From: Tenacibaculum sp. 190524A02b
GTDB lineage: Bacteria; Bacteroidota; Bacteroidia; Flavobacteriales; Flavobacteriaceae
Direction: 5' to 3'
Assembly (NCBI RefSeq): GCF_964036645.1
Contig: NZ_OZ038525.1
Span: forward strand, 4,592,001 to 4,656,000
DNA length: 64,000 bases
Shown in pieces: positions 1 through 64,000 of the stretch; within the stretch, counting starts at the first letter, position 1; every line of letters starts with the position of its first letter. The notes below the pieces were generated by a model that was not told the origin of the DNA, searched no databases, and saw only the letters and a list, made by a program, of their open reading frames with translations. The position numbers and the translations under genes are program-made.

Positions 1-210
1 AAAGAGAATGAATTAGAAAAGGCAAGGCAAAGATCTATAGATTATTATACTAACTTAGGATATCCAGAAATGGCAAAGAATTATTTTCATCATCAAATTA
101 AAGATATTGAGAATTTTGATATTCTATATAAGCCAAGTAAAAGTATTTATCAAAAGATAATAAGAAAACAGGTAAACCCATTCTATTGGGTAAGGTTATT
201 TAATGTATGA
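1..210 (+). CDS. C-terminal end of an unidentified protein (5' truncated by window)
   Basis: Reading frame 1 is open from the first base to a TGA at 208-210, giving the last 69 residues of a protein whose start lies outside the window. The tail is rich in Lys, Tyr and Asn and has no motif I can recognise. The stop overlaps the start of the ABC transporter gene in an ATGA junction (207-210), so the two are translationally coupled and probably in one operon. From that context it may belong to the surface-polysaccharide cluster, for example as a glycosyltransferase, but the visible residues do not prove it. Confidence 0.6.
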   Translation, partial: KENELEKARQRSIDYYTNLGYPEMAKNYFHHQIKDIENFDILYKPSKSIYQKIIRKQVNPFYWVRLFNV

Positions 211-1874
211 TAAATAAAATTATTCAAATATTACCCCAATATAAGATAAGTTCGTTATTCAAATACCAAGGACAACTACTACTTTTAAATTTATTAGATT
301 TAATTTCAGTTGCTTATTTAATACCTATAATAACATTAATTTTAAGTAAAGAAAAGTTTGTTGAGTTATTAGAAAAGTACAATGTTGGTCCTGAATGGAT
401 AACAAAAACTAATTTAATTATCTTTTTAATTGCTTTTACTTTTTTCTATATCATAAAAAATAGCATTCAAATAAAAATAAATAAAAACCTTTTAGAGTTT
501 TTAAAAACGTTAAAAAGTTTAATTGCAGAAAAAAGAGTTGAAAACTTTATTAATGGAGATTACTTGTATTACAAAGAATATGATAGGGGAGAGCTAATTA
601 ATGTTGTGATGCAAGCTACGGTACATTTTTGTTCTAAACTTTTATACCCTTTAATGCAATTGGTTTCTGAATTATTATTACTATTGATTTTAGTAGCAAC
701 TTCTTTTTACATTCAATGGCAGTTTATGCTTTTACTACTTTCTGTTTTTATGATATTTGGTATAAGTATGTACCTAAAAAAAAGAATGAGTATTCATAAA
801 ATTAATGAACAGTTTTTTAGTCTGCATACAAAAGTTAGTTCGATAATTTTAGATATTTTAAACGGAGTACTTGATATTAAAAGCTCACAAAGTGAATCCT
901 TTTTTATAGAAGGGTTTAAAACAAAAAATAAAGAATTAAACCAAATTACGTCCACTTTAGAAGCCACAGGATACAATTATTCAAAATACTTTGAAATATG
1001 CCTTGTGATTTGTATAACTTTAATGGGGTATTATTTTTATAACAATTCTTTAGGTGTTATAAATCTTTCGATTTTAGCTGGAATAGGTTTTAAAATTATC
1101 CCTTCTTTAAACAAGATATTAAACTATCTTACGCTTATTAAAGCGCATTCTTATTCTATAGATATTTTAATAAAATATGATAGAGAGAAAAAAGAAGAAA
1201 GAATAACTGAAATAAGTTTTAAAAAAGAAATTCAATTAAAAGAAATATCATTTGGCTTTAAAAAGAGTGATGCAGTTTTTAACCATGTTAACTTTTCAAT
1301 TAAACCTACAGAAATTATAGGTGTCAAAGGAGCTACAGGGGTTGGTAAAACAACGTTACTACAAATTATTATGGGGTTAATAGACCCTAAATTAGGTAGT
1401 AGGTATGTAGACTCTAAAAAGGTTGATTGCCATTTTCTTTCTTTTACTAGTTATGTAAACCAACAGCCCTATCTTTTTAATAAAACAGTATTAGAAAATA
1501 TTACAATGGGAAAAGAAAATGTTGATTATGAATATTTAAATAGCTTATGTGAAAAATTAGAACTATCCTCAACTATTAGTAATTTAAGAGAAAAGTATGA
1601 TACACAAATTGTACAAAATGATAGTTTTTTTTCTGGAGGACAAAAGCAACGTATTTGTATTGCTAGAGCATTGTACAGTAAACCAAAGCTCTTAATTTTA
1701 GATGAGGCAACAAATCAACAAGATTCCGTATTAGAAAACAAAATTTTTCATTTAATACATAATCTAGCTAAACAGAATGAAATGGCAGTTATAGTAGTTT
1801 CTCATAATAAGGAATTAGAGAAATTTTACGACAAAACATATGAAGTAAAGGACAAAAAAATTGTGTTGCTATAA
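207..1874 (+). CDS. ABC transporter, fused permease and ATPase (MsbA/lipid-oligosaccharide exporter type)
   Basis: A 555-residue half-transporter. The first ~320 residues carry several hydrophobic membrane helices of an ABC exporter domain; the rest is the nucleotide-binding domain. Walker A is GATGVGKTT near residue 375, the signature is FSGGQKQR near 476 (F replaces the usual L), and Walker B is LLILDEAT near 494, followed by the switch His in VVSH. Such fused exporters work as homodimers in the inner membrane and flip lipids, lipid-linked glycans or peptides. Next to glycosyltransferases, export of a lipid-linked oligosaccharide is the likely role (inference). Its start overlaps the preceding gene by 4 bases. 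Confidence 0.85.
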   Translation: MINKIIQILPQYKISSLFKYQGQLLLLNLLDLISVAYLIPIITLILSKEKFVELLEKYNVGPEWITKTNLIIFLIAFTFFYIIKNSIQIKINKNLLEFLKTLKSLIAEKRVENFINGDYLYYKEYDRGELINVVMQATVHFCSKLLYPLMQLVSELLLLLILVATSFYIQWQFMLLLLSVFMIFGISMYLKKRMSIHKINEQFFSLHTKVSSIILDILNGVLDIKSSQSESFFIEGFKTKNKELNQITSTLEATGYNYSKYFEICLVICITLMGYYFYNNSLGVINLSILAGIGFKIIPSLNKILNYLTLIKAHSYSIDILIKYDREKKEERITEISFKKEIQLKEISFGFKKSDAVFNHVNFSIKPTEIIGVKGATGVGKTTLLQIIMGLIDPKLGSRYVDSKKVDCHFLSFTSYVNQQPYLFNKTVLENITMGKENVDYEYLNSLCEKLELSSTISNLREKYDTQIVQNDSFFSGGQKQRICIARALYSKPKLLILDEATNQQDSVLENKIFHLIHNLAKQNEMAVIVVSHNKELEKFYDKTYEVKDKKIVLL

Positions 1875-1931
1875 TTTAAAAATAAACGTTTTTTATTGGG
1901 ACTAGCAAAGAGTATAATCTCCAGAGGTAGT

Positions 1932-2822
1932 TTACTTTAATAATTTAACAGCTGAATTGATGAGTTTAATCTTTTTAGCTTGATATTTAAAATTTTTCCA
2001 AGCTCCATATAGATTTCCCACTAAATATATTTTATAATATTTAATAGGAATTTTATAACCTATATAATCAAATTTAATCCATCTTTTAGGATAATAATCC
2101 TTGTCGTTTTCTAATGTATATTCTTTTGAAAAATTTTTAATGGGGCAAATAACTTTTGAGTTTTTCTTTTCACCTAACCAAGCTACCCACCAAGAGAAAG
2201 TAGAATTACTAATAATAAAATCATCACAATTGCTAGTTAAAATTAACTGTTCCATGGCTGAAAGATTGTCAATAAAAAAAGCATTTTTAAGATTTTTAAA
2301 ATGTTTTTTGCAATAACTAATATCATCACTAGTGAATATTAAGTTTTTTTCTTTCCATGAAGGAAAAAATTCTAAAATTGCAGCAAAATAATATTTATAT
2401 GATAATTGATAAAACTTAGGGTTATTAACAAAATCACCTCTTCTAACTGTAATTAAAATGGTAGGTTTATTAAATAAATAAGTATACTTTTTTAGTAAAT
2501 CTTTTTGTATAGTTTGATTAAATTTAAAATAGTGTTTAGTAGCTTTAGTATCAAAAAAATATTCTGTTTGTAGCCAACCTTCTATATCATAGCTTTCATT
2601 GTTAAATTCTTTTTCAGTATATTCAAATTCCTTATATACAATAGTTTTAAAACTACTGTCTATAACCCCCATTGGAATTTGATGTTCAAAAAAATAAGAA
2701 TATGGCCAGTAAGGAAATAAAAAATCATGATTATTTTTCTTAGCAATTCCAATAGTTGAAGCTATTTGAAATAATTGATTTCCTAAGTTTCCTTTTTTTC
2801 CTAATAATGAGAATGCAATCAT
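1932..2822 (-). CDS. GT11 family glycosyltransferase, alpha-1,2-fucosyltransferase-like
   Basis: 296 residues, a usual length for bacterial GT11 enzymes. The N-terminal GNLGNQLFQ motif (residues 11-19), the basic VRRGDF motif (126-131) that contacts GDP-fucose in this family, and the C-terminal SNSTFSWWVAWLG motif (205-217) are all present in the right order. The family transfers fucose from GDP-fucose to a galactose residue of a surface glycan, in the cytoplasm. It lies 12 bases after the GT2 gene and on the same strand as it and the nucleoside phosphorylase, so the three form one unit. It converges with the ABC transporter. The acceptor cannot be told from sequence. Confidence 0.85.
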   Translation of the reverse strand: MIAFSLLGKKGNLGNQLFQIASTIGIAKKNNHDFLFPYWPYSYFFEHQIPMGVIDSSFKTIVYKEFEYTEKEFNNESYDIEGWLQTEYFFDTKATKHYFKFNQTIQKDLLKKYTYLFNKPTILITVRRGDFVNNPKFYQLSYKYYFAAILEFFPSWKEKNLIFTSDDISYCKKHFKNLKNAFFIDNLSAMEQLILTSNCDDFIISNSTFSWWVAWLGEKKNSKVICPIKNFSKEYTLENDKDYYPKRWIKFDYIGYKIPIKYYKIYLVGNLYGAWKNFKYQAKKIKLINSAVKLLK

Positions 2823-2834
2823 TTTATAAAATTT

Positions 2835-3890
2835 TTAATTTTTTAAATGTTGTATCATTCTATACCTAGTTCTATAAAGTATTTTGGAGATAAGTATTTC
2901 TAATAAATTCCAATGAATAAATTGTGATGATTTCAATAAAAATAAGAGAACTTGTTTTTTTAATTTAAGTTTGTATTTATCTTTTTTTAATACATCATAA
3001 TATAAATTTACATGTTTTATAAATGTCTTTTTACATTTTTTAAAATCACTAGGTGAAATGCTATTTTTATCTATAGAAATAATTAGATAATTGTCTAACA
3101 TAACATATAAATGGTGTTCTAAAATTGTATAGGATAATTCATTTTCCTTTTGATATTTTTTTACTAGTTTGAGTTCTTTAAGAAATATTGTATGATGATC
3201 TATAATTCTTCGTTTACTAATATACCTTCTGCTAATAGAGTTTTCTCTAGCATAAATATTAGCCAATGCATCATTTACAAAACTTACTTTTTGAGTTTTT
3301 AAAAAATATTCTAATAAATAGGGGCGGTCTTCAAACCATACAGATGGTAAAAATTGAATTTGACTAATAACAGTTCTTTTATAAAGTTTAGCCCATACTG
3401 TTGATGAAATATTATGAGTATACATTGCCTTACATGCTGATAGATTATCTGTAGTTTTGGAAGAGCTTTTAAAACCAGAGACTGAAATTAAGTCTTTATT
3501 ACAATCATATAAATTGAATTTACATATAGAAATATCACTGTTATATTCTACAATATTTTTCACCAATAAATTAACTGCATTTTTAGTGATAGCATCATCG
3601 GCATCTAAAAATAGAATGTAGTTGCCACTACTATTCTTAATTCCTGTATTACGCGCATTACCAAGTCCTATATTACTTGTAGTAATGAGTTTTATATTTT
3701 TATGGTTTTTTTTATAGGTTTGAGCAATAGTTTTTGAATTATCAGTAGATCCATCATTAACAAGAATAATTTCGATATTGGAATAGGCTTGTTCAATAAC
3801 AGAAGAAATAGCCCTGTCTAAATAATCTTCTTCATTATAAAAAGGAATGATTATAGAAACTAATTGATTACTTGGTTCTAAACTCATCAC
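2835..3890 (-). CDS. GT2 family glycosyltransferase
   Basis: 351 residues with a GT-A fold N-terminus. The nucleotide-sugar motif VSIIIPFYNE (11-20), the VNDGSTD loop (44-50) and the DADD metal-binding motif (96-99) are all clear. The C-terminal ~150 residues are basic and variable, as in capsule and O-antigen transferases. The start ATG overlaps the stop of the upstream nucleoside phosphorylase gene by four bases (3887-3890), so translation is coupled. Likely adds one sugar to the same surface glycan as the neighbouring fucosyltransferase; donor and acceptor cannot be read from the sequence. Confidence 0.9.
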   Translation of the reverse strand: MMSLEPSNQLVSIIIPFYNEEDYLDRAISSVIEQAYSNIEIILVNDGSTDNSKTIAQTYKKNHKNIKLITTSNIGLGNARNTGIKNSSGNYILFLDADDAITKNAVNLLVKNIVEYNSDISICKFNLYDCNKDLISVSGFKSSSKTTDNLSACKAMYTHNISSTVWAKLYKRTVISQIQFLPSVWFEDRPYLLEYFLKTQKVSFVNDALANIYARENSISRRYISKRRIIDHHTIFLKELKLVKKYQKENELSYTILEHHLYVMLDNYLIISIDKNSISPSDFKKCKKTFIKHVNLYYDVLKKDKYKLKLKKQVLLFLLKSSQFIHWNLLEILISKILYRTRYRMIQHLKN

Positions 3891-4630
3891 AACATTTTTA
3901 ATAAGTTTTTTATAAAAACTCTTTCTATAGCCACAAGTTTTTTTGGATTAGCAGGAGGGATCCATTCATTGGTAAGTTGATCAGAAACAATGGTGAAACA
4001 TGCGGTATTTAATTGGTAATAATTAGCAAAAGCATAGATGGCAGCACATTCCATTTCTACAATTTGAGCGCCTTTTTCCTTATAAAAAGATTTTAAAGAC
4101 AGTGATTCTCTAAAAGGTGCATCGGTACTCCAGCATGAAACAGGATGGGCTTGTATATTTTTTTGCAGTTGATTATTCCACTTTTTAGAATAAGGGAGAA
4201 TAATTTCTCCTTGTGAATAATAACTTGAGGTTCCTACTCCAGAAAAGGTTTTTGCTACATATAACAAATCACCTTCTTTATATCGTTGATTTATACAACC
4301 AGCTACACCAATAAAAATAAAATTAGCAACCCCCAGAACTCTTAATTCTTCACATAAACTAACAATATAAGGAGCTCCATAACCACATCCAGTACATAAA
4401 AGAATTGTTCCATTTTCAATTAAAAAATGATTTCCTTTAATCCCTTTTATTGGTTTTCTAAAAAAAGAAGAAATAAAGCTGTTTTTTCTAGAATATACAG
4501 TAAGAATAGCTGTTTTTGGGAGCTGTTTAAAATTATATAAGTTTTTAGATTTTTTCCAAGTAACTAATTTTTCAGCATCTAAAATAATTTGTTTGTCTGT
4601 AAGTAATAAATTTTCAACGTTTTTCAACAT
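3887..4630 (-). CDS. Nucleoside phosphorylase (PNP/UDP family)
   Basis: 247 residues, matching the hexameric uridine/purine nucleoside phosphorylase family. A glycine-rich phosphate-binding region (CTGCGYGAPY), the FIGVAGCI segment, and the VEMECAAIYAFA segment that holds the ribose-binding Glu-Met-Glu are visible. The reaction would be phosphorolysis of a nucleoside to base plus ribose-1-phosphate in the cytoplasm. It is the first gene of a three-gene minus-strand unit with two glycosyltransferases. That is an odd place for a salvage enzyme; it may be a chance neighbour or act on a nucleotide-sugar by-product. Substrate specificity is not assignable. Confidence 0.8.
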   Translation of the reverse strand: MLKNVENLLLTDKQIILDAEKLVTWKKSKNLYNFKQLPKTAILTVYSRKNSFISSFFRKPIKGIKGNHFLIENGTILLCTGCGYGAPYIVSLCEELRVLGVANFIFIGVAGCINQRYKEGDLLYVAKTFSGVGTSSYYSQGEIILPYSKKWNNQLQKNIQAHPVSCWSTDAPFRESLSLKSFYKEKGAQIVEMECAAIYAFANYYQLNTACFTIVSDQLTNEWIPPANPKKLVAIERVFIKNLLKML

Positions 4631-5079
4631 TAAGGATCTCCTTTATAAAGTAAATATATTAATAATTTAGATAACTGAAGTCAAGGGTGCATATTTATGA
4701 GTTTTTGATAAAAAACAAAAACTTAATATTAAAGATTCTTTATAGCTAAAGGTTAAAAACCAAATTTTTATATTTAAAGTAAGAATACTAGAAGATTTTA
4801 ACAGTAGTTATTCTAATAAATAATGCGTATTGAAGTAAACATTTTTTGACTAACAGGTTATGAATGTAAGAAATATTACATAGAGGTGAAATAGTTATTT
4901 AGAGTTTATTATATAAAATATGGTACAAGTATTAAGAAGAGATTGTCCGAAAAATAAAAAAAATAAATTTGAATTCTTTTTAAATTTATTTAGGATATTT
5001 TTTTGAATTATGCTCTGTGTTTTGTTTGCCATTAAATAGCTTTGACCATTTTTGTGTAATTGTTTATTATTGGGGAATT
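4631..5079. other. Long intergenic region, no gene seen
   Basis: About 450 AT-rich bases with no open frame of credible size. The only structure I see is an AT-only inverted repeat, AAATAAATTT at 4961-4970 and AAATTTATTT at 4982-4991, too weak to call a terminator. The region ends in a dispersed-repeat-like block from about 5080 onward. It separates the glycan cluster from the accessory locus that follows. Confidence 0.5.
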
Positions 5080-5215
5080 ATGAGCCTCAAACCTTCCAAC
5101 CAAATGAGCCTACAACTATAGCACTTACGAGTTTTACGTATGAGGAATACCAAGCAAAAGATTCCCTCACTCCATAAACTCCGCTCAGTATGACAAGTGT
5201 TTGGCGATTTACAAC
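5080..5215 (-). repeat. Dispersed intergenic repeat-like block
   Basis: Read on the minus strand, the block at about 5155-5200 contains TGTCATACTGAGCGGAGT and then GAGTGAGGGAATC. It resembles the short 'TGTCAT-CTGAGCGGAGTCGAAG' type of repeat scattered between genes in many bacterial genomes. Its base composition is visibly less AT-rich than the flanks. The open frame through it on the minus strand is a by-product of the repeat, not a gene. The assignment rests on recall of the repeat's look; no second copy is present in the window. Boundaries are approximate. Confidence 0.4.
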
Positions 5216-5244
5216 CCGTAATTAAAAAATCACAATTATAAAAG

Positions 5245-6819
5245 TTAAGATTTAACAGCAACAATTTCAATGAGAGGATTATTTTTAGCCCACTCCTTTT
5301 TTGAGTTGCTAACTCGGTATACAAAATTTCTAAAATATTCAAAGTGAGGGTCATTTTGTTTAGGGATATTTTTAAACCTTGATTTCCATAAATCAATAGT
5401 AGGTAAAGATTCCATTCTTCTATTTTTTAAATGTTTTATTTTCCAACCTGCCTTGGTTAAAATATCTACAAGCAAATCAGAAGAAATAACTTTCATAGTG
5501 TTGCCAAAAACCAAATTAGAAGTATTGGTATTCTGACAATGCGTTCTGATAATTAACTGATCGGAAAAATATCGTAAGTTTTTCAATAATTGATATTTAT
5601 TGTGAATATGTTCTAAGCTTTCCATCATTAAAAGAGTATCAAAATATCCTGGAGGAAGGGTATTCTCAATATTACCAAGCCGGGTTTGAATACCAATATC
5701 ATTACAATATTTAAACTGAGTTTTTGAAAGTGTTATCCCTGTAACTTTATTAGCATTTTTTTCAGTTAATAATTTAGCAGGACCACCCCAGCCGCAGCCC
5801 ATATCATATATAGAGCTTCCAGAAGGAATAAATTTAAAAAGGGTTTCTATAGCATTATCAAAGGCAGTATTGTTTTTTAAATTAGGAACATTATTATTTT
5901 CAGTAAACAACCCGAAATGATAGTGCATATTTTTTCCTAAAACTTTTTTCCAATATTCAACTCCATCTGTAGAATAAAAATCACTGAGATAGGTATTGTT
6001 TCCAGGGAGGTTAGTAATGGTCTTATCTAATATTCCTTGCTTAATATATTTATGTAAAGTTTTGGTATGGTTATTTGCTGTTTTTTTTGCGTAATTAAGA
6101 TTAGATAGCTCTTTAAGTTGCATTTTTCCAGAGAAGTAAACGGTTAAATGCGGGTTGTTTTCATCTCTATTAAAAGCAAGATGTTTAAAATGAAAGTTTT
6201 TGTATTGTTTTATCAAAAGGTCATTTTTATTAAAGTTAGAAAATAAAGAAAGTGAATTAAAAATTTCACTAAGCTTGGGTTGCCATGGATAAGAAATACA
6301 AATTTGATTGTAAGTTTGTCGATGTTCTCTTAACCAGAACCCTGCACTTTTTTTTAAGAGTGAGTTTTCATAAGCTTTGTAGTAAACTTTTAATAATCGA
6401 GTACTAACTAGGCTTTCTGGTTTAATTCCCTTAGGAGTTTCAGGGAAAAAGAAGAAGTGATATTGCTGCTTTTCAATTTTTTTAGAAGTATTCCATTGGT
6501 AAGCTTTGTATATATCCTTTAGGGTATTCTTTTCTAAATAATGAATATATAATACGTTACATTGATTTTCTTTGTTTGATATACCTAAACCAATATTAAC
6601 GGTTTTTTGAGCATGTTTTTTTTGAGTTTCAATAAGTTTTTCTGGACAATTAAGAACTTTTAAAATAGAAGGAATGTGTTTAAAAGTATTTTTTGGGAGC
6701 CATAATATGTATTTATCTCTAATGACTGTTTGATTAGCTTTTATTCTGATAGACCATTCATATGTTATTTCTTGATTAACATCTAGTAAAGAACTTATTG
6801 TACCAATAACTCGTTGCAT
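5245..6819 (-). CDS. SAM-dependent methyltransferase (CFA-synthase-like) with unknown N-terminal region
   Basis: 524 residues in two parts. Residues ~290-524 are a class I SAM methyltransferase: motif I is IYDMGCGWGG (337-346), followed by VTGITLSKTQ, a pattern close to cyclopropane-fatty-acid synthase-like methyltransferases, and by MMESLEHI. Residues 1-285 match nothing I recognise; they are mixed alpha/beta with many aromatic residues and no signal peptide. The gene follows, after a terminator, the operon with the Nif11-like and large mosaic proteins, so it may modify a lipid, a small molecule or a peptide linked to that locus (inference). The ATG is at 6819. Confidence 0.7.
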   Translation of the reverse strand: MQRVIGTISSLLDVNQEITYEWSIRIKANQTVIRDKYILWLPKNTFKHIPSILKVLNCPEKLIETQKKHAQKTVNIGLGISNKENQCNVLYIHYLEKNTLKDIYKAYQWNTSKKIEKQQYHFFFFPETPKGIKPESLVSTRLLKVYYKAYENSLLKKSAGFWLREHRQTYNQICISYPWQPKLSEIFNSLSLFSNFNKNDLLIKQYKNFHFKHLAFNRDENNPHLTVYFSGKMQLKELSNLNYAKKTANNHTKTLHKYIKQGILDKTITNLPGNNTYLSDFYSTDGVEYWKKVLGKNMHYHFGLFTENNNVPNLKNNTAFDNAIETLFKFIPSGSSIYDMGCGWGGPAKLLTEKNANKVTGITLSKTQFKYCNDIGIQTRLGNIENTLPPGYFDTLLMMESLEHIHNKYQLLKNLRYFSDQLIIRTHCQNTNTSNLVFGNTMKVISSDLLVDILTKAGWKIKHLKNRRMESLPTIDLWKSRFKNIPKQNDPHFEYFRNFVYRVSNSKKEWAKNNPLIEIVAVKS

Positions 6820-6852
6820 GTAGACTTTATATTTTTTATTTGTAATTAAAAA

Positions 6853-6892
6853 AGAGGTTGAATTTTCGTATCATAACTAGTATTCAACCTCT
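6853..6892 (-). terminator. Intrinsic terminator after the Nif11-like gene
   Basis: Inverted repeat AGAGGTTGAAT (6853-6863) and ATTCAACCTCT (6882-6892), an 11-bp perfect stem with an 18-base loop. On the minus strand it is followed at once by a run of T. It lies 11 bases past the stop of the Nif11-like gene and 33 bases before the methyltransferase start, so the methyltransferase needs its own promoter or read-through. Confidence 0.75.
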
Positions 6893-6903
6893 GAGTAAAA
6901 GTT

Positions 6904-7146
6904 TTAAGAATTAAACCATTGTTTAAGTTGTGAATCTTGTGCTATAATAGCTTCTATAGTTTCAGGATTAATTTGTTTTACAATAGATTGGGCTTCCTCA
7001 GCTGTAAAGCAAAACCCTTTATTGGTAGCCCATTTAACAACAGTATTCCAATTACCTGGTGAAATTAAAGCGAGTTCAGGGCCAAATTTTTCCCAATTTT
7101 GATCGGTTGCTAAAAAATGAATTAGGTTTTCAAAATTATTTTCCAT
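6904..7146 (-). CDS. Small Nif11-domain-like protein
   Basis: 80 residues from the ATG at 7146; a longer frame from a TTG at 7164 would overlap the upstream gene and is less likely. The sequence pattern, a helix (NLIHFLATDQNWEKF), then VVKWATNKGFCFTAEEAQSIV, resembles the Nif11 fold: an aliphatic helix, 'a-xxGf-ft-eE', and another helix. Nif11 domains occur in nitrogen-fixation-linked proteins and as leader regions of ribosomal peptide natural products. Here there is no Gly-Gly cleavage site and no Cys/Ser/Thr-rich core, so it is not an evident precursor. It lies 11 bases after the 868-residue protein gene, as last gene of that unit. Confidence 0.6.
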   Translation of the reverse strand: MENNFENLIHFLATDQNWEKFGPELALISPGNWNTVVKWATNKGFCFTAEEAQSIVKQINPETIEAIIAQDSQLKQWFNS

Positions 7147-7157
7147 ATTGTTTCTAT

Positions 7158-9764
7158 TTACCAATGAGACGGATTCATTACTTTTTTTACTTTATCCCAG
7201 GTATCTTTAGCAAAAGAAGCAAAATCACCACCTAAAGATTCAAAGGCATTTTTAATTTCATTAACTGAATAACCAACACCTTGCAAGACATCATTGATAG
7301 CTGATGCACTTAAATTAAAAGCACTTTGAAGTGCTGTGGCTATAGCACCAATAGGATACCCCAATGTTCGTAAAACACTTGCTACATCACTATCAGAAAA
7401 TCCTAAACTACCAAAAATAGAAGCAATTTCGTTAGCTCCAGCTCCATATATTGATTGTAGTGCAGAACCAATTTCTTGAATACCATAACCAGCACCATGC
7501 ATAATAGATGCAGCTTCAGAAGCAGTCTTTTTAAAGGCTTGCTTTAACCCTTTCGCAACATCTTCAACTCCATGAATAATGGCATTTTTAACATAGCCAG
7601 CCCATTTACTGGCATCCTCAATAAAATCTTTAAAAATTGAACTAGCATCACTAATAATTTCATGCTCTATAGCAGATAATAAACTAGAGATACTTGAAAT
7701 ATTTACATCTGCATTAAAAGGACCGAAGCTTAATTTAGCACTATCAAATTCAAAGCCTCCTCCAACAGAAAAAATAAGATCAGAAGTAGAAGTAGAAATA
7801 CCTAAATTTACATCACAATCAGCGTTTAAATCAATTTTACCTAGACTGAAACCTGCAATTGAAGGCAAAGGAATGTCAATGTCTATTCCATAAGTAAAGC
7901 TACCAGAAAAGTTATGGTAATCTTTTAATGTACAAGACATAGAGGTTTGTAATACAGCTCCATAATCTAACTCAAAAGAAATTCCACTTTTACTAATTGT
8001 TGCATCAATTTTTTCATTTACTAAATCGAGTAAACTAATAGCAGCATCTAAAGTAAAGTAAGGAGAAGAAGAAGTACTGATGCTCATTTCTGGACCACCA
8101 GATGTTATTAATGTAGCTGTAGTAGCATTTTTAATAGCCTTTTGTGCTTCAGCAGTTTTAGGAATGGTATTATTTGGAACAGGTTGCCCATTAATTTCTT
8201 TAATAGTTACTCCTTTTCCGTCTCCAGAAATAGATAATAAACTACCAAAAGATAATTTATTCATGGTAATAGTACCATGTATACCGGTATTCATATCTAT
8301 TTGTAAATACCCGTAGAATTTGAGTCCAAAAAGATCCATAAACCCACTAAAACCATATCCCATTGGAGCTAAAGAACCATCAGGTAAAACTACAGGTTCC
8401 ATCGGGTTTTCTGCCCATCGGAAAGACAATTGTTCAAAAGTAACAGGGAAATCTAATGAAGTACTAGTGTTTGTAAAAATAGTAATAACTTCATCAAGAT
8501 TTAGTTTAGGAACATAAAAAGCAAAATATAAAGGATTCGGAACTTCTTCTTCCATTTCACATACAATAGCAAAACTATCATCTGTTAAAGTTACCTGACC
8601 TTGGTTTCCAATATGAAATGTTCCTTCAAGACCAATAGCAAACCCAGGAGGTTCAAAAATTAGTCCCATACCAACACCAAAAGAATCAAAGTGCAAACCT
8701 TTAACTACTGGAGGCGTTAATAAGCTAGTGGTATTTCCTTGTAAATCTACCCCAATTTCAGCTTCAATATTGTCAATAGTCATGGCAATATTAGCGTCAA
8801 TAGTAGGGCTTTTAAATATGTTAAAAGGAATGGTTGCCTTAACTTCAAATATTACAAATTTAAATAAAGGATTTAGTGTAAGTAGTAAAGTTGGTTTATC
8901 AATATCAAACGTTTTACCATCGCTTATAGGAATTTTAATATTATCTAAGCTAAATATTAAACAAGTCATTCCAGTTGATAAACCACCATTATAAATAAAC
9001 TCTATTTTAAAATCTACAGTTGTATTTGGTAAAAATGATTGGATATGCTCTAAAACACCTGTGTCGAAGGTTACATCATTAATATTTAACTGCCCTCCAA
9101 CCCTAATAGCTTCATTAGTTTCTGAACAATTAATATGTGATAAAGTGATGTCAGGAATGCTTGAAGGCCAATCAAAGCCCATATAGGTAGCTAAAGTGCT
9201 TAAGCTATAGGTTTGTTCTTGCGGTGGTTTATTACGTGTTTTAGGTGTTCTAGCTAAAGCAACAACAGCAAGCATATAAGAAATAAAGGTAACGTTTTTA
9301 TAGTCTGTTGTACTTTCAAAAAAAGCATTCACCTTTTCTGCAGAAGACTGTCCATTTTTTATCAATTTTTGAAATTGAATAACTTCTGCATTCGTGGGAC
9401 TATTTTGTATTAATTTCAAAAAATCCTGCGTTGAATTCATTATAGTAACCTCATCTTGGGTTATAGTATATGTTTCTGATTGCATTCCCATAGAGAAAAC
9501 CCGAGTAATTGGGGCGTATTCTTCATCAAAAATGATATAGGTTGATATAGGTCCATGAATAGGAGTGAACTCATTGCTAGCACCAGCTTTAATTGTTGTA
9601 ATACTGGTTAGGGTACCAAAAAAATTGGTTAAGCTCTTATCGGTAGCGTCATTTTGAAAAGCATCATAAACAACAATATCTTTTGTTAACGTATTTTTAA
9701 TCGTTATGGGAAAAAAAGACGTCGTGGTATTGTTGGTAGTTTGCAAGGTGGTTGTATTGCTCAT
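7158..9764 (-). CDS. Large mosaic protein with shared N-domain, beta-rich middle and C-terminal helical repeats
   Basis: 868 residues, not assigned to a named family. Residues ~17-180 resemble residues 22-185 of the product of 11006-12697: ITIKNTL..DIVVYDAF, AGASNEF..IHG and KVNAFFE.T are shared landmarks. Residues ~180-700 look beta-rich with many Ile/Asn/Phe-alternating strands. Residues ~755-850 are amphipathic helical repeats of the pattern 'aLqsxfg.sA.eiasil.g.GYs..eIa', at least three copies, ending in a charged helix. There is no signal peptide, lipobox or type IX secretion tail. It is 11 bases after the 341-residue gene. A toxin, surface or storage role is possible; none is shown. Confidence 0.7.
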   Translation of the reverse strand: MSNTTTLQTTNNTTTSFFPITIKNTLTKDIVVYDAFQNDATDKSLTNFFGTLTSITTIKAGASNEFTPIHGPISTYIIFDEEYAPITRVFSMGMQSETYTITQDEVTIMNSTQDFLKLIQNSPTNAEVIQFQKLIKNGQSSAEKVNAFFESTTDYKNVTFISYMLAVVALARTPKTRNKPPQEQTYSLSTLATYMGFDWPSSIPDITLSHINCSETNEAIRVGGQLNINDVTFDTGVLEHIQSFLPNTTVDFKIEFIYNGGLSTGMTCLIFSLDNIKIPISDGKTFDIDKPTLLLTLNPLFKFVIFEVKATIPFNIFKSPTIDANIAMTIDNIEAEIGVDLQGNTTSLLTPPVVKGLHFDSFGVGMGLIFEPPGFAIGLEGTFHIGNQGQVTLTDDSFAIVCEMEEEVPNPLYFAFYVPKLNLDEVITIFTNTSTSLDFPVTFEQLSFRWAENPMEPVVLPDGSLAPMGYGFSGFMDLFGLKFYGYLQIDMNTGIHGTITMNKLSFGSLLSISGDGKGVTIKEINGQPVPNNTIPKTAEAQKAIKNATTATLITSGGPEMSISTSSSPYFTLDAAISLLDLVNEKIDATISKSGISFELDYGAVLQTSMSCTLKDYHNFSGSFTYGIDIDIPLPSIAGFSLGKIDLNADCDVNLGISTSTSDLIFSVGGGFEFDSAKLSFGPFNADVNISSISSLLSAIEHEIISDASSIFKDFIEDASKWAGYVKNAIIHGVEDVAKGLKQAFKKTASEAASIMHGAGYGIQEIGSALQSIYGAGANEIASIFGSLGFSDSDVASVLRTLGYPIGAIATALQSAFNLSASAINDVLQGVGYSVNEIKNAFESLGGDFASFAKDTWDKVKKVMNPSHW

Positions 9765-9775
9765 AATTCAATTTT

Positions 9776-10801
9776 TTAAATAGCTTCTGTTTCTTCTAAA
9801 CCAATACTTTGTTCATATTGATCAAGAGTATCTGCATTTTCAGCAGCTTCATATTCGGAAGTAATACCTTCAAAAGTTTGCGCATCTGTAACAGCAGTGT
9901 CAATAGCGGTTTGTGAGCTATTAAACTGAGTTTCCATTCGCTCATAATAACTACTTTGAAGTTCTGAAGAAGCGGCATTAAGAGCAGTTTTTGCTGTAGC
10001 TAATTCAGCAATTGCATTTTGCACTCCAGTGCCAGAACTTAAAGCATCTTCTGCTTGTGTTACTTTAGAAACATAGTCAGAATAACTTTTATTAAATTGT
10101 TCTGTAGGAACCATACCTTCATCAGTAATTTGTTCCTGAATTACCTCAATCAATTTACTTGCATCTTCTAAGCTATCACTTAAGGCTGTTTTAGTAGGTG
10201 CCGTCTCTATGTTTTTTATTTTGGTAACTTGATTTTTTAAAACCTTTAATAAATCGTCGTCGTCAATTTCGTCAAAAGGCTTTTTTACAATACCGCTAAC
10301 TACATTTTTTAAAGTTTCAGAAAGAGTTGCTTCAGAGGAATCAGCACCTGTTATGATACCTCCTTTACCATTAATAAGTGTATTGTTTGCAATTAAACTT
10401 AAGTGTGTGTTGGTAATTCCTTCTGGAAGATTAGGGTTGTCTGAAACAGCATTCCCAAAATGAGGTTTTGTAGTACCTAATGTCATATCAACAACACTTG
10501 CTCCAATGGAAGGTTCTGTATCCATAGGCTCTCCTTTTACTAATAATTGTTTGGTTTCTGGATCAATTGTAAAATCTGAGTCAGGATATTTTGCTTGTTC
10601 CTCAATAAAATCAATATCAGAAAAACCAACGGCTCTATCTTCATTGTAAATAACCCTAGGCTGTCCAGTAGATTCTTCTCTTCCTAGTTCTAAACGGATT
10701 CTTACTAGTTTTTTTGAAACAGTGTCATATTGATAATAAGATGATAGTTTTTCTTCTTCTGAAGCTTCGCTTTCTGGGGTAGTATTCCATGTAATAATCA
10801 T
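9776..10801 (-). CDS. Acidic coiled-coil-like protein sharing its C-terminal domain with the 563-residue neighbour
   Basis: 341 residues, very acidic. The first ~110 residues look globular; residues ~215-320 are a long Ala/Gln/Ser/Glu-rich helical region that resembles residues ~440-540 of the product of 11006-12697. Shared landmarks are Q.Q..D.G..PTE, followed by SD, a LS.G....A block, TA...N, and a final YE. No signal peptide, no catalytic motif and no membrane helix are seen. It begins a three-gene unit (10801 to 6904) with 11-base gaps to the next genes. Its role is unknown; a structural or adaptor partner of the other two mosaic proteins is an inference. Confidence 0.65.
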   Translation of the reverse strand: MIITWNTTPESEASEEEKLSSYYQYDTVSKKLVRIRLELGREESTGQPRVIYNEDRAVGFSDIDFIEEQAKYPDSDFTIDPETKQLLVKGEPMDTEPSIGASVVDMTLGTTKPHFGNAVSDNPNLPEGITNTHLSLIANNTLINGKGGIITGADSSEATLSETLKNVVSGIVKKPFDEIDDDDLLKVLKNQVTKIKNIETAPTKTALSDSLEDASKLIEVIQEQITDEGMVPTEQFNKSYSDYVSKVTQAEDALSSGTGVQNAIAELATAKTALNAASSELQSSYYERMETQFNSSQTAIDTAVTDAQTFEGITSEYEAAENADTLDQYEQSIGLEETEAI

Positions 10802-10929
10802 AATATAATGTTTTAAATTGGTTTGTATAAATGTTTTGAGAAAAGGGAAAAAGTATTGTGGATTGCCAATATTAATAAGTAACTAGGTATTATAGTAAGT
10901 TACGTATTGATATAAGGATCATATAAATA

Positions 10930-10957
10930 CTCTTGGGCTTATATTATAGCCCAAGAG
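10930..10957 (-). terminator. Intrinsic terminator between two mosaic-protein genes
   Basis: CTCTTGGGCT (10930-10939) and AGCCCAAGAG (10948-10957) form a perfect 10-bp stem with an 8-base loop; the minus-strand tail is T-rich. It lies 49 bases past the stop of the 563-residue gene, so that gene and the unit starting at 10801 are probably separate transcripts. The right flank is also T-rich, so it may act in both directions. Confidence 0.7.
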
Positions 10958-11005
10958 GTATTTTAAAGTCTTAAGCTTTTATTGTTTCGGGGTACCATTC
11001 TAAAA

Positions 11006-12697
11006 TTAAAACTCCATTTCATCAGCAGATGGCCAATCGTCATCTTCAGAGTCATACCCAGAATCATCAGATGAGTTAGACATATCAGATTCATAATCTT
11101 CTTGAGCTGTATCCAAAGCTTCAGATTCATCAGCGGCATCACTAACAGCTTCAGAAGATTGTTTTAAAGAAGAAGTTTCCCATTCTGCCATTGATTCACT
11201 ACTTTCTTCAAGTGTATGATTAATTTTTTCAGAAGCAGTACTCATGGTATCACTTGCTTCAGAAAGATTACCGTTATCAATATCGGAAAGGGCGTCTTTA
11301 AAAGATTCATTTAAATCACTCACAGCTTCTTCATAATTTTCTGTAGGTGTATAGCCATCTTCTAATTGTTGTTGCATTTCACTTTGAATATCACTCATAG
11401 TATCTTCCATAGTCTGTTTCATTACATCTTCTTGAAGCGCGGTTGAGGTTTCAGAATATACCGAAGCTAAATCAGAGGAATCCGATGTAAATGTTGCTTC
11501 TGAGTTACTAGCTTCAGAAACAACAGTAGCATCTGGTGTTGAATTGATAGAAGCTTCTTCTGTATTGAATTCTTTTTCAGAAGAGGCTGATTCTTTTTTA
11601 CTAGTTATTTTTTCCTTAGCAGAAGAGAATATTTTTTTAGCAAAATCTCCTAGCATTAATAATCCAACCAATAAACCAACTCCTTGGCAAATTTTACCAA
11701 AAGAAGCATCAAAAGATGATTGTTTGTTTTTATTAGCAGGTTTATCAGGTATTTGACGTGCTGTTTGTGATGATACTACCTCTTTACCAGCTACAGTTCC
11801 TGTAACAGTAGGCCCTGCTAAATAACTAGAACTTGGTACGCCGTTTTTCATAGTGGTTTGAATTACATTCATCCAGACAGGCGTTAAGCTAACAGAAACA
11901 TCAGATCCAGGATCACTATCTCCCATGGTTCCATCACCATTCATTATAATTTGTGTGGTTTGAGGGTTACTAGGGTATATTGGATTGCCTTTTGAATCTT
12001 CAGAACAAATTTTTAAAGTAGCTGATTGCCCTGATTCAGTTGATGTAATATTCATAGTAGCAACTAAGGCAGGAATATAACCTGTTGGAGCAGGATTAGG
12101 AGCCTTTTCATATAAGTAATAAGGACCTTGCCAAGGTGAAGTAAACATCTGGAGATATGTTAAAATGGCATTCCATGAACTTAAAGTACAAGAGCTAAAG
12201 TTTTTTGTTCCACTAAAAAAAGCATTTACATCATCAACACTTCCTTTTTTTAGTGAAGCATATAAGTTTTTAGTCAAGGCTGAGTTTGGATTTGCCATAG
12301 CATATCGATGAAAAAGGAAAGATTGTACCATAGCGTCTTCATCAGAAGATGCGATTGTAAATTCTAAAGGAGGAGGATTTCCAAAAGAAAATTGTACAGC
12401 AGCCATTACTTTAATAGGAAATTGATAGAAATAAAAATCATTTAATTTTTTAAAGTTCCCAGTGTGCATTGCTTGTAATTGAGAAGCTTGATGAATGGTT
12501 TGGATTTCACTAGTAGCACCAGCGGCAATAGTGCCTAATTTGGTGTATTGATAAGGAAGTTTTTGGGTACCACTACTTGGGTTAAAAACATCGTAAATAG
12601 CAATGGTATAAGATAAGTTGTTAGTGATTTTTACTGTGGGATTCGTTGAGTTTGAATCACTACTAGTAGTTGCTGAGACAATTGTGTTTGTGTCCAT
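11006..12697 (-). CDS. Mosaic protein: shared N-domain, one hydrophobic helix, acidic helical C-domain
   Basis: 563 residues, not assigned to a named family. Residues 22-185 resemble the N-terminus of the 868-residue protein (VKITNNLSYTIAIYDVF, AGATSEIQTIH, DDVNAFFSGTKNF). Residues 336-351 (ICQGVGLLVGLLMLG) form the only strongly hydrophobic helix, followed by a Lys-rich stretch. Residues ~375-563 are Ser/Glu/Asp-rich and helical; 440-540 resemble the C-domain of the 341-residue neighbour. The last 25 residues are extremely acidic. No signal peptide. The protein therefore joins in one chain the two domains found singly in its neighbours, which argues for a shared assembly. Function unknown. 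Confidence 0.7.
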   Translation of the reverse strand: MDTNTIVSATTSSDSNSTNPTVKITNNLSYTIAIYDVFNPSSGTQKLPYQYTKLGTIAAGATSEIQTIHQASQLQAMHTGNFKKLNDFYFYQFPIKVMAAVQFSFGNPPPLEFTIASSDEDAMVQSFLFHRYAMANPNSALTKNLYASLKKGSVDDVNAFFSGTKNFSSCTLSSWNAILTYLQMFTSPWQGPYYLYEKAPNPAPTGYIPALVATMNITSTESGQSATLKICSEDSKGNPIYPSNPQTTQIIMNGDGTMGDSDPGSDVSVSLTPVWMNVIQTTMKNGVPSSSYLAGPTVTGTVAGKEVVSSQTARQIPDKPANKNKQSSFDASFGKICQGVGLLVGLLMLGDFAKKIFSSAKEKITSKKESASSEKEFNTEEASINSTPDATVVSEASNSEATFTSDSSDLASVYSETSTALQEDVMKQTMEDTMSDIQSEMQQQLEDGYTPTENYEEAVSDLNESFKDALSDIDNGNLSEASDTMSTASEKINHTLEESSESMAEWETSSLKQSSEAVSDAADESEALDTAQEDYESDMSNSSDDSGYDSEDDDWPSADEMEF

Positions 12698-13118
12698 TTT
12701 TTATAGTTTTAAATAATTAAACTTGGTTAGTTGATAACAAGAGGAAAGTGAAAAAATAGCCAAATAGAGTAGTGATTGTTAAACGTAATTTCAATTACTC
12801 TATTTAAAATAAGTTACTTACAATAAATATAAGTATTTGTTTTGTAAGTGTATAGCAAAATTATTTAAAAAGAAAACAGAAGGAGATGATTAGATGTATA
12901 AGTGTTTTAAAATGGAGTGCCGACGTACTGTTTTAGTGTGCAAACGTATTATTTTGTTATGTGTTTTCTGTTTATTAGTTGAAAGTAAAAGTTCAGAGTT
13001 ATGAGTGGTGAGTTCAGAGTGAGTGAAGCTATATCAGGAACATAAGATAGTCTAAAAGCTGATCGCGAACAAAGAAACCTTTTATCTTCAACCTAAAAGA
13101 ACCTTGTGCTTTTTCCCA
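12698..13118. other. Long intergenic region between mosaic locus and HTH-like gene
   Basis: About 420 bases without a gene. It must hold the promoter of the 563-residue gene. Seen: a 8-bp inverted repeat ACTTACAA (12816-12823) / TTGTAAGT (12842-12849), and a direct repeat GTTCAGAGT at 12991 and 13012. Neither has a clear role. The phased TGTACA array starts right after this region. Confidence 0.5.
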
Positions 13119-13128
13119 TATAAAAAAC

Positions 13129-13250
13129 TGTACAATAAAAATATTTTTTATTTTTAGCATTGTACAAAAGTGTACAAGAAAATAAAACATTATTTAGAAA
13201 GTTGTACACTACTGTACAAAAAAATAAAAAACTTTAAAAAAAATTGTACA
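13129..13250. promoter_or_regulatory. Phased array of six TGTACA palindromes (42-bp repeat unit)
   Basis: TGTACA occurs at 13129, 13161, 13171, 13203, 13213 and 13245. The start-to-start spacings are 32, 10, 32, 10 and 32, so the pattern is a 42-bp unit carrying two sites 10 bp apart. All sites lie on nearly the same face of the helix (one and three turns). The unit between sites is A/T-rich. The array ends four bases before the ATG at 13254 and a degenerate unit continues into the gene. This looks like an operator array for the HTH-like protein it precedes; that link is inference. Confidence 0.6.
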
Positions 13251-13253
13251 AAC

Positions 13254-13760
13254 ATGTTGAAAGAAATAAAAAAGCACTTAAAAGTAAATAATACCCTATT
13301 GGCATTATATGCAGAGACATCTGTTGACTTTATAAACTCTATAACAGTAGGAAGAAGAACATTTTCTATAAAAATTATAAACACACTGTTACCGTTGTTT
13401 GAATCGTTGGAGATGGGTAAAACAGTGCAAGAATTAAAACTGTCAAAAAATTTAAGAAAAGAAATTAATCAGAAAAGGGACTATACAGCAGTTGTAAAAA
13501 AGTTAGACAGAAGAATTAGAAATGGGCAAGAACAAATTGAAAAGGATACCCTAATAATAGAGAGTTACTTACGTGGGATGCATGCTTGTGAACAACTATT
13601 ACAGAATACTAACAATTTAAAAGAGCATCAAATAAAATGGTTGCAGTTGCGGGAAAAACACTTAGCACAAAAGTATGCTGCTAAGCAACAAGAAAGTTAT
13701 ATGCTGCAAGCAGAAATAGCAGCAAAAAAAGCAAAGAGGGAGTTTTTATTAAATTATTAA
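13254..13760 (+). CDS. Small HTH-like protein with basic coiled-coil tail
   Basis: 168 residues from the ATG at 13254. The frame is open further up to a GTG at 13170, but that start lies inside the TGTACA array and would only add 14-residue repeats encoded by the 42-bp units, so I prefer 13254. Residues ~1-55 (KKHLKVNNTLLALYAETS...GRR.FS..IINTLLPLFESL) look like a divergent XRE-type helix-turn-helix as found in small Bacteroidota regulators. The rest is a Lys/Gln-rich helical region. It overlaps the convergent phosphoesterase gene by four bases. A DNA-binding autoregulator is likely but the HTH is weak. Confidence 0.55.
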   Translation: MLKEIKKHLKVNNTLLALYAETSVDFINSITVGRRTFSIKIINTLLPLFESLEMGKTVQELKLSKNLRKEINQKRDYTAVVKKLDRRIRNGQEQIEKDTLIIESYLRGMHACEQLLQNTNNLKEHQIKWLQLREKHLAQKYAAKQQESYMLQAEIAAKKAKREFLLNY

Positions 13761-14431
13761 GGTTTATTCAAGTTACTTTTCCTTACTCTTCCTTGATTAT
13801 TAGTTTGAATATAGTCTTTAGTTTCTACATTCAAGCAAGTCAGCCATTTTCCACCATAAGCATAAGTGTCAATACAAATCGTATGTCCAAAATTAGCGAT
13901 CTGTCCATTTTTTCTAGAAGTGTGCCCGCAAATAACAGTTTTACCTTCCATATACTTTTCTGGACGTTCAAATTTTTTCCAGAATAAATGATGTTTGTTT
14001 TGTTGAGATAAACTTTTTTTAAGTTCTAAACCAGCATGTACAAAAATAAAGTTGTTGAGTTCAAAGTAGGGGAGGCAGTTATCTATAAAATTCCAATGTG
14101 AAGAGGTAATTTTATCAGCCCAATTTACATCATTTCCAATTTTATAAGAACTTAAAGTATTTGAACCGCCAAAGTAAAGCCATTCAGAAAGTCTTTCTGA
14201 CGATACTTTAGCAGTTTGCATCATTATTTCATGATTGCCAAGAATAAACTTAAAATTGTAATTATTCTGGTTTTGTATTAGCCAATCAATAACTTCTTTA
14301 CTATTAGGACCACGGTCAATATAGTCACCCAAAAAAACTACAGTATCCTTTTCTTGGATTATGAATTGATTAAATATAGTTTTTAAAGCAGTATAACAAC
14401 CATGAATATCACCAATAGCGTAAGTAGCCAT
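13757..14431 (-). CDS. Calcineurin-like metallophosphoesterase (serine/threonine phosphatase-like)
   Basis: 224 residues with the full set of metal-site motifs of the PPP/ApaH-like phosphoesterases in order: GDIHGC near residue 7, GDYIDRG near 36, GNHE near 65, VHAGL near 113 and GHTS near 169. These bind two metal ions and hydrolyse phosphomonoesters, either on proteins or on small molecules such as Ap4A. The length fits the bacterial PrpA/PrpB-type phosphatases. It ends in a 4-base convergent overlap with the HTH-like gene and starts 4 bases past the stop of the PLP enzyme gene, so it probably shares that transcript. Substrate not determinable. Confidence 0.85.
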   Translation of the reverse strand: MATYAIGDIHGCYTALKTIFNQFIIQEKDTVVFLGDYIDRGPNSKEVIDWLIQNQNNYNFKFILGNHEIMMQTAKVSSERLSEWLYFGGSNTLSSYKIGNDVNWADKITSSHWNFIDNCLPYFELNNFIFVHAGLELKKSLSQQNKHHLFWKKFERPEKYMEGKTVICGHTSRKNGQIANFGHTICIDTYAYGGKWLTCLNVETKDYIQTNNQGRVRKSNLNKP

Positions 14432-14435
14432 AAAT

Positions 14436-15617
14436 TTATAGGTGTTCTAAATTCGCATTCAAATCATTAATTAAATCTTCTGCGGCTTCCAGTCCAATAG
14501 AAATACGCATATCACCTAAATTAATACCTAAACCTTTAAATTGCTCTTCAGTTAGTTCTTTTAAATAACTAATAGCAGGTGCGTAAATTAAACTTTCATG
14601 ACCACCCCAACTAACTCCAATTTGGAATAAAGAAAGTCCGTTGAAAAAGGCTTTAATTTTATCCAAATCATCCGTGTTTAATTGAAAACTTAGTAAGCCA
14701 CTATAACCAGACATCTGTTTTTGTCCTAATTCATATTGAGGAAAGCTTTCTAACCCAGGGTAATTTACCTTTCTTACTTTTGGATGTTTTTCTAAAAATT
14801 GTGCTACTTTCAAGGTAGATTTTTGGTGTTGATCCATTCTAATTTTTAGGGTACGTAAACTTCTTAATAATAACCAAGCCTCAAAAGGTGCTATTTTTGC
14901 TCCAAATAATTCAAATTCGTGTACAAATAAGTTGTTAATGTTTTTTTCTGAACCAATAACCACACCAGCAACCACATCACTATGTCCTCCAATGTATTTT
15001 GAACAAGAGTGAATTTCAAAATCAACACCCATGGCCAATGGTTTTTGATAAATAGGAGAAGCCCAAGTATTGTCTATTATAGTTTTAATACCCTTTGGTT
15101 TGGCAATTTTAGCAACGGCTTCAATATCTTGTAAACTTAAGATAACAGAAGAAGGACTTTCTAAATAAATTAAAGAAGTATTATCTTGAATAGCATTTTC
15201 AAACTCACTTATTTCAGTACCAGAAATATAAGTAACTTCAATTTCAAACTTCTCTTTTAAGTAACGTTGTAAAAACGTATTAGTTGGGCCATAAATATTT
15301 TTAATAGTAATAACGTGCGATCCTTTTTTTATACAAGAAAGAATAGTAGCACTAATGGCACCCATACCTGATGAAAATAATTTAGCTTTTTCACCACCAC
15401 AAATAGCAGCTAGTTTATCTTCAACAATGCGAACAGATGGGTTGTTCCCACGTGTATAAATATAGTTATTTACTCTATCATCAAATGTTCTGTCAACATC
15501 ATCCCAATCTTTCATAGTAAATAACGAATTTTGATAAATAGGTGGAACTACAGCTCCTTTACTATGCGCTTTTTTACCATCGTGAGAAAGTATGGTTTCT
15601 ATGTTAGATTTTTTCAT
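14436..15617 (-). CDS. Cys/Met metabolism PLP-dependent enzyme (cystathionine/methionine gamma-lyase type)
   Basis: 393 residues from the ATG at 15617; a longer frame upstream only adds residues within the nhaC end. The family landmarks are present: the TRGNNPSVRIVEDKLA segment near the N-terminus, the SSGMGAI loop that binds PLP phosphate, and SCSKYIGGHSDVVAG with the Schiff-base Lys. The family breaks or exchanges the C-S bond of cystathionine, homocysteine or methionine. Which reaction it does cannot be told from these motifs. It overlaps the end of nhaC by 14 bases, so the two are translationally coupled. Confidence 0.85.
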   Translation of the reverse strand: MKKSNIETILSHDGKKAHSKGAVVPPIYQNSLFTMKDWDDVDRTFDDRVNNYIYTRGNNPSVRIVEDKLAAICGGEKAKLFSSGMGAISATILSCIKKGSHVITIKNIYGPTNTFLQRYLKEKFEIEVTYISGTEISEFENAIQDNTSLIYLESPSSVILSLQDIEAVAKIAKPKGIKTIIDNTWASPIYQKPLAMGVDFEIHSCSKYIGGHSDVVAGVVIGSEKNINNLFVHEFELFGAKIAPFEAWLLLRSLRTLKIRMDQHQKSTLKVAQFLEKHPKVRKVNYPGLESFPQYELGQKQMSGYSGLLSFQLNTDDLDKIKAFFNGLSLFQIGVSWGGHESLIYAPAISYLKELTEEQFKGLGINLGDMRISIGLEAAEDLINDLNANLEHL

Positions 15618-17061
15618 GTATGTTGTTTTCTGTTTGTTCGTGTTGTTTTTTATAAAAGCACCCAATTCCAGTAATAGCTAATAAAGGTGCCATAAAAAAG
15701 TTAAAAATAGAAAATAATTGCCAGTGCCAATAATCAGCAAATGGAACGCCCAGTGTATTTATAATAAATAGGGTAGAAGCTGTCCATGGAATTAAAGTTT
15801 CTATCATTGTACCATAATCTTCAATAGATCTTGATAAAACTTTTCTGGAAACTTTTAACTTATCATAAGCAGGTTTAAAAGCATCACCAATAATAAAACT
15901 AGTAGCACTTTGGTTAGAGGTCAATGCATTGGTAGCTGCGGTTGCCACTAATGAAGAAATGATTAACTGCCATTTCTTTTTTACATTTTTAAAAACAATT
16001 TGAACCAGGGTTGGCATTGTTTTAATTTCATCTAAAATACCAATAAAAATAAATACCATAAACGTAAAGAATATGGCTTCATTTAAAGCGTATAGTCCAC
16101 CTCTGTTAAAAAGCGTACCTATATTATTAGGAATGTTTTCCGCCCAAGTTGCCATGGTTGTATTATAACCTTTTAATAAGGTTTGAATAATATTTTCAAA
16201 CGTATAATCTTGAAAAATAAATGCTAATAAACTAGCAGCAAAAGCAGATAAAATCATTACTGGTACGGTTGGTTTTCGTTTTATAGAACCAATAAGTACA
16301 ATAACAGGCGGAACAATTAAAAGAATATTGAAATTAAATAAGTTCTCAATAGCATTTAAGGTTTCTTGTGAAGTTAATTGACTGTCTACTTTTTCCAATG
16401 GAGGGTATATAAAAGATAAACTAAAAAAACCGATAGCTGCTAAAATTGCTGAAGGAATTGTGGAGTACATCATAGAATGTATATGGTCAAATAATTTAAC
16501 TCCAGTAGCTGCTGAAGCAAGATTAGTAGTATCTGACAAAGGTGACATTTTATCTCCAAAATAAGCACCACCTACAATAGCACCTGCTGTAATTCCTAAA
16601 TCTACATTAGCAAGTGTGGCAATTCCCATAATAACAACACCTATAGTGGCAATAGAACCCCATGATGTTCCCGTTAATGTTGAAAATATAATTGGAATGG
16701 TAAAAGCAAGTATATATAAATACTCTGGGTTAATTATTTTTATACCATAATACACTAACATAGGAATGGTTCCAGAAATCATCCAAGAACCAATTAAAAT
16801 TCCTATAGAAAAGAAAATAAGTATGATAGGAAAACCTTGCGTTATTTTTTTTACAATGGCATTTTGTACGTCAATCCATTCATAACCTAGAAAAAGTAAT
16901 TGTGCAGCTGTAAAAATTGCGGCACTTAAAAATATAATTTCTAAAGGAATAGGAGTACTGTTAAAAAGCCGAGGACCAATTATTAACCCAAAAGTTATTA
17001 AAATAAATAAAAAAATAATTGGTAATAAAAGTTGAAGTGTGTTAAGTTTATTAGTTTTCAA
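15604..17061 (-). CDS. nhaC: Na+/H+ antiporter, NhaC family
   Basis: 485 residues with 10-12 hydrophobic segments, the usual size for NhaC. The region GTSWGSIATIGVVIMG, followed by GAYFGDKMSPLSDTTNLA, is the conserved ion-path segment of this family, and a second TNALTSNQSATSFI segment is present. The only start is a TTG at 17061; there is no ATG until about residue 94, inside the membrane domain. It exchanges Na+ for H+ (or an organic solute) at the inner membrane. Downstream it overlaps the PLP lyase gene; a shared role, such as amino acid uptake followed by degradation, is only a guess. Confidence 0.85.
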   Translation of the reverse strand: MKTNKLNTLQLLLPIIFLFILITFGLIIGPRLFNSTPIPLEIIFLSAAIFTAAQLLFLGYEWIDVQNAIVKKITQGFPIILIFFSIGILIGSWMISGTIPMLVYYGIKIINPEYLYILAFTIPIIFSTLTGTSWGSIATIGVVIMGIATLANVDLGITAGAIVGGAYFGDKMSPLSDTTNLASAATGVKLFDHIHSMMYSTIPSAILAAIGFFSLSFIYPPLEKVDSQLTSQETLNAIENLFNFNILLIVPPVIVLIGSIKRKPTVPVMILSAFAASLLAFIFQDYTFENIIQTLLKGYNTTMATWAENIPNNIGTLFNRGGLYALNEAIFFTFMVFIFIGILDEIKTMPTLVQIVFKNVKKKWQLIISSLVATAATNALTSNQSATSFIIGDAFKPAYDKLKVSRKVLSRSIEDYGTMIETLIPWTASTLFIINTLGVPFADYWHWQLFSIFNFFMAPLLAITGIGCFYKKQHEQTENNIHEKI

Positions 17062-17088
17062 TGGTTAGTAGATTAAAAGTATAAATAT

Positions 17089-17122
17089 AAAAAAGGATAC
17101 TAAACTAATAGTATCCTTTTTT
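17089..17122 (-). terminator. Terminator at end of the hydroxyproline locus
   Basis: AAAAAAGGATAC (17089-17100) and GTATCCTTTTTT (17111-17122) form a 12-bp stem with a 10-base loop, flanked by T runs on both strands. It lies 11 bases past the stop of the FAD oxidoreductase and separates the hydroxyproline genes from nhaC. Confidence 0.8.
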
Positions 17123-17132
17123 ATGAGTTTTA

Positions 17133-18380
17133 TTAATTATAACGCTCAACACTAAAAGGTGTAATATCTAAAGATGTTTTTTGGTCTGAAACTATTTCAG
17201 AAACTAGTTTTCCTGTAGCTGGTCCTAGACTCCATCCCATCATAGCGTGTCCAGTTGCAACAGTTGTATTTGTAACCTTAGATAATTTTCCAATATATGG
17301 AAGTCCATCAGGAGAACAAGGACGTAAACCAGGTTGGGCATTTGCAATATCTTTTTGGTCTATTTGTAAACCATTGTAATAGTTCTCAGCTGCATTAGCA
17401 ATGGTAGCTACTCTTTTGGAATTAACTGTATTGTTAATTCCATTAATTTCCATAGTACCAGCAAATCTCGTAAAACCATCCATTGGTGTTACGGCAACTT
17501 TACGTTCAATTAAAATAGCTGGCAAAGTAATACCAGTTTCTTTTTTAACATTAATACGGTATCCTTTACCTGCTTGAACAGGAATAGTAATGCCTAATTT
17601 TTTAGCAAAATTTTGTGTCCATGAGCCAGTAGCAATAACTACTTCATCTGGAGTGAAATTTTTATTCTTGGTAGTTAAAGAAGTAATTTTATTAGATGAA
17701 ACATTAATATCAGTTACTTCTTCATTAGAAATTAAGGCAACACCGTTTTTTTCTAGGTATGATTTTAATTGATGTATATATTCACTTGGGCTCATATGTG
17801 CATCACAATGGAAATATACACCTCCTTTAATGTTTAAGTCAACATTAGGTTCTAACTTTTGAACTTCTTCTTTACTTAGATTTTCTACTTTTAAGCCTTC
17901 CTGAATAGCTCTTTGTCCTACTTTCCATTCCTCTTCACCAGCTTTTTCAGTTTGGTAGTACATCATTAACCCTTTATCTTGATAAAAGAAATCAATATCT
18001 CCACTAGCTTTAATACCTTCGTATAAATCTTTACTTAGCAAGTTGATGTCTTTAATTACAGGAATTGAACTTTCAACTTTTGAAGCAGTAGACGCTTGTT
18101 TAAATAACCAAGACCAACGAATGAAATCAAAATCTAAACGTGGTTTTATAGATAAAGGACTCGTAGAGCTAAACATCCACTTTATTCCTTTATTAATCAT
18201 TCCAGGAGCTGCTAAAGAAATAATATGACTAGGAGTTAAAATTCCCGCATTAACATGGGAAGCTCCTTCTGTAAAATCAGTTTTGTCAATAACAGTAACT
18301 TGATGCCCATCTTTTTGTAAATAATAAGCAGTAGATAATCCAATTATACCACCACCAATAACTACAACATTTTTACTCAT
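17133..18380 (-). CDS. FAD-dependent D-amino acid dehydrogenase, probable D-hydroxyproline dehydrogenase
   Basis: 415 residues of the DadA/DAO type. The FAD-binding GGGIIGLSTAYYL motif (8-20) with the following acidic VID is at the N-terminus, and the C-terminal GLRPCSPDGLPYIGKL and HAMMGWSLGPATG segments are typical of this family. In hydroxyproline catabolism, cis-4-hydroxy-D-proline made by the epimerase is oxidised to pyrroline-4-hydroxy-2-carboxylate by such an enzyme. The presence of epimerase, DHDPS-type deaminase and semialdehyde dehydrogenase in the same unit supports that role; the motifs alone would allow other D-amino acids. It starts 3 bases past the peptidase stop. Confidence 0.8.
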   Translation of the reverse strand: MSKNVVVIGGGIIGLSTAYYLQKDGHQVTVIDKTDFTEGASHVNAGILTPSHIISLAAPGMINKGIKWMFSSTSPLSIKPRLDFDFIRWSWLFKQASTASKVESSIPVIKDINLLSKDLYEGIKASGDIDFFYQDKGLMMYYQTEKAGEEEWKVGQRAIQEGLKVENLSKEEVQKLEPNVDLNIKGGVYFHCDAHMSPSEYIHQLKSYLEKNGVALISNEEVTDINVSSNKITSLTTKNKNFTPDEVVIATGSWTQNFAKKLGITIPVQAGKGYRINVKKETGITLPAILIERKVAVTPMDGFTRFAGTMEINGINNTVNSKRVATIANAAENYYNGLQIDQKDIANAQPGLRPCSPDGLPYIGKLSKVTNTTVATGHAMMGWSLGPATGKLVSEIVSDQKTSLDITPFSVERYN

Positions 18381-18383
18381 AGT

Positions 18384-20645
18384 TTAATTCCAATTAAAAT
18401 TCCATATAGGTTTTTGTCCTAAAAGATGTTCAACAAAGTAGTTCCATCTTTTTTTAATGACATAATTTCTGTGTAATCCTTTATATCCATGATTTTGACT
18501 TGGTAAAATTAATAAGTCAAAATCTTTGTCAGCCTTTATCAATGCTTCAGAAAGTTTAAACGTGGCTGAAGGATTTACATTATTATCCATTCCTCCATGT
18601 ATTAATAACAATTTACCTTGCAAATTTTTTGCATTTGTAATGTTTGAGGTTTTATGATAACTTTCATCAACAGGCCATCCCATATACATTTCTGGCCACC
18701 AGGCTTTTTCCATTCTAAAATCATGGTCAGCAGCACTAGAAACACCAACTTTAAAAGTTTCAGGGAAAGCAAGCATAGCTCTACCAGTGTCAAAACCACC
18801 AGCTGAATGTCCAAAAATCCCAACCTTATCGCCATCAATCCAACTATATTTGTTACTAAGATACTTAATTGCCTTCACATGATCTTCTAAATTATTTCCC
18901 ATGTTTTTGTAGGAATGATTGTGAAATGCTTTTGATCTACTAGAAGTACCTAAACCATCTACAACTACTACAATAAAACCTAATTCAGCTAATGATTGAT
19001 TCATGAAAATAGAACCATAAGATTTTGGAAACATTTGTGTATGCGGTCCAGTATAGGTTCTGTCTATAATTGGATACTTTTTATTAGGATCAAAGTGTGT
19101 AGGTTTCCACATAGCCCCATAAATAGTAGTTTTATTATCCTTTGCTTTTAATGAAAATACTTCTGGATGTTTCCATCCTTTTTTAGTGAAATATTCAGTA
19201 TTAGCTTTAGTTAATTTAGCTTTAATTGCTCCGTTTTTAGAAACGCGTAAAACTGTTTGTGTAGGTATAGATACTGTTGAATAGTTATCTACAAAATACT
19301 CACCACCTTCAGAAAAAGAAATAATATGATGTGCATTTTCAGGAGTTAATAAAGTTACATTTCCTGAAAAATCAGCTTTGTACAGTTGCTGATGATACGG
19401 ATTCATATTTTTATTTTTCCCTGAAGCTAAGAAATAAATTAATTTCCGTTTGGAATCTATAAATGAAATTTTATTTACTACATAGTTTCCATTGGTGATT
19501 GATTTTGTTTCATTGGTTTCTAAATCAGTCAAGTAAAGTTGTTTCCACCCAGAACGTTCTGATAAAAAAACAATTTTACCTAAATCTTTAATTAATCTAT
19601 AGTTAAAACCATCAATATTAGTAGTGCTTCCTTCTTTTATAACCGTTTGTTCTTGTTTTGTTATTAGATTAACTTTCTTTACAAATTCTTTTTGATAACC
19701 TCTTTCAGAATAATTTGCAATAGCAATACCCGATACTTCTGTCCATTCAATAGAAACAGAATTAATATGTGTGTTTTTAGGAAGTTTAGTAGGTATTTCT
19801 TTCTTAGTATCTAAACTAAAAAATTTTGGTTGCATGTAAACCATATTTTTATCACCAGGAGAACCTCTGTAATATGAAAGTAATTTTGGACGATATAAAG
19901 TGTCTATACTATTATCAAGTAGGTACATTTTATTAGCCTTAGTTAAATCACATAAGTTAGCCATTAAGTATTTTGAGTCTGGAGACCAGTTTACCCAAAA
20001 GTGCTTTGGGCGTTCACCGTTTTCGCCTTCCATCAAGTCATACCAACCGTACCAAGTTGCATACTCGTAATTTTTTTTACCATCAAAAGTTAATTGATAT
20101 TCTTTTGAGGTTTTTGTAGATTTTATATAAAGATTGTAGTCTTTTGTATAAGCAATCCATTTCTTATCAGGAGAAGTAGATTCAAAGTAGTTTTCAGTTT
20201 TTTTACTTTCTAACTCAATCAATTTTAATACATTATTTTTAGTATTATATGTATAAAGTTTTTTATTGAATTTGAATTGAAGTTTGTTTTTATCTAACTT
20301 TTTTAGGCTAGATAGGTTTATTTTATAGGGCGTGACTTTTTGGTCGTTTTGCTTTTGAAGAAGTGTAGCTAATTTTTTGTGATTAAAAAGTGGAGTTACG
20401 TTGTTGTTTTTAAAAGAAACCTTCAAGTACTCTTTACCTTGAGTATTGTTATTAGTAAACCACAAACCAGAACCATCTTCAAACCAATTAGTTTTTGTAT
20501 GTATATTAAAAGCTGTTTTATTATTATAATTTGCATACATAAAGCTAACAGCGCTTTTATAGTTTTCAGAGCTTATTTGTTGTCCATAACAAACAAAAGA
20601 AATACAAATAAATAATAATATAAATAAGTTTTGTAGTAGTTTCAC
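18384..20645 (-). CDS. Secreted S9 family peptidase (dipeptidyl-peptidase IV-like)
   Basis: 753 residues. A signal peptide (residues 1-21, hydrophobic core LFILLFICISFVCYG) sends it out of the cytoplasm. An eight-bladed beta-propeller-type region fills the middle, and the C-terminal ~260 residues are an alpha/beta-hydrolase with GHSAGG (Ser near 612), HGGMDNN (Asp near 685) and QNHGY (His near 718). DPP4-type enzymes release N-terminal X-Pro dipeptides. In this operon it probably supplies proline- and hydroxyproline-containing dipeptides, for example from collagen (inference). The start codon is GTG at 20645; no ATG gives the signal peptide. Confidence 0.85.
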   Translation of the reverse strand: MKLLQNLFILLFICISFVCYGQQISSENYKSAVSFMYANYNNKTAFNIHTKTNWFEDGSGLWFTNNNTQGKEYLKVSFKNNNVTPLFNHKKLATLLQKQNDQKVTPYKINLSSLKKLDKNKLQFKFNKKLYTYNTKNNVLKLIELESKKTENYFESTSPDKKWIAYTKDYNLYIKSTKTSKEYQLTFDGKKNYEYATWYGWYDLMEGENGERPKHFWVNWSPDSKYLMANLCDLTKANKMYLLDNSIDTLYRPKLLSYYRGSPGDKNMVYMQPKFFSLDTKKEIPTKLPKNTHINSVSIEWTEVSGIAIANYSERGYQKEFVKKVNLITKQEQTVIKEGSTTNIDGFNYRLIKDLGKIVFLSERSGWKQLYLTDLETNETKSITNGNYVVNKISFIDSKRKLIYFLASGKNKNMNPYHQQLYKADFSGNVTLLTPENAHHIISFSEGGEYFVDNYSTVSIPTQTVLRVSKNGAIKAKLTKANTEYFTKKGWKHPEVFSLKAKDNKTTIYGAMWKPTHFDPNKKYPIIDRTYTGPHTQMFPKSYGSIFMNQSLAELGFIVVVVDGLGTSSRSKAFHNHSYKNMGNNLEDHVKAIKYLSNKYSWIDGDKVGIFGHSAGGFDTGRAMLAFPETFKVGVSSAADHDFRMEKAWWPEMYMGWPVDESYHKTSNITNAKNLQGKLLLIHGGMDNNVNPSATFKLSEALIKADKDFDLLILPSQNHGYKGLHRNYVIKKRWNYFVEHLLGQKPIWNFNWN

Positions 20646-20679
20646 GATATAGAGTATAGGTTATATAAATGAGGGTATA

Positions 20680-20713
20680 AAAGCCTACACCAATAAATAA
20701 TAATGCAGGCCTT
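20680..20713 (-). terminator. Probable terminator or processing hairpin after the epimerase gene
   Basis: Left arm AAAGCCTACA (20680-20689), right arm TGCAGGCCTT (20704-20713). In minus-strand RNA GCCUGCA pairs with UGUAGGC through one G-U wobble and is followed by a U run. It lies 19 bases past the epimerase stop, so transcription may be reduced before the peptidase and dehydrogenase genes. Confidence 0.5.
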
Positions 20714-20732
20714 AATTTATTTAAAAATTAAA

Positions 20733-21740
20733 TTAGATAACTTGAAAACCAAAAGCGTATGGGTCATCTTCATCATCAATAACAATATTGTTATATCCAT
20801 ATACCTTAGCCCATCCTTGAATGCTAGGAACAATTGCTGTTTTTCCATCTAAAGTGGTTTCTTCAACAACGCGGCCAATGAATTTACTACCAATAAAGCT
20901 TTCATGTATAAAGTCCTCTCCTTGTTTAAGTTTTCCTTTAGCATGTAATTGTGCTATCCTAGCGGAAGTTCCTGTACCGCAAGGACTCCTGTCAATAGCT
21001 TTGTCTCCATAAAAAACAGCATTTCTACCAGAAGAGGTAGGATCTATTGTATCGCCTGTCCATAACATATGACTTACATCTCTAATAGTATCATTTTCTG
21101 GATGAATAAACATGTCAGGATATTTTTCATTAATTCTATCTCTAACTATTTGCGAGTATTGAATTATTTTTGAAGCAGTAAAATCTTGAATTCCTGAAAA
21201 GTTTTTTTGTGGATCTACAATGGCGTAATAGTTACCTCCATAAGAAACATCAAAAGTTATTTCTCCTAATTCAGGACATTCAACTGTTAACCCTTCAGCA
21301 GCTAAGTAACTTTTAACATTAGTCAAACGTACCCAATCTACTTTTTTTCCTGTTTGTTGATATTCAATTTCAACTAAACCGGCAGGTGCTTCCATTCGAA
21401 TTTTACCAGGCACTTTTGGTGTAACTAAACCTTCCTCTATAGCAATAGTAATAGTACCAATAGTACCATGTCCACACATAGGCAAACAACCAGAAGTTTC
21501 TATAAATAAAATACCGAAATCATTTTCAGGATTGTGAGGAGGATAAAGTATAGAGCCACTCATCATATCATGACCACGAGGCTCAAACATTAATCCTTTT
21601 CTAATCCAATCATATTCTTTAAGGAAATGTTGACGTTTTTCACTCATATTATTCCCTTCAAGGTTTGGGCCTCCACCTGCAACTACACGAACTGGATTAC
21701 CACAGGTATGAGCATCAACACAAAAAAAAGTTTTTCTCAT
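20733..21740 (-). CDS. 4-hydroxyproline 2-epimerase (proline racemase family)
   Basis: 335 residues, the usual size. Both catalytic cysteines are present: Cys89 in the PMCGHGTIG motif and Cys254 in the DRSPCGTGTSAR motif. Family members with Cys at both positions are proline racemases or 4-hydroxyproline epimerases; those with Thr are dehydratases. The neighbours (D-hydroxyproline dehydrogenase, deaminase, semialdehyde dehydrogenase) favour conversion of trans-4-hydroxy-L-proline to cis-4-hydroxy-D-proline in the cytoplasm. The gene is preceded by a 168-base spacer with a nested hairpin. Confidence 0.88.
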   Translation of the reverse strand: MRKTFFCVDAHTCGNPVRVVAGGGPNLEGNNMSEKRQHFLKEYDWIRKGLMFEPRGHDMMSGSILYPPHNPENDFGILFIETSGCLPMCGHGTIGTITIAIEEGLVTPKVPGKIRMEAPAGLVEIEYQQTGKKVDWVRLTNVKSYLAAEGLTVECPELGEITFDVSYGGNYYAIVDPQKNFSGIQDFTASKIIQYSQIVRDRINEKYPDMFIHPENDTIRDVSHMLWTGDTIDPTSSGRNAVFYGDKAIDRSPCGTGTSARIAQLHAKGKLKQGEDFIHESFIGSKFIGRVVEETTLDGKTAIVPSIQGWAKVYGYNNIVIDDEDDPYAFGFQVI

Positions 21741-21757
21741 TGTATAAAAATTGAATT

Positions 21758-21824
21758 GCCAACTTGTATTTCTCTATAGAAAAACCCCTTCACTATTTTT
21801 CTATTTTGAAAACTCCAAGTTGGC
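21758..21824. repeat. Nested inverted repeat between epimerase and aldehyde dehydrogenase genes
   Basis: Outer arms GCCAACTTG (21758-21766) and CAAGTTGGC (21816-21824); inner arms ATAGAAAAA (21776-21784) and TTTTTCTAT (21796-21804). The two 9-bp stems are separated by internal loops of 9 and 11 bases, with an 11-base apical loop. On the minus strand it lies just upstream of the epimerase start. It may be an RNA processing or attenuation hairpin inside the operon or a small palindromic element; no tail of T follows, so it is not a standard terminator. Confidence 0.6.
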
Positions 21825-21908
21825 GTTATTACAATTTTCTTTAGATAATAAGTCAAAAATTATTTTTTTATACTCATAAGTTTATCTAAAGAAATATTAA
21901 AATCTATT

Positions 21909-23513
21909 TTAGATAGTCTCTTTTGTTAACTGACCATCAATAGTTCTAGTAACATTTAAAGGGTTCTCATTCTTAAGTTCCTCTGGTAATAATTCATCAG
22001 GGAATCCTTGAAAACTAAATGGACGTACCCAACGGTTAATTGAATTTACTCCTACAGCCGAAAAACGACTGTCAGATGAAGCTGGGTAAGGACCACCATG
22101 TGTCATTGCTTCTGTAACTTCTACACCTGTAGGGACACCGTTTAATATAATACGTCCCACTCTATTTTGTAAAGCATTTACAACATCAGAAAGATTTTCA
22201 TAATCTGATGGCTCAGCAATGATAGTTCCAGTTAATTGTCCTTCTAAGCAATTGATTACATCTACTAATTCTTCCTGATCTTTAGCTTTAACTACTAAAG
22301 AGAAAGGACCAAAAACTTCTTGATGTAATTTTGGGTTTGCTAAAAACTCTTTACCAGAAACAGATGCAATTTGAGTAGGAGCGTAGTTAGCCTCTACGTT
22401 ACTATCATCTATTTTAGAAATAATTTCAACACCTTCTTGAGATGAAACTGATTCTCCATTTTTAACAAAATCTCTTTTAATATTTGGGTGTAACATACAC
22501 TGAGGAGCAATGGCAGTAGCTTTTTCCCCTAAATCTTTTATAAAAGATTGTGTATTGGCATCATCAATAGTTAAAATTAAACCTGGATTTGTACAAAATT
22601 GCCCAGTTCCTAAAGTAATAGAACCAGCATAAGTAGTTGCTATTTCTTCTGATTTATTAGCAATTGAAGCAGGTGTTATGATAACAGGGTTAATACTTCC
22701 CATTTCTGCAAAAACAGGAATAGGTTCTTCACGGTTAGCAGCTAAATTAAATAAAGCTCTTCCACCTCCAATACTACCTGTAAATCCTACTGCTTTTACT
22801 TTTGGGTGTTTAACTAATGCAGCTCCTACAACACGCCCACTTCCAGCAATATTAGAAAATACACCATTTGGCATTCCTGTTTTTTCAGCAGCTTTGATAA
22901 TTGCAGAAGCAACTAATTCTCCAGTACCTGCGTGCATAGAATGTGACTTTACAATTACTGGACAACCTGCAGCTAATGCACTTGCAGTATCTCCACCAGC
23001 AGTTGAAAATGCTAAAGGAAAATTACTCGCTGCAAAAACAACAACGGGGCCTAATGGAATGTTAATTCTTCTAATATCTGGTTTTGGGAATGGTTCACGA
23101 GTTGGGTTTGCTGTGTCAATTACATTTTTTTTCCATGATCCTTCACGTACTAATTCAGCAAAGGTTCTTAATTGGAAAACTGTTCTTCCTCTTTCTCCCA
23201 TAGCTCTCCCTTCAGGTAAACCAGATTCACTTGTGTACATTTGTATAAGTGCATCATCTAATGCTAATATTTCATCAGCAATTGCATCTAAAAATTCAGC
23301 TTTTCTAGCTCCAGATAAGTTTCTATATTCTTTAAATGCTTGGTGAGCTAACTCAACCGCTTCATCTACTTCTTCTAATGTTGCTTCGTAAAAATCACAT
23401 TCATTTTCTATGTTTAGTTGAGGGTTGAAGGTTTTGTTAGTAACACTTCCTTTAGCAGAAAGTTTATTACCGATATAGTTTTTTCCTGTAACTGTTGCGG
23501 TTATTGTAGTCAT
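21909..23513 (-). CDS. 2,5-dioxovalerate (alpha-ketoglutarate semialdehyde) dehydrogenase
   Basis: 534 residues of the aldehyde dehydrogenase superfamily, the longer type typical of alpha-ketoglutarate semialdehyde dehydrogenases. The general base Glu270 lies in FAEMGSINP and the nucleophile Cys307 in GQFCTNPG; FTGSIGGGRAL is the NAD(P)-binding turn. It oxidises alpha-ketoglutarate semialdehyde, the last intermediate of hydroxyproline (and some sugar acid) breakdown, to 2-oxoglutarate. It lies between the DHDPS-family deaminase and the epimerase, on the same strand, which fixes the pathway. Cytoplasmic. Confidence 0.88.
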   Translation of the reverse strand: MTTITATVTGKNYIGNKLSAKGSVTNKTFNPQLNIENECDFYEATLEEVDEAVELAHQAFKEYRNLSGARKAEFLDAIADEILALDDALIQMYTSESGLPEGRAMGERGRTVFQLRTFAELVREGSWKKNVIDTANPTREPFPKPDIRRINIPLGPVVVFAASNFPLAFSTAGGDTASALAAGCPVIVKSHSMHAGTGELVASAIIKAAEKTGMPNGVFSNIAGSGRVVGAALVKHPKVKAVGFTGSIGGGRALFNLAANREEPIPVFAEMGSINPVIITPASIANKSEEIATTYAGSITLGTGQFCTNPGLILTIDDANTQSFIKDLGEKATAIAPQCMLHPNIKRDFVKNGESVSSQEGVEIISKIDDSNVEANYAPTQIASVSGKEFLANPKLHQEVFGPFSLVVKAKDQEELVDVINCLEGQLTGTIIAEPSDYENLSDVVNALQNRVGRIILNGVPTGVEVTEAMTHGGPYPASSDSRFSAVGVNSINRWVRPFSFQGFPDELLPEELKNENPLNVTRTIDGQLTKETI

Positions 23514-23602
23514 AATTAAGTTTTTTGATGAAGCTTTTTTATATAAAACTAAAGTAGAGATATTTAAATAATACCTCCACTTAGTTGTTTGTTGTTTTTA
23601 GT

Positions 23603-24532
23603 TTAAATAGCTAATTCTAAAGCTTTATAGTCTGGTAATTCAGGACGATTTTTTACTCCTTCTTCAATAATTTGTAAAACACGTTCACGCTCTTCACCAA
23701 TTAAAGGTAGCCTAGGAGCTCTAACATTTTCAGTACCAATACCTGTAGCTACTTCAGCTAATTTAATGTTTTGTACTAATTTAGCATTAATATCTAATTC
23801 TAACAAAGGTAGGAACCAACGATAAATTTCTAATGCTTCTTCTGATTTTCCTGCTTTAGCTAAATTAAAAATAGCAACAGTCTCAGCTGGGAAAGCACAA
23901 ACTAAACCAGCAACCCAACCATCGGCTCCCATAAATAAGCTTTCTAAAGCTAAGGTATCAACACCACTTAAAATAGCTAATCTATCACCAAAACGGTTTT
24001 TAATACGAGTCACATTAGATAAATCTCTTGTAGATTCTTTAACAGCTTGTATGTTTGGACATTCGTTTAATAATTCCTCAAACATATCTAAAGTAACTTC
24101 AATACCATAATCAACAGGGTTGTTGTATACCATTATAGGTAAGTTAGTAGAGTTAGCAGTTTGTTTGAAAAACTCAACTGTTTCTCTAGCGTCAGCTTTA
24201 TAACGCATTGGAGGTAACATCATTAAAGCGGCAGCACCATCTTCTTCTGCTTTTTTAGCAGCTTCAATAGCCCCTTTAGTAGTTTGTTCAGCAATATTCA
24301 TAATTACAGGAACAGCACCATCTACAACGCGTACAGCTTCTCTAACTACTACACGTTTTTCTTCATCTGATAAAGTAGAAGCTTCTCCTAGAGTACCTCC
24401 TAAAATAATTCCATGTACACCAGCTTCTAATTGTGCTTTAATGTTTATAGCAAACATTTCTAAGTCTAATGTATCATCATTTGTAAATTTTGTTGTCACT
24501 GCGGGCATAACGCCTTTCCATTGAATGCTCAT
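23603..24532 (-). CDS. DHDPS-family lyase, probable pyrroline-4-hydroxy-2-carboxylate deaminase
   Basis: 309 residues of the dihydrodipicolinate synthase/N-acetylneuraminate lyase family. GGTLGEASTLS (45-55) is the family's carboxylate-binding loop; Tyr136 in VYNNP and Lys165 in AVKEST are the catalytic pair. In a hydroxyproline cluster the expected reaction is deamination of pyrroline-4-hydroxy-2-carboxylate to alpha-ketoglutarate semialdehyde. The true dapA role is less likely given the neighbours. It is first in the catabolic unit and is divergent from the AraC regulator, with a 147-base control region between. Confidence 0.85.
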   Translation of the reverse strand: MSIQWKGVMPAVTTKFTNDDTLDLEMFAINIKAQLEAGVHGIILGGTLGEASTLSDEEKRVVVREAVRVVDGAVPVIMNIAEQTTKGAIEAAKKAEEDGAAALMMLPPMRYKADARETVEFFKQTANSTNLPIMVYNNPVDYGIEVTLDMFEELLNECPNIQAVKESTRDLSNVTRIKNRFGDRLAILSGVDTLALESLFMGADGWVAGLVCAFPAETVAIFNLAKAGKSEEALEIYRWFLPLLELDINAKLVQNIKLAEVATGIGTENVRAPRLPLIGEERERVLQIIEEGVKNRPELPDYKALELAI

Positions 24533-24550
24533 TGTAAATTGTTTTTTTTA

Positions 24551-24558
24551 CAAATTTA
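24551..24558 (-). promoter_or_regulatory. Candidate -7 box for the hydroxyproline operon
   Basis: Minus-strand TAAATTTG matches the Bacteroidota -7 consensus TAnnTTTG, 18 bases before the ATG of the deaminase gene. I see no good -33 TTG at the right distance, so regulation by an activator such as the divergent AraC protein would make sense. Confidence 0.4.
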
Positions 24559-24679
24559 TATTGAAAAAGAATAGCTTTTAAGCATTTCATTAACTCATGT
24601 TGGTACTATTTTAACAGGTTAAGTTGTTTTATGAGGATTTATTGTGTATATTTAATAGATTTGAAAAGAAAATTATCTC

Positions 24680-25519
24680 ATGAAAGTATTACCATTCAAA
24701 ATACCAAAGGCAAAAAATATAGGACTAATTTATCAGGAAGATAAAGGAGCATTTTTTTACGATAAATTACACCAACACGAAGAAATACAAATTTGTTACA
24801 TTGTTAAAGGTGAAGGCGCACTTGTTGTCGGAGATTCTGTTAATGAATATGTAAGTGGTGATGTGTTAGTTATTGGAGGAAATCAACCACATGTTTTTAA
24901 AAGTGATATTACTAATATTAAAAATTCATTTATGATTTCTCTTTTTTTTACAAGAGAATCCTTTGGTGATGTGTTTTTTCAGTTAGATGACTTCAAAGAG
25001 TTAGGAATATTCTTTGATAATGCTAAGACGAGTTTTAAAGTTTTGAATAATAAACAGAAGTTGATGAATTACTTTAAGAAGATTTCTAAAGGAGATGATT
25101 TTGATAGGTTTATTATTTTTATGAAAATATTAAGGGTAATGATAAACTCTGATATAGAAAGATTATCAACCTTTTTGTATACAAAAAAATATACAGATAA
25201 TGAAGGGAAAAGAATGGGGAATGTAATGGATTATACATTGACAAATTACGATAAAAAGATTGATTTAGAAGAAGTGGCTGATGTAGCAAATATGACACCT
25301 AATGCATTTTGTAGATACTTTAAACAACGTACTAATAAAACATATTTTACTTTTTTAAATGAAATTAGAGTTGAGAAAGCTTGTAAGCTTCTTCAAAATA
25401 GAGAGTTTTTAATTACGGAGATATCAGAGAAATCAGGGTTCAAAAATATATCTAATTTTAATAGAAAATTTAAAGAAATAAAAGGTGTTACACCTTCTGA
25501 GTATAGATTGGCTTATTAA
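24680..25519 (+). CDS. AraC family transcriptional regulator
   Basis: 279 residues. The N-terminal ~150 residues form a cupin-like sensor (HQHEEIQICYIVKGEG, then GDVLVIGGNQPHVF). The C-terminal ~100 residues carry two helix-turn-helix units: LEEVADVANMTPNAFCRYFKQ and ITEISEKSGFKNISNFNRKF, ending in the family's GVTPSEYR. It is divergent from the hydroxyproline genes and is the obvious candidate activator, with hydroxyproline or a derivative as possible effector (inference). The gene starts at an ATG 147 bases from the deaminase start. Confidence 0.9.
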   Translation: MKVLPFKIPKAKNIGLIYQEDKGAFFYDKLHQHEEIQICYIVKGEGALVVGDSVNEYVSGDVLVIGGNQPHVFKSDITNIKNSFMISLFFTRESFGDVFFQLDDFKELGIFFDNAKTSFKVLNNKQKLMNYFKKISKGDDFDRFIIFMKILRVMINSDIERLSTFLYTKKYTDNEGKRMGNVMDYTLTNYDKKIDLEEVADVANMTPNAFCRYFKQRTNKTYFTFLNEIRVEKACKLLQNREFLITEISEKSGFKNISNFNRKFKEIKGVTPSEYRLAY

Positions 25520-25577
25520 TTTAGAAAAAAAATCTATTGTACACAATATTTTTAGGGTAAAAAGGTTTTAACTTGTT

Positions 25578-25585
25578 TATATTTG
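25578..25585 (+). promoter_or_regulatory. Candidate -7 box for the PorP/SprF-like gene
   Basis: TATATTTG matches TAnnTTTG and lies 19 bases before the ATG at 25605. No clear -33 element. Confidence 0.4.
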
Positions 25586-25604
25586 GGACCCTTATTATTC
25601 TTTT

Positions 25605-26576
25605 ATGAGAAAACAGATACATTTCCTAATACTATTTTTTTGTTGCTATGTTCAAATAAAAGCACAAGAAACTTTACCAATTTATGCTGATTATTTATCA
25701 GATAACGTATACTTATTGCATCCAGCTGCAGCTGGTATAGGTGATTGTGGAAAGATTAGATTGACAGCCAGACAGCAGTGGGTAGGTGTTAAAAATTCAC
25801 CTGAATTACAAACATTGAGTTTTCATGCTAATGGTGGAGAATATTCCAAAACAGGTTATGGTCTAGTATTATTTAATGATAGTAATGGATATCATTCGCA
25901 GAGAGCAGTTCAAGGGACTTACGCTTATCATATTAATTTTGGAAATGAGAATTTGTTTAACCAATTATCATTTGGATTGTCGTTGTCTGCTGTTCAAAAT
26001 GAGGTAGACCAAACGGGCTTTTTTAATGATCCAGCTGTAAATCAGGTTATAGAAAGTAGTTTTTATTTTAATGCTGATTTTGGTTTGGGATATCATTACA
26101 AAGGATTTTCTTCTTATTTAACTATAAAAAATATATTGTTATCCGCTAAGAGCAAACTTGATGATAATTTTGAATCTTTAAATTTGAGAAACTTTATTAT
26201 TGGTGGGGCATATTTTTTTGGTGATGAAGAAAAATTACAATATGAACCATCTGTAATGTTTCAATTTAAAGAAGGTACAGGAGAAAAGATAATGGATTTG
26301 AATTTTAAGGTGTATAAAAAAATGACAAACATGCAATTATGGGGAGCTATTTCTTATAGAAAAAACTTTGATAGTAGTGTGTTTGGGAATTCGCAATACA
26401 TTACACCAATAGTGGGTGTAAATTATAAGAAATTTATGTTTGCATATACTTACACCAAGCAAACAGGAGATTTAATATTCTCTAATGGTAATTTTCATCA
26501 AATATCTCTTGGAATGAATATTTTATGTAGAAAAAGAAGAGCTTCGGCTTGTCCAAATATTAATGGTAGTTTTTAA
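25605..26576 (+). CDS. PorP/SprF family outer-membrane protein
   Basis: 323 residues. Signal peptide (LILFFCCYVQIKAQ, cleaved near residue 20), then PIYADYLSDNVYLLHPAAAGI, a start typical of PorP/SprF proteins, and a predicted beta-barrel with alternating aromatic strands. Family members sit in the outer membrane of Bacteroidota; SprF helps deliver the adhesin SprB through the type IX secretion system. Orphan copies like this one, not next to a giant adhesin gene, are common and their cargo is unknown. Converges with murI with a 4-base overlap. Confidence 0.85.
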   Translation: MRKQIHFLILFFCCYVQIKAQETLPIYADYLSDNVYLLHPAAAGIGDCGKIRLTARQQWVGVKNSPELQTLSFHANGGEYSKTGYGLVLFNDSNGYHSQRAVQGTYAYHINFGNENLFNQLSFGLSLSAVQNEVDQTGFFNDPAVNQVIESSFYFNADFGLGYHYKGFSSYLTIKNILLSAKSKLDDNFESLNLRNFIIGGAYFFGDEEKLQYEPSVMFQFKEGTGEKIMDLNFKVYKKMTNMQLWGAISYRKNFDSSVFGNSQYITPIVGVNYKKFMFAYTYTKQTGDLIFSNGNFHQISLGMNILCRKRRASACPNINGSF

Positions 26577-27379
26577 AAATTATGCTCAATAATTTCAATT
26601 TCTGTGGCATAATTTTTTAAGATTTTACCTAGAGTATTTTTGTTTTTATTAATGTAAAAAGTGTATTTAACTTCTAACATTTTTTTTACTTCTTCTTTTT
26701 TATTTGATAACTTCAAATTTTCTAGTACTCGTTTTGTTTGAAGTGCTACAGCATAACCAGAGTCAATTATTGTTATGTCAGTACCAACAATATCCTGAAT
26801 TTTTTGTTTTAAATATGGATAATGAGTACAACCTAGTACAATACAATCAGTATTAGCTTGCTTCATAGGCGTTAAATACTTGGTTAAGAGATAATCCATT
26901 TTAAGACTATTTAACTCATCATTTTCAATTAAGTCAACTAAACCTTCACCTACTTGTTCAATAATGGTTATATCGCTTTCTAAAGATGAAGAAGTCTTTT
27001 CAAAAAGCTCACTATTTAAAGTACCTTTAGTAGCTAGAATACCAATTACATTATTTTTAGTTTTTAATGAAGCTGGTTTGATAGCTGGTTCAATACCTAT
27101 GAATGGAACATCATATTTTTCTCTTAAAACTTTAATCGCGTTTGTTGTAGCTGTATTGCAAGCAACAACAATAATTTTACAATTATTTTCTAATAAAAAC
27201 TCAGTGTTTTTTATAGATAGGTTTACAATTTCTTCTTTGGTTTTTTGCCCGTAGGGAGCATTTTTACTATCTGATAAGTATATTGTATGTTCAAGGGGTA
27301 GAAGTGCTCTTATTTCTTGCCAAATTGAGGTTCCACCAATACCAGAGTCAAATATGCCTATAGGAGATTCACTTTTCAT
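26573..27379 (-). CDS. murI: Glutamate racemase
   Basis: 268 residues. The N-terminal GIFDSGIGGTSI motif has the catalytic-site Asp and Ser; the two catalytic cysteines are in VVACNTATT and in VLGCTHYPY. The enzyme makes D-glutamate for peptidoglycan in the cytoplasm. It sits downstream of the ompH-bamA group on the same strand but is separated from it by a terminator at 27395-27422, so it has its own promoter. A 4-base convergent overlap with the PorP/SprF gene closes its 3' end. Confidence 0.95.
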   Translation of the reverse strand: MKSESPIGIFDSGIGGTSIWQEIRALLPLEHTIYLSDSKNAPYGQKTKEEIVNLSIKNTEFLLENNCKIIVVACNTATTNAIKVLREKYDVPFIGIEPAIKPASLKTKNNVIGILATKGTLNSELFEKTSSSLESDITIIEQVGEGLVDLIENDELNSLKMDYLLTKYLTPMKQANTDCIVLGCTHYPYLKQKIQDIVGTDITIIDSGYAVALQTKRVLENLKLSNKKEEVKKMLEVKYTFYINKNKNTLGKILKNYATEIEIIEHNF

Positions 27380-27394
27380 ATAAATGCAAAATTA

Positions 27395-27422
27395 AAAAAC
27401 CTGCTGTAAAAAGCAGGTTTTT
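27395..27422. terminator. Bidirectional terminator between murI and the OmpH gene
   Basis: AAAAACCTGCT (27395-27405) and AGCAGGTTTTT (27412-27422) form an 11-bp stem with a 6-base loop. It ends the uppS-bamA-ompH transcript on the minus strand, 28 bases past the OmpH stop. Confidence 0.85.
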
Positions 27423-27449
27423 AACAATAAATTATATTTAACTAATATA

Positions 27450-27959
27450 TTAGAATCCTAATTTAGCTTTAACTGCGTTGTAAATATCTTCACCTTTTTC
27501 GTAAACGATTAAACCTTTACCTGGTGCAGCGTCAAACACATAAATAATTCCTTTTTCAGCAGCTACAGCTTTAATAGCATCTTCAGCTTTCTTTAAAATA
27601 GGAAGTGTTTTTTCTTGATATTTTTTTTGCATTTCTTGACTAGCAGCTTGCTCAGCTTGACTTATTTTAAGTCTATCTTGTTGTACTTCTACTGCTCTTT
27701 TTTGATTAGCTTCTTGAGTTTGAGTTTTTCCTTCAGCTTCATATTTCTTTATCTTAGCTTCAAGTTTCTTATATAAAGCTTCGATATCATCACGGTAAGT
27801 TTTGTTTAATTTCTCTAATTCTGCCTTCATAGCCTTTGTTGCAGGCATTTCAGCTAACAATTTATCAGTGTTAATATGTGCAGTTTTTTGCGCGCTAACA
27901 ACCCCACCAAAACCAACTGTAAAAATTGCAACTAATAATAACGTTTTAAAATGTTTCAT
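27450..27959 (-). CDS. OmpH/Skp family periplasmic chaperone
   Basis: 169 residues. Signal peptide (LLLVAIFTVGFGGVVSA then QKTAHIN), a central coiled coil of two long Lys/Glu/Gln-rich helices, and the C-terminal beta segment IYVFDAA.GKGLIVY. This is the Skp layout: a trimeric chaperone that holds unfolded outer-membrane proteins in the periplasm. It is the second of two such genes just downstream of bamA, a common order in Bacteroidota. 40 bases separate it from the first copy. Confidence 0.9.
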   Translation of the reverse strand: MKHFKTLLLVAIFTVGFGGVVSAQKTAHINTDKLLAEMPATKAMKAELEKLNKTYRDDIEALYKKLEAKIKKYEAEGKTQTQEANQKRAVEVQQDRLKISQAEQAASQEMQKKYQEKTLPILKKAEDAIKAVAAEKGIIYVFDAAPGKGLIVYEKGEDIYNAVKAKLGF

Positions 27960-27999
27960 CTCTGTTGTTTTAATTTAATTATTGTCTTTATTCTTGATT

Positions 28000-28800
28000 T
28001 TATTTGCTTTCTTTATTTTGTTGCTCTAATTTTTTCTTCTCTTCTTGAGCTTTTCTTAAAGCATCTCTCTTTTCTTGTAATAACTTTCTTTTTTTAGCTC
28101 TGGCTTTTAATCTAGCCTGTCTTTTTTCTTCTATTTCTTTAACCTTTGCAGCTCTTGCGTCTAATTTTTTCTTTTTTAAGGCTGCCTTTTTTTCTTGTAA
28201 TAATTTTTGTTTTTCGCTTACTTCACCATTTTTTAATAATGCCTTTTTAGCTGCTATTTTATCTTTTTTAGCCTGTTGTTTTTGATCAATATTAATCATT
28301 TTAACAACTAAATCACTAATGTCATGTTTCTTATTTGAATAAAGCATAACTAAATCACCAGACTTGTCAAATACAAAATCATATTTTTTTCTTTTAGCTA
28401 TGGTTTGTACAGAATTGAAAACTTGATCTTGAACTGGTTTAATCAACTGTTTTCTTAAATTATACATATCACCTCTAGGACCAAAATATAAAGATTCAAG
28501 TCTTCTTAATGATTCTTGCTTTATGTTAATGTCTTCCTCTCTTTCTTCTATTAAGTCTTTGGTTAAAATTGCCTTTTCGTTTGATAAGTCAGTTTTTAAA
28601 ACCTCTATACTTCTAGCTTCTTTATCTAGTTCTGCTTTCCATTTCTCAACTTTGGCATTTAAGGAATTTTGGGCTTCAATATATTCAGGAATATTTTGAA
28701 GTATGTATTCCATATCTATATATGCAATACGCTGACCTTTTTGTGCAAAAGTAATAGTTGCTAAAAATAAAAGAACGATCGATAAAATGTTTTTCTTCAT
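28000..28800 (-). CDS. OmpH/Skp family protein with long basic C-terminal tail
   Basis: 266 residues, about 100 longer than its neighbour. Signal peptide at 1-19 (IVLLFLATITFA), Skp-like start RIAYIDMEYILQNIPEY, coiled coil, and YDFVFDKSGDLVMLY closing the Skp domain near residue 160. From ~170 to the end the chain is a Lys/Arg/Glu/Ala single-helix-like tail with repeated LLQEK..AL+K units (three). The tail is unlike classical Skp and could bind acidic surfaces such as peptidoglycan or lipid A (inference). It lies 63 bases after bamA. Confidence 0.88.
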   Translation of the reverse strand: MKKNILSIVLLFLATITFAQKGQRIAYIDMEYILQNIPEYIEAQNSLNAKVEKWKAELDKEARSIEVLKTDLSNEKAILTKDLIEEREEDINIKQESLRRLESLYFGPRGDMYNLRKQLIKPVQDQVFNSVQTIAKRKKYDFVFDKSGDLVMLYSNKKHDISDLVVKMINIDQKQQAKKDKIAAKKALLKNGEVSEKQKLLQEKKAALKKKKLDARAAKVKEIEEKRQARLKARAKKRKLLQEKRDALRKAQEEKKKLEQQNKESK

Positions 28801-28863
28801 CTTGTTATAATGTGTTTAGAAAAAACCGTGCCAAAAAACCAGACACATTACAAATGTAAGGTT

Positions 28864-31425
28864 TTAGAACTGTCTTCCAATAATAAAATGTGTTTGCCAA
28901 CCAGATTTTGTTGGGTTTATACTATTTTCCAGACCAGGTAAAGGATCAAACCCATGAGCAAAATCAATACCTAATAGTCCAAAAGCAGGCATAAATATAC
29001 GAATACCTAATCCAGCCGAGCGCTTTAATCTAAACGGATTAAAATCGCTAAAATTGTCATATGAATTACCTGCTTCTAAGAATCCTAATGTATAAATTGA
29101 AGCAGATGGTTTGTCTGTTATAGAATAACGTAACTCTAATTGGAATTTATTGTAAATAGAACCTCCATCTAAAGAAGAAATACGGTTATTTTCATAACCT
29201 CTTAAGCCAATAACTTCTCTACCATCTAACTGACCTTGTGCAATTCCATCACCACCAACAAAATATCTTTCAACAGGTGTTAATCCTAATTCTTTATTAT
29301 AAGTTCCTAAATAGCCAATTTCAAAGTTAGACATTAATACAAGCTTTTTAGCTAATTGAGAATACCACTTTCCTTTGGCAGATAATTTATAATATTCTAA
29401 CCATTTATATTTATCAGCAAAATAAGCTTGCTGTTCAGGAGAACCTTGAATAAAATTATTTGAGTTTTCAAATGTTCTACCGCTTATTAAAGAATATGGT
29501 AAAGTAGCTTTTGCTCTAATTGTAAATTCAGATCCATAGGTAGGAAACACTAAACTAGGACCAGAAGAGTTTCTAGTAAGTGCTACACTATATGCTAAAT
29601 TGTTAAGATCACCATCACGTAAAACTGCATTTGAAGAACCTACTCGATATCCATAGTTTTGAAGAGCAATTCTTTGATAGCTGATAGATTGAGAAAGTTG
29701 GAAGTAATCATCAGGCCAATTTAAACGTTTTCCTAACCCTATAGAAGCACCTATAATACTTAAACTCTCATCTCTATTAACAGTATTAGATCTAAAGTCA
29801 AACCTGTATTGATTAGATAAATATACCGAGAAAGACAATGATTGTGGAGTTTTTCCTCCTAACCATGGTTCAGTAAAAGAAAAGCTATACGTGTTAAATG
29901 TTCTACTTGCTTGTAATCTTAAAGATAGACTTTGTCCATCTCCCATTGGTAAAGGTTTATACGCTTCTTTGTTAAAAATATTTCTAATAGAAAAGTTATT
30001 AAAAGATAATCCTAAAGTACCAATGAATGATCCACCACCATAACCTCCTTGTAATTCAATTTGACTACCTCCTTTTTCAGTAACAGAAAATTCAATGTCT
30101 GCTGTTTTATCTTGATAATTAGGTTTTACATCAGGAGTTACATTAGTATCAAAAAATCCTAATTGTCCAATTTCACGAATAGATCTGATAATATTTTGTC
30201 TACTAAATAAATCACCAGGTTTTACGCGTAGTTCACGATAAATAACATGATCATTTGTTTTGTCATTACCAACAACTGTAACCTTTTTAATAGTGGCTTG
30301 TTCGTCTTCTCTAATTCTAACTTCAACAGTAATAGAATCATTTTTAACCTTTGTTTCTACTGCATTTACTTGTGAGAAAAGGAAACCATTGTTATGATAT
30401 AAAGTTTGAATATCGGTAGAAGTTGGTGTTCCATCACCAGATATTCTTTCCTTTAAAACTTTACCATTATAAACATCACCTTTGTCAATACGCAAAATGT
30501 TCTGTAGTTGTTCGTCTGTGTAAGTTTTATTTCCTACAAAAAGAATATCAGCAAAACGATATTGACGACCTTCTTCAAGTTTAATTTCTAAATTGATAGT
30601 ATTGTCATCATTCCAAGTAATGTTGTCAGATAATATACGAGCATCTCTAAAACCTCTTTCACTGTATTTTTCTAAAATACTTTCTAAGTCAGCTTTATAA
30701 TCATCAATAACATATTTTGATGATTTCCAAAAGCGACCGAAAAACTTACGTTTGGTGTTTTTCATAGCCCCTCTTAAAGATCCATCAGCTAAAGCTTTAT
30801 TACCAACAAAATTAATTTCTTTTATTTTGATACGGTTTCCTCTATCAATAAAAATACTCATGCTAACAGTATTAACATCAGACGTGTCTTTTTGAGTATC
30901 TAAAGTAACTTTGGTTTTTAAATATCCCTTATCAGTGTATTTTTTCTTTATATAGTTACGAGTGGTTACAATTAAGTTATCAGTAACCATAACCCCTTTT
31001 TTTAACTCGGTCTCTTTTTTTATGTCTTTAATTTTAGATTTACTTAATCCAGAAATAGAAACATTTGATAATTGAGGTAGTTCAATTACATCAAATTGTA
31101 AGTAAACAGTTTCTCCATCTAACTTAGATAAATAAACATCAACTTGACTAAATTGTTTACTTTCATATAGCTTTTTTATAGCGCTAGTTAATTTATCACC
31201 AGGTAATTTTACTGGTTGTCCAACAACTAACCCAGTGTAAACTCTAACGGTTTGTTCACTAAATTTTTGTAATCCTGTAACAGTAATACCGCCTAGGGTA
31301 TATTCCTTACCTTTTTCATAAGGAATTACTGTTGATGAATTGTTGTTTTCTTTTTGCTGAGCTTGTGTGTTTACTAATGTAAAAGCAGTTATAAATAATG
31401 CTAAAAGGTACGAGTACTTATTCAT
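28864..31425 (-). CDS. bamA: Outer membrane assembly factor BamA
   Basis: 853 residues from the ATG at 31425, which gives a proper signal peptide (YLLALFITAFTLVNTQA); a longer frame upstream lies within uppS. POTRA repeats occupy ~35-450 and the Omp85 beta-barrel the remainder, with the barrel motif IRIFMPAFGLLGIDFAHGFD near the C-terminus and a terminal Phe. It folds beta-barrel proteins into the outer membrane. The start overlaps uppS by 8 bases; two Skp-type chaperones follow, which fits a single envelope operon. Confidence 0.95.
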   Translation of the reverse strand: MNKYSYLLALFITAFTLVNTQAQQKENNNSSTVIPYEKGKEYTLGGITVTGLQKFSEQTVRVYTGLVVGQPVKLPGDKLTSAIKKLYESKQFSQVDVYLSKLDGETVYLQFDVIELPQLSNVSISGLSKSKIKDIKKETELKKGVMVTDNLIVTTRNYIKKKYTDKGYLKTKVTLDTQKDTSDVNTVSMSIFIDRGNRIKIKEINFVGNKALADGSLRGAMKNTKRKFFGRFWKSSKYVIDDYKADLESILEKYSERGFRDARILSDNITWNDDNTINLEIKLEEGRQYRFADILFVGNKTYTDEQLQNILRIDKGDVYNGKVLKERISGDGTPTSTDIQTLYHNNGFLFSQVNAVETKVKNDSITVEVRIREDEQATIKKVTVVGNDKTNDHVIYRELRVKPGDLFSRQNIIRSIREIGQLGFFDTNVTPDVKPNYQDKTADIEFSVTEKGGSQIELQGGYGGGSFIGTLGLSFNNFSIRNIFNKEAYKPLPMGDGQSLSLRLQASRTFNTYSFSFTEPWLGGKTPQSLSFSVYLSNQYRFDFRSNTVNRDESLSIIGASIGLGKRLNWPDDYFQLSQSISYQRIALQNYGYRVGSSNAVLRDGDLNNLAYSVALTRNSSGPSLVFPTYGSEFTIRAKATLPYSLISGRTFENSNNFIQGSPEQQAYFADKYKWLEYYKLSAKGKWYSQLAKKLVLMSNFEIGYLGTYNKELGLTPVERYFVGGDGIAQGQLDGREVIGLRGYENNRISSLDGGSIYNKFQLELRYSITDKPSASIYTLGFLEAGNSYDNFSDFNPFRLKRSAGLGIRIFMPAFGLLGIDFAHGFDPLPGLENSINPTKSGWQTHFIIGRQF

Positions 31426-32170
31426 TTGCTTCAATCTGTTCACTTGTTTTTCCAAATCGTCTTTCCCTGTTTTGATAATTTAAAATGGCATCAAAAAGAT
31501 GTTCTTTTCTAAAGTCTGGCCACAGTACTTCCGTAAAATAAAGTTCTGCATAAGCCATTTGCCATAGTAAAAAATTACTAATTCTGTGTTCCCCACTTGT
31601 ACGTATCATTAAATCAACGTCCGGCAAATTAAAGGTATATAAATGATTATTTATAATTTTATCGTCAATTTTTTCCAATTCTAATTCTTTATTAACAACT
31701 TTTTTAGATATGTTTTTGACAGCGTTAACAATTTCCTCTCTTGAGCCATAACTTAAAGCAAAACTCAAAGTGATTTTTTTATTGTTTTTGGTTTCATCAA
31801 TAACTTTCTTCAGAATTTTTTGAGCATTTTGAGGTAAGCTATTGATATTTCCAACAGCATTAACTTTCACATCTTTCCTCATAAATTCAGGTAGTTCTTT
31901 TTTCAAAGTAGTTACCAATAAACTCATCAAAGCATCTACCTCAAATTTTGGTCTATTCCAGTTTTCAGTAGAAAAAGCATATAATGTTAAAAATTTAACG
32001 CCAAGTTCAGAAGCAGTATCAGCAGTTTCTCTAATAGCAGTTAAAGCATTTCTATGCCCAAAAACACGTTGCATTCCTTTACCTTTTGCCCATCTTCCGT
32101 TTCCATCCATTATTATGGCTATATGGTTTGGTACTTTATGTAAGTTAATGCTTCGTAGTTTTTCGTCCAT
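31418..32170 (-). CDS. uppS: Isoprenyl transferase (undecaprenyl diphosphate synthase)
   Basis: 250 residues. The cis-prenyltransferase signature IIMDGNGRWAKGKGMQRVFGH is at 20-40 (catalytic Asp in MDGNGRWA) and the C-terminal DLMIRTSGEHRISNFLLWQ and AYAELYFTEVLWPDF segments are intact. It makes undecaprenyl diphosphate, the carrier for cell-wall and glycan synthesis, in the cytoplasm. It lies between the beta-barrel gene (2 bases gap) and bamA (8-base overlap), as often in Flavobacteriia. Confidence 0.95.
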   Translation of the reverse strand: MDEKLRSINLHKVPNHIAIIMDGNGRWAKGKGMQRVFGHRNALTAIRETADTASELGVKFLTLYAFSTENWNRPKFEVDALMSLLVTTLKKELPEFMRKDVKVNAVGNINSLPQNAQKILKKVIDETKNNKKITLSFALSYGSREEIVNAVKNISKKVVNKELELEKIDDKIINNHLYTFNLPDVDLMIRTSGEHRISNFLLWQMAYAELYFTEVLWPDFRKEHLFDAILNYQNRERRFGKTSEQIEANE

Positions 32171-32172
32171 AT

Positions 32173-32853
32173 TTATTCTGTTAATCCACTAAAACATTGT
32201 GGCCTGCCAAAGGTATAAACAATTGATAAACCAGAAAAGGCATACCAATCATTTCCATTACCGCCAAAGTTAAGTGCGTCTATTTTAGGAGTGCTATAAT
32301 CCAACTCATCTGTAAAAGAATATCTTGCGCCAATTTCAAAAGCAATGGCTACATCTTTAAAAAGTAATCCTTTAATACCTATTCCAAAAGGTAATGAATA
32401 AGAGAATTTACTTTCTAATTGTACTTGGTTATTAGAAAGTAATTTTGTTGGACTTTTATAATTAAAGGCTGCTATTTCTGTAAAAATGTATGGAGTATAC
32501 GTTGTCTTATAATCACTTATATTGTAATCATAAAAGTTAAACTCTATTCCAGCAGCAAATTCATGTATTATATTTGTGAATTTTCTTCCAATAGTTTGTC
32601 TGTAAGGGTTTTCCGATTCAGTATTATCTCCTGAAACTGGTATGTAAGTATAAGTTCCCCTAAGAGCAATTCTAGGGTTTAAATTGTATTTATATACTAA
32701 ACCTCCAGCTACTTTGTTTGGGTAAATGTAGTTTTCTTTACCAATATCCCCAATGAAATTTGAGCCTCCAAAAAAGAAGCCTATTTCATGACTTTGAGCT
32801 TTACAGATTACTGATGCTAGTATAAGCGTTATAAATAAAAATCGTTTTTCCAT
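32173..32853 (-). CDS. Outer-membrane beta-barrel protein (DUF6089-type)
   Basis: 226 residues from the ATG at 32853, chosen because it gives a clean signal peptide (RFLFITLILASVICKA) whereas the longer frame adds six unrelated residues. The mature part starts HEIGFFFGGSNFIGDIG and shows the alternating strands of an 8-stranded barrel, ending in YAFSGLSIVYTFG. This family is constantly found next to uppS and bamA in Flavobacteriia; its role is unknown, possibly in outer-membrane assembly. Two bases separate it from uppS. Confidence 0.8.
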   Translation of the reverse strand: MEKRFLFITLILASVICKAQSHEIGFFFGGSNFIGDIGKENYIYPNKVAGGLVYKYNLNPRIALRGTYTYIPVSGDNTESENPYRQTIGRKFTNIIHEFAAGIEFNFYDYNISDYKTTYTPYIFTEIAAFNYKSPTKLLSNNQVQLESKFSYSLPFGIGIKGLLFKDVAIAFEIGARYSFTDELDYSTPKIDALNFGGNGNDWYAFSGLSIVYTFGRPQCFSGLTE

Positions 32854-32959
32854 TGTAAAAATAGCGTGCAAATATAGGGAATTGAATTTGCTTTAAAAAG
32901 TTAATAAACCGTCTTTTTTGATTAACTTCCTTTTTGCTAAAATATTGTGGTAAATTTTT

Positions 32960-33856
32960 TTATAAAGCTTCATTTCTAGTGTCTTCTCCCCATAAAAGTT
33001 TTCCTCTAAGGGTTTTTAAATAAGATTGGTTTTTTGGTAGTATACTTTTAATTGTAAAAGGTGCTTTTTTTATTTTGACCTTAGTGTTTTGTTCAACGGT
33101 GGTTATTCTTGAGTCTAAAGAAATTAAAAAATCTTTTTCTCTTGCACTAACTTCTAACTGAATAGATGTTTCATCTGGTATTACCATAGGGCGTGCATTT
33201 AAATTATGAGGTGCAATTGGGGTAATAACAAAACTTTTTGAATTAGGAAGTATAACTGGACCATCACAGCTTAAAGAGTAACCTGTAGAACCGGTTGGTG
33301 TAGCTATAATTAGGCCATCCGCCCAATAATTGGTTAAATATTCGTTGTTAAGATAGGTGTTTATCCCAATCATTGAGGTTGTATTTCGCCTAGCAATGGT
33401 TATTTCATTTAGAGCAAAATTCAATTCAGAAAGTTCTTCAGCAATAGGAGAAGTCTCTATTTGTAATAGCGTTCTTTCTTGAATTGTATATTCTTTTTTT
33501 AATAATAGTTCAACAGCTTCTTCAATTTGGTTTTTTTGAACTGTAGCTAAAAATCCAAGTCTTCCGGTATTAATACCCATAATGGGGATGTCAAGATTTC
33601 GAATATAAGTGACAGCTCTTAAAATTGTTCCATCACCTCCAATAGTGAAAAGTACATCAAAAGAGTTTGATAAATCATTAAAATGAGTAAAGGTTGGGTA
33701 TTTTTTTTCTAATGATTTGTTTTTAATTAATAAATCGTAAAACTGCTTTTCAAAAAAAACAACAATCCCGTATTTCTTTAAAATAGATAAAAGAATTTTT
33801 ATTTCCTTTTCCGCAGAAATAGTATAAGCTTGTCCGTAAATGGCTACTTTTTTCAC
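32960..33856 (-). CDS. nadK: NAD kinase
   Basis: 298 residues. The GGDGTILRA motif, then NTGRLGFLA, then the DGLIIATPTGSTGYSLS segment and GPVILP are the full ATP-NAD kinase set. It phosphorylates NAD to NADP in the cytoplasm. The start codon is GTG at 33856; no better ATG is near. It lies between the CBS-domain gene (36-base gap) and the beta-barrel/uppS group. Confidence 0.95.
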   Translation of the reverse strand: MKKVAIYGQAYTISAEKEIKILLSILKKYGIVVFFEKQFYDLLIKNKSLEKKYPTFTHFNDLSNSFDVLFTIGGDGTILRAVTYIRNLDIPIMGINTGRLGFLATVQKNQIEEAVELLLKKEYTIQERTLLQIETSPIAEELSELNFALNEITIARRNTTSMIGINTYLNNEYLTNYWADGLIIATPTGSTGYSLSCDGPVILPNSKSFVITPIAPHNLNARPMVIPDETSIQLEVSAREKDFLISLDSRITTVEQNTKVKIKKAPFTIKSILPKNQSYLKTLRGKLLWGEDTRNEAL

Positions 33857-33892
33857 TTTTTAAAAAATTTAATAGTAGGTAAAATAAAGAAG

Positions 33893-34552
33893 TTACATGT
33901 CTAAATACTTTCTCAAATATCTAGCTCTGTCTTTAAGTTCTTCTAAGTAAAAATCATCTTCATGTTGTGTAACTACATCATAATCATATCTTCTAAATGT
34001 TTGAATAATTTCATTGATTTCATTAGAAGCTACTTTTAGAGTTACTTGCATTTTGTCAGGACCTTCATGAGAAATATACATACCTAAAAGTTTTCCCTTA
34101 TTGCTTTCAACAATTTGAGATATTTCACTCATAGAGTGGTCATTTTTGTTTTTACGAATTATAAGTGTTTCACTTTCTAGGTGTAAAAAAGGACTGTCAG
34201 CAAACGCATCAAGGATATCACCTAATTCATAGTAACCAATGTAATTTAAATCTTTGTCTAATACAGGAATTAAATTACAATCATTATCAGCAAATAAGGT
34301 AACTAAATCTAGTAAAGTTGCTTTTTCATGAGTATAAAAGTGATCTAAAAGATAGTCGTAATCTTTTAAATATCCTTTTTTATCATCAATGGTTTGAATA
34401 TCACTTTCAGGTAAACAGCCTACAAGTTTTTTGTTTTTTACTACAGGAATATGCGTAATTGGTAAGTTTTCAAATACTTCTTGGGCGCAGCCTACAGTAT
34501 GAGTTAAACTTAATTCTTTAATTTCGTTGAGTATAAAATCGTTAATATTCAT
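33893..34552 (-). CDS. CBS domain protein
   Basis: 219 residues with two CBS motifs in tandem (about 8-60 and 70-125: THIPVVKNKKLVGCLPESDI and LIPVLDKDLNYIGYYELGDI) and a C-terminal ~90-residue region resembling an ACT-like fold. CBS pairs bind adenine nucleotides and regulate partner enzymes. It sits next to nadK on the same strand, which makes a link to NAD(P) or nucleotide sensing possible but unproven. Divergent from pdxJ. Confidence 0.8.
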   Translation of the reverse strand: MNINDFILNEIKELSLTHTVGCAQEVFENLPITHIPVVKNKKLVGCLPESDIQTIDDKKGYLKDYDYLLDHFYTHEKATLLDLVTLFADNDCNLIPVLDKDLNYIGYYELGDILDAFADSPFLHLESETLIIRKNKNDHSMSEISQIVESNKGKLLGMYISHEGPDKMQVTLKVASNEINEIIQTFRRYDYDVVTQHEDDFYLEELKDRARYLRKYLDM

Positions 34553-34586
34553 TAGTACGAATATAGTTTAAAATGATTTAATAAGT

Positions 34587-34594
34587 TACTTTTG
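34587..34594 (+). promoter_or_regulatory. Candidate -7 box for pdxJ
   Basis: TACTTTTG matches TAnnTTTG, 49 bases before the pdxJ ATG in the region shared with the divergent CBS gene. The -33 region is only AT-rich. Confidence 0.4.
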
Positions 34595-34643
34595 CCAATT
34601 ATAAAAGTTTACAAAATATTTACAAGCAAATTTTTAATTATAC

Positions 34644-35357
34644 ATGGCAAAGTTAAGTGTAAATATAAATAAAATTGCAACGTTACGTAACTCTAGAGGG
34701 GGTAATGTTCCAAATTTATTACAAGTTGCAAAAGATGTTCAAGGGTTTGGAGCTGAGGGAATAACTATTCATCCAAGGCCAGATGAAAGGCATATTCGTT
34801 ACCAAGACGCTTATGATTTAAAAAATGTAGTAACCACAGAGTACAACATTGAAGGAAACCCAATTAAAAAGTTTACAGACTTAGTTTTAGAAATTAAGCC
34901 AACTCAAGTTACTTTGGTTCCAGATGGAGAAAATGTGCTAACGTCAAATGCAGGATGGGATACTATTTCTAATCAATCATACTTGCAAGAAGTAATCCAA
35001 GAATTTAAATCCGCAGGTATTAGAACGTCTATCTTCATTGATACAGATTTAAAATTAATTGAAGCAGCAGCTAAAACAGGAACAGATAGAATAGAGTTGT
35101 ACACAGAGAAATATGCAACAGAATTTGAAAAAGGCAATAAAGAAGCAGTAGAACCTTATACAAAAGCAGCAATGTTAGCAAATGAACTTGGTTTAGGAAT
35201 TAATGCAGGACATGACCTAAACCTTGAGAATGTTCAATTTTTTAAACAAAATATTCCAAATTTAGCTGAAGTTTCAATAGGACATGCGCTTATTTCAGAG
35301 AGTATTTATTTAGGAATAGAAAATGTAGTTAATATGTATTTGCATAGATTACAATAA
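34644..35357 (+). CDS. pdxJ: Pyridoxine 5'-phosphate synthase
   Basis: 237 residues, the usual length. The start [18 protein letters not shown], the [13 protein letters not shown] motif with catalytic His/Glu side chains, and the C-terminal INAGHDLN...SIGHALI segments define PdxJ. It condenses 1-deoxyxylulose-5-phosphate with 3-amino-1-hydroxyacetone phosphate to pyridoxine 5'-phosphate, the vitamin B6 route of DXP-dependent bacteria. The hydrolase gene follows after 9 bases, so they share a transcript. Confidence 0.95.
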
Positions 35358-35366
35358 CTCCAAGTT

Positions 35367-36134
35367 ATGAAAGTTTTACATTCAAGGATAATAGGAACAG
35401 GTGAGCCATTGATAATATTACATGGTTATTTTGGGATGGGTGATAATTGGAAAACTCATGCTAATAAATTTGCTGAAGATGGTTTTGAAGTACATTTAAT
35501 AGATCAGCGAAACCATGGTAGAAGTTTTCATGCAGAGGCTTTTGATTATGAATTATTAGTTGAAGATTTACATAATTACATTCTGAACTATAAACTTGAA
35601 AGCGTTAGTATTTTAGGCCATTCAATGGGAGGTAAGACAGCAATGTTGTTTGCTGTTGAGTTTCCTGAGTTTGTAAAAAAGCTACTGGTAGCAGATATTT
35701 CGCCAAGAAATTATCCGCCACATCATAACGATATTTTAGCAGCTTTAAATTCAGTAGATTTTAATGTGCAGAACTCTAGGAAGCTAGTAGATGAAAAACT
35801 GGCAGAACTAATTTCAGAAGTTGGGGTTAGACAATTTTTATTGAAAAGCTTATATTGGAAAGAAAAAGGAGTACTTGCTTTTCGATTCAATTTAAAATCA
35901 TTAACTGAAAATAATAAAGAAGTAGGAGTAGCTCTACCTTCATTTACAGTTTATGATGGGGTAACGTTGTTTTTAGCTGGAGAGAAATCTGGTTATATAT
36001 CAAATGAAGATTTCCCTTTAATAAATGCACATTTTCCAAATTCATCAGTGGAAAAAGTGTCAAAAGCAGGGCATTGGTTACATGCAGAGAACCCATTGGA
36101 GTTTTATGAAAAAGTAATTAAATTTCTCAAATAG
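35367..36134 (+). CDS. Alpha/beta hydrolase (YbfF-like esterase)
   Basis: 255 residues. LHGYFGMGDNW near the N-terminus (oxyanion), the nucleophile in GHSMGGKTA, and KAGHWLHAENP with the catalytic His near the C-terminus define an alpha/beta-hydrolase close to the YbfF acyl-esterase group. Cytoplasmic; the substrate is unknown, probably a thioester or small ester. It follows pdxJ by 9 bases. Confidence 0.85.
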   Translation: MKVLHSRIIGTGEPLIILHGYFGMGDNWKTHANKFAEDGFEVHLIDQRNHGRSFHAEAFDYELLVEDLHNYILNYKLESVSILGHSMGGKTAMLFAVEFPEFVKKLLVADISPRNYPPHHNDILAALNSVDFNVQNSRKLVDEKLAELISEVGVRQFLLKSLYWKEKGVLAFRFNLKSLTENNKEVGVALPSFTVYDGVTLFLAGEKSGYISNEDFPLINAHFPNSSVEKVSKAGHWLHAENPLEFYEKVIKFLK

Positions 36135-36230
36135 TAATTAAAAACACTGTTTGGTTTAGAATTTTGTTAGTTTTAAAAGCGAGGTAGAAAAAAATCTACC
36201 CCACTTTTGTCCTCCTCATTCTGTCCATCT

Positions 36231-36491
36231 TTAAGGGATGTCTTTGTTATCAATGTTTGTAGCAGAATTTATATGTGAATTAATAACTAATCGTTTTTCT
36301 CTTTTATGATTGTTGAAAACTGTTATAATGGCTTTGGCTATTATTAAATTATTTCTTTTCCCAGCATATACCTTTTGTATGGTTTCTAAAGAAAAAGAAT
36401 AGTTGTTCTCTTTTAGATAGTTCCTTACTTTTTCTCGGTATTTATAAGGTTTTATTTTTTCTAATTCTTCTCGTTGCACTTTAGTAATCAT
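36231..36491 (-). CDS. Small basic protein, HTH-like, unknown
   Basis: 86 residues, 18 of them Lys/Arg. The segment KVRNYLKENNYSFSLETIQKVYAGKRNN.IIAKAIITVF has the look of a short helix-turn-helix: two helices followed by an 'AGKRxN' turn and a last helix. I do not recognise a named family. It is divergent from the repressor-like gene at 36636, with a region of inverted TTTGTA/TACAAA repeats between. This is the layout of a small regulatory switch, but this is inference. The last ~20 residues are Asn-rich. Confidence 0.5.
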   Translation of the reverse strand: MITKVQREELEKIKPYKYREKVRNYLKENNYSFSLETIQKVYAGKRNNLIIAKAIITVFNNHKREKRLVINSHINSATNIDNKDIP

Positions 36492-36534
36492 AAAAACTAT
36501 AGTTTCTTTTTGGTAGTTGACATTAGTTTTAATT

Positions 36535-36579
36535 TATATTTGTACGTGTTTTGTACTTAATATGATACAAATATACAAA
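36535..36579. promoter_or_regulatory. Candidate operator/promoter region of the divergent HTH-like pair
   Basis: TTTGTA at 36539 and 36550 and its complement TACAAA at 36566 and 36574 make a two-by-two dyad. Two TAnnTTTG boxes overlap it: plus-strand TATATTTG at 36535-36542 and minus-strand TATATTTG at 36568-36575, facing each other. A further TAATTTTG at 36627-36634 lies just before the plus-strand ATG. A regulator bound to the dyad would cover both boxes. Confidence 0.45.
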
Positions 36580-36635
36580 CAAAATTCTATAATTAAAACA
36601 TAATTCTAATAAAATTAGAAAAAAGTTAATTTTGC

Positions 36636-37013
36636 ATGAGCGACTTTATTGATGAAACATATAAAAGAGTAGAGGAAGTTATTATATATAATAATATGAA
36701 TATAAGGTCTTTTGAGAATAAAATTGATGTTTCTAATAATTCTATAGGTACTGCAATAAGAAGAAAAGCTTCTTTTAAAAGTAATGTGTTAAACAAAATT
36801 CTAAAAGCTTTTCCAGAAATAAGCCCAACATGGTTATTAACTGGTCAAGGAACTATGTTGATACAAAATAAAGCGGAAGAACCAGCTGACCCATATGGAG
36901 AAATAGATTTAACGTTTAAGGTTAAGGAGAAATTATTGGTTTTACTGTCTGAGGATAAAGAGATACTTCAAATTTTGAATAACCGAATTATAGAAGTTTT
37001 AAATGATAAATAA
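36636..37013 (+). CDS. Phage-repressor-type XRE-like regulator, short
   Basis: 125 residues. Residues ~8-65 have a helix-turn-helix pattern (NNMNIRSFENKIDVSNNSIGTAIRR) followed by ILKAFPEISPTWLLTGQGTML, a sequence hallmark of small phage-repressor-like XRE proteins in Bacteroidota. The C-terminal half is acidic and ends in a helical stretch without an S24 peptidase domain. It is divergent from the small gene at 36491. No other phage gene is near, so it is more likely a chromosomal regulator or a relic than part of a live prophage. Confidence 0.7.
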   Translation: MSDFIDETYKRVEEVIIYNNMNIRSFENKIDVSNNSIGTAIRRKASFKSNVLNKILKAFPEISPTWLLTGQGTMLIQNKAEEPADPYGEIDLTFKVKEKLLVLLSEDKEILQILNNRIIEVLNDK

Positions 37014-37494
37014 GTAAAAGTGTTTTTGCCATTAATAGTAGAATAATTATTTTGAATTTGTAATGTTGTTTGTGGTTCTTCGAGTTAAAAAGAAACCAGA
37101 GGAATTAATCGCTCTGACTTTAGTAAATTAGTCAAGGTTATTAAAATTGAAATAAACTTGTTTGTTGTGGTATAAATCTGTGATTCTACTTTCCTTTATA
37201 GTAGGTATTGAAGATATATTAGAGAGCCGCAAATATAACTTTAGCTTTAGCATACTGGTTTAATGTTTTTATTTCTCATTCAAAAAATATGGTTAAACCT
37301 CCTCTGTTATCTAAACTTAAAGTGTTCAATTTGAATTTAAACTAGCTGTTGAGTCTGTATAGTGATTATAAGTTCAAATTAAGAAGTGCAATTGTTTATG
37401 TTAATAAAATAAAGATAATATGTATAAAGTCTGCCAAATTAACAGAAGTAACTATTTGGTATAGTTTTAGACAAGAAAGAAGAAAAGGTTTTAT
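37014..37494. other. Long intergenic region, nothing recognised
   Basis: About 480 AT-rich bases with no credible open frame on either strand and no strong inverted repeat. It could be decayed accessory DNA next to the small HTH-like pair. Confidence 0.4.
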
Positions 37495-37848
37495 ATGAAG
37501 ATATTTTTAAAAATACTATTAACTGCATTGGCTGTAATAATATTAGCAAATATTTTACCAGGTATTGAAGTTAATAATTATACAACGGCACTTTTGGTAG
37601 CAATAACTATAGCGCTTTTGAATATGTTAGTTAGGCCTTTGTTAATAGTGTTTACTTTACCGGTTACTATTTTAACATTAGGACTATTTTTATTTGTAAT
37701 AAACGCAGTTATAATATTGTTTGCAGGGAAATTGGTAACAGGGTTTGAGGTTTATGGTTTTTTTTCTGCATTATTTTTTAGTATCCTTTTATCAATATTT
37801 AGATCTTTTTTATTTTCATTTTTAAAAGAAAAAAAGAAAAAGAAATAA
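37495..37848 (+). CDS. Phage holin family 4-type small membrane protein (YvlD-like)
   Basis: 117 residues, four hydrophobic segments, with the family landmarks LANILPGIEVNNY, LLNMLVRPLL, FTLPVTILTLGLFLFVINA and the final basic tail ending in Lys-rich residues. YvlD-like proteins are chromosomal inner-membrane proteins, not active phage holins; their role is unclear but linked to envelope stress in some bacteria. It precedes tig, 136 bases away. Confidence 0.85.
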   Translation: MKIFLKILLTALAVIILANILPGIEVNNYTTALLVAITIALLNMLVRPLLIVFTLPVTILTLGLFLFVINAVIILFAGKLVTGFEVYGFFSALFFSILLSIFRSFLFSFLKEKKKKK

Positions 37849-37984
37849 ACAAATAACTTATATACAGTATTTAACAATAAAAAAAGTAAAATAAAGCGTA
37901 CTTTACTACTTCTCTCTAAAAGTCTTGGTTCTCAATAAGAAAAGTAGTAGTTTTGCACCCGATTTTAAAGAAACAGATTTTAAG

Positions 37985-39316
37985 ATGAACATAACAAAAG
38001 AAAACGTAGATGCACTAAATGCCATTGTAAAGGTTGACATTGTTGCAGATGATTATAAAGATAAAGTAACAAAAGTTTTGAATGACTACCGTAAAACAGC
38101 TAACATACCAGGTTTTAGAAAAGGTCATGTACCAATGGGAATGGTAAAAAAGCAATACGGTAAAGCTGTAATGATTGATGAAGTTAATAAGCTTTTACAA
38201 GAGTCTTTAAATAAATTTTTAGTAGAAGAAAAATTAGATATCTTAGGTAATCCATTACCAAAAGTAAATGAAAGTTTTTCTTGGGAATCTGAGCAGTTTT
38301 CTTTTGAGTTTGAATTAGGATTGGCTCCAGAGTTTGATGTAGATTTAAAATCTAAGAAAGTAAAAAGATACAATATTGTTGCAACTGATGAATTAATTGA
38401 AAAGGAGGTTGAAAACATTCAAACTCGTTATGGTAAATTAATTACTTTAGAGGAAGGTGAAGAGCATTCTAATGTAACAGGAACTTTTGTTAATGAAGAA
38501 AAAGAAATTAATAAAAAATCTACTTTTTTAGTTAACGATTTAAAAGGAAAGAAAAACGAAAAGAAGTTAATCGGAGCTAAAGTAGGAGATGTTATTGAGT
38601 TAGATACTAAAAAGCTTTTTGAAGATGATAATAAGTTGCAACAAGTTTTAGGTGTTTCTAATGATGATGCTAAAGATTTAGATATTAAAGTTACATTCAC
38701 TGTAGAAGAAATAAATAAAACAGAAAAAGCAGAATTAGATCAAGAATTATTTGATAAGTTGTTTCCTGATGGAAGTGTAAAAACTGTAACTGAGTTAAAA
38801 GAGAAGATAAAAGAAGATGCTGAGAAGCAATTTCAACAACAAGCAGATCAACAGTTATTAAATGCTGTAACTGAAACTTTAGTTGATAATACGAAGTTTG
38901 ATTTACCAAAAGATTTTTTACAAAAGTGGTTACAAACTGCGGGTGAAAAAGAGTTAACAGCAGAAGAAGCTGCAGCAGAATACGAAAAATCTGAAAAAGG
39001 ATTACGTTATCAATTAATTGAAGGTAAAATCATGAAAGATAACGAAATTAAGGTTGATTATGCTGAGTTAGTTGAGTATGCTAAAGGATTTATTAAAGCA
39101 CAAATGGCTCAGTTTGGAAATATGAACCCAGAAGAAGAAGAACTAGAAGGAATAGCGGGTCGTGTTTTATCAAACCAAGACGAGGCACGTCGTTTACAAG
39201 AACAGTTAGTATCTCAAAAGTTAGTAGCTTTCTTTAAAGAGAACATGAAGTTTGATACTAAAGAAGTGAGTTATGAAGATTTTATTAAGGAAGTATACAA
39301 TGTAGACGGAAAATAA
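37985..39316 (+). CDS. tig: Trigger factor
   Basis: 443 residues from the ATG at 37985; an upstream ATG adds 20 residues that do not fit the family. The ribosome-binding segment with the GFRKGHVP motif (GFRxGxxP) is near residue 43. The middle should be the FKBP-type PPIase domain but is poorly recognisable, as in other Bacteroidota. The C-terminal helical arms are intact. It binds nascent chains at the ribosome exit. A terminator follows, then clpP and clpX, a classical order. Confidence 0.9.
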   Translation: MNITKENVDALNAIVKVDIVADDYKDKVTKVLNDYRKTANIPGFRKGHVPMGMVKKQYGKAVMIDEVNKLLQESLNKFLVEEKLDILGNPLPKVNESFSWESEQFSFEFELGLAPEFDVDLKSKKVKRYNIVATDELIEKEVENIQTRYGKLITLEEGEEHSNVTGTFVNEEKEINKKSTFLVNDLKGKKNEKKLIGAKVGDVIELDTKKLFEDDNKLQQVLGVSNDDAKDLDIKVTFTVEEINKTEKAELDQELFDKLFPDGSVKTVTELKEKIKEDAEKQFQQQADQQLLNAVTETLVDNTKFDLPKDFLQKWLQTAGEKELTAEEAAAEYEKSEKGLRYQLIEGKIMKDNEIKVDYAELVEYAKGFIKAQMAQFGNMNPEEEELEGIAGRVLSNQDEARRLQEQLVSQKLVAFFKENMKFDTKEVSYEDFIKEVYNVDGK

Positions 39317-39339
39317 GAAAATCTTAAATATATAAAACA

Positions 39340-39365
39340 AACCTGAACGCAAGTTCAGGTTTTTG
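39340..39365 (+). terminator. Terminator after tig
   Basis: AACCTGAAC (39340-39348) and GTTCAGGTT (39353-39361) form a 9-bp stem with a GCAA loop followed by a T run, 24 bases past the tig stop. Confidence 0.85.
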
Positions 39366-39441
39366 CTTTAAAGAACACTATTTTTTTAACTGAATAGTTC
39401 TTATATTTACAACTTCATAACCAGAAAAAACATTTAATATA

Positions 39442-40101
39442 ATGGATTACGGAAAAGAGTTTGAAAAATACGCAACTAAGCATCACGGAATAAGTAGCAG
39501 CTATTATGGTAAAATAACTAGCAGTTTAACACCATATATAATGGAAGAACGCCAGTTAAATATTACACAAATGGACGTGTTTTCTCGTTTAATGATGGAC
39601 AGAATTATATTTCTAGGAACAGGAATTAATGATCAGGTGGCAAATGTAATTCAGGCTCAGTTATTATTTTTAGAAAGTGTTGATGCTACTAAAGATATTT
39701 CAATCTATATTAACTCTCCTGGTGGAGGCGTTTATGCTGGACTTGGAATTTATGATACAATGCAATTTATTAAACCAGATGTAGCAACTATTTGTACTGG
39801 TATGGCAGCCTCAATGGGTGCTGTTTTAATGTGTGCAGGAGAGAAGGGAAAAAGGTCTGCTTTACCGCACTCACGTATTATGATTCACCAACCTTTAGGT
39901 GGAGCTCAAGGACAAGCTTCTGATATGGAGATTACAGTTAAAGAAATAGGGAAATTAAAAACAGAATTATATAATATTATTTCTCACCATTCTGGACAAC
40001 CTTTTGATAAGGTACATGCAGATTCTGACAGAGACTATTGGATGAAAGCAGAAGAAGCTAAAGAATATGGAATGGTTGATGAGATTTTAAAAAGAAAATA
40101 A
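39442..40101 (+). CDS. clpP: ATP-dependent Clp protease proteolytic subunit
   Basis: 219 residues. YINSPGGGVYAG (SPGG strand), catalytic Ser in GMAASMGAVL, catalytic His in MIHQPLGG, with the Asp in the later region near residue 188. Forms the 14-subunit barrel that degrades unfolded proteins handed over by ClpX. clpX follows after a terminator hairpin at 40124-40153. Confidence 0.95.
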   Translation: MDYGKEFEKYATKHHGISSSYYGKITSSLTPYIMEERQLNITQMDVFSRLMMDRIIFLGTGINDQVANVIQAQLLFLESVDATKDISIYINSPGGGVYAGLGIYDTMQFIKPDVATICTGMAASMGAVLMCAGEKGKRSALPHSRIMIHQPLGGAQGQASDMEITVKEIGKLKTELYNIISHHSGQPFDKVHADSDRDYWMKAEEAKEYGMVDEILKRK

Positions 40102-40123
40102 TTTCAATTATTGTAAAAGATAA

Positions 40124-40153
40124 AATGAAGTAACCTTTTAAGGTTACTTCATT
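40124..40153 (+). terminator. Hairpin between clpP and clpX
   Basis: AATGAAGTAACC (40124-40135) and GGTTACTTCATT (40142-40153) form a perfect 12-bp stem with a TTTTAA loop. The following T run (TGTCTTTTT) is interrupted. It probably terminates or attenuates, so clpX may be less expressed from the clpP promoter. Confidence 0.7.
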
Positions 40154-40191
40154 GTTGTCTTTTTATAATAGTATTATAATAAAGCAAGATA

Positions 40192-41430
40192 ATGTCGAAA
40201 GAAGAAAACTTACAATGTTCCTTTTGTGGGCGAAAAAAACCTGAAACGGATTTATTAATAGCTGGTTTAGATGCTCATATTTGTGATAAATGTATTGAGC
40301 AAGCCTACGGAATAGTTCAAGAGGAGATAGCAGAGGCTAAAACAAGTAGTTTGTCTAGTGATTTAACCTTAAAAAAGCCTAAAGAAATAAAAGCTTTTTT
40401 AGATGAGTACATTATTGGGCAAAATCAAACTAAAAAAGCAATGTCCGTAGCTGTATATAATCATTATAAAAGATTATTACAGTCTAAAGATGATGATAAT
40501 GAAGTTGAAATAGAAAAATCTAATATTGTTTTAGTTGGAGAAACAGGAACAGGTAAAACATTAGTAGCTCGTACTATTGCTAAAATGTTAAATGTGCCTT
40601 TTTCTATAGTTGATGCTACTGTATTGACACAGGCAGGATATGTTGGGGAAGATGTTGAAAGTATTTTGAGTCGTTTATTACAAGCGGCAGATTATGATGT
40701 TGAAAAGGCAGAAAGAGGCATTGTTTTTATTGATGAAATAGATAAAATAGCTCGTAAAGGTGACAACCCTTCTATAACAAGAGATGTTTCTGGAGAAGGT
40801 GTTCAACAAGCTTTATTGAAATTATTAGAAGGTGCTGTAGTAAATGTAGCACCTAAAGGAGGAAGAAAACACCCTGAACAAAAATTTATTGAAGTAAATA
40901 CTAAAGACATTTTATTTATAGCTGGAGGAGCGTTTTCTGGAATAGATAGAATTATAAGTAAACGCTTAAATATGCAAGCTGTTGGGTATAGCGCTTCTAT
41001 AGATGAAGATAAAATTGATGAGAATAACTTATTACAATATATTATTCCTTCAGATTTAAAAAACTTTGGTTTAATTCCTGAAATTATTGGACGCTTACCA
41101 GTCTTAAGTTATATGAATCCATTAGATGCTAAAACATTAAGAGCTATTTTAACGGAACCTAAAAATTCTATTATAAAGCAGTATCAAAAGCTGTTTTCTA
41201 TGGATGATGTTGAGTTTTCAATGACAGAAGAAGCATTACAATTTATTGTTGATAAAGCCGTAGAATATAAATTAGGGGCGCGTGGGTTAAGGTCTTTATG
41301 TGAAGCAATTTTAACTGATGCTATGTTTGAGCTACCAAGTGGAGATGATAAAGAATTTATTGTTGATGTTGAGTACGCTGAAAATAAACTAACAAAAACT
41401 GCTTTAACAAAACTAAAAGCGGCATCTTAG
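40192..41430 (+). CDS. clpX: ATP-dependent Clp protease ATP-binding subunit ClpX
   Basis: 412 residues. A normal four-Cys zinc-binding domain (CSFCG...HICDKC) is at the N-terminus, Walker A is GETGTGKT near 118-125, Walker B is IVFIDEIDKIA, and the RKGDNPSITRDVSGEGVQQALLK stretch with IGF-type loop region completes the unfoldase. It forms the ring that feeds substrates to ClpP. In contrast to DnaG and AccD in this window its zinc cysteines are intact. Confidence 0.95.
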   Translation: MSKEENLQCSFCGRKKPETDLLIAGLDAHICDKCIEQAYGIVQEEIAEAKTSSLSSDLTLKKPKEIKAFLDEYIIGQNQTKKAMSVAVYNHYKRLLQSKDDDNEVEIEKSNIVLVGETGTGKTLVARTIAKMLNVPFSIVDATVLTQAGYVGEDVESILSRLLQAADYDVEKAERGIVFIDEIDKIARKGDNPSITRDVSGEGVQQALLKLLEGAVVNVAPKGGRKHPEQKFIEVNTKDILFIAGGAFSGIDRIISKRLNMQAVGYSASIDEDKIDENNLLQYIIPSDLKNFGLIPEIIGRLPVLSYMNPLDAKTLRAILTEPKNSIIKQYQKLFSMDDVEFSMTEEALQFIVDKAVEYKLGARGLRSLCEAILTDAMFELPSGDDKEFIVDVEYAENKLTKTALTKLKAAS

Positions 41431-41455
41431 TTAAAGTAGGATGTATATATAAAAT

Positions 41456-41486
41456 AAAGCCCTTAAAATTTGATTTTAAGGGCTTT
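41456..41486. terminator. Bidirectional terminator between clpX and the LRR gene
   Basis: AAAGCCCTTAAAAT (41456-41469) and ATTTTAAGGGCTTT (41473-41486) form a 14-bp perfect stem with a 3-base loop followed by T. It lies between convergent genes. Confidence 0.85.
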
Positions 41487-41518
41487 TTTAGTTTTGTTGT
41501 ATTTTATGAAACTAACTA

Positions 41519-42424
41519 TTACTGTTTAGTAACTTTTGGAAGCTTACTATATTTATCTATCCACTTTGTTATTTTTTCATCACTTAAATTATACTTACGC
41601 TGTACTTCTTCTTTTTTCAATCTTAAATAAGCTTCTTCAAGAACTCTTTTTTCATATTCAGCAACTATTAATTTTTTAAAAGCCTCATCATATGTTTTTT
41701 CAACTGGCTTTTCAATTTTTTTAATAGGTTCAGCTATTGAAACTTCATCAGAAATAACATTTTTAGTAGCTATAATAGGAGCCTCTAAATTAGTCTTGTA
41801 CACTGTTTTTTCATCTTTATACCAACCTTCAGAACTTTTGTTATAAGCTTCTTGATTAATAACAATTGTATTTATTTTATTACCGCTAGCATCAAAATTC
41901 TCAAGCGAGTTACAGTTTTCTATATTTAATGATTCAAGTAAGTTACTATTGCAAAATAAATCAACTAAATCTGGTTGTTTTCCTAAAGTAAGGGAAACTA
42001 GTTTATTTGTGTCACAACTAACGGATATAAGCTTATTATTATTACTTAAATCTAGTTCAACAATTTTATTATCGCTGCAATTTAAAAAGGTAATTTCGGT
42101 GTTTTTTGATAAATCAATTTTGGTAATTTCATTACCATAACAATCCAAACGTTTTAAGTTAGTAAAGTATTCAATACCTGTTAAGTCTTTGATTTTAGAA
42201 TTAACATTAGGTAAAAGTTTGTTTTCAAGCGGATTGTTAATATTTAGGTTTACTACATATTTAGCATCACTAACTAAAATATTTCCATTAAGACCATTTG
42301 AATCAATATCTAAATCAATCAAGGCTTCTTCTAAACCAATATCTGGAATAATGATAGTTTCTTGAGAAAATGAATTGAATGTAATAAAAAGTGCGTATGC
42401 ACAGAAGGTACTGACAAGTTTCAT
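41519..42424 (-). CDS. Secreted leucine-rich-repeat protein
   Basis: 301 residues from the ATG at 42424, chosen because it gives a signal peptide (LVSTFCAYALFITFNSFS, cleaved near residue 20). Residues ~70-190 hold about six 21-23-residue LRR units of the bacterial 'L..L.CS.N.I..LDLS.N' type. The C-terminal ~100 residues are Lys/Glu-rich helical without a type IX sorting domain. Probably periplasmic or surface-exposed protein binding; partner unknown. Divergent from dnaG. Confidence 0.75.
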   Translation of the reverse strand: MKLVSTFCAYALFITFNSFSQETIIIPDIGLEEALIDLDIDSNGLNGNILVSDAKYVVNLNINNPLENKLLPNVNSKIKDLTGIEYFTNLKRLDCYGNEITKIDLSKNTEITFLNCSDNKIVELDLSNNNKLISVSCDTNKLVSLTLGKQPDLVDLFCNSNLLESLNIENCNSLENFDASGNKINTIVINQEAYNKSSEGWYKDEKTVYKTNLEAPIIATKNVISDEVSIAEPIKKIEKPVEKTYDEAFKKLIVAEYEKRVLEEAYLRLKKEEVQRKYNLSDEKITKWIDKYSKLPKVTKQ

Positions 42425-42524
42425 AATTAGGGGAATTTTCTCAAAATTAATAATTTTGATTGATTTTGTCAAGTTAAAATAATACTAATGAAAATAGAAG
42501 TTTAAAGTAAATGTTCAAAAATCC

Positions 42525-42532
42525 TATCTTTG
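42525..42532 (+). promoter_or_regulatory. Candidate -7 box for dnaG
   Basis: TATCTTTG matches TAnnTTTG, 22 bases before the dnaG ATG at 42555. Confidence 0.45.
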
Positions 42533-42554
42533 CCAAACTGTATTTTAAGATTAT

Positions 42555-44555
42555 ATGATTACCCAGCAAACGATAGATAAAGTTTTTGAAATAGCCCGTG
42601 TAGAAGAAGTAATAGGTGAGTTTGTACAGCTAAAAAAGGCGGGGAGTAATTTTAAAGGCTTAAGCCCGTTTACAGATGAAAAAACACCTTCTTTTGTAGT
42701 CTCACCAGTCAAACAGATATGGAAAGATTTTAGTACAGGAAAAGGAGGGAATGCAATTTCATTTATAATGGAGCATGAGCATTATAGCTACCCAGAAGCT
42801 ATACGATGGTTAGCTAAAAAATATAATATTGAAATAGAGGAAACTGAGCAGTCAGACGAACAAAAACAGCAAATGAATGAAAGAGAAAGTATGTTTTTGG
42901 TATCTAAGTTTGCAAAAGATTATTTCCATGATATTTTAATGAATACCCAAAAAGGAAGGGCTATAGGACTTTCCTATTTTAAAGAGAGAGGTTTTAGAGA
43001 AGAAATTATTCAGAAGTTTGATTTAGGGTATTGTAAAGATGAATGGGATGGGTTTACTAAGGCTGCATTAGCAAAAGGATATGATTTAAAATATCTTAGA
43101 GATACTGGTTTAACTATTGTAAAAGAAGGTGGAGCAGAAGACAAAAAATTTGATAGATTTAAAGGTAGAGTAATGTTCCCAATACATAGTATGTCGGGAA
43201 GAATTCTTGGTTTTGGAGGAAGAATTTTAACCAATGATAAGAAGGCTGCTAAGTATTTAAATTCCCCTGAGAGTGAAATCTATCATAAAAGTAAAATTCT
43301 TTACGGTTTATATTTAGCTAAAAAAGAAATTGCAAAACAAGATAATTGTTTTTTAGTAGAAGGATATACAGATGTTATATCTTTTCACCAGTCGGGAGTA
43401 GAAAACGTAGTTGCTTCTTCTGGAACTGCATTAACACCAGATCAAATTCGATTAATTAATAGATTAACCCAAAATATTACGGTATTATTTGATGGAGATG
43501 CGGCTGGTATTAGAGCTTCTTTGCGAGGAATAGATTTAATTCTTGAACAAGGATTAAATGTTAAAGTTGTGTCTTTTCCAGAAGGGGAAGATCCAGATAG
43601 TTTTGCGAAGAGTCATTCTAGTACAGAATTAAAACAGTTTTTAGAAGATAAGGCACAGGATTTTATAGAGTTTAAAGTTTCTTTGTTAATGGAAGAAGCT
43701 AAAAATGATCCTGTTAAAAAAGCCGGACTTATTAGAGATATTGTAACAAGTATTTCAAAGATTCCTGATGGTATTCAAAGAGAAGTATATGTACAAGAAT
43801 GTGCTAGAATTATGGATATTTCTGAGCAAGTTTTGTTTAGTGAACTGGCACAGTTACTTAATAAAGGGGCAGGAAATAGAAGTAATACAGCTAATGATAG
43901 GAGAATTAAGGCGGAGCTAAGAGCGAATGAAAAAAGAGGGATGGAACTGGTAAAAGGAAAAAGACCAGGAAGAGCCTCTAAAAAAATAGATCAATTATCA
44001 ATTCTTGAAAAAGAGATTCTTAGAATATTATTATTGTATGGGAATGAAGTAGTAGAGTTTGTTAATTGGGTAGATGCACATGATAAGCATGGTAGACCTA
44101 TTTTAGAAAAGGAAGAATACCAAAATACAATATCAAATGAATTGTATTTAAATATGCAAGAAGATGAAATTGAGTTTTCTAATGAAATATTTAGACTAAC
44201 TTATTATGAATTAGTACATCAAATTAATCAAAAAGAGAAAATAGTTATTGATGAATTAATAATGCACGAAAACCCAGAAATATCAAGTTTAGTAACTAAT
44301 ATTTTGATGGATGAAGAACGATATACATTAAGCAGTTGGGAAAGAAAAGAGGTTTTTGTTACAGAAATAGAAAAAATTTTACCTAAACTGGTAACAGATG
44401 CTATTTTGAATTTAAGAAGGGTTTTGATAGAAAAAAAGATACAGGGAATCTTAACAGATATGCAAACAAATCAAGTAGCACCAGACCTAGAAGAGATAGG
44501 GAACTATACAGAACTTAAAAAATTATTGTTTGATAAATTGAATAGAGTTATATAA
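42555..44555 (+). CDS. dnaG: DNA primase with degenerate zinc-binding domain
   Basis: 666 residues. The N-terminal domain aligns with the CHC2 domain (LKKAGSNFKGLSPFTDEKTPSF), but the zinc ligands are gone: GLSPFT in place of GLCPFH, and KDFSTGKGGN in place of the FxCFGCGxGGN motif. The catalytic TOPRIM part is intact: FLVEGYTDV near 272 with its Glu, and FDGDAAGI near 313 with the two Asp. The C-terminal helicase-binding region follows. It makes RNA primers for replication. I recall that other flavobacterial DnaG proteins also lack these Cys, so this is probably a lineage trait, not decay. Confidence 0.92.
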   Translation: MITQQTIDKVFEIARVEEVIGEFVQLKKAGSNFKGLSPFTDEKTPSFVVSPVKQIWKDFSTGKGGNAISFIMEHEHYSYPEAIRWLAKKYNIEIEETEQSDEQKQQMNERESMFLVSKFAKDYFHDILMNTQKGRAIGLSYFKERGFREEIIQKFDLGYCKDEWDGFTKAALAKGYDLKYLRDTGLTIVKEGGAEDKKFDRFKGRVMFPIHSMSGRILGFGGRILTNDKKAAKYLNSPESEIYHKSKILYGLYLAKKEIAKQDNCFLVEGYTDVISFHQSGVENVVASSGTALTPDQIRLINRLTQNITVLFDGDAAGIRASLRGIDLILEQGLNVKVVSFPEGEDPDSFAKSHSSTELKQFLEDKAQDFIEFKVSLLMEEAKNDPVKKAGLIRDIVTSISKIPDGIQREVYVQECARIMDISEQVLFSELAQLLNKGAGNRSNTANDRRIKAELRANEKRGMELVKGKRPGRASKKIDQLSILEKEILRILLLYGNEVVEFVNWVDAHDKHGRPILEKEEYQNTISNELYLNMQEDEIEFSNEIFRLTYYELVHQINQKEKIVIDELIMHENPEISSLVTNILMDEERYTLSSWERKEVFVTEIEKILPKLVTDAILNLRRVLIEKKIQGILTDMQTNQVAPDLEEIGNYTELKKLLFDKLNRVI

Positions 44556-44660
44556 CGTTTTGTTTTTGAGTTTAGTATGTTTTTTTTAAGGGATTTATTA
44601 GGTGTTGTTTTTTTTCGTACATTTGCCTCAACAAGAAGAACAAGAAATCAATTTTAAATT

Positions 44661-44792
44661 ATGAGAAAGTTGCTACAATTTTTCGAATTAGTTGGACTAA
44701 TAGTTTTACTCCCCTTTAAAATTTCCAACGGACAAAAAAAGCGAGCTTACAAAAGAATTAAACAGCAAATGGTGTCAATTAATCTACTTTAA
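44661..44792 (+). CDS. 43-residue basic protein, paralogue of the one at 51003
   Basis: ATG at 44661, TAA at 44790-44792. Its 43 residues align without gaps to the product of 51003-51134: a hydrophobic stretch (ELVGLIVLLPFK), then ISNGQ, then a basic tail (YK.IK.Q). The hydrophobic segment of ~12 residues with a Pro is short for a membrane helix. A candidate -7 box TACATTTG is at 44618-44625. The gene end overlaps the convergent nadE end by 9 bases. Function unknown; the second copy shows that it is a real gene. Confidence 0.65.
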   Translation: MRKLLQFFELVGLIVLLPFKISNGQKKRAYKRIKQQMVSINLL

Positions 44793-45572
44793 TTCTGTAG
44801 GTATTTCACAAACTGGTATTGCTACCATTTTATGTTGGTTTATTCTATTTAATCTAGAGTATATTTTATATACTTCTAGTTGCCTACCTTTAAAATCATT
44901 GGTAGTTTTACCTTTTGTTTGCATATCCATAGCCCATTCTAATTCATCATATGAAGCACCTATTTGGTCTTCGTCAGTTCTACTGTCACCAAATAAACCA
45001 TCAGTAGGTTTTGCTTCTAGTATTGATACAGGAACTTCTAAGTATTCACCAATTTTATAAACTTCAGATTTTACTAAATCTGCAATTGGGCTTAAATCTA
45101 CACCACCATCTCCATATTTAGTGAAAAAGCCAACACCAAAATCTTCAACTTTATTCCCAGTTCCAGCTACTAATAAACCTTTTAACCCAGCAAAATAATA
45201 TAGCGTAGTCATTCTTAAACGAGCACGTGTGTTAGCTAAAGCCAAATCAACTTTGGCTGAGCTTTCAACCTCAGGGACTACAGTTTTAAAATCTTCAAAG
45301 GTACTTGTTAAATTTACCTCTACTTCAGAAACATTTTTAAAACGTTTTCTAAGTTGCTTAATGTGTTCATTAGCTCTGTTAACCTGGCTTTGAGCTTGGT
45401 GTATTGGTAATTCTACACATAAAGTTGGAAGCCCTGTTAAGGCACAAAGAGAAGAAGTAACTGCACTATCAATGCCGCCAGAAACTCCAACAACAAAGCC
45501 ATTTACTTTAGCATTTGTAGCATATTCTTTTAACCAGTGAACTATATGATCAACAACTTTAGGTGTATTCAT
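44784..45572 (-). CDS. nadE: NH3-dependent NAD+ synthetase
   Basis: 262 residues, the short form without a glutaminase domain. The ATP-pyrophosphatase loop GVSGGIDSAVTSSL is near residue 29; the GTGNKVEDFGVGFFTKYGDGGVDLSPI segment is the NAD-synthase motif. It converts deamido-NAD to NAD using ammonia and ATP in the cytoplasm. Divergent from gldB, an order typical of Flavobacteriia. Its 3' end overlaps the 43-residue gene. Confidence 0.93.
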   Translation of the reverse strand: MNTPKVVDHIVHWLKEYATNAKVNGFVVGVSGGIDSAVTSSLCALTGLPTLCVELPIHQAQSQVNRANEHIKQLRKRFKNVSEVEVNLTSTFEDFKTVVPEVESSAKVDLALANTRARLRMTTLYYFAGLKGLLVAGTGNKVEDFGVGFFTKYGDGGVDLSPIADLVKSEVYKIGEYLEVPVSILEAKPTDGLFGDSRTDEDQIGASYDELEWAMDMQTKGKTTNDFKGRQLEVYKIYSRLNRINQHKMVAIPVCEIPTELK

Positions 45573-45667
45573 AATCTAAAAATTTATTAAGATAATTGCT
45601 TTTTACTTGATGAAACTATTTTAGTAATTTCGACGTTGTAATTTTGAACGTAAATATAGTAAAGTTA

Positions 45668-46627
45668 ATGCAAAAAATTGTAGCACTTTTTTTTATGAGT
45701 TTGATAATATACTCATGCAAAAATGATATAGAGAATAAAGTAGATTTATCTAATGTAGACGTTAGTTTTGCATTAAAAAGATTTGATGTGGATTTTTATA
45801 ATAATTCTGCTAAAAATTTACAAGAATTAAAAAAAGAATATCCAGTTTTATTCCCTGAAAATGTTCATGATAGTGTATGGAATAGTAAGAAAATTAATAC
45901 AGATGAACAGGAGCTGTTTCAAGAAACTCAAAAGATTTTTAATAATATTGAAGAGTTAAAAGCAAACCTTACTTCATTTTTTAAACATGTAAAATATTAC
46001 AATCCAAAATTTAAGAGTCCTAATGTAATTACTATGTTAACTAATATTGATTATGATAGTAGAGTTGTTTATGTAGATAGTTTATTACTAATTTCTTTAG
46101 ATGCATACCTTGGAAAAAATCATAAGTTTTATGGAGATTATCCTGAATATATAAAGGTAAACAATCATAAAGGAAGGGTAGTTGTAGATGTAGCTAGAAA
46201 CTTGGTGAACAAACAGATTTTGGGAAAAATGCCTAGAACTTTTATAGGTAAGATGATTAACAAAGGCAAAAAAATGTTTGTATTAGATAGCTATTTACCT
46301 GATGTTTTGAATGAATATAAGATAGGGTATGCAGAAGAAAAGTATAAATGGGCTGTAGCAAATGAAGAGCAAATATGGCAGTATTTTATTGAGAAGAATT
46401 TGTTGTTTAGTACAGATAAAAATTTAGATAGAAGATTTTTAGAGGTAGCTCCTTTTTCAAAATTTTATATGGAAGAAGATAATAGGTCTCCAGGACGAAT
46501 AGGAGAGTGGATAGGATGGCAAATAGTAAAAGCCTATATGAGAAATAATGACGTATCTTTGCACGAGTTAATAAGAACAGATGAAGAGACAATCTTCAAA
46601 AAATCTAAATATAAACCAAGACGATAA
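45668..46627 (+). CDS. gldB: Gliding motility lipoprotein GldB
   Basis: 319 residues from the ATG at 45668, picked because it gives a lipoprotein signal (KIVALFFMSLIIYSC, lipidated Cys near residue 18). The mature part with VDVSFALKRFDVDFYNN and later FYMEEDNRSPGRIGEWIGWQIVKAYM matches GldB as I know it. GldB is needed for surface gliding in flavobacteria. gldC follows after 3 bases, and nadE is divergent, the family's usual context. Confidence 0.9.
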   Translation: MQKIVALFFMSLIIYSCKNDIENKVDLSNVDVSFALKRFDVDFYNNSAKNLQELKKEYPVLFPENVHDSVWNSKKINTDEQELFQETQKIFNNIEELKANLTSFFKHVKYYNPKFKSPNVITMLTNIDYDSRVVYVDSLLLISLDAYLGKNHKFYGDYPEYIKVNNHKGRVVVDVARNLVNKQILGKMPRTFIGKMINKGKKMFVLDSYLPDVLNEYKIGYAEEKYKWAVANEEQIWQYFIEKNLLFSTDKNLDRRFLEVAPFSKFYMEEDNRSPGRIGEWIGWQIVKAYMRNNDVSLHELIRTDEETIFKKSKYKPRR

Positions 46628-46630
46628 ATA

Positions 46631-46969
46631 ATGAGTATAGCACATACTTCAAAAATTACTTTTACAGTTGGATTAGATGAGAATAGAGTTCCTGAAGAGA
46701 TAGCTTGGGATGCTGAAGATGGTGGTATAAAAAATGAAGCATCTAAAGCAGTAATGCTGTCTGTATGGGATCATAAAAAGAAAGATACATTGCGTATGGA
46801 TTTATGGACTAAAGATATGCCTATAGATGAAATGAAGCAGTTTTTCCATCAAACACTTGTGTCAATGTCAAATACTTTTGAGAGAGCAACGAATGATGAG
46901 AAAATGAGTGCTACGATGCGAGATTTTTGCGATTATTTTGCGGAAAAATTAGAACTGGTTAAAAAATAA
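46631..46969 (+). CDS. gldC: Gliding motility protein GldC
   Basis: 112 residues, soluble, without signal peptide. Start SIAHTSKITFTVGLDENRVPEEIAWDA and the later WDHKKKDTLRMDLWTKDMP match GldC. It lies 3 bases after gldB, so they are co-transcribed. GldC improves gliding in flavobacteria; molecular role unknown. The stop codon lies within a 60-bp perfect palindrome. Confidence 0.9.
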   Translation: MSIAHTSKITFTVGLDENRVPEEIAWDAEDGGIKNEASKAVMLSVWDHKKKDTLRMDLWTKDMPIDEMKQFFHQTLVSMSNTFERATNDEKMSATMRDFCDYFAEKLELVKK

Positions 46970-47022
46970 AAAACCATTAAAAAAGCTACCAATTGGTAGC
47001 TTTTTTAATGGTTTTTTATTTT
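46963..47022. terminator. 60-bp perfect palindrome, bidirectional terminator of gldC and folK
   Basis: The sequence is symmetric around 46992/46993 for 30 bases on each side; the core is GCTACCAATTGGTAGC flanked by A6/T6. It includes the stop codons of both converging genes (gldC TAA at 46967-46969, folK TAA at 47005-47007) and the last codons of folK. The A/T runs give each strand a U tail after the stem, so it terminates both. Confidence 0.85.
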
Positions 47023-48129
47023 GGTTATTATATATTCATAATCATTTTTATTGTTTACAAAATCAAGGTTAGAAACATCAATAATTAAAATATTTAAATC
47101 TTGTTGTGTTTTTATAAAGTTACTATAACCATCATGAATTTTTTGTAAGTAGCTAGCTTCTATATTTTGTTCATAATCTCTTCCTCTCTTTTTAATGTTT
47201 TGTAAAAGCCTCTCAGTATTTTGATATAAATACACGTATAAATCGGGCTTAGTAATTTCCTTATACATCATATCAAACATTTTTCTATATAATGTATACT
47301 CATCATCATGCAATGTAATTTGAGCGAAAATTAATGACTTGAATATATAGTAATCAGAAACAATAAAGTTTTTGAATAAATCAAACTGAGCAAGATCTTC
47401 TGAAAGCTGTTGATAACGATCAGCAAGAAAACTCATTTCTAAAGGGAAAGCATAACGCTCGTTATCGTTATAAAACTTAGGGAGGAACGGGTTGTCAGCA
47501 AAACGTTCAAGAACTATTTTAGCATTAAACTCATCCGCCATCATATTAGTAAGGGATGTTTTTCCTGCTCCAATATTCCCTTCAATAGCTATATAGTTAT
47601 ACTTTTCTGTAATAGGTATAGGACGATTTAGTTTTTCAGAAATTAAAGTTATTTCTGAATCATCATTACAATTTTCAAAACATACAGAAAGCTTAGTTTT
47701 TGTTATTGGGTGTATAGTGTTTTTTGCTATTTCAGCTAGTGGAGCTAGCGCAAATTTCCTATCTAACATTCTTGGATGTGGTACAATTAAGTTTTTTGAA
47801 AAAATAATTTCATCATCAAATAAAAGAATATCTAAATCAATAACTCTATCAGAATAGTTATTGGTATTTGATCTAATTCTACCAAGTTCTTTTTCAATAT
47901 CTAGAAGTACATTAATTAACTTTTCAGGAGGTAAATAAGTAGAAACTTTAATACAAGAGTTATAAAAGTTGTTACTACTAAAACCCCAAGAGGAAGTTTC
48001 GTATACAGAAGCAACTTTAAGTATAGCACCTACTTTATTAGCAATTAAATCAATGGCTTTTTGTAAATTTTCTAACTTATTACCTTGGTTTGTACCTAGG
48101 GATAAATATGTAATTCTTTGTATTTTCAT
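47005..48129 (-). CDS. folK: FolK fused to a deoxynucleoside kinase domain
   Basis: 374 residues. Residues ~1-155 are 6-hydroxymethyl-dihydropterin pyrophosphokinase (LSLGTNQGNKLENLQKAI, the RVIDLDILLFDDEII motif, and PHPRMLDRKFALAPLAEIA), the folate-pathway enzyme. Residues ~178-374 resemble a deoxynucleoside kinase: P-loop EGNIGAGKTS, a KKRGRDYEQNI lid, and IIDVSNLDF. The usual catalytic DR[ST] motif is replaced by VSDYYIFKS, without the Arg. Such fusions are known in Bacteroidota. Catalysis by the second domain is uncertain; a complete stand-alone kinase is at 59467. Confidence 0.88.
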   Translation of the reverse strand: MKIQRITYLSLGTNQGNKLENLQKAIDLIANKVGAILKVASVYETSSWGFSSNNFYNSCIKVSTYLPPEKLINVLLDIEKELGRIRSNTNNYSDRVIDLDILLFDDEIIFSKNLIVPHPRMLDRKFALAPLAEIAKNTIHPITKTKLSVCFENCNDDSEITLISEKLNRPIPITEKYNYIAIEGNIGAGKTSLTNMMADEFNAKIVLERFADNPFLPKFYNDNERYAFPLEMSFLADRYQQLSEDLAQFDLFKNFIVSDYYIFKSLIFAQITLHDDEYTLYRKMFDMMYKEITKPDLYVYLYQNTERLLQNIKKRGRDYEQNIEASYLQKIHDGYSNFIKTQQDLNILIIDVSNLDFVNNKNDYEYIITKIKNH

Positions 48130-48210
48130 GTACGGGGTGCAAAGAAAAATAAAATTAAAAAGAATAAATAGATAAAAGCTTTTTATTTTCCAAGAAACTT
48201 AATTTCTGTG

Positions 48211-50826
48211 TTAAAAATTAACCCTAAATACCAAGTTAGGAACTAAAGAATGCCCAATAATATCAGACTGAAAAAACTCTGCTTGACCAACAGGAGCTCT
48301 TGTATAAAGAAATGTACGGCTAATTGTATTCTTTTGATTTGTTAAGTTCCATAATGATATTCCTAGTTTAGCCTTCCATTTTTGTAGATAATCGAAACTA
48401 AAATTGTAAAAAGTAGAAAAATCTAAACGTTGATAATCAGCAAGTCTTTTAGAGTTTCGTTCACTTAAGTAAATTAAAAAGTTATTATTATCTGCACCTC
48501 CAACTTCTGAAAATGGAATTCCAGTTCTATAGCTATAGCTTAATGAAAAATCAAAAGCTCCTAGTTGTAAATTGTGTAGCCAAGTTAGGTTTTGTGTTAT
48601 GTCAAAATTACCTGTAAATGGCTTACCATTATTAATATTAGGGAATGTTAAGTTGGTTTCAGAAATTGTATAACCTAACCACATGTTATATTTTTTCCAT
48701 TCTTTTTTTATTGAAAATTCTATTCCTTTAGAAACACTTTTACCAACATCATATCTGTCAAATTCAATATTGAATCCGTTAGAAAGAGTAGTATAATCTT
48801 TAATTATTTTATAATATGTGTCAATATCAATAACCCATTTGTTTTTATTTAAGATAACTAACCCTAAAGAGAATTGAAGACTTTTAGGAATTGCAATATC
48901 GTTTTTTCCGCCAGTTAAAAGGTATATTGAGTTTTCTAACCTGAAAAAAGTAGACCTGTTTTCTTTAACTTTAATAAAGTTTTGGTTCTTGTACTCAATA
49001 GAGGATCTGAGTGTTATATTTTTGAATAATAATAAATCTATATAAGCTCTTGGGGAAAAAGCATAACTATTAGAAAATGAATTATAACTGAATCGAGATC
49101 CTAAAGAAATATTGAATTTATTAGTATTATAAGCATACTCACTATATAAGGAATGGTAATTGTTAGTGTTATTTAAAATAAAATTATTTGGCCTTTCTAT
49201 TCCATCATAATCAATTTCATACACTGAATTATAAAAGTTGTTGTTTTCATATTCATAGCCATAACGTAAAGTGTTTTTTGAGTTTAATTTTTGCTCAAAA
49301 TTAACCCTAAAATTAAGATCTCTTATAGAATTCCTCTTTTGAAAAGATTGAAATTCATTAATATTATCATTGTCAAAATTATCAGTAGAAAGATTGTATT
49401 TTGAATAACTTGAGGTTATAGTATGTTGAAGGTTTTTACTCCACTTATGCCACCATCTAAAATTTGCTCCATAATTTTCTATGTTGAAAATACTAGTTCT
49501 ATTGAATGCTTTAATATCTTCAGGATTTTCATTAAAAAAATGATTAAGATTGTTTTTGGTGTATAAATGGTTGATTGAGAATTGATCTTTTTTTGAAGGG
49601 GAGTAGTTAAACTTCATATTATAATCAATAAAACGAGAATTACTTCTGTTAACAGAGGTTGGAGAAGTATTATTTTGATCATCTGATATTTTAGTGTTTT
49701 GAAAAGATTTATTGGCAAGTTTATCAAAGGGACCTAGGTTGAATACATCTATAATAGATCTTCTTGCAGCTATATTTAAGCTGGTTTTAGAAGAAATCGG
49801 TGTTTTCAAAAAAGCATCTGCTTGAATAAGGTTAAGGCCAAAACCGCCAGACGTTTTTTTAGCTATGGTGTCATTGGTTTGAATATCAATAACACCAGAT
49901 ATATGATTTCCATATTTGGCACTTGTTCCTGATTTGTAAATTGAAACATTATCTACAATATGAGGGTTGAAAGCAGAAATAGCTCCAAAAAAATGAGAAG
50001 AATTATAAATTTTTATGCCATCAAAAAGTACAAGGTTATGATCTGCATTTCCTCCTCTTATTTGTAATTCCGATAATGATTCACTTGGGCTTACAATTCC
50101 AGGTAAAAGTTGAATAGTCTGAAAAATGTCTGGTTCTGTTAAGCCAGATAAGGCCTTGATTTTTTGAAATGAAAGCTCAATACTGCCTGATTCAGCAATT
50201 TTAATTCCACTTGAGAGTCTATCATTAACAATTACTTCTGATAGAATAGAGCTAGATTCTTTTAAGTAAATGGATGGACAACGCTGGCTTTTAAAAAAAT
50301 TAATAGGTTTTATAATAGTTTGATAGCCTACATATGATATTTTTAAGGAATCATTATAGTTAAGATTTTTTAAGTTAAAATACCCTTTATTATTTGTTGC
50401 TGTACCTAAAATTTTTCCTTTTATACTAACGGTTGCTTGTGATAGCGGTAATTTATTTAGGGATCCGTATATGTGTCCACAAATATTTATATTGGTTTTA
50501 CTTCTTGCAGAAACAGTATAATATCTGTTAGTAATTTTTTTGAATTCTAAATTTAGTTCATTACTAATAATTAGAAGGTTTTCTTTTAGTGTTTTCTTAT
50601 TTAAAGTTTTGGTTAATGTTTTATTGAAAACAATTTCATCAGCAAAAGAAAATTTTACGCTGTACTTTTTTTCTAGTTCAAAAAAAGATTCTTTCAAAGA
50701 TTTATTATACTTACTTGAAACCTGAGAATATGTAGCCCAAATAGAGCCCACTAAAATGAAAAAAAAGGTAATAGTATTCTTCAAATGTAAGATTTGATTT
50801 ATGGGATTAAAATTTAAATATAACAT
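48211..50826 (-). CDS. TonB-dependent receptor with STN and carboxypeptidase-like domains
   Basis: 871 residues. An N-terminal hydrophobic segment (TITFFFILVGSIWATYSQ) targets export. Residues ~40-110 look like an STN domain (SLKESFFELEKKYSVKFSF), followed by a carboxypeptidase regulatory-like domain (GHIYGSLNKLPLSQATVSIKG), a plug with LPGIVSPSESLSELQIRGGN, and a beta-barrel ending in LVPNLVFRVNF with the terminal Phe. Such receptors import siderophores, vitamins or glycans; the STN domain usually signals to FecR, but no fecI/fecR genes are visible here. Substrate unknown. Confidence 0.88.
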   Translation of the reverse strand: MLYLNFNPINQILHLKNTITFFFILVGSIWATYSQVSSKYNKSLKESFFELEKKYSVKFSFADEIVFNKTLTKTLNKKTLKENLLIISNELNLEFKKITNRYYTVSARSKTNINICGHIYGSLNKLPLSQATVSIKGKILGTATNNKGYFNLKNLNYNDSLKISYVGYQTIIKPINFFKSQRCPSIYLKESSSILSEVIVNDRLSSGIKIAESGSIELSFQKIKALSGLTEPDIFQTIQLLPGIVSPSESLSELQIRGGNADHNLVLFDGIKIYNSSHFFGAISAFNPHIVDNVSIYKSGTSAKYGNHISGVIDIQTNDTIAKKTSGGFGLNLIQADAFLKTPISSKTSLNIAARRSIIDVFNLGPFDKLANKSFQNTKISDDQNNTSPTSVNRSNSRFIDYNMKFNYSPSKKDQFSINHLYTKNNLNHFFNENPEDIKAFNRTSIFNIENYGANFRWWHKWSKNLQHTITSSYSKYNLSTDNFDNDNINEFQSFQKRNSIRDLNFRVNFEQKLNSKNTLRYGYEYENNNFYNSVYEIDYDGIERPNNFILNNTNNYHSLYSEYAYNTNKFNISLGSRFSYNSFSNSYAFSPRAYIDLLLFKNITLRSSIEYKNQNFIKVKENRSTFFRLENSIYLLTGGKNDIAIPKSLQFSLGLVILNKNKWVIDIDTYYKIIKDYTTLSNGFNIEFDRYDVGKSVSKGIEFSIKKEWKKYNMWLGYTISETNLTFPNINNGKPFTGNFDITQNLTWLHNLQLGAFDFSLSYSYRTGIPFSEVGGADNNNFLIYLSERNSKRLADYQRLDFSTFYNFSFDYLQKWKAKLGISLWNLTNQKNTISRTFLYTRAPVGQAEFFQSDIIGHSLVPNLVFRVNF

Positions 50827-51002
50827 AAAAAGGGAAATACAGTTGATTAGTTAGTTGAAAAGGTTAAAGTTTTTATTTTAAAGAGGCTAATAGGTAGGGT
50901 AAAATAGTTTTACATAGTTATATAAATAAGAGTCGATTAAAAAAAATAAAATTACAGGCTTTTTTAAAACTATTTACTAACTAAATAAAAGGTTAAAAGT
51001 AT
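50827..51002. promoter_or_regulatory. Control region between the TonB receptor and the second 43-residue gene
   Basis: 176 bases between divergent genes, AT-rich, holding the promoters of both. No TAnnTTTG match was found with confidence. Nothing else seen. Confidence 0.3.
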
Positions 51003-51134
51003 ATGGCAAAGTTATCGCAAATAGGTGAGTTAGTTGGCTTAATTATCTCATTACCTTTTAAAATTTCTAATGGGCAGAGAAGAAGAACTTATAAGCAAAT
51101 TAAGAAACAATTAACAGTTTTAAGCTTGTTTTAA
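51003..51134 (+). CDS. 43-residue basic protein, paralogue of the one at 44661
   Basis: ATG at 51003, TAA at 51132-51134. The translation has the same length as its paralogue and shares ELVGLI, LPFKISNGQ, then Y-K-x-IKxQ and a final Leu-rich end. Conservative changes and third-position differences between the two copies suggest selection on protein. No signal peptide. It is isolated between the TonB receptor and pnp, on the opposite strand to both. Function unknown. Confidence 0.65.
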   Translation: MAKLSQIGELVGLIISLPFKISNGQRRRTYKQIKKQLTVLSLF

Positions 51135-51288
51135 GTATAGTGCCTAAAAAAATGAAAAAAAATATTTTTTTAGGTAGGGTAAAACAAGATTCAATTGTTT
51201 TATATGTGAATTTCTTAATAGAGTAAGGTTTTTGCTAAGGTCATAATTGGGGAATTTGATCTTAAATTTCACAAAAATCTCTTAATTT

Positions 51289-51316
51289 AAAAAGGCTACC
51301 GTTTGGTAGCCTTTTT
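51289..51316. terminator. Bidirectional terminator of pnp and the 43-residue gene
   Basis: AAAAAGGCTACC (51289-51300) and GGTAGCCTTTTT (51305-51316) form a perfect 12-bp stem with a GTTT loop. It ends pnp on the minus strand and lies past the 43-residue gene on the plus strand. Confidence 0.85.
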
Positions 51317-51345
51317 GTATTTAATTTAAGATTAAAAGGAGTTTA

Positions 51346-53514
51346 TTATTTTTGAGTTTCCTTTTTTTCTTGTCTAGGTTTTTTATCTTCTCTAGGGGGT
51401 CTTGGTAATAAGGCTTTTCTAGAAACCTTTTCTTTCCTAGTTTTTGGGTCAACACCAAAGTATTTAACATCTAGTATATCACCAATCTTTACTACATCAC
51501 TAACATTATTGGTTCTTTCCCATGCAAGTTCAGATATGTGTAATAGAACTTCGTTTCCAGGAGCTTCCGTATATTCAACTACAGCTCCAAAGTCTAATAA
51601 TTTTACAACTTTTACCTCATAAATACTACCTCTTTGTGGTTTAAAAGTAATAGCATCAATTCTAGCGATAACTTTATCAATACCTACTTGACTTGTACCT
51701 AAAATTTCAACAATACCTTCTTCAGTAACTTCATCTTCATTAATTACAATAGTAGTTTCAGTTTCTTTTTGTAACTCTTGAATATGTTTTCCTCCAGGAC
51801 CTATAATAGCACCAATATAATCTCCAGCTACTCTCACGGTTACCATTTTAGGTGCGTGTGATTTAACAGTTTCATTTGGTTGAGAAATGGTGTCTGTTAA
51901 TTTTTCTAGGATATGTAAACGACCATCACGAGCTTGTTTAAGCGCTTTTACTAAAATCTCATAGGAAAGTCCTTTAATCTTAATATCCATCTGACAAGCA
52001 GTAATACCTTCAGCAGTTCCAGTTACTTTAAAATCCATATCTCCTAAATGATCTTCATCACCTAGAATATCAGATAAAACAGCATATCTATCTCCATCCG
52101 AAATTAACCCCATTGCAATACCAGAAACAGGCTTTTTCAATTGAACACCAGCATCCATTAAAGCCATAGTACCAGAACAAACGGTAGCCATAGAAGATGA
52201 TCCATTAGATTCTAATACTTCAGATACAACACGAACAGTATATGGGCAGTCCTCAGGAACCATTCCTTTTAATGCACGTTGAGCTAAGTTTCCATGACCT
52301 ATTTCACGACGAGAAGTACCTCTTAAAGGACGAGCTTCCCCAGTTGAAAAAGGAGGGAAGTTATAATGTAAATAAAAACGTTCCTCATCTTGAATTGTAG
52401 GACTATCAACCATATTAGCATCTCTAGAAGTTCCTAAAGTAACGGTAGCTAATGCTTGAGTTTCTCCACGTGTAAATATTGATGAACCATGAGTTCTTGG
52501 TAAATAATCTACTTCACACCATATTGGACGAATATCTGTAGTTGTTCTACCATCTAAACGTAAACCTTCATTTAACGTTAAATCTCTTACTGCAGCTTTA
52601 TGTGCTTTATTAAAATATTTAGAAATTAACTCACCTTTTTCTTCAAGTTCTTCTTCAGAAAAAGTAGCTAATATTTCTTCTTTTACTTCAGAAAATGCTA
52701 GACCTCTTTCTTGTTTAGATGTACCTTTTTTAGCTATATCATAACATTTTTGATAAGCAGCTTCTTTGATTTTAGCTTCAAGTTCTTCGTCTGTTACTTC
52801 AAGCTCATATTCACGAGTTTCTTTTTTACCTACAGCTTCAGTTAAAGCAATTTGAGCTTGGCATTGAACTTTAATAGCTTCATGAGCTACTTTAATAGCT
52901 TCTGCCATTTCTTCTTCTGAAACTTCATCCATTTCACCTTCTACCATAGCCACAAAATCTATAGAAGCTCCAACCATAAGGTCTATATCAGCTTCTTTTA
53001 GTTGAGCAAAACTAGGGTTTACAATAAATTCACCATTTATTCTAGCTACACGAACTTCAGAAATAGGAGCTTCAAAAGGTATGTCTGATAACTGAATAGC
53101 TGTAGATGCAGCTAAACCAGCCAAAGCATCTGGCATAACGTTTTCATCATGAGACATTAATTGAATCATAACTTGTGTTTCAGCATGATAGTCTTTTGGA
53201 AACAACGGTCTCAAAACACGATCAACTAAACGCATGGTTAATATTTCTTCATTGCTAGGTCTAGCTTCACGTTTCATGAAACCGCCAGGATAACGTCCTG
53301 ATGCAGCAAATTTCTCTCTATAATCTACGGTAAGTGGTAAAAAATCAATACCAGGGTTAGCAGTTCTTGCCGATACTACTGTAGCAAGTAACATTGTGTC
53401 TCCCATTCGTACAACAACAGAACCGTCTGCTTGTTTTGCTAATTTTCCAGTTTCTAACGTAATCGTCCTTCCATCTCCAAGCTCTATAACTTGGCTAAAT
53501 ACTTTTGGAATCAT
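51346..53514 (-). CDS. pnp: Polyribonucleotide nucleotidyltransferase
   Basis: 722 residues, the usual length. Two RNase PH cores are separated by an all-helical linker; [15 protein letters not shown] opens the second. The KH domain is [20 protein letters not shown] near 560-580 and the S1 domain [20 protein letters not shown] near 625. The C-terminal end is basic and Pro-rich. It degrades RNA 3'-5' by phosphorolysis as a trimer. It follows rpsO, the same order as in E. coli, but a terminator lies between them. Confidence 0.95.
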
Positions 53515-53665
53515 AAAGTTTTTTTTCTAATTTTTTAATTCGTTTTGTGTTGTTGTGTTGTTGTATATGTTGTTGTTTCAATGGAAGTATAAATACTTTC
53601 TTTTGTAACTGTATAAAATAAATTACGAAAATAAAAGTAATGAAATTTCTTGGATTTAAAGTAAT

Positions 53666-53697
53666 AAAAAAGAGGCAGGGATTTCCTGCCTCTTTTT
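53666..53697 (-). terminator. Terminator after rpsO
   Basis: AAAAAAGAGGCAGG (53666-53679) and CCTGCCTCTTTTT (53685-53697) form a 13-bp stem with a 5-base loop, just past the rpsO stop, flanked by T on the minus strand. Confidence 0.85.
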
Positions 53698-53704
53698 GTA
53701 AGGA

Positions 53705-53974
53705 TTATTTTCTAATTCCTAATTCTTTGATAATTGCACGATATCTGTTGATATCTTTTTTCTTTAAATAGTCTAATAAGCTTCTACGCTTACCTACCAT
53801 TTTCACTAGAGAACGTTCTGTGTTAAAATCTTTACGATTTCTTTTAAGATGTTCTGTTAAGTGATTAATTCTAAAAGTGAATAAAGCAATTTGTCCTTCT
53901 GCAGAACCAGTATCATTGCCTCCTTTACCGTGCTTAGTAAAAATTTCTTGTTTTACTTCTTTTGTTAAATACAT
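53705..53974 (-). CDS. rpsO: Ribosomal protein S15
   Basis: 89 residues, the full length for S15. GGNDTGSAEGQIALFTFRI and HLKRNRKDFNTERSLVKMVGKRRSLLDYLKK are characteristic. It binds 16S rRNA in the 30S platform. It lies upstream of pnp; a terminator at 53666-53697 lies between. Confidence 0.97.
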   Translation of the reverse strand: MYLTKEVKQEIFTKHGKGGNDTGSAEGQIALFTFRINHLTEHLKRNRKDFNTERSLVKMVGKRRSLLDYLKKKDINRYRAIIKELGIRK

Positions 53975-54094
53975 GCCAATATTGTTTAAATGATTATTAT
54001 GTATTCAATGCTTTTACATTGAAGCTGCAAATGTACAATTATTTTTTAAATAAATGTTTTAAAGTAATGAATACTTGTCTCTTTTATATACAAA

Positions 54095-54118
54095 AAAAAC
54101 AGCCAAAAGGCTGTTTTT
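54095..54118 (-). terminator. Terminator after accD
   Basis: AAAAACAGCC (54095-54104) and GGCTGTTTTT (54109-54118) form a 10-bp stem with an AAAA loop, 3 bases past the accD stop. Confidence 0.85.
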
Positions 54119-54121
54119 AAA

Positions 54122-54979
54122 TTATGCTCTTATAGGTTGATTCTGAATTAAATCAAGATATAAATTTACTTGTCTCTTTAAATCTTTTCTTTCGTAAATA
54201 GCATCTAAAAAGCCATGCTCTAAAACAAATTCTGATCTTTGGAAGCCTTCAGGCAAATCTTTTCCTGTTGTGTCTTTTACAACTCTAGGGCCAGCAAAAG
54301 CAATCAAAGCATTTGGTTCAGCTATATTGATATCTCCTAACATTGCAAAAGAAGCAGTTGTACCACCCGTTGTTGGGTCAGTACATAAAGAAACATACGG
54401 AACTTTTGCGTCTGCTAATTGAGCTAGTTTAGCAGATGTTTTTACTAATTGCATTAATGATAAAGAAGCTTCCATCATACGTGCACCTCCAGATTTAGAA
54501 ATCATTAAAAAAGGAATGTTATGCTCAATTGAATAATCAATAGCTCTGGCTATTTTTTCTCCAACAACACTTCCCATAGAACCTCCAATGAAAGCAAAAT
54601 CCATTGCTGCAATAACAATATCTTTACCCATTGATTTTCCTACAGCAGTTCTAACCGCATCTTTTAAACCTGTTTTTTTCTGAGCATCTTTTAAACGTTG
54701 AGGATACTTCTTAGTATCTTCAAATTTTAAAGGGTCTTTTGCAGATAATTTAGGGTTTAGTTCTTCAAATTTATCATCGTCAAAAAATAATTCAAAGTAC
54801 TCTTTACTTCCTATTCTTACATGATATCCATCTTCAGGGCTTACGTATAAGTTCTTTTTTAACTCATCTGTATCAATAATTTTTCCACTAGGTGTTTTAT
54901 ACCATAGTCCTTTAGGTGTGTCTTTCTTTTCTTCAGTTGGGGTCTGAATTCCTTTGTCTTTACGTTTAAACCAAGCCAT
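54122..54979 (-). CDS. accD: Acetyl-CoA carboxylase carboxyltransferase subunit beta, zinc ribbon lost
   Basis: 285 residues. The crotonase-like core is intact: [15 protein letters not shown] and [34 protein letters not shown]. The N-terminal zinc ribbon found in E. coli AccD keeps its length but has no cysteine: KTPSGK and SPEDGYH replace the two CxxC motifs. The protein acts with AccA to move CO2 from biotin to acetyl-CoA in fatty acid synthesis. The missing cysteines are probably lineage-wide in Flavobacteriia (recall, not tested). It follows fbaA by 57 bases. Confidence 0.93.
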
Positions 54980-55036
54980 AATAATTTAGTCTTTAGTTAT
55001 TTAGTTTATTATTATTTGGTTTTCTTTTTCAGTTTT

Positions 55037-56095
55037 TTATAATGTATTTACGTTATTCAAATCTTCAAAAGCTTGCTTTAGGCGAGTTCTAAACGTTTGT
55101 TCACCTTCACGAAGCCATTTACGAGGGTCATAATATTTTTTGTTAGGAACATCATCTCCTTCTGGGTTTCCAATTTGAGATTGCAAATATGCAGATTTTT
55201 CTTTCATATAATCACGAACACCTTCTGCAAAAGCATATTGTAAGTCAGTATCAATGTTCATTTTTATAACACCGTAATCTATAGCTTCTCTTATTTCTTC
55301 AATGGTAGATCCTGATCCTCCGTGAAATACAAAGTCAATAGTGTTATTTTCCACCTTGTATTTATTTGAAATATATTCCTGTGAATTTTTTAAAATTTTT
55401 GGAGTTAATTTTACATTTCCAGGCTTGTAAACTCCATGAACATTACCAAAGGCAGCAGCAATTGTAAATTGATCACTTACTTTCATTAGTTCTTCATAAG
55501 CGTAAGCAACCTCTTCAGGTTGTGTATATAGTTTAGAACTATCTACATCAGTATTATCAACTCCATCTTCTTCACCACCAGTAATCCCTAATTCAATTTC
55601 AAGTGTCATTCCCATCTTACTCATACGAGAAAGATACTCTTTACAGATTTCAATATTCTCTTCTAGAGGTTCTTCACTTAAATCAATCATGTGTGAGCTA
55701 TACAAAGATTTTCCAGTTTCAGAAAAATGCTTTTCACTAGCATCTAATAAACCATCAATCCAAGGTAATAATTTCTTAGCAGCATGATCTGTGTGTAAAA
55801 TAACAGGAACACCATATGCTTCAGCTAACAGATGTACGTGTTTAGCACCAGCAACAGCACCAGCGATTGCGGCTTTTTGGTCTTCGTTAGATAATCCTTT
55901 TCCAGCATTGAATTGCGCACCTCCGTTAGAAAATTGAATAATAACAGGAGAATTTAGTTCTTTTGCAGTTTCTAATACTGTATTTATTGTGTTAGACCCC
56001 ACAACATTTACAGCAGGTAATGCAAACTTTTTTTCTTTGGCTAGTTTAAAAATTTCTTGAACCTCTTTACCCGTGGCAACTCCAGCTTTAATCAT
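55037..56095 (-). CDS. fbaA: Class II fructose-bisphosphate aldolase
   Basis: 352 residues, the length of the class IIA (E. coli FbaA-like) enzymes. VILHTDHAA holds the zinc-binding His and catalytic Asp; FGNVHGVYKPGNVKL and FHGGSGST are further zinc and phosphate-binding motifs. It splits fructose-1,6-bisphosphate in glycolysis. accD follows on the same strand. Confidence 0.95.
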   Translation of the reverse strand: MIKAGVATGKEVQEIFKLAKEKKFALPAVNVVGSNTINTVLETAKELNSPVIIQFSNGGAQFNAGKGLSNEDQKAAIAGAVAGAKHVHLLAEAYGVPVILHTDHAAKKLLPWIDGLLDASEKHFSETGKSLYSSHMIDLSEEPLEENIEICKEYLSRMSKMGMTLEIELGITGGEEDGVDNTDVDSSKLYTQPEEVAYAYEELMKVSDQFTIAAAFGNVHGVYKPGNVKLTPKILKNSQEYISNKYKVENNTIDFVFHGGSGSTIEEIREAIDYGVIKMNIDTDLQYAFAEGVRDYMKEKSAYLQSQIGNPEGDDVPNKKYYDPRKWLREGEQTFRTRLKQAFEDLNNVNTL

Positions 56096-56186
56096 TATTA
56101 TAATTTTTTAGTTTATGGTTGTTATTTAGCGCAAATCTACGTTTTTTTAGCTAAGTTGTAATTATTTTTTTACGATAACGTTTTTG

Positions 56187-58661
56187 TTAAAAAGGATAAT
56201 TAATACCTATATTTAATACAGATTTAGAAAAACTGAAATTACTAAACCATTTATTGGTGTCTAAATATGGTTCATGCATTTTAAAGCCTAAATCAAGTCT
56301 AGCTATAAGAAACTTAAAGTCATAACGAACTCCAAAACCAGATCCAACTGCTATATTGTTTAAAAAACTACCAAAATTATTTAATTTTTCAAATTCATCA
56401 AATTCAGGATTTGTGATGTCCCAAATATTACCCGCATCTAAAAATAAAGCACCTTTTAAAGAACCTAATACATCAAAACGATATTCAAAACTAGTTAAAA
56501 ACTTAAAACTTCCAATATTATATTCTATACCTTGAGGTCTAGCTCCAGGACCTAAATCATAGGTTCTCCAGGCTCTTATATCATTGGATCCACCAGCAAA
56601 ATAACTTCTAGAAAAAGGAATTTCAGAATTATTATAGTTGAAAATAGCACCTATAAAAGTTCTATGGGCGAGGGTTGAGTTATTACCTAAATCCCAATAT
56701 TTTTTATACTCTAAGTCAGCTTTAAAATACTGAGCAATGGGTATTTGAAATACAGTTGTTTTGTTGTTTTCATTTTTTTCTTTTGATAATAATCCCATAA
56801 CGTTTCCTGAGTTTGCTACTCGTATTTTGAAATAAGAAAAACTTTGATCCTTTATATTTTGTTGATTGTTATAGGTAAAGTTATAAGCGATTTCTGGTAT
56901 TAAGAAATCAGAAGTGATTATCCTGTATCTTTCCAGTATGTTAGCTAAGTCCTTTATTTTTTGAGGATTACTTTGAATTTCAGTAGATAGTAGCAAGTCT
57001 ATTGCATAAACAATTGCTGTGTTTAAATCATTCGGGTCTTGAGGTGTTGAAGCGTTTACATTAATATTTTCACCTATTTGTAATAGTTTTTGGAATTCAG
57101 AGTTGTATATTGAAAAGTAATTACTAACATTTAAGTTACGTATATATTGAACGTTCAGTAATTCTAGTTGAATAGTTTTTTTGTTGGTAAAGTTCCATTT
57201 ATAATCAATACCAAGTGTAATATTACGTTTATCTAGACCTATGTTTTTTTGAATACTAATACCAGTATAAAATTTTGTTTTAGGAAACATTCTTTTTGGA
57301 ACAAACTTATGCAACCCAAAAGGAGCCATAAATCGAGGTACTTCTAAAGAAGCATCAGCACCAATTTCCCAACCAGGACCATTATTAGAGTTAAAATATG
57401 ACCCTAAAGCAGAAATTTTAAATATTTCAGCACCTTTAAAAGTATTTCTATTAATCAAGGAGAATTTAGCTGAAACATCAAAATTTCGTATGTTAGATCT
57501 GGAAAGCTCCGTTTCAATTCCTAAAGTGTATTTTTCTATTGGGCTTAAGTATATATTAGCTTCTAATTCATTATCATTTAATTCTCTATAACGAATAGAG
57601 GTAGATTTAAAATTTTTTAAACCTCTTAAATGTGTTCTTGTTAAATTTTTTAAAGTATCTGTATATATACTATTAGGCTTAATAAACAGAGATTGTGATA
57701 GATATTTTGGATTATACTTAAGTTTATCATGAGCAAAGAAATTTACACCATAATAAGAAATGGAATCTTTATAAGGTTCGTCTTTCTTACTATAGGAATA
57801 GTCAGTATAAACATTAATCTTTTTAATTTTTTGAACCTTATATGGTTTTGAAATATACTGACCATTTCTTTCTATTATTCTATCAGATACAAACAGTTCA
57901 ATATTCGTTTTATAGCCTGATGTATCAGCTACATAAAAATCGATACTCTTATTTTTATCAAAATGATAAACTCCATTGTTCCGAAATAATTTAGTTAGCC
58001 TGTTTGCTTCTTTTATAAAATTAGCATCCTTATATTGTTGTTTTGTTTTTAAAAAGCTTTGATTTTGAGTTGTTTTATTAATAGAATCTAGGACGGGAGA
58101 TTCTATAGTCTTAACAATCGTATCTAAAAACAAAGGTTGACCTTTGTTTATATAATAAGTAACCTTTCCTTTTTTTGAAGAAACACTATCTTTTTTAGCT
58201 TTTATTTTAGTTTTAAAATAACCTTCGTTTTGAAAATATGTCTTAAGGTTTTTAACAGTGTTTCTTGTTCTTTTATCATTGATAATAATAGGAGGCTGTC
58301 CGCTTTTTATAAACCAGTTGTTAAGATTGATAGCAGATTGGGCTACAGATATACTTTGTTTTTCTGAAAAAATATTTTTAAAGAAATTGTATGTTTTTGG
58401 GTGCTTTTTACCCCATTCTTTTGGAGTTTTTGGTCCATAAGGATTGCCTAAGTTATAAAAGTATAAGGCTAATGGTAAACCAAAAGTTTTTGCATTAGGG
58501 CGTTGAAGAATAAGTTCATTTATTTCATTATCAGACGTTTTGGTGCTATCTATATAAATGATGTTTTTAGTTAATAAAAGCTCATTCTTTTTTACATATT
58601 TTATAGTGCTACATGAGCTAAGTATACCTAATAATAAACAAATAAAAGAAAGTTTTTTCAT
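56187..58661 (-). CDS. tamL: Lipidated TamA-like outer-membrane protein (TamL type)
   Basis: 824 residues of the Omp85 superfamily. A lipoprotein signal (SFICLLLGILSSC, lipidation near Cys16) replaces a plain signal peptide, which defines the TamL group of Bacteroidota. POTRA-like repeats fill ~25-400, and the C-terminal barrel includes FAGGSNDIRAWRTYDLGPG, the lid-lock-type motif, and ends in NIGINYPF. The group helps outer-membrane protein or lipid transport; no tamB gene follows here. Divergent from the SpoU methyltransferase. Confidence 0.88.
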   Translation of the reverse strand: MKKLSFICLLLGILSSCSTIKYVKKNELLLTKNIIYIDSTKTSDNEINELILQRPNAKTFGLPLALYFYNLGNPYGPKTPKEWGKKHPKTYNFFKNIFSEKQSISVAQSAINLNNWFIKSGQPPIIINDKRTRNTVKNLKTYFQNEGYFKTKIKAKKDSVSSKKGKVTYYINKGQPLFLDTIVKTIESPVLDSINKTTQNQSFLKTKQQYKDANFIKEANRLTKLFRNNGVYHFDKNKSIDFYVADTSGYKTNIELFVSDRIIERNGQYISKPYKVQKIKKINVYTDYSYSKKDEPYKDSISYYGVNFFAHDKLKYNPKYLSQSLFIKPNSIYTDTLKNLTRTHLRGLKNFKSTSIRYRELNDNELEANIYLSPIEKYTLGIETELSRSNIRNFDVSAKFSLINRNTFKGAEIFKISALGSYFNSNNGPGWEIGADASLEVPRFMAPFGLHKFVPKRMFPKTKFYTGISIQKNIGLDKRNITLGIDYKWNFTNKKTIQLELLNVQYIRNLNVSNYFSIYNSEFQKLLQIGENINVNASTPQDPNDLNTAIVYAIDLLLSTEIQSNPQKIKDLANILERYRIITSDFLIPEIAYNFTYNNQQNIKDQSFSYFKIRVANSGNVMGLLSKEKNENNKTTVFQIPIAQYFKADLEYKKYWDLGNNSTLAHRTFIGAIFNYNNSEIPFSRSYFAGGSNDIRAWRTYDLGPGARPQGIEYNIGSFKFLTSFEYRFDVLGSLKGALFLDAGNIWDITNPEFDEFEKLNNFGSFLNNIAVGSGFGVRYDFKFLIARLDLGFKMHEPYLDTNKWFSNFSFSKSVLNIGINYPF

Positions 58662-58732
58662 TAACTTTACGGCTCGTATTAAATACCAAAAATACTATTT
58701 TTTAGCTGTTTGATGGTGTTAAAAATTATTTA

Positions 58733-59470
58733 ATGATTTTCTCTAAAAAGAATATAAAATTAATAACTAGTTTACAACAAAAAAAGTATAGACAAAAACA
58801 TGGTTTGTTTGTTGCTGAAGGTGTAAAAGTTGTAAATGAATTGTTAAACTCTAAAATGGAACTTTATGGTTTATTTGGAACAGAGGATAGTACTGAAAAA
58901 ATAAATAGTGATAGGATCACTATTATTACAGAAGAAGAATTAAAGAAAATAAGTACATTGAAGACCCCAAATAAAGTTTTGGCAATATTTAAAATACCTA
59001 AAAATAGGTTTCAAGAGGAAACGGAAGATATAGAAGTGGCTCTAGACGGGATTAATGATCCTGGTAATTTAGGAACCATAATACGATTATGTGATTGGTT
59101 TGGTGTTAAAAAATTGATATGCTCTAAAAATACGGTTGATTGTTATAATTCAAAAGTTATTCAAGCTACTATGGGATCGTTAACTAGGGTGTATATTGAA
59201 TATGTAGATTTGGTAGCTTATTTAGAATCGAAAAACCTTCCTATATATATAACAGATATGGAAGGAGATAATATTTACCAAACAAATTTACCTGAAAAGG
59301 CCATTATTGTTATGGGGAATGAGGCTAATGGAATATCACAAGAAATAAAAAGCTTAATAAATAAAAAGTTAACCATTCCAAGATTTGGAAATGTTCAACA
59401 AACTGAAAGCTTAAATGTAGCTACAGCTACTAGTATTTTATTAAGCGAGTTTAGAAGGAGTTTAGTCTAA
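58733..59470 (+). CDS. SpoU/TrmH family RNA 2'-O-methyltransferase
   Basis: 245 residues. An N-terminal substrate-binding region (KYRQKHGLFVAEGVKVVNEL) is followed by the SPOUT core with the three motifs: GINDPGNLGTIIRLCDWFG, IVMGNEANGIS, and ESLNVATATSILL. The family methylates ribose in tRNA or rRNA through SAM bound in a trefoil knot. Exact target not assignable. Its end overlaps the convergent kinase gene by 4 bases. Confidence 0.88.
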   Translation: MIFSKKNIKLITSLQQKKYRQKHGLFVAEGVKVVNELLNSKMELYGLFGTEDSTEKINSDRITIITEEELKKISTLKTPNKVLAIFKIPKNRFQEETEDIEVALDGINDPGNLGTIIRLCDWFGVKKLICSKNTVDCYNSKVIQATMGSLTRVYIEYVDLVAYLESKNLPIYITDMEGDNIYQTNLPEKAIIVMGNEANGISQEIKSLINKKLTIPRFGNVQQTESLNVATATSILLSEFRRSLV

Positions 59471-60081
59471 AATAACCCGTTGATTTGAGCATCTATTTTG
59501 TCAATAATTACACCTAAATCTTCTTTGTTTTCAACAAAATCTAAATCATCAACATCAATAATAAGTAACTTACCTTTATTGTATTTACTAATCCAAGCCT
59601 CATAGCGCTCGTTTAATCTACTTAAATAATCAATACTAATAGAGTTTTCATATTCTCTCCCTCTTTTATGTATTTGACCAACTAAAGTTGAAATATCAGC
59701 ACGTAAGTATATTAATAAATCAGGAGGAGTTACTAAATTCTCCATTAATTCAAAAAGAGAACTATAGTTATGAAAGTCTCTATTGGTCATTAATCCCATA
59801 GCATGTAAATTGGGAGCAAAAATATGAGCATCTTCGTAAATAGTTCTATCTTGAATTATTTTTTTTCCAGATTTACGTAATTCTAAAACTTGACGAAAGC
59901 GACTGTTTAAAAAATATACTTGAAGGTTAAATGACCAACGCTCCATTTCAGCATAAAAATCATCTAAATATGGGTTTTCATCTACAGATTCAAAATGAGG
60001 TTCCCAATTGTAGTGTTTAGCTAAAAGTTTAGTTAAAGTAGTTTTACCTGCGCCTATATTTCCTGCAATTGCTACGTGCAT
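59467..60081 (-). CDS. Deoxynucleoside kinase
   Basis: 204 residues. P-loop AGNIGAGKTTL (6-16), a Glu in ESVDENPYL, the catalytic DRT in QDRTIYED, and the Arg-rich lid KRGREYENSI are all in place. It phosphorylates a deoxynucleoside (deoxyadenosine/deoxyguanosine kinase type) in the salvage route. This is the complete version of the domain fused to FolK at 47005-48129. Confidence 0.88.
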   Translation of the reverse strand: MHVAIAGNIGAGKTTLTKLLAKHYNWEPHFESVDENPYLDDFYAEMERWSFNLQVYFLNSRFRQVLELRKSGKKIIQDRTIYEDAHIFAPNLHAMGLMTNRDFHNYSSLFELMENLVTPPDLLIYLRADISTLVGQIHKRGREYENSISIDYLSRLNERYEAWISKYNKGKLLIIDVDDLDFVENKEDLGVIIDKIDAQINGLF

Positions 60082-60135
60082 AATTTATGTTTTTCCGGCG
60101 GTAAAATTACACAAAAAAAAAGATTTCAAAAGAGT

Positions 60136-60816
60136 TTAGCAAATCAATTTATATCCATAACCTCTTATGTTTACAATTTGTATAGAACTATCATTTTGTA
60201 GTTTTTTTCTAAGCTTTGAGATAAAAACATCCATACTACGAGCATTGAAGAAATCATCGTTGCCCCATAATTTGTTTAAAATGAAACTTCTATCTAGTAT
60301 TTCATTGCTTTTTTGTGATAAGTGATATAGTAATTCAGACTCTTTATGAGTTAATAATTCAGAATTGTTATTTAAGTGTAAAGTTTGTTTAGTATAGTTG
60401 AATATATAATTTCCAATAGGAATTGATTCATTATTGTTTTTTAATTGTATTCTATCTAATAAAGAATGTACTCTTACAATTAGTTCTTCCATTGAAAAAG
60501 GTTTTTTTAAGTAATCATTACCTCCATGATTAAATCCTTCTAAGACATCTTTAGTTTGTGATTTTGCTGTTAAAAATATGATAGGAATACTTTTGTTATT
60601 TTGTCTAATTTCTTTAGCTAACGTAAAACCATCTTTTTTAGGCATCATAACATCAAGAACTAGAATATCAGGAGTAATTTCTTCATATAGATTGAAAGCT
60701 TCTTCACCATTAATAGCATGGTAGACTTCAAAATTTCTTGTTTCTAAAGTTTCTTTAATAATTTGACCTAAACTAGGTTCATCTTCAGCTAAGATAAGTT
60801 TGATTTTAGTGTTCAT
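60136..60816 (-). CDS. OmpR family response regulator
   Basis: 226 residues from the ATG at 60816; four extra residues upstream lie within the kinase gene. Receiver domain with the acidic pair EDE near 10, phosphoacceptor Asp in LVLDVMMP near 51, and Lys in FLTAK near 101. A winged helix of the OmpR type follows (SELLTHKESELLYHL, then RSMDVFISKLRKKL). It overlaps the kinase gene by 11 bases. Its likely target includes the GTTAAC direct repeats upstream of the kinase (inference). Confidence 0.92.
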   Translation of the reverse strand: MNTKIKLILAEDEPSLGQIIKETLETRNFEVYHAINGEEAFNLYEEITPDILVLDVMMPKKDGFTLAKEIRQNNKSIPIIFLTAKSQTKDVLEGFNHGGNDYLKKPFSMEELIVRVHSLLDRIQLKNNNESIPIGNYIFNYTKQTLHLNNNSELLTHKESELLYHLSQKSNEILDRSFILNKLWGNDDFFNARSMDVFISKLRKKLQNDSSIQIVNIRGYGYKLIC

Positions 60817-62425
60817 TAGGTAAATCAATTTTAAAAATGGTACGTTCAGAGTTTGAGCTTAGTGTAATAACTCCATTGTGTTTTTCAATAATTTTTTTGG
60901 TATAGTATAAGCCTATGCCAAAACCTTTAACATCATGAGTATTTCCTTTAGGAACTCTATAAAATTTATCGAAAATTTTTGATTGTTGGTTTTTATCAAT
61001 TCCATTACCATTATCTGCAATTGTAATTTCAATAGTGTTTAATATAAGAGAAACATTAACGTCAATTTTACTTCCTCCGTACTTAATAGCATTGTCTATT
61101 AAGTTAGAAATAGCATTTTCTATATGAAAAACATCAATATTAATGGAATAGTTGTTAATGTTTTTAAAAAATTGAATGGTTTTATCATTACTAATTAATT
61201 GGTGCTTTTTAGTAACCTTCTCAATAAGTTCAATAATATCTGTTTCTTCTTTTTTTAGTAATAGTTTTTCACTATCAAGAGTTGCAGTTTCAAGAAGCTT
61301 CTCAACCATTTGATGTAGTTTTTTTAATTGAACAGCAGAAATTGATAAGTATTTTTTAGTTTTTTCTTTATCATCAATGATGTTAAAATTATCAATAGCC
61401 TCAATAGCAGTAGAAACTGTTGTAATGGGAGTTTTAAATTCGTGAGTTATATTACTAATTAAATCATTTTTGATTTCTGCTAACTCTTTCTGTTGATTAA
61501 TTATTTTTAATAAATAAAATAAACTAGCAATAACAGCTAATGATAGTATTAAAGATAATAGTATCCCTGTAGAACTTCTTTTTAAAGTTTCTAATGTAGG
61601 GTTAGAGTAAATTAAATTTATATTTTCTCCGCTTTTTAAAAAACTAGATAGAGCTTGTATTTTTAATCCATATGAATTTGCAGAGTTGGTTATTTTTGAA
61701 GAGTTATACAATGTATCACATTTATAATGATCTAAGTAGAAGTTAGTATTTATTTTTTTCTTCAAAAGTATAGTTTTGGTAATTGAATCTACTTTTTGTA
61801 GTTCTAAACTATCATTTTGGATTGATATAAATATGGTTTTTAAGTCTTTAATTAGTTTAAGGCTATCTGTAGCTTTTTTACCATGAAAAACAGATACATT
61901 ATTAATGTTACCAGAGTTTTTTATGTTTATACCTTTTTTAAGGTTGTTATCTAGCTGTGTTATTTGTTTTATCTCAAGAGTTTGTTTATAGGCACTATCA
62001 TTTAGTATCTCATTTTGAGTATCTATAATGATTGTTTTAAAAAAAAGAGAATCAATTTTTTTAAACTTTTTTTGATCGCTAGTTGAAAAATCTAAAGAAG
62101 TGACTTCTTCAGGTAGTTTATTTTTATATAAAGTCTGCTTATTAGAATCTTTAGAAACGGTTATGAATTGATTCCATACTTTATTTTTTAAAGATATTTT
62201 TGAGTTAGCTATACTATCGGATTCTACTATTGCGAAAAAATTACTTTTTGATAAGTCAGAAAAATATAAATCTATAGCTTTATTTAAACTGTATTGTACT
62301 TCATTAATAACCCTTTGTTTATTTAGTTCATAGTTTTTGTAATTCCAATAAAATTGAACAGCAATAGTAGTAATAATTGTTATACTTATAAAGTAGAGGA
62401 TCCAGTTGTGTTTTTTAATACTCAT
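60806..62425 (-). CDS. Sensor histidine kinase
   Basis: 539 residues from the ATG at 62425, followed directly by a membrane helix (WILYFISITIITTIAVQFYW). A ~260-residue periplasmic part, a second helix (GILLSLILSLAVIASLFYLL) near 300, then the dimerisation domain NITHEFKTPITTV with the phospho-His, and the ATPase domain with N, G1 (ADNGNGID) and GFGIGLYYTKKII boxes. Together with the OmpR regulator it forms a two-component system. Its signal is unknown. A -7 box TACCTTTG at 62430-62437 lies just before the ATG. Confidence 0.9.
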   Translation of the reverse strand: MSIKKHNWILYFISITIITTIAVQFYWNYKNYELNKQRVINEVQYSLNKAIDLYFSDLSKSNFFAIVESDSIANSKISLKNKVWNQFITVSKDSNKQTLYKNKLPEEVTSLDFSTSDQKKFKKIDSLFFKTIIIDTQNEILNDSAYKQTLEIKQITQLDNNLKKGINIKNSGNINNVSVFHGKKATDSLKLIKDLKTIFISIQNDSLELQKVDSITKTILLKKKINTNFYLDHYKCDTLYNSSKITNSANSYGLKIQALSSFLKSGENINLIYSNPTLETLKRSSTGILLSLILSLAVIASLFYLLKIINQQKELAEIKNDLISNITHEFKTPITTVSTAIEAIDNFNIIDDKEKTKKYLSISAVQLKKLHQMVEKLLETATLDSEKLLLKKEETDIIELIEKVTKKHQLISNDKTIQFFKNINNYSINIDVFHIENAISNLIDNAIKYGGSKIDVNVSLILNTIEITIADNGNGIDKNQQSKIFDKFYRVPKGNTHDVKGFGIGLYYTKKIIEKHNGVITLSSNSERTIFKIDLPNEH

Positions 62426-62429
62426 AATA

Positions 62430-62437
62430 CAAAGGTA
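62430..62437 (-). promoter_or_regulatory. Candidate -7 box of the two-component operon
   Basis: Minus-strand TACCTTTG matches TAnnTTTG and lies 4 bases before the ATG at 62425, which would give a nearly leaderless mRNA. Confidence 0.4.
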
Positions 62438-62464
62438 CGTAGGTAAAGTTAATAAAAAGAGTGT

Positions 62465-62490
62465 GTTAACACTAGTTAACACTAGTTAAC
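62465..62490. promoter_or_regulatory. Three GTTAAC palindromes at 10-bp spacing
   Basis: GTTAAC at 62465, 62475 and 62485, joined by ACTA, so the unit GTTAACACTA repeats exactly. The sites lie 28 bases before the kinase -7 box and 60 bases before the GLPGLI gene start. Direct repeats one turn apart are the standard OmpR-type binding pattern, so this may be the operator for the neighbouring response regulator on both divergent units. Confidence 0.55.
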
Positions 62491-62549
62491 TCAAAAAGAT
62501 ATTAATCAGTTTCATCTTTGTGAAATCAAATTTTAAAAAATGATAAATT

Positions 62550-63392
62550 ATGGTAAGAATTATAATGTTAATAATAATTATGTGTGCTACACTACCTATT
62601 TTTTCTCAGAAAATTCAAGGAAAAGCAATTTATAAAACACATAGAAAAATAGATGTAAAGCTGGATAGTAAAAAAGTAGGGGGGAATTCAGATATTCAAA
62701 AAGCGATTAATGAACAATTAAAAAAACAATTTCAAAAAACATATGTATTAAGTTTTACCTCACAAGAATCTACGTATAAACAAAAAGAAAAACTTTCAAA
62801 ACCTGAATTCTCTACTGGAGGTGTACAAATTGAAATTGTAGGGAATGGAAGTGTTAATGATGTTTTATATAAAAATTTAAGCGAAAATAGATATTTAAAC
62901 AAAACGGAAATTAGTGGTAAATTATTTTTAATAAATGATAAGTTTCTAGATTTGAAGTGGGAAATGACAGGAGAAACCAAAACCATAGGGAAATATACAT
63001 GCTATAAGGCTGTAAGAGAACAACAAATAGAAAGTGTTAGTTTTACAAGTTCAGAGGAAGGAAAGGACAAAAAAGAAAGAAAAAAAGAAATAGAAGAAAC
63101 AATTGCATGGTATACTCCAGAGATTCCTATAAGTAATGGACCAGGGATGCATGGAGGTTTACCTGGATTAATATTAGAGATTCAAGAAGGGAAACAAACT
63201 ATTGTGTGTTCAGAAATAGTAATTAATCCATCAAAAAAAATAGAAATAAAAGAACCTACCAAAGGTAAAAAAGTTACTCAAGAAAAGTTTGATAAAATAA
63301 TGAGAGAAAAAAATGAGGAAATGATGGAGCGTTTTAAAAATAGACGTAAAAGTAAAGATGGTAGCTCTTTTAGTATAGAAATTCAAGGGTAG
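62550..63392 (+). CDS. GLPGLI family protein
   Basis: 280 residues. Signal peptide (IIMLIIIMCATLPIFS, cleaved near residue 19) and the family motif in GPGMHGGLPGLILEI near 195. The C-terminal end is Lys-rich. Members are exported proteins of Bacteroidota, usually next to a large outer-membrane beta-barrel protein, as here with the gene at 63451. The role is unknown; a partner of that barrel is likely. A weak -7-like box is at 62513-62520. Confidence 0.9.
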   Translation: MVRIIMLIIIMCATLPIFSQKIQGKAIYKTHRKIDVKLDSKKVGGNSDIQKAINEQLKKQFQKTYVLSFTSQESTYKQKEKLSKPEFSTGGVQIEIVGNGSVNDVLYKNLSENRYLNKTEISGKLFLINDKFLDLKWEMTGETKTIGKYTCYKAVREQQIESVSFTSSEEGKDKKERKKEIEETIAWYTPEIPISNGPGMHGGLPGLILEIQEGKQTIVCSEIVINPSKKIEIKEPTKGKKVTQEKFDKIMREKNEEMMERFKNRRKSKDGSSFSIEIQG

Positions 63393-63450
63393 AAGATAGT
63401 CGTGAAGATGGCCAATTTTAGTATTTCCTAAACAATCAAAATAAAAAATA

Positions 63451-64000
63451 ATGATCAGAATAATAATAGTCATTTTCATGACTACATGGACTTCCATTGC
63501 GCAAATTAAAGTGACTGGAGTGGTAAAAGATAGTATAGGAACTCCACTTGAAATGGCAAATGTGATAGCAATTAATAAAAAAACTAAAAAGCTAGACTCT
63601 TATGGTTTTACTGATGCTAAAGGGAATTACTTGTTGAGTTTAAAAAAGAATTCCAGTTATACTATTAAAATAAGTTATATAGGTAAAAAGCCTTCTGAAA
63701 ATTTATTAAACACAAAGGAAACGGCTATTAATAAAGATTTTGTGCTATTGGATGATGCTACTTTAGATGAGGTAAATATATCTTATAAAATGCCTGTAAC
63801 TATTAAAGGAGATACTATTGTTTACAACGCCGACAGCTTTACCACAGGTACCGAGAGGAAACTAGGAGATGTTTTAAAAAAATTACCAGGAGTAAATGTA
63901 AATGAAGATGGAGAGATAGAGGTAGAAGGGAAAAAAGTGAAAAAAGTTATGGTAGAAGGGAAAAACTTTTTTGAAGGAGATAGTAAATTAGCAACTAAAA
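63451..64000 (+). CDS. Outer-membrane beta-barrel protein with carboxypeptidase-like domain (3' end outside window)
   Basis: 183 residues visible before the window ends. Signal peptide (IIIVIFMTTWTSIA), then a carboxypeptidase regulatory-like domain (KVTGVVKDSIGTPLEMANVIA) at ~20-105, and a plug-like start with DVLKKLPGVNVNEDGEIEV. The pattern is that of the OMP_b-brl_3 family of TonB-receptor-like proteins, often paired with GLPGLI proteins. It follows the GLPGLI gene by 58 bases. The barrel part lies beyond the window. Confidence 0.85.
   Translation, partial: MIRIIIVIFMTTWTSIAQIKVTGVVKDSIGTPLEMANVIAINKKTKKLDSYGFTDAKGNYLLSLKKNSSYTIKISYIGKKPSENLLNTKETAINKDFVLLDDATLDEVNISYKMPVTIKGDTIVYNADSFTTGTERKLGDVLKKLPGVNVNEDGEIEVEGKKVKKVMVEGKNFFEGDSKLATK

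Follow-up and report, generated by a model that had tools for sequence, protein, structure and literature searches.

Gene Content and Order of the Locus

The window is the whole 64-kb stretch of DNA that was analysed. The genes of the locus described here all lie on its minus strand.

11006..12697, minus strand: p563, the first gene, 563 aa (from the ORF list; its N-domain, hydrophobic segment, and C-domain are described separately below, and its middle part has no assigned fold)
9776..10801, minus strand: p341, the second gene, 341 aa, with a conserved N-part (MIITW...YYQYDT...RIRLELGR) and a helical C-domain
7158..9764, minus strand: p868, the third gene, 868 aa, with a putative VHL-beta-like N-domain, a putatively beta-rich middle, short-helix repeats, and a Trp tail
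6904..7146, minus strand: p86, a small gene, 80 aa from its ATG (the ORF opens with TTG at 7164), weakly Nif11-leader-like
5245..6819, minus strand: p524, the fourth gene, a putative prenyltransferase(-methyltransferase) fusion by domain model and Pfam match

The ORFs of 868, 341, and 563 aa in the original prediction were confirmed at these coordinates and on this strand. They had been called unannotated, and the three families indeed have no Pfam or NCBIfam match above cut-off. The predicted interval delimits the three-protein group and is incomplete, because the PT-barrel gene at 5245-6819 belongs to the unit in 7/7 loci. The order p563-p341-p868-prenyltransferase is kept in all seven triad genomes found, those of the window and of L002-L007, which is what a single system should show. 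The proposal that adjacency reflects one assembly, perhaps a secreted particle, toxin, or intracellular body, is partly supported by this co-located trio. p868 is not bound to the trio, since p868-like proteins occur in other bacteria without p563 and p341. Searches of its own genome and of the fetched loci found p341 only with the trio. The locus is a rare four-gene bacterial operon, in which an enzyme of the peptide-prenyltransferase fold accompanies three large proteins that are undescribed and have domains in common.

The G+C content of the operon is 1.0 to 4.8 points above that of its flanks in 7/7 loci, a difference compatible both with transfer and with its absence. The window has no tRNA, and promoter-like sites between 4500 and 13300 are not enriched (41 versus 41.2 in shuffles). 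In a comparison of flanks for an empty site, four same-genus genomes gave no match to the flanking phosphoesterase at E <= 1e-20, which carries no weight either way.

Two hairpins lie between genes of the operon.

10930..10957, minus strand: 10-pair hairpin between p563 and p341 (116-nt stretch, z -3.15)
6853..6892, minus strand: terminator-like hairpin and T-run between the p86 and prenyltransferase genes (84-nt stretch, z -3.21)

The T-run of the second was read by eye, and this hairpin falls outside the terminator listing, in which loops are of at most 8 bases. The listing that supplies the 10930..10957 hairpin has five terminator-like sites in the stretch versus 4.0 expected. Terminator-like hairpins precede the enzyme gene in 4/7 loci.

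Domains Shared by the Large Proteins

Two regions of p563 are held in common with its neighbors, as had been predicted.

12152..12676, minus strand: N-domain of p563 common to p868 (hhalign, own-genome profile match, and controls)
11084..11383, minus strand: acidic helical C-domain of p563 common to p341 (hhalign, own-genome profile search, and controls)

Profile-profile comparison, with profiles built from 7-8 orthologues each, bore out both. Residues 6-170 of p868 align with residues 8-182 of p563 (probability 98.3, E 1.8e-14), and residues 219-320 of p341 align with residues 439-538 of p563 (probability 96.3, E 1.5e-9). The same comparison between p868 and p341 gave nothing (probability 0.5). 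Single-sequence BLASTP gave E 3e-4 for p868/p563, 0.019 for p341/p563, and at best 0.11 for p868/p341. Searched against its own genome at E <= 0.001, the p868 profile recovered, apart from p868, only the N-domain of p563 (E 3.6e-13); the p341 profile, at E <= 10, recovered only the C-domain of p563 (E 2.2e-6) besides p341. With the domain profiles, partner domains score 14.4-58.8 bits, compared with 3.9-11.0 bits for the best shuffle (1,328-1,499 scored shuffles per test) and 5.2 bits for the best reversed sequence. The weakest direction is the p563 C-domain against p341, where the lowest real score is 14.4 bits and the best shuffle 9.8 bits.

The N-domain of p868 and p563 was likened to the von Hippel-Lindau protein (VHL) beta domain, with residues 8-182 of p563 placed there by homology to the N-domain of p868. 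The most hydrophobic 19-residue stretch (Kyte-Doolittle) is distant from the N-terminus in p563, p341, and p868; the hydrophobic segment of p563 comprises residues 331-349, with a value of 1.64. No p563 was found in viral contigs or on plasmids. PADLOC matches of p341 to REase_II (E 2.4e-4), of p563 to DndD, ZorA, and PDC-S06 (E 0.013 and weaker), and of p524 to mad2 (E 6.9e-7) coincide with helical or methyltransferase segments and were set aside.

The Fourth Gene

The p524 protein can be divided into two domains.

6034..6819, minus strand: PT-barrel (ABBA) prenyltransferase domain of p524, from the structure model
5245..6033, minus strand: CMAS-like SAM methyltransferase domain of p524, a C-terminal fusion (PF02353, E 4.1e-11)

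The N-terminal domain is 262 residues in length and is predicted to form a ten-stranded barrel (pLDDT 81), with strands at residues 17-27, 31-41, 73-80, 88-95, 102-109, 115-124, 160-166, 169-176, 210-217, and 224-234. The hallmark of the PT-barrel, as given in the excerpted text of PMC3227686, is a ten-stranded antiparallel barrel of five hairpins with helices around it. The model has this strand architecture, and it is matched structurally over the whole barrel domain. Every one of the 50 structural matches listed is an ABBA/PT-barrel prenyltransferase, and the peptide enzymes PagF, LimF, KgpF, and PatF are included. Foldseek gave no match to the barrel domain at E < 0.001; its output contains four prenyltransferase rows, then unrelated barrels and phosphorylases. 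No sequence or profile method (Pfam, NCBIfam, PDB sequences) ties the enzyme to a known prenyltransferase. Groups of this fold are already known to resemble one another little in sequence (PMC13290415, in excerpt). Six invariant residues, Glu21, Arg34, Lys36, His93, Tyr120, and Tyr228, are located on the barrel strands. The PT-barrel fold of the modelled domain is well supported. A common fold does not imply a common activity, and prenyltransferase activity, substrate, and role are presumed here.

The methyltransferase domain is present only in the window and is absent from the six relatives. That the fourth gene simply encodes a methyltransferase was rejected, as only its C-terminal half does so. 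Sub-threshold matches of the enzyme family to TapY2 (3/7 members, best E 0.014) and TerL_ATPase (2/7, best E 0.061) were taken as chance, and a plasmid search with the L004 member as query found none. The Dyadobacter protein p329 had been guessed to be another PT-barrel enzyme; profile comparison gave no similarity, one such comparison covering three of five family members and leaving out those of Acaryochloris and Azospirillum.

The p868 Middle and Tail

7158..7175, minus strand: C-terminal tail of p868, NPSHW followed by the stop, a candidate prenylation site

The type of the Trp-containing p868 tail tracks the type of the prenyltransferase, against the p868 tree. The p value of 0.0013 from the eight tail cases is an overstatement, because these cases are related to one another. 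Joint exchange of the adjacent 3' end can explain the covariation equally well, since the p868 of the window is less like that of L004 from about residue 740 on. The fork that joins the long enzyme branches of the window and L005 carries no star in the tree. A Trp near the end is also present in the p868-like proteins of L019, L022, and L050, for which no enzyme was detected, and L008 has the tail and lacks this enzyme.

Residues 259-695 of p868 have pLDDT below 50, so the middle of the protein supports no fold conclusion. A phage tape measure was considered and rejected, as the PHROG matches (12 rows, best E 1.5e-4) are confined to the helical repeats, all within residues 685-865, and no phage relative was found. 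Relatives of p868 are absent from 50,697 phage records and from viral contigs, and its model gave no match at E < 0.001 in the viral fold library. A suspected resemblance to DUF6603 was not confirmed, with no Pfam match and no paper found.

p86 and Small ORFs

The p86 gene sits between the p868 and enzyme genes and has a relative in L005 only (2/7 loci), where it accompanies the enzyme type common to the window and L005. Its Nif11 match (TIGR03798, E 0.019) scores 15.2 bits with a cut-off of 32.3, and the match of the L005 relative (PF07862, E 0.024) scores 15.4 bits with a cut-off of 23.8. Each match came from a single library and was seen in just one of the two proteins; neither protein reached a leader model above cut-off. 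A Gly-Gly site is usual in Nif11-type leaders; the C-terminal end of p86 has none. The window and L005 are the only loci with a small ORF common between genera, a comparison that an unconserved precursor would escape. Five of seven loci have no small ORF common beyond the genus, and the sole other sharing is between two Aquimarina loci. Against p868 as the substrate, two loci have p86 as a possible true target of the enzyme, and the others may have an unconserved precursor.

An unlikely explanation of the operon is that the enzyme tailors a RiPP or metabolite, prenylating p86, an unseen peptide, or a small molecule, with the three proteins as an export, storage, or target assembly. PT-barrel enzymes are described from secondary metabolism (PMC3227686) and as active in RiPP pathways (PMC13290415), in the excerpted text of each, and the two Nif11-type matches and the pairing of p86 with one enzyme type are consistent with such a role. 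The distribution of p86 and of the other small ORFs, the scores below cut-off, and the end without Gly-Gly argue against it.

Relatives Outside the Triad

By partial matches, the p868-like family reaches five phyla, beside many different enzymes. A degradative or transferase gene lies at most two co-directional genes from the p868-like gene in 7 of the 13 non-triad loci read, a count without a random-gene control. These neighbors are an annotated S8 peptidase (L019), a nuclease (L020 and L023, annotated in L023), a GH108 protein followed by a SLATT-domain protein (L021), a DXD glycosyltransferase (L049), and, below cut-off, a CHAP-like protein (L050) and a PLC-X-like protein (L008, E 0.075). 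With such neighbors, p868-like proteins may act in antagonism or delivery.

They would also fit a quite unlikely explanation, in which p868-like proteins are part of a system for delivery or antagonism with a variable neighbor enzyme as cargo, here a prenyltransferase(-methyltransferase) acting on the target cell. The enzyme is, however, constant across the seven triad loci, the window gives no sign of secretion, two of the seven supporting loci depend on the sub-threshold matches, and 6/13 have no such neighbor that close. Less probable still is a barrel without prenyltransferase function that serves as a scaffold or binds another ligand in an operon for an intracellular structure; in sequence the enzyme is not convincingly matched to an enzyme family, and it is known by fold and residue conservation, but its invariant residues are placed as for a working pocket and the CMAS-like fusion would fit isoprenoid chemistry.

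Proposed Function

The preferred reading, given a probability somewhat short of even, is that a dedicated prenyltransferase lipidates p868 and thereby binds the three-protein assembly to a membrane. The operon would encode this assembly together with its own lipid-attaching enzyme. Because p563 has its N-domain, a predicted beta-sandwich, in common with p868 and its C-domain in common with p341, it may bridge the two. The PT-barrel enzyme, whose fold is modelled, would most likely attach a prenyl group to the Trp/His C-terminus of p868, and the prenylated tail would act as a lipid anchor. The hydrophobic segment of p563 could likewise enter the membrane. In the window only, the fused methyltransferase could add a methyl group to the prenyl chain or to the modified end. 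The hairpins 5' of the enzyme gene would hold the amount of enzyme below that of its protein substrates. Once complete, the assembly would act at a membrane, either its own or that of a competitor.

A broader form of this reading is somewhat unlikely: a counterpart of CaaX prenylation from different parts, where a PT-barrel enzyme lipidates the Trp/His tail of an 868-residue protein and not a small peptide, some lineages then methylate the prenyl group or C-terminus through the fused domain, and the lipidated protein joins the two partners with which it shares domains in a machine that acts on membranes and spreads as a rare operon. On either reading, dedicated lipid attachment to a large protein would be unusual in bacteria. 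The PT-barrel prenyltransferases in the excerpted literature take small aromatic metabolites or peptides as substrates, and none was tied to large proteins in the titles and abstract openings of open-licence papers. The constant link of this enzyme to three large proteins is a concrete test case for large-protein lipidation by the fold.

Comparison with Known Systems

The enzyme differs from the cyanobactin F-family (PagF, LimF, KgpF, and PatF), with which it has only 8-13% identity; it is not recognised by NCBIfam or Pfam, and it adjoins three large proteins, while five of seven loci lack a small ORF common beyond the genus. Cyanobactin clusters have a short precursor peptide beside the F-type enzyme and carry A/G-type proteases. 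AgeMTPT is reportedly a methyltransferase-prenyltransferase fusion. NctPC is a PT-barrel prenyltransferase-cyclase acting on Trp, according to the excerpted PMC13290415. As in these two, p524 would join a prenyltransferase to a second enzyme; unlike them, its partner is CMAS-like, C-terminal, and lacking in 6/7 relatives. PalQ and ComQ prenylate Trp, and PalQ is selective for a C-terminal Trp (PMC10853753, in excerpt). Trp prenylation would be a likeness to PalQ and ComQ, whereas the fold family differs, as both are related to isoprenyl diphosphate synthases and are not PT-barrels (PMC13290415, in excerpt). Eukaryotic CaaX prenylation has different folds and target residues, and membership is not implied; if the preferred reading is right, the two are alike in giving a large protein a C-terminal lipid, and in the window a methyltransferase is available as well.

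Domain Sharing and the Fourth Gene

The three large open reading frames of the operon (p563, p341, and p868, named for their lengths in residues and together called the triad) are present as described in the original prediction, which held them to be a domain mosaic. In comparisons of profiles built from orthologues, p868 and p563 share an N-domain (E 1.8e-14), p341 and p563 share a C-domain (E 1.5e-9), and p868 and p341 show no similarity. Profile searches of the own genome recovered the p868/p563 and p341/p563 pairs and nothing else. All real partner-domain scores lie above the shuffled and reversed controls, the tightest margin (14.4 versus 9.8 bits) arising when p341 is scored with the p563 C-domain profile. 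The shared regions are significantly similar in the HMM comparison, so the mosaic is real.

The key to the operon is a fourth gene, overlooked in the original prediction, whose product has a prenyltransferase (PT-barrel) fold in the structural model. For this enzyme we infer prenyl transfer, possibly to the p868 tail, and for the system as a whole, action at a membrane.

Distribution of the Operon

A single p868 scan of genome contigs, which reaches close relatives only, found seven orthologue loci. Six contain all three triad genes in identical order.

Loci with the triad in other genomes
L002, Aquimarina acroporae, full triad
L003, Chryseobacterium takakiae, full triad
L004, Flavobacteriaceae RhTr2, full triad
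L005, uncultured Alteromonadaceae bin, full triad
L006, A. spongiae (Aquimarina), full triad
L007, C. gregarium (Chryseobacterium), full triad

The other locus (L008, Dyadobacter) has a p868 relative and three p563-like genes, without p341. The enzyme gene is present in all seven triad genomes, the window's own included.

The operon is rare. Among 395 genomes of the class, with the best first-look candidates scored, the enzyme has a full match in its own genome only; two further genomes give marginal short matches (E about 0.007). The only p563 carrier among the 395 class genomes, and likewise among 299 genomes of the family, is the own genome. p868 has matches in three genomes of each set, at full length only in its own. 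In the Dyadobacter family, 2 of 96 genomes encode p868-like proteins, Dyadobacter itself counted. Its carriers are scattered (Flavobacteriaceae, Weeksellaceae, and one Alteromonadaceae bin), and the window p868 is 54-69% identical to the other six triad copies. Together with the rarity, this patchy pattern suggests horizontal spread.

At L004, recombinase-like genes (1251-2477 and 13361-15025, identified by eye from translations) flank the operon on both sides, a hint of mobility. A tRNA-Leu prediction (13368-13453) overlaps the second of these genes. In the window, a 196-aa ORF (13170-13760, + strand) lies upstream of the operon on the opposite strand; it matches no Pfam family above cut-off, and its 3' end overlaps a phosphoesterase gene end by 4 bases. 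The two Aquimarina loci, and no others, have directly upstream of p563 a gene whose product belongs to DUF1842 (PF08896; L002, E 1e-18).

DUF1842 genes
L002:6747-7157
L006:6762-7172, 77% identical

Intergenic Hairpins

A terminator-like hairpin, its T-run judged by eye, lies between p868 (or p86, a small gene following it) and the enzyme gene at four of seven loci (L003, L004, L007, and the window; z -3.2 to -5.0). Hairpins at L002 and L006 are larger and weaker (z -2.5 and -1.9). At L005 the p86-enzyme gap is 2 bases, and folding there did not include the p868-p86 gap. The hairpin before the enzyme gene is missing from the output of a pattern scan of the window because its loop exceeds the scan's size limit; the scan's count of terminator-like sites is no higher than expected (5 versus 4.0). 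The pattern fits abundant proteins and a scarce enzyme, and does no more than fit.

The 204-bp p563-p341 gap of the window also holds a 10-pair hairpin (10930-10957). Hairpins in this gap are stable in L003 and L007 (z -3.2 and -5.2) and unremarkable in L005 (z -0.3).

A Second Protein Behind p868

No prenyltransferase relative was found in Dyadobacter, where the gene directly after p868 encodes p329, a protein without sequence similarity to the prenyltransferase. Four plasmid records contain p329 relatives (E 2e-10 to 0.04).

Relatives of p329 near RiPP-type genes on plasmids
L041:9863-11014
L042:7706-9326
L043:7686-9479
L044:6648-8477

By eye, in unannotated records, the Nostoc relative lies near Nif11- and NHLP-looking peptide ORFs and the Azospirillum relative near NHLP-like ORFs. 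The Acaryochloris relative adjoins an annotated Nif11-like leader, a radical SAM C-methyltransferase annotated for RiPP maturation, and a further SAM methyltransferase with a CMAS match. The Pseudanabaena relative forms a fusion with a 2OG-Fe(II) oxygenase domain, and genes annotated as LanM and Nif11 lie nearby. The position after p868 is thus filled by either of two unrelated proteins of a RiPP-associated type, which favours modification of an operon product.

The Acaryochloris methyltransferase ORF begins much as the Nostoc relative ends, as though a single reading frame had formerly covered both. Besides the p868-like gene and p329, the Dyadobacter cluster (L008:2774-15279) comprises three p563-like paralogues and two further genes, one whose product resembles GH19 (E 4.5e-4, short of the cut-off) and one whose product is weakly PLC-X-like.

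Candidate Substrates

The comparison of small ORFs took in those of 20-150 codons lying no more than 1.5 kb from an operon. The two Aquimarina loci have several in common, the DUF1842 gene among them. Outside this pair p86, which weakly resembles Nif11 leaders, is the sole shared ORF (window and L005); a conserved small precursor is therefore not the general answer to what the enzyme modifies, and an unconserved one may exist.

The other candidate is the p868 C-terminus. All 8 proteins encoded next to the enzyme or p329 have Trp among their last 8 residues, against 3 of the 12 p868-like proteins with neither neighbour (counted by eye; p 0.0013, indicative only because the 8 are related). The three (L019, L022, and L050) count against a tail/enzyme link. 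Enzyme absence for the twelve was judged from plasmid records (not chromosomes) and from genomes G566, which has a short enzyme match (E 0.009), G430, G210, and G176; for L046 it was judged on a 20-kb stretch only.

The tail reads NPS[HN]W in the window, L005, and L008, and [ST]HWD[HS]W in the remaining five. The window groups with L004, L003, and L007 in the p868 body tree (99/99), whereas it groups with L005 in the enzyme tree (92/97; long branches, fork not starred). Tail form and p86 thus go with the enzyme. Exchange of the neighbouring 3' segment in one piece would produce this pattern equally well; in line with that, identity of the window p868 to L004 drops from about residue 740 onward. 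The tail is therefore a tentative candidate for the enzyme's substrate, rated a little short of an even chance.

The Wider p868-like Family

A tblastn search of plasmids gave nine records with partial p868 matches (Deinococcus, Paenibacillus, Priestia, Hymenobacter, Azospirillum, Herpetosiphon, and Mycetohabitans). The 13 non-triad loci examined include seven of these and five loci from other genomes. A degradative- or transferase-type gene lies within two co-directional genes at 7 of 13 (L008, L019, L020, L021, L023, L049, and L050), a count that stands without a random-gene baseline and includes matches below cut-off at L008 (PLC-X-like) and L050 (CHAP-like). A nuclease-like gene at L048 is farther off. 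No such gene lies within this distance at L022, L024 (DUF3238 only), L025, L046, or L047. The family may have a role in antagonism or delivery.

Directly upstream of the L049 p868-like gene is a DXD glycosyltransferase motif domain protein (11938-12867; PF04488, E 7.2e-7). The Deinococcus p868-like protein (L025:8690-10573) passes the Pfam cut-off for the UBA-type domain PF24899 as a whole protein (36.4 bits), with no single stretch passing on its own; because of this match, the short-helix repeats of p868-like proteins may be UBA-like.

Comparison with Known Prenyltransferases

The operon is real and conserved, and apparently undescribed. The available portions of PMC13290415, PMC10853753, PMC3227686, PMC9609003, and PMC7253389 link no prenyltransferase to large proteins like p563, p341, or p868. 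The PT-barrel is described in PMC3227686, and peptide and aromatic prenyltransferases are the subject of PMC9609003 and PMC7253389. Peptide and protein prenyltransferases are classed as eukaryotic, cyanobactin, and trans-IDS-like (PMC13290415). Enzymes that act on Trp include PalQ, selective for C-terminal Trp (PMC10853753), whose fold differs from the PT-barrel, and NctPC, a cyclase-fused PT-barrel enzyme of low similarity (PMC13290415).
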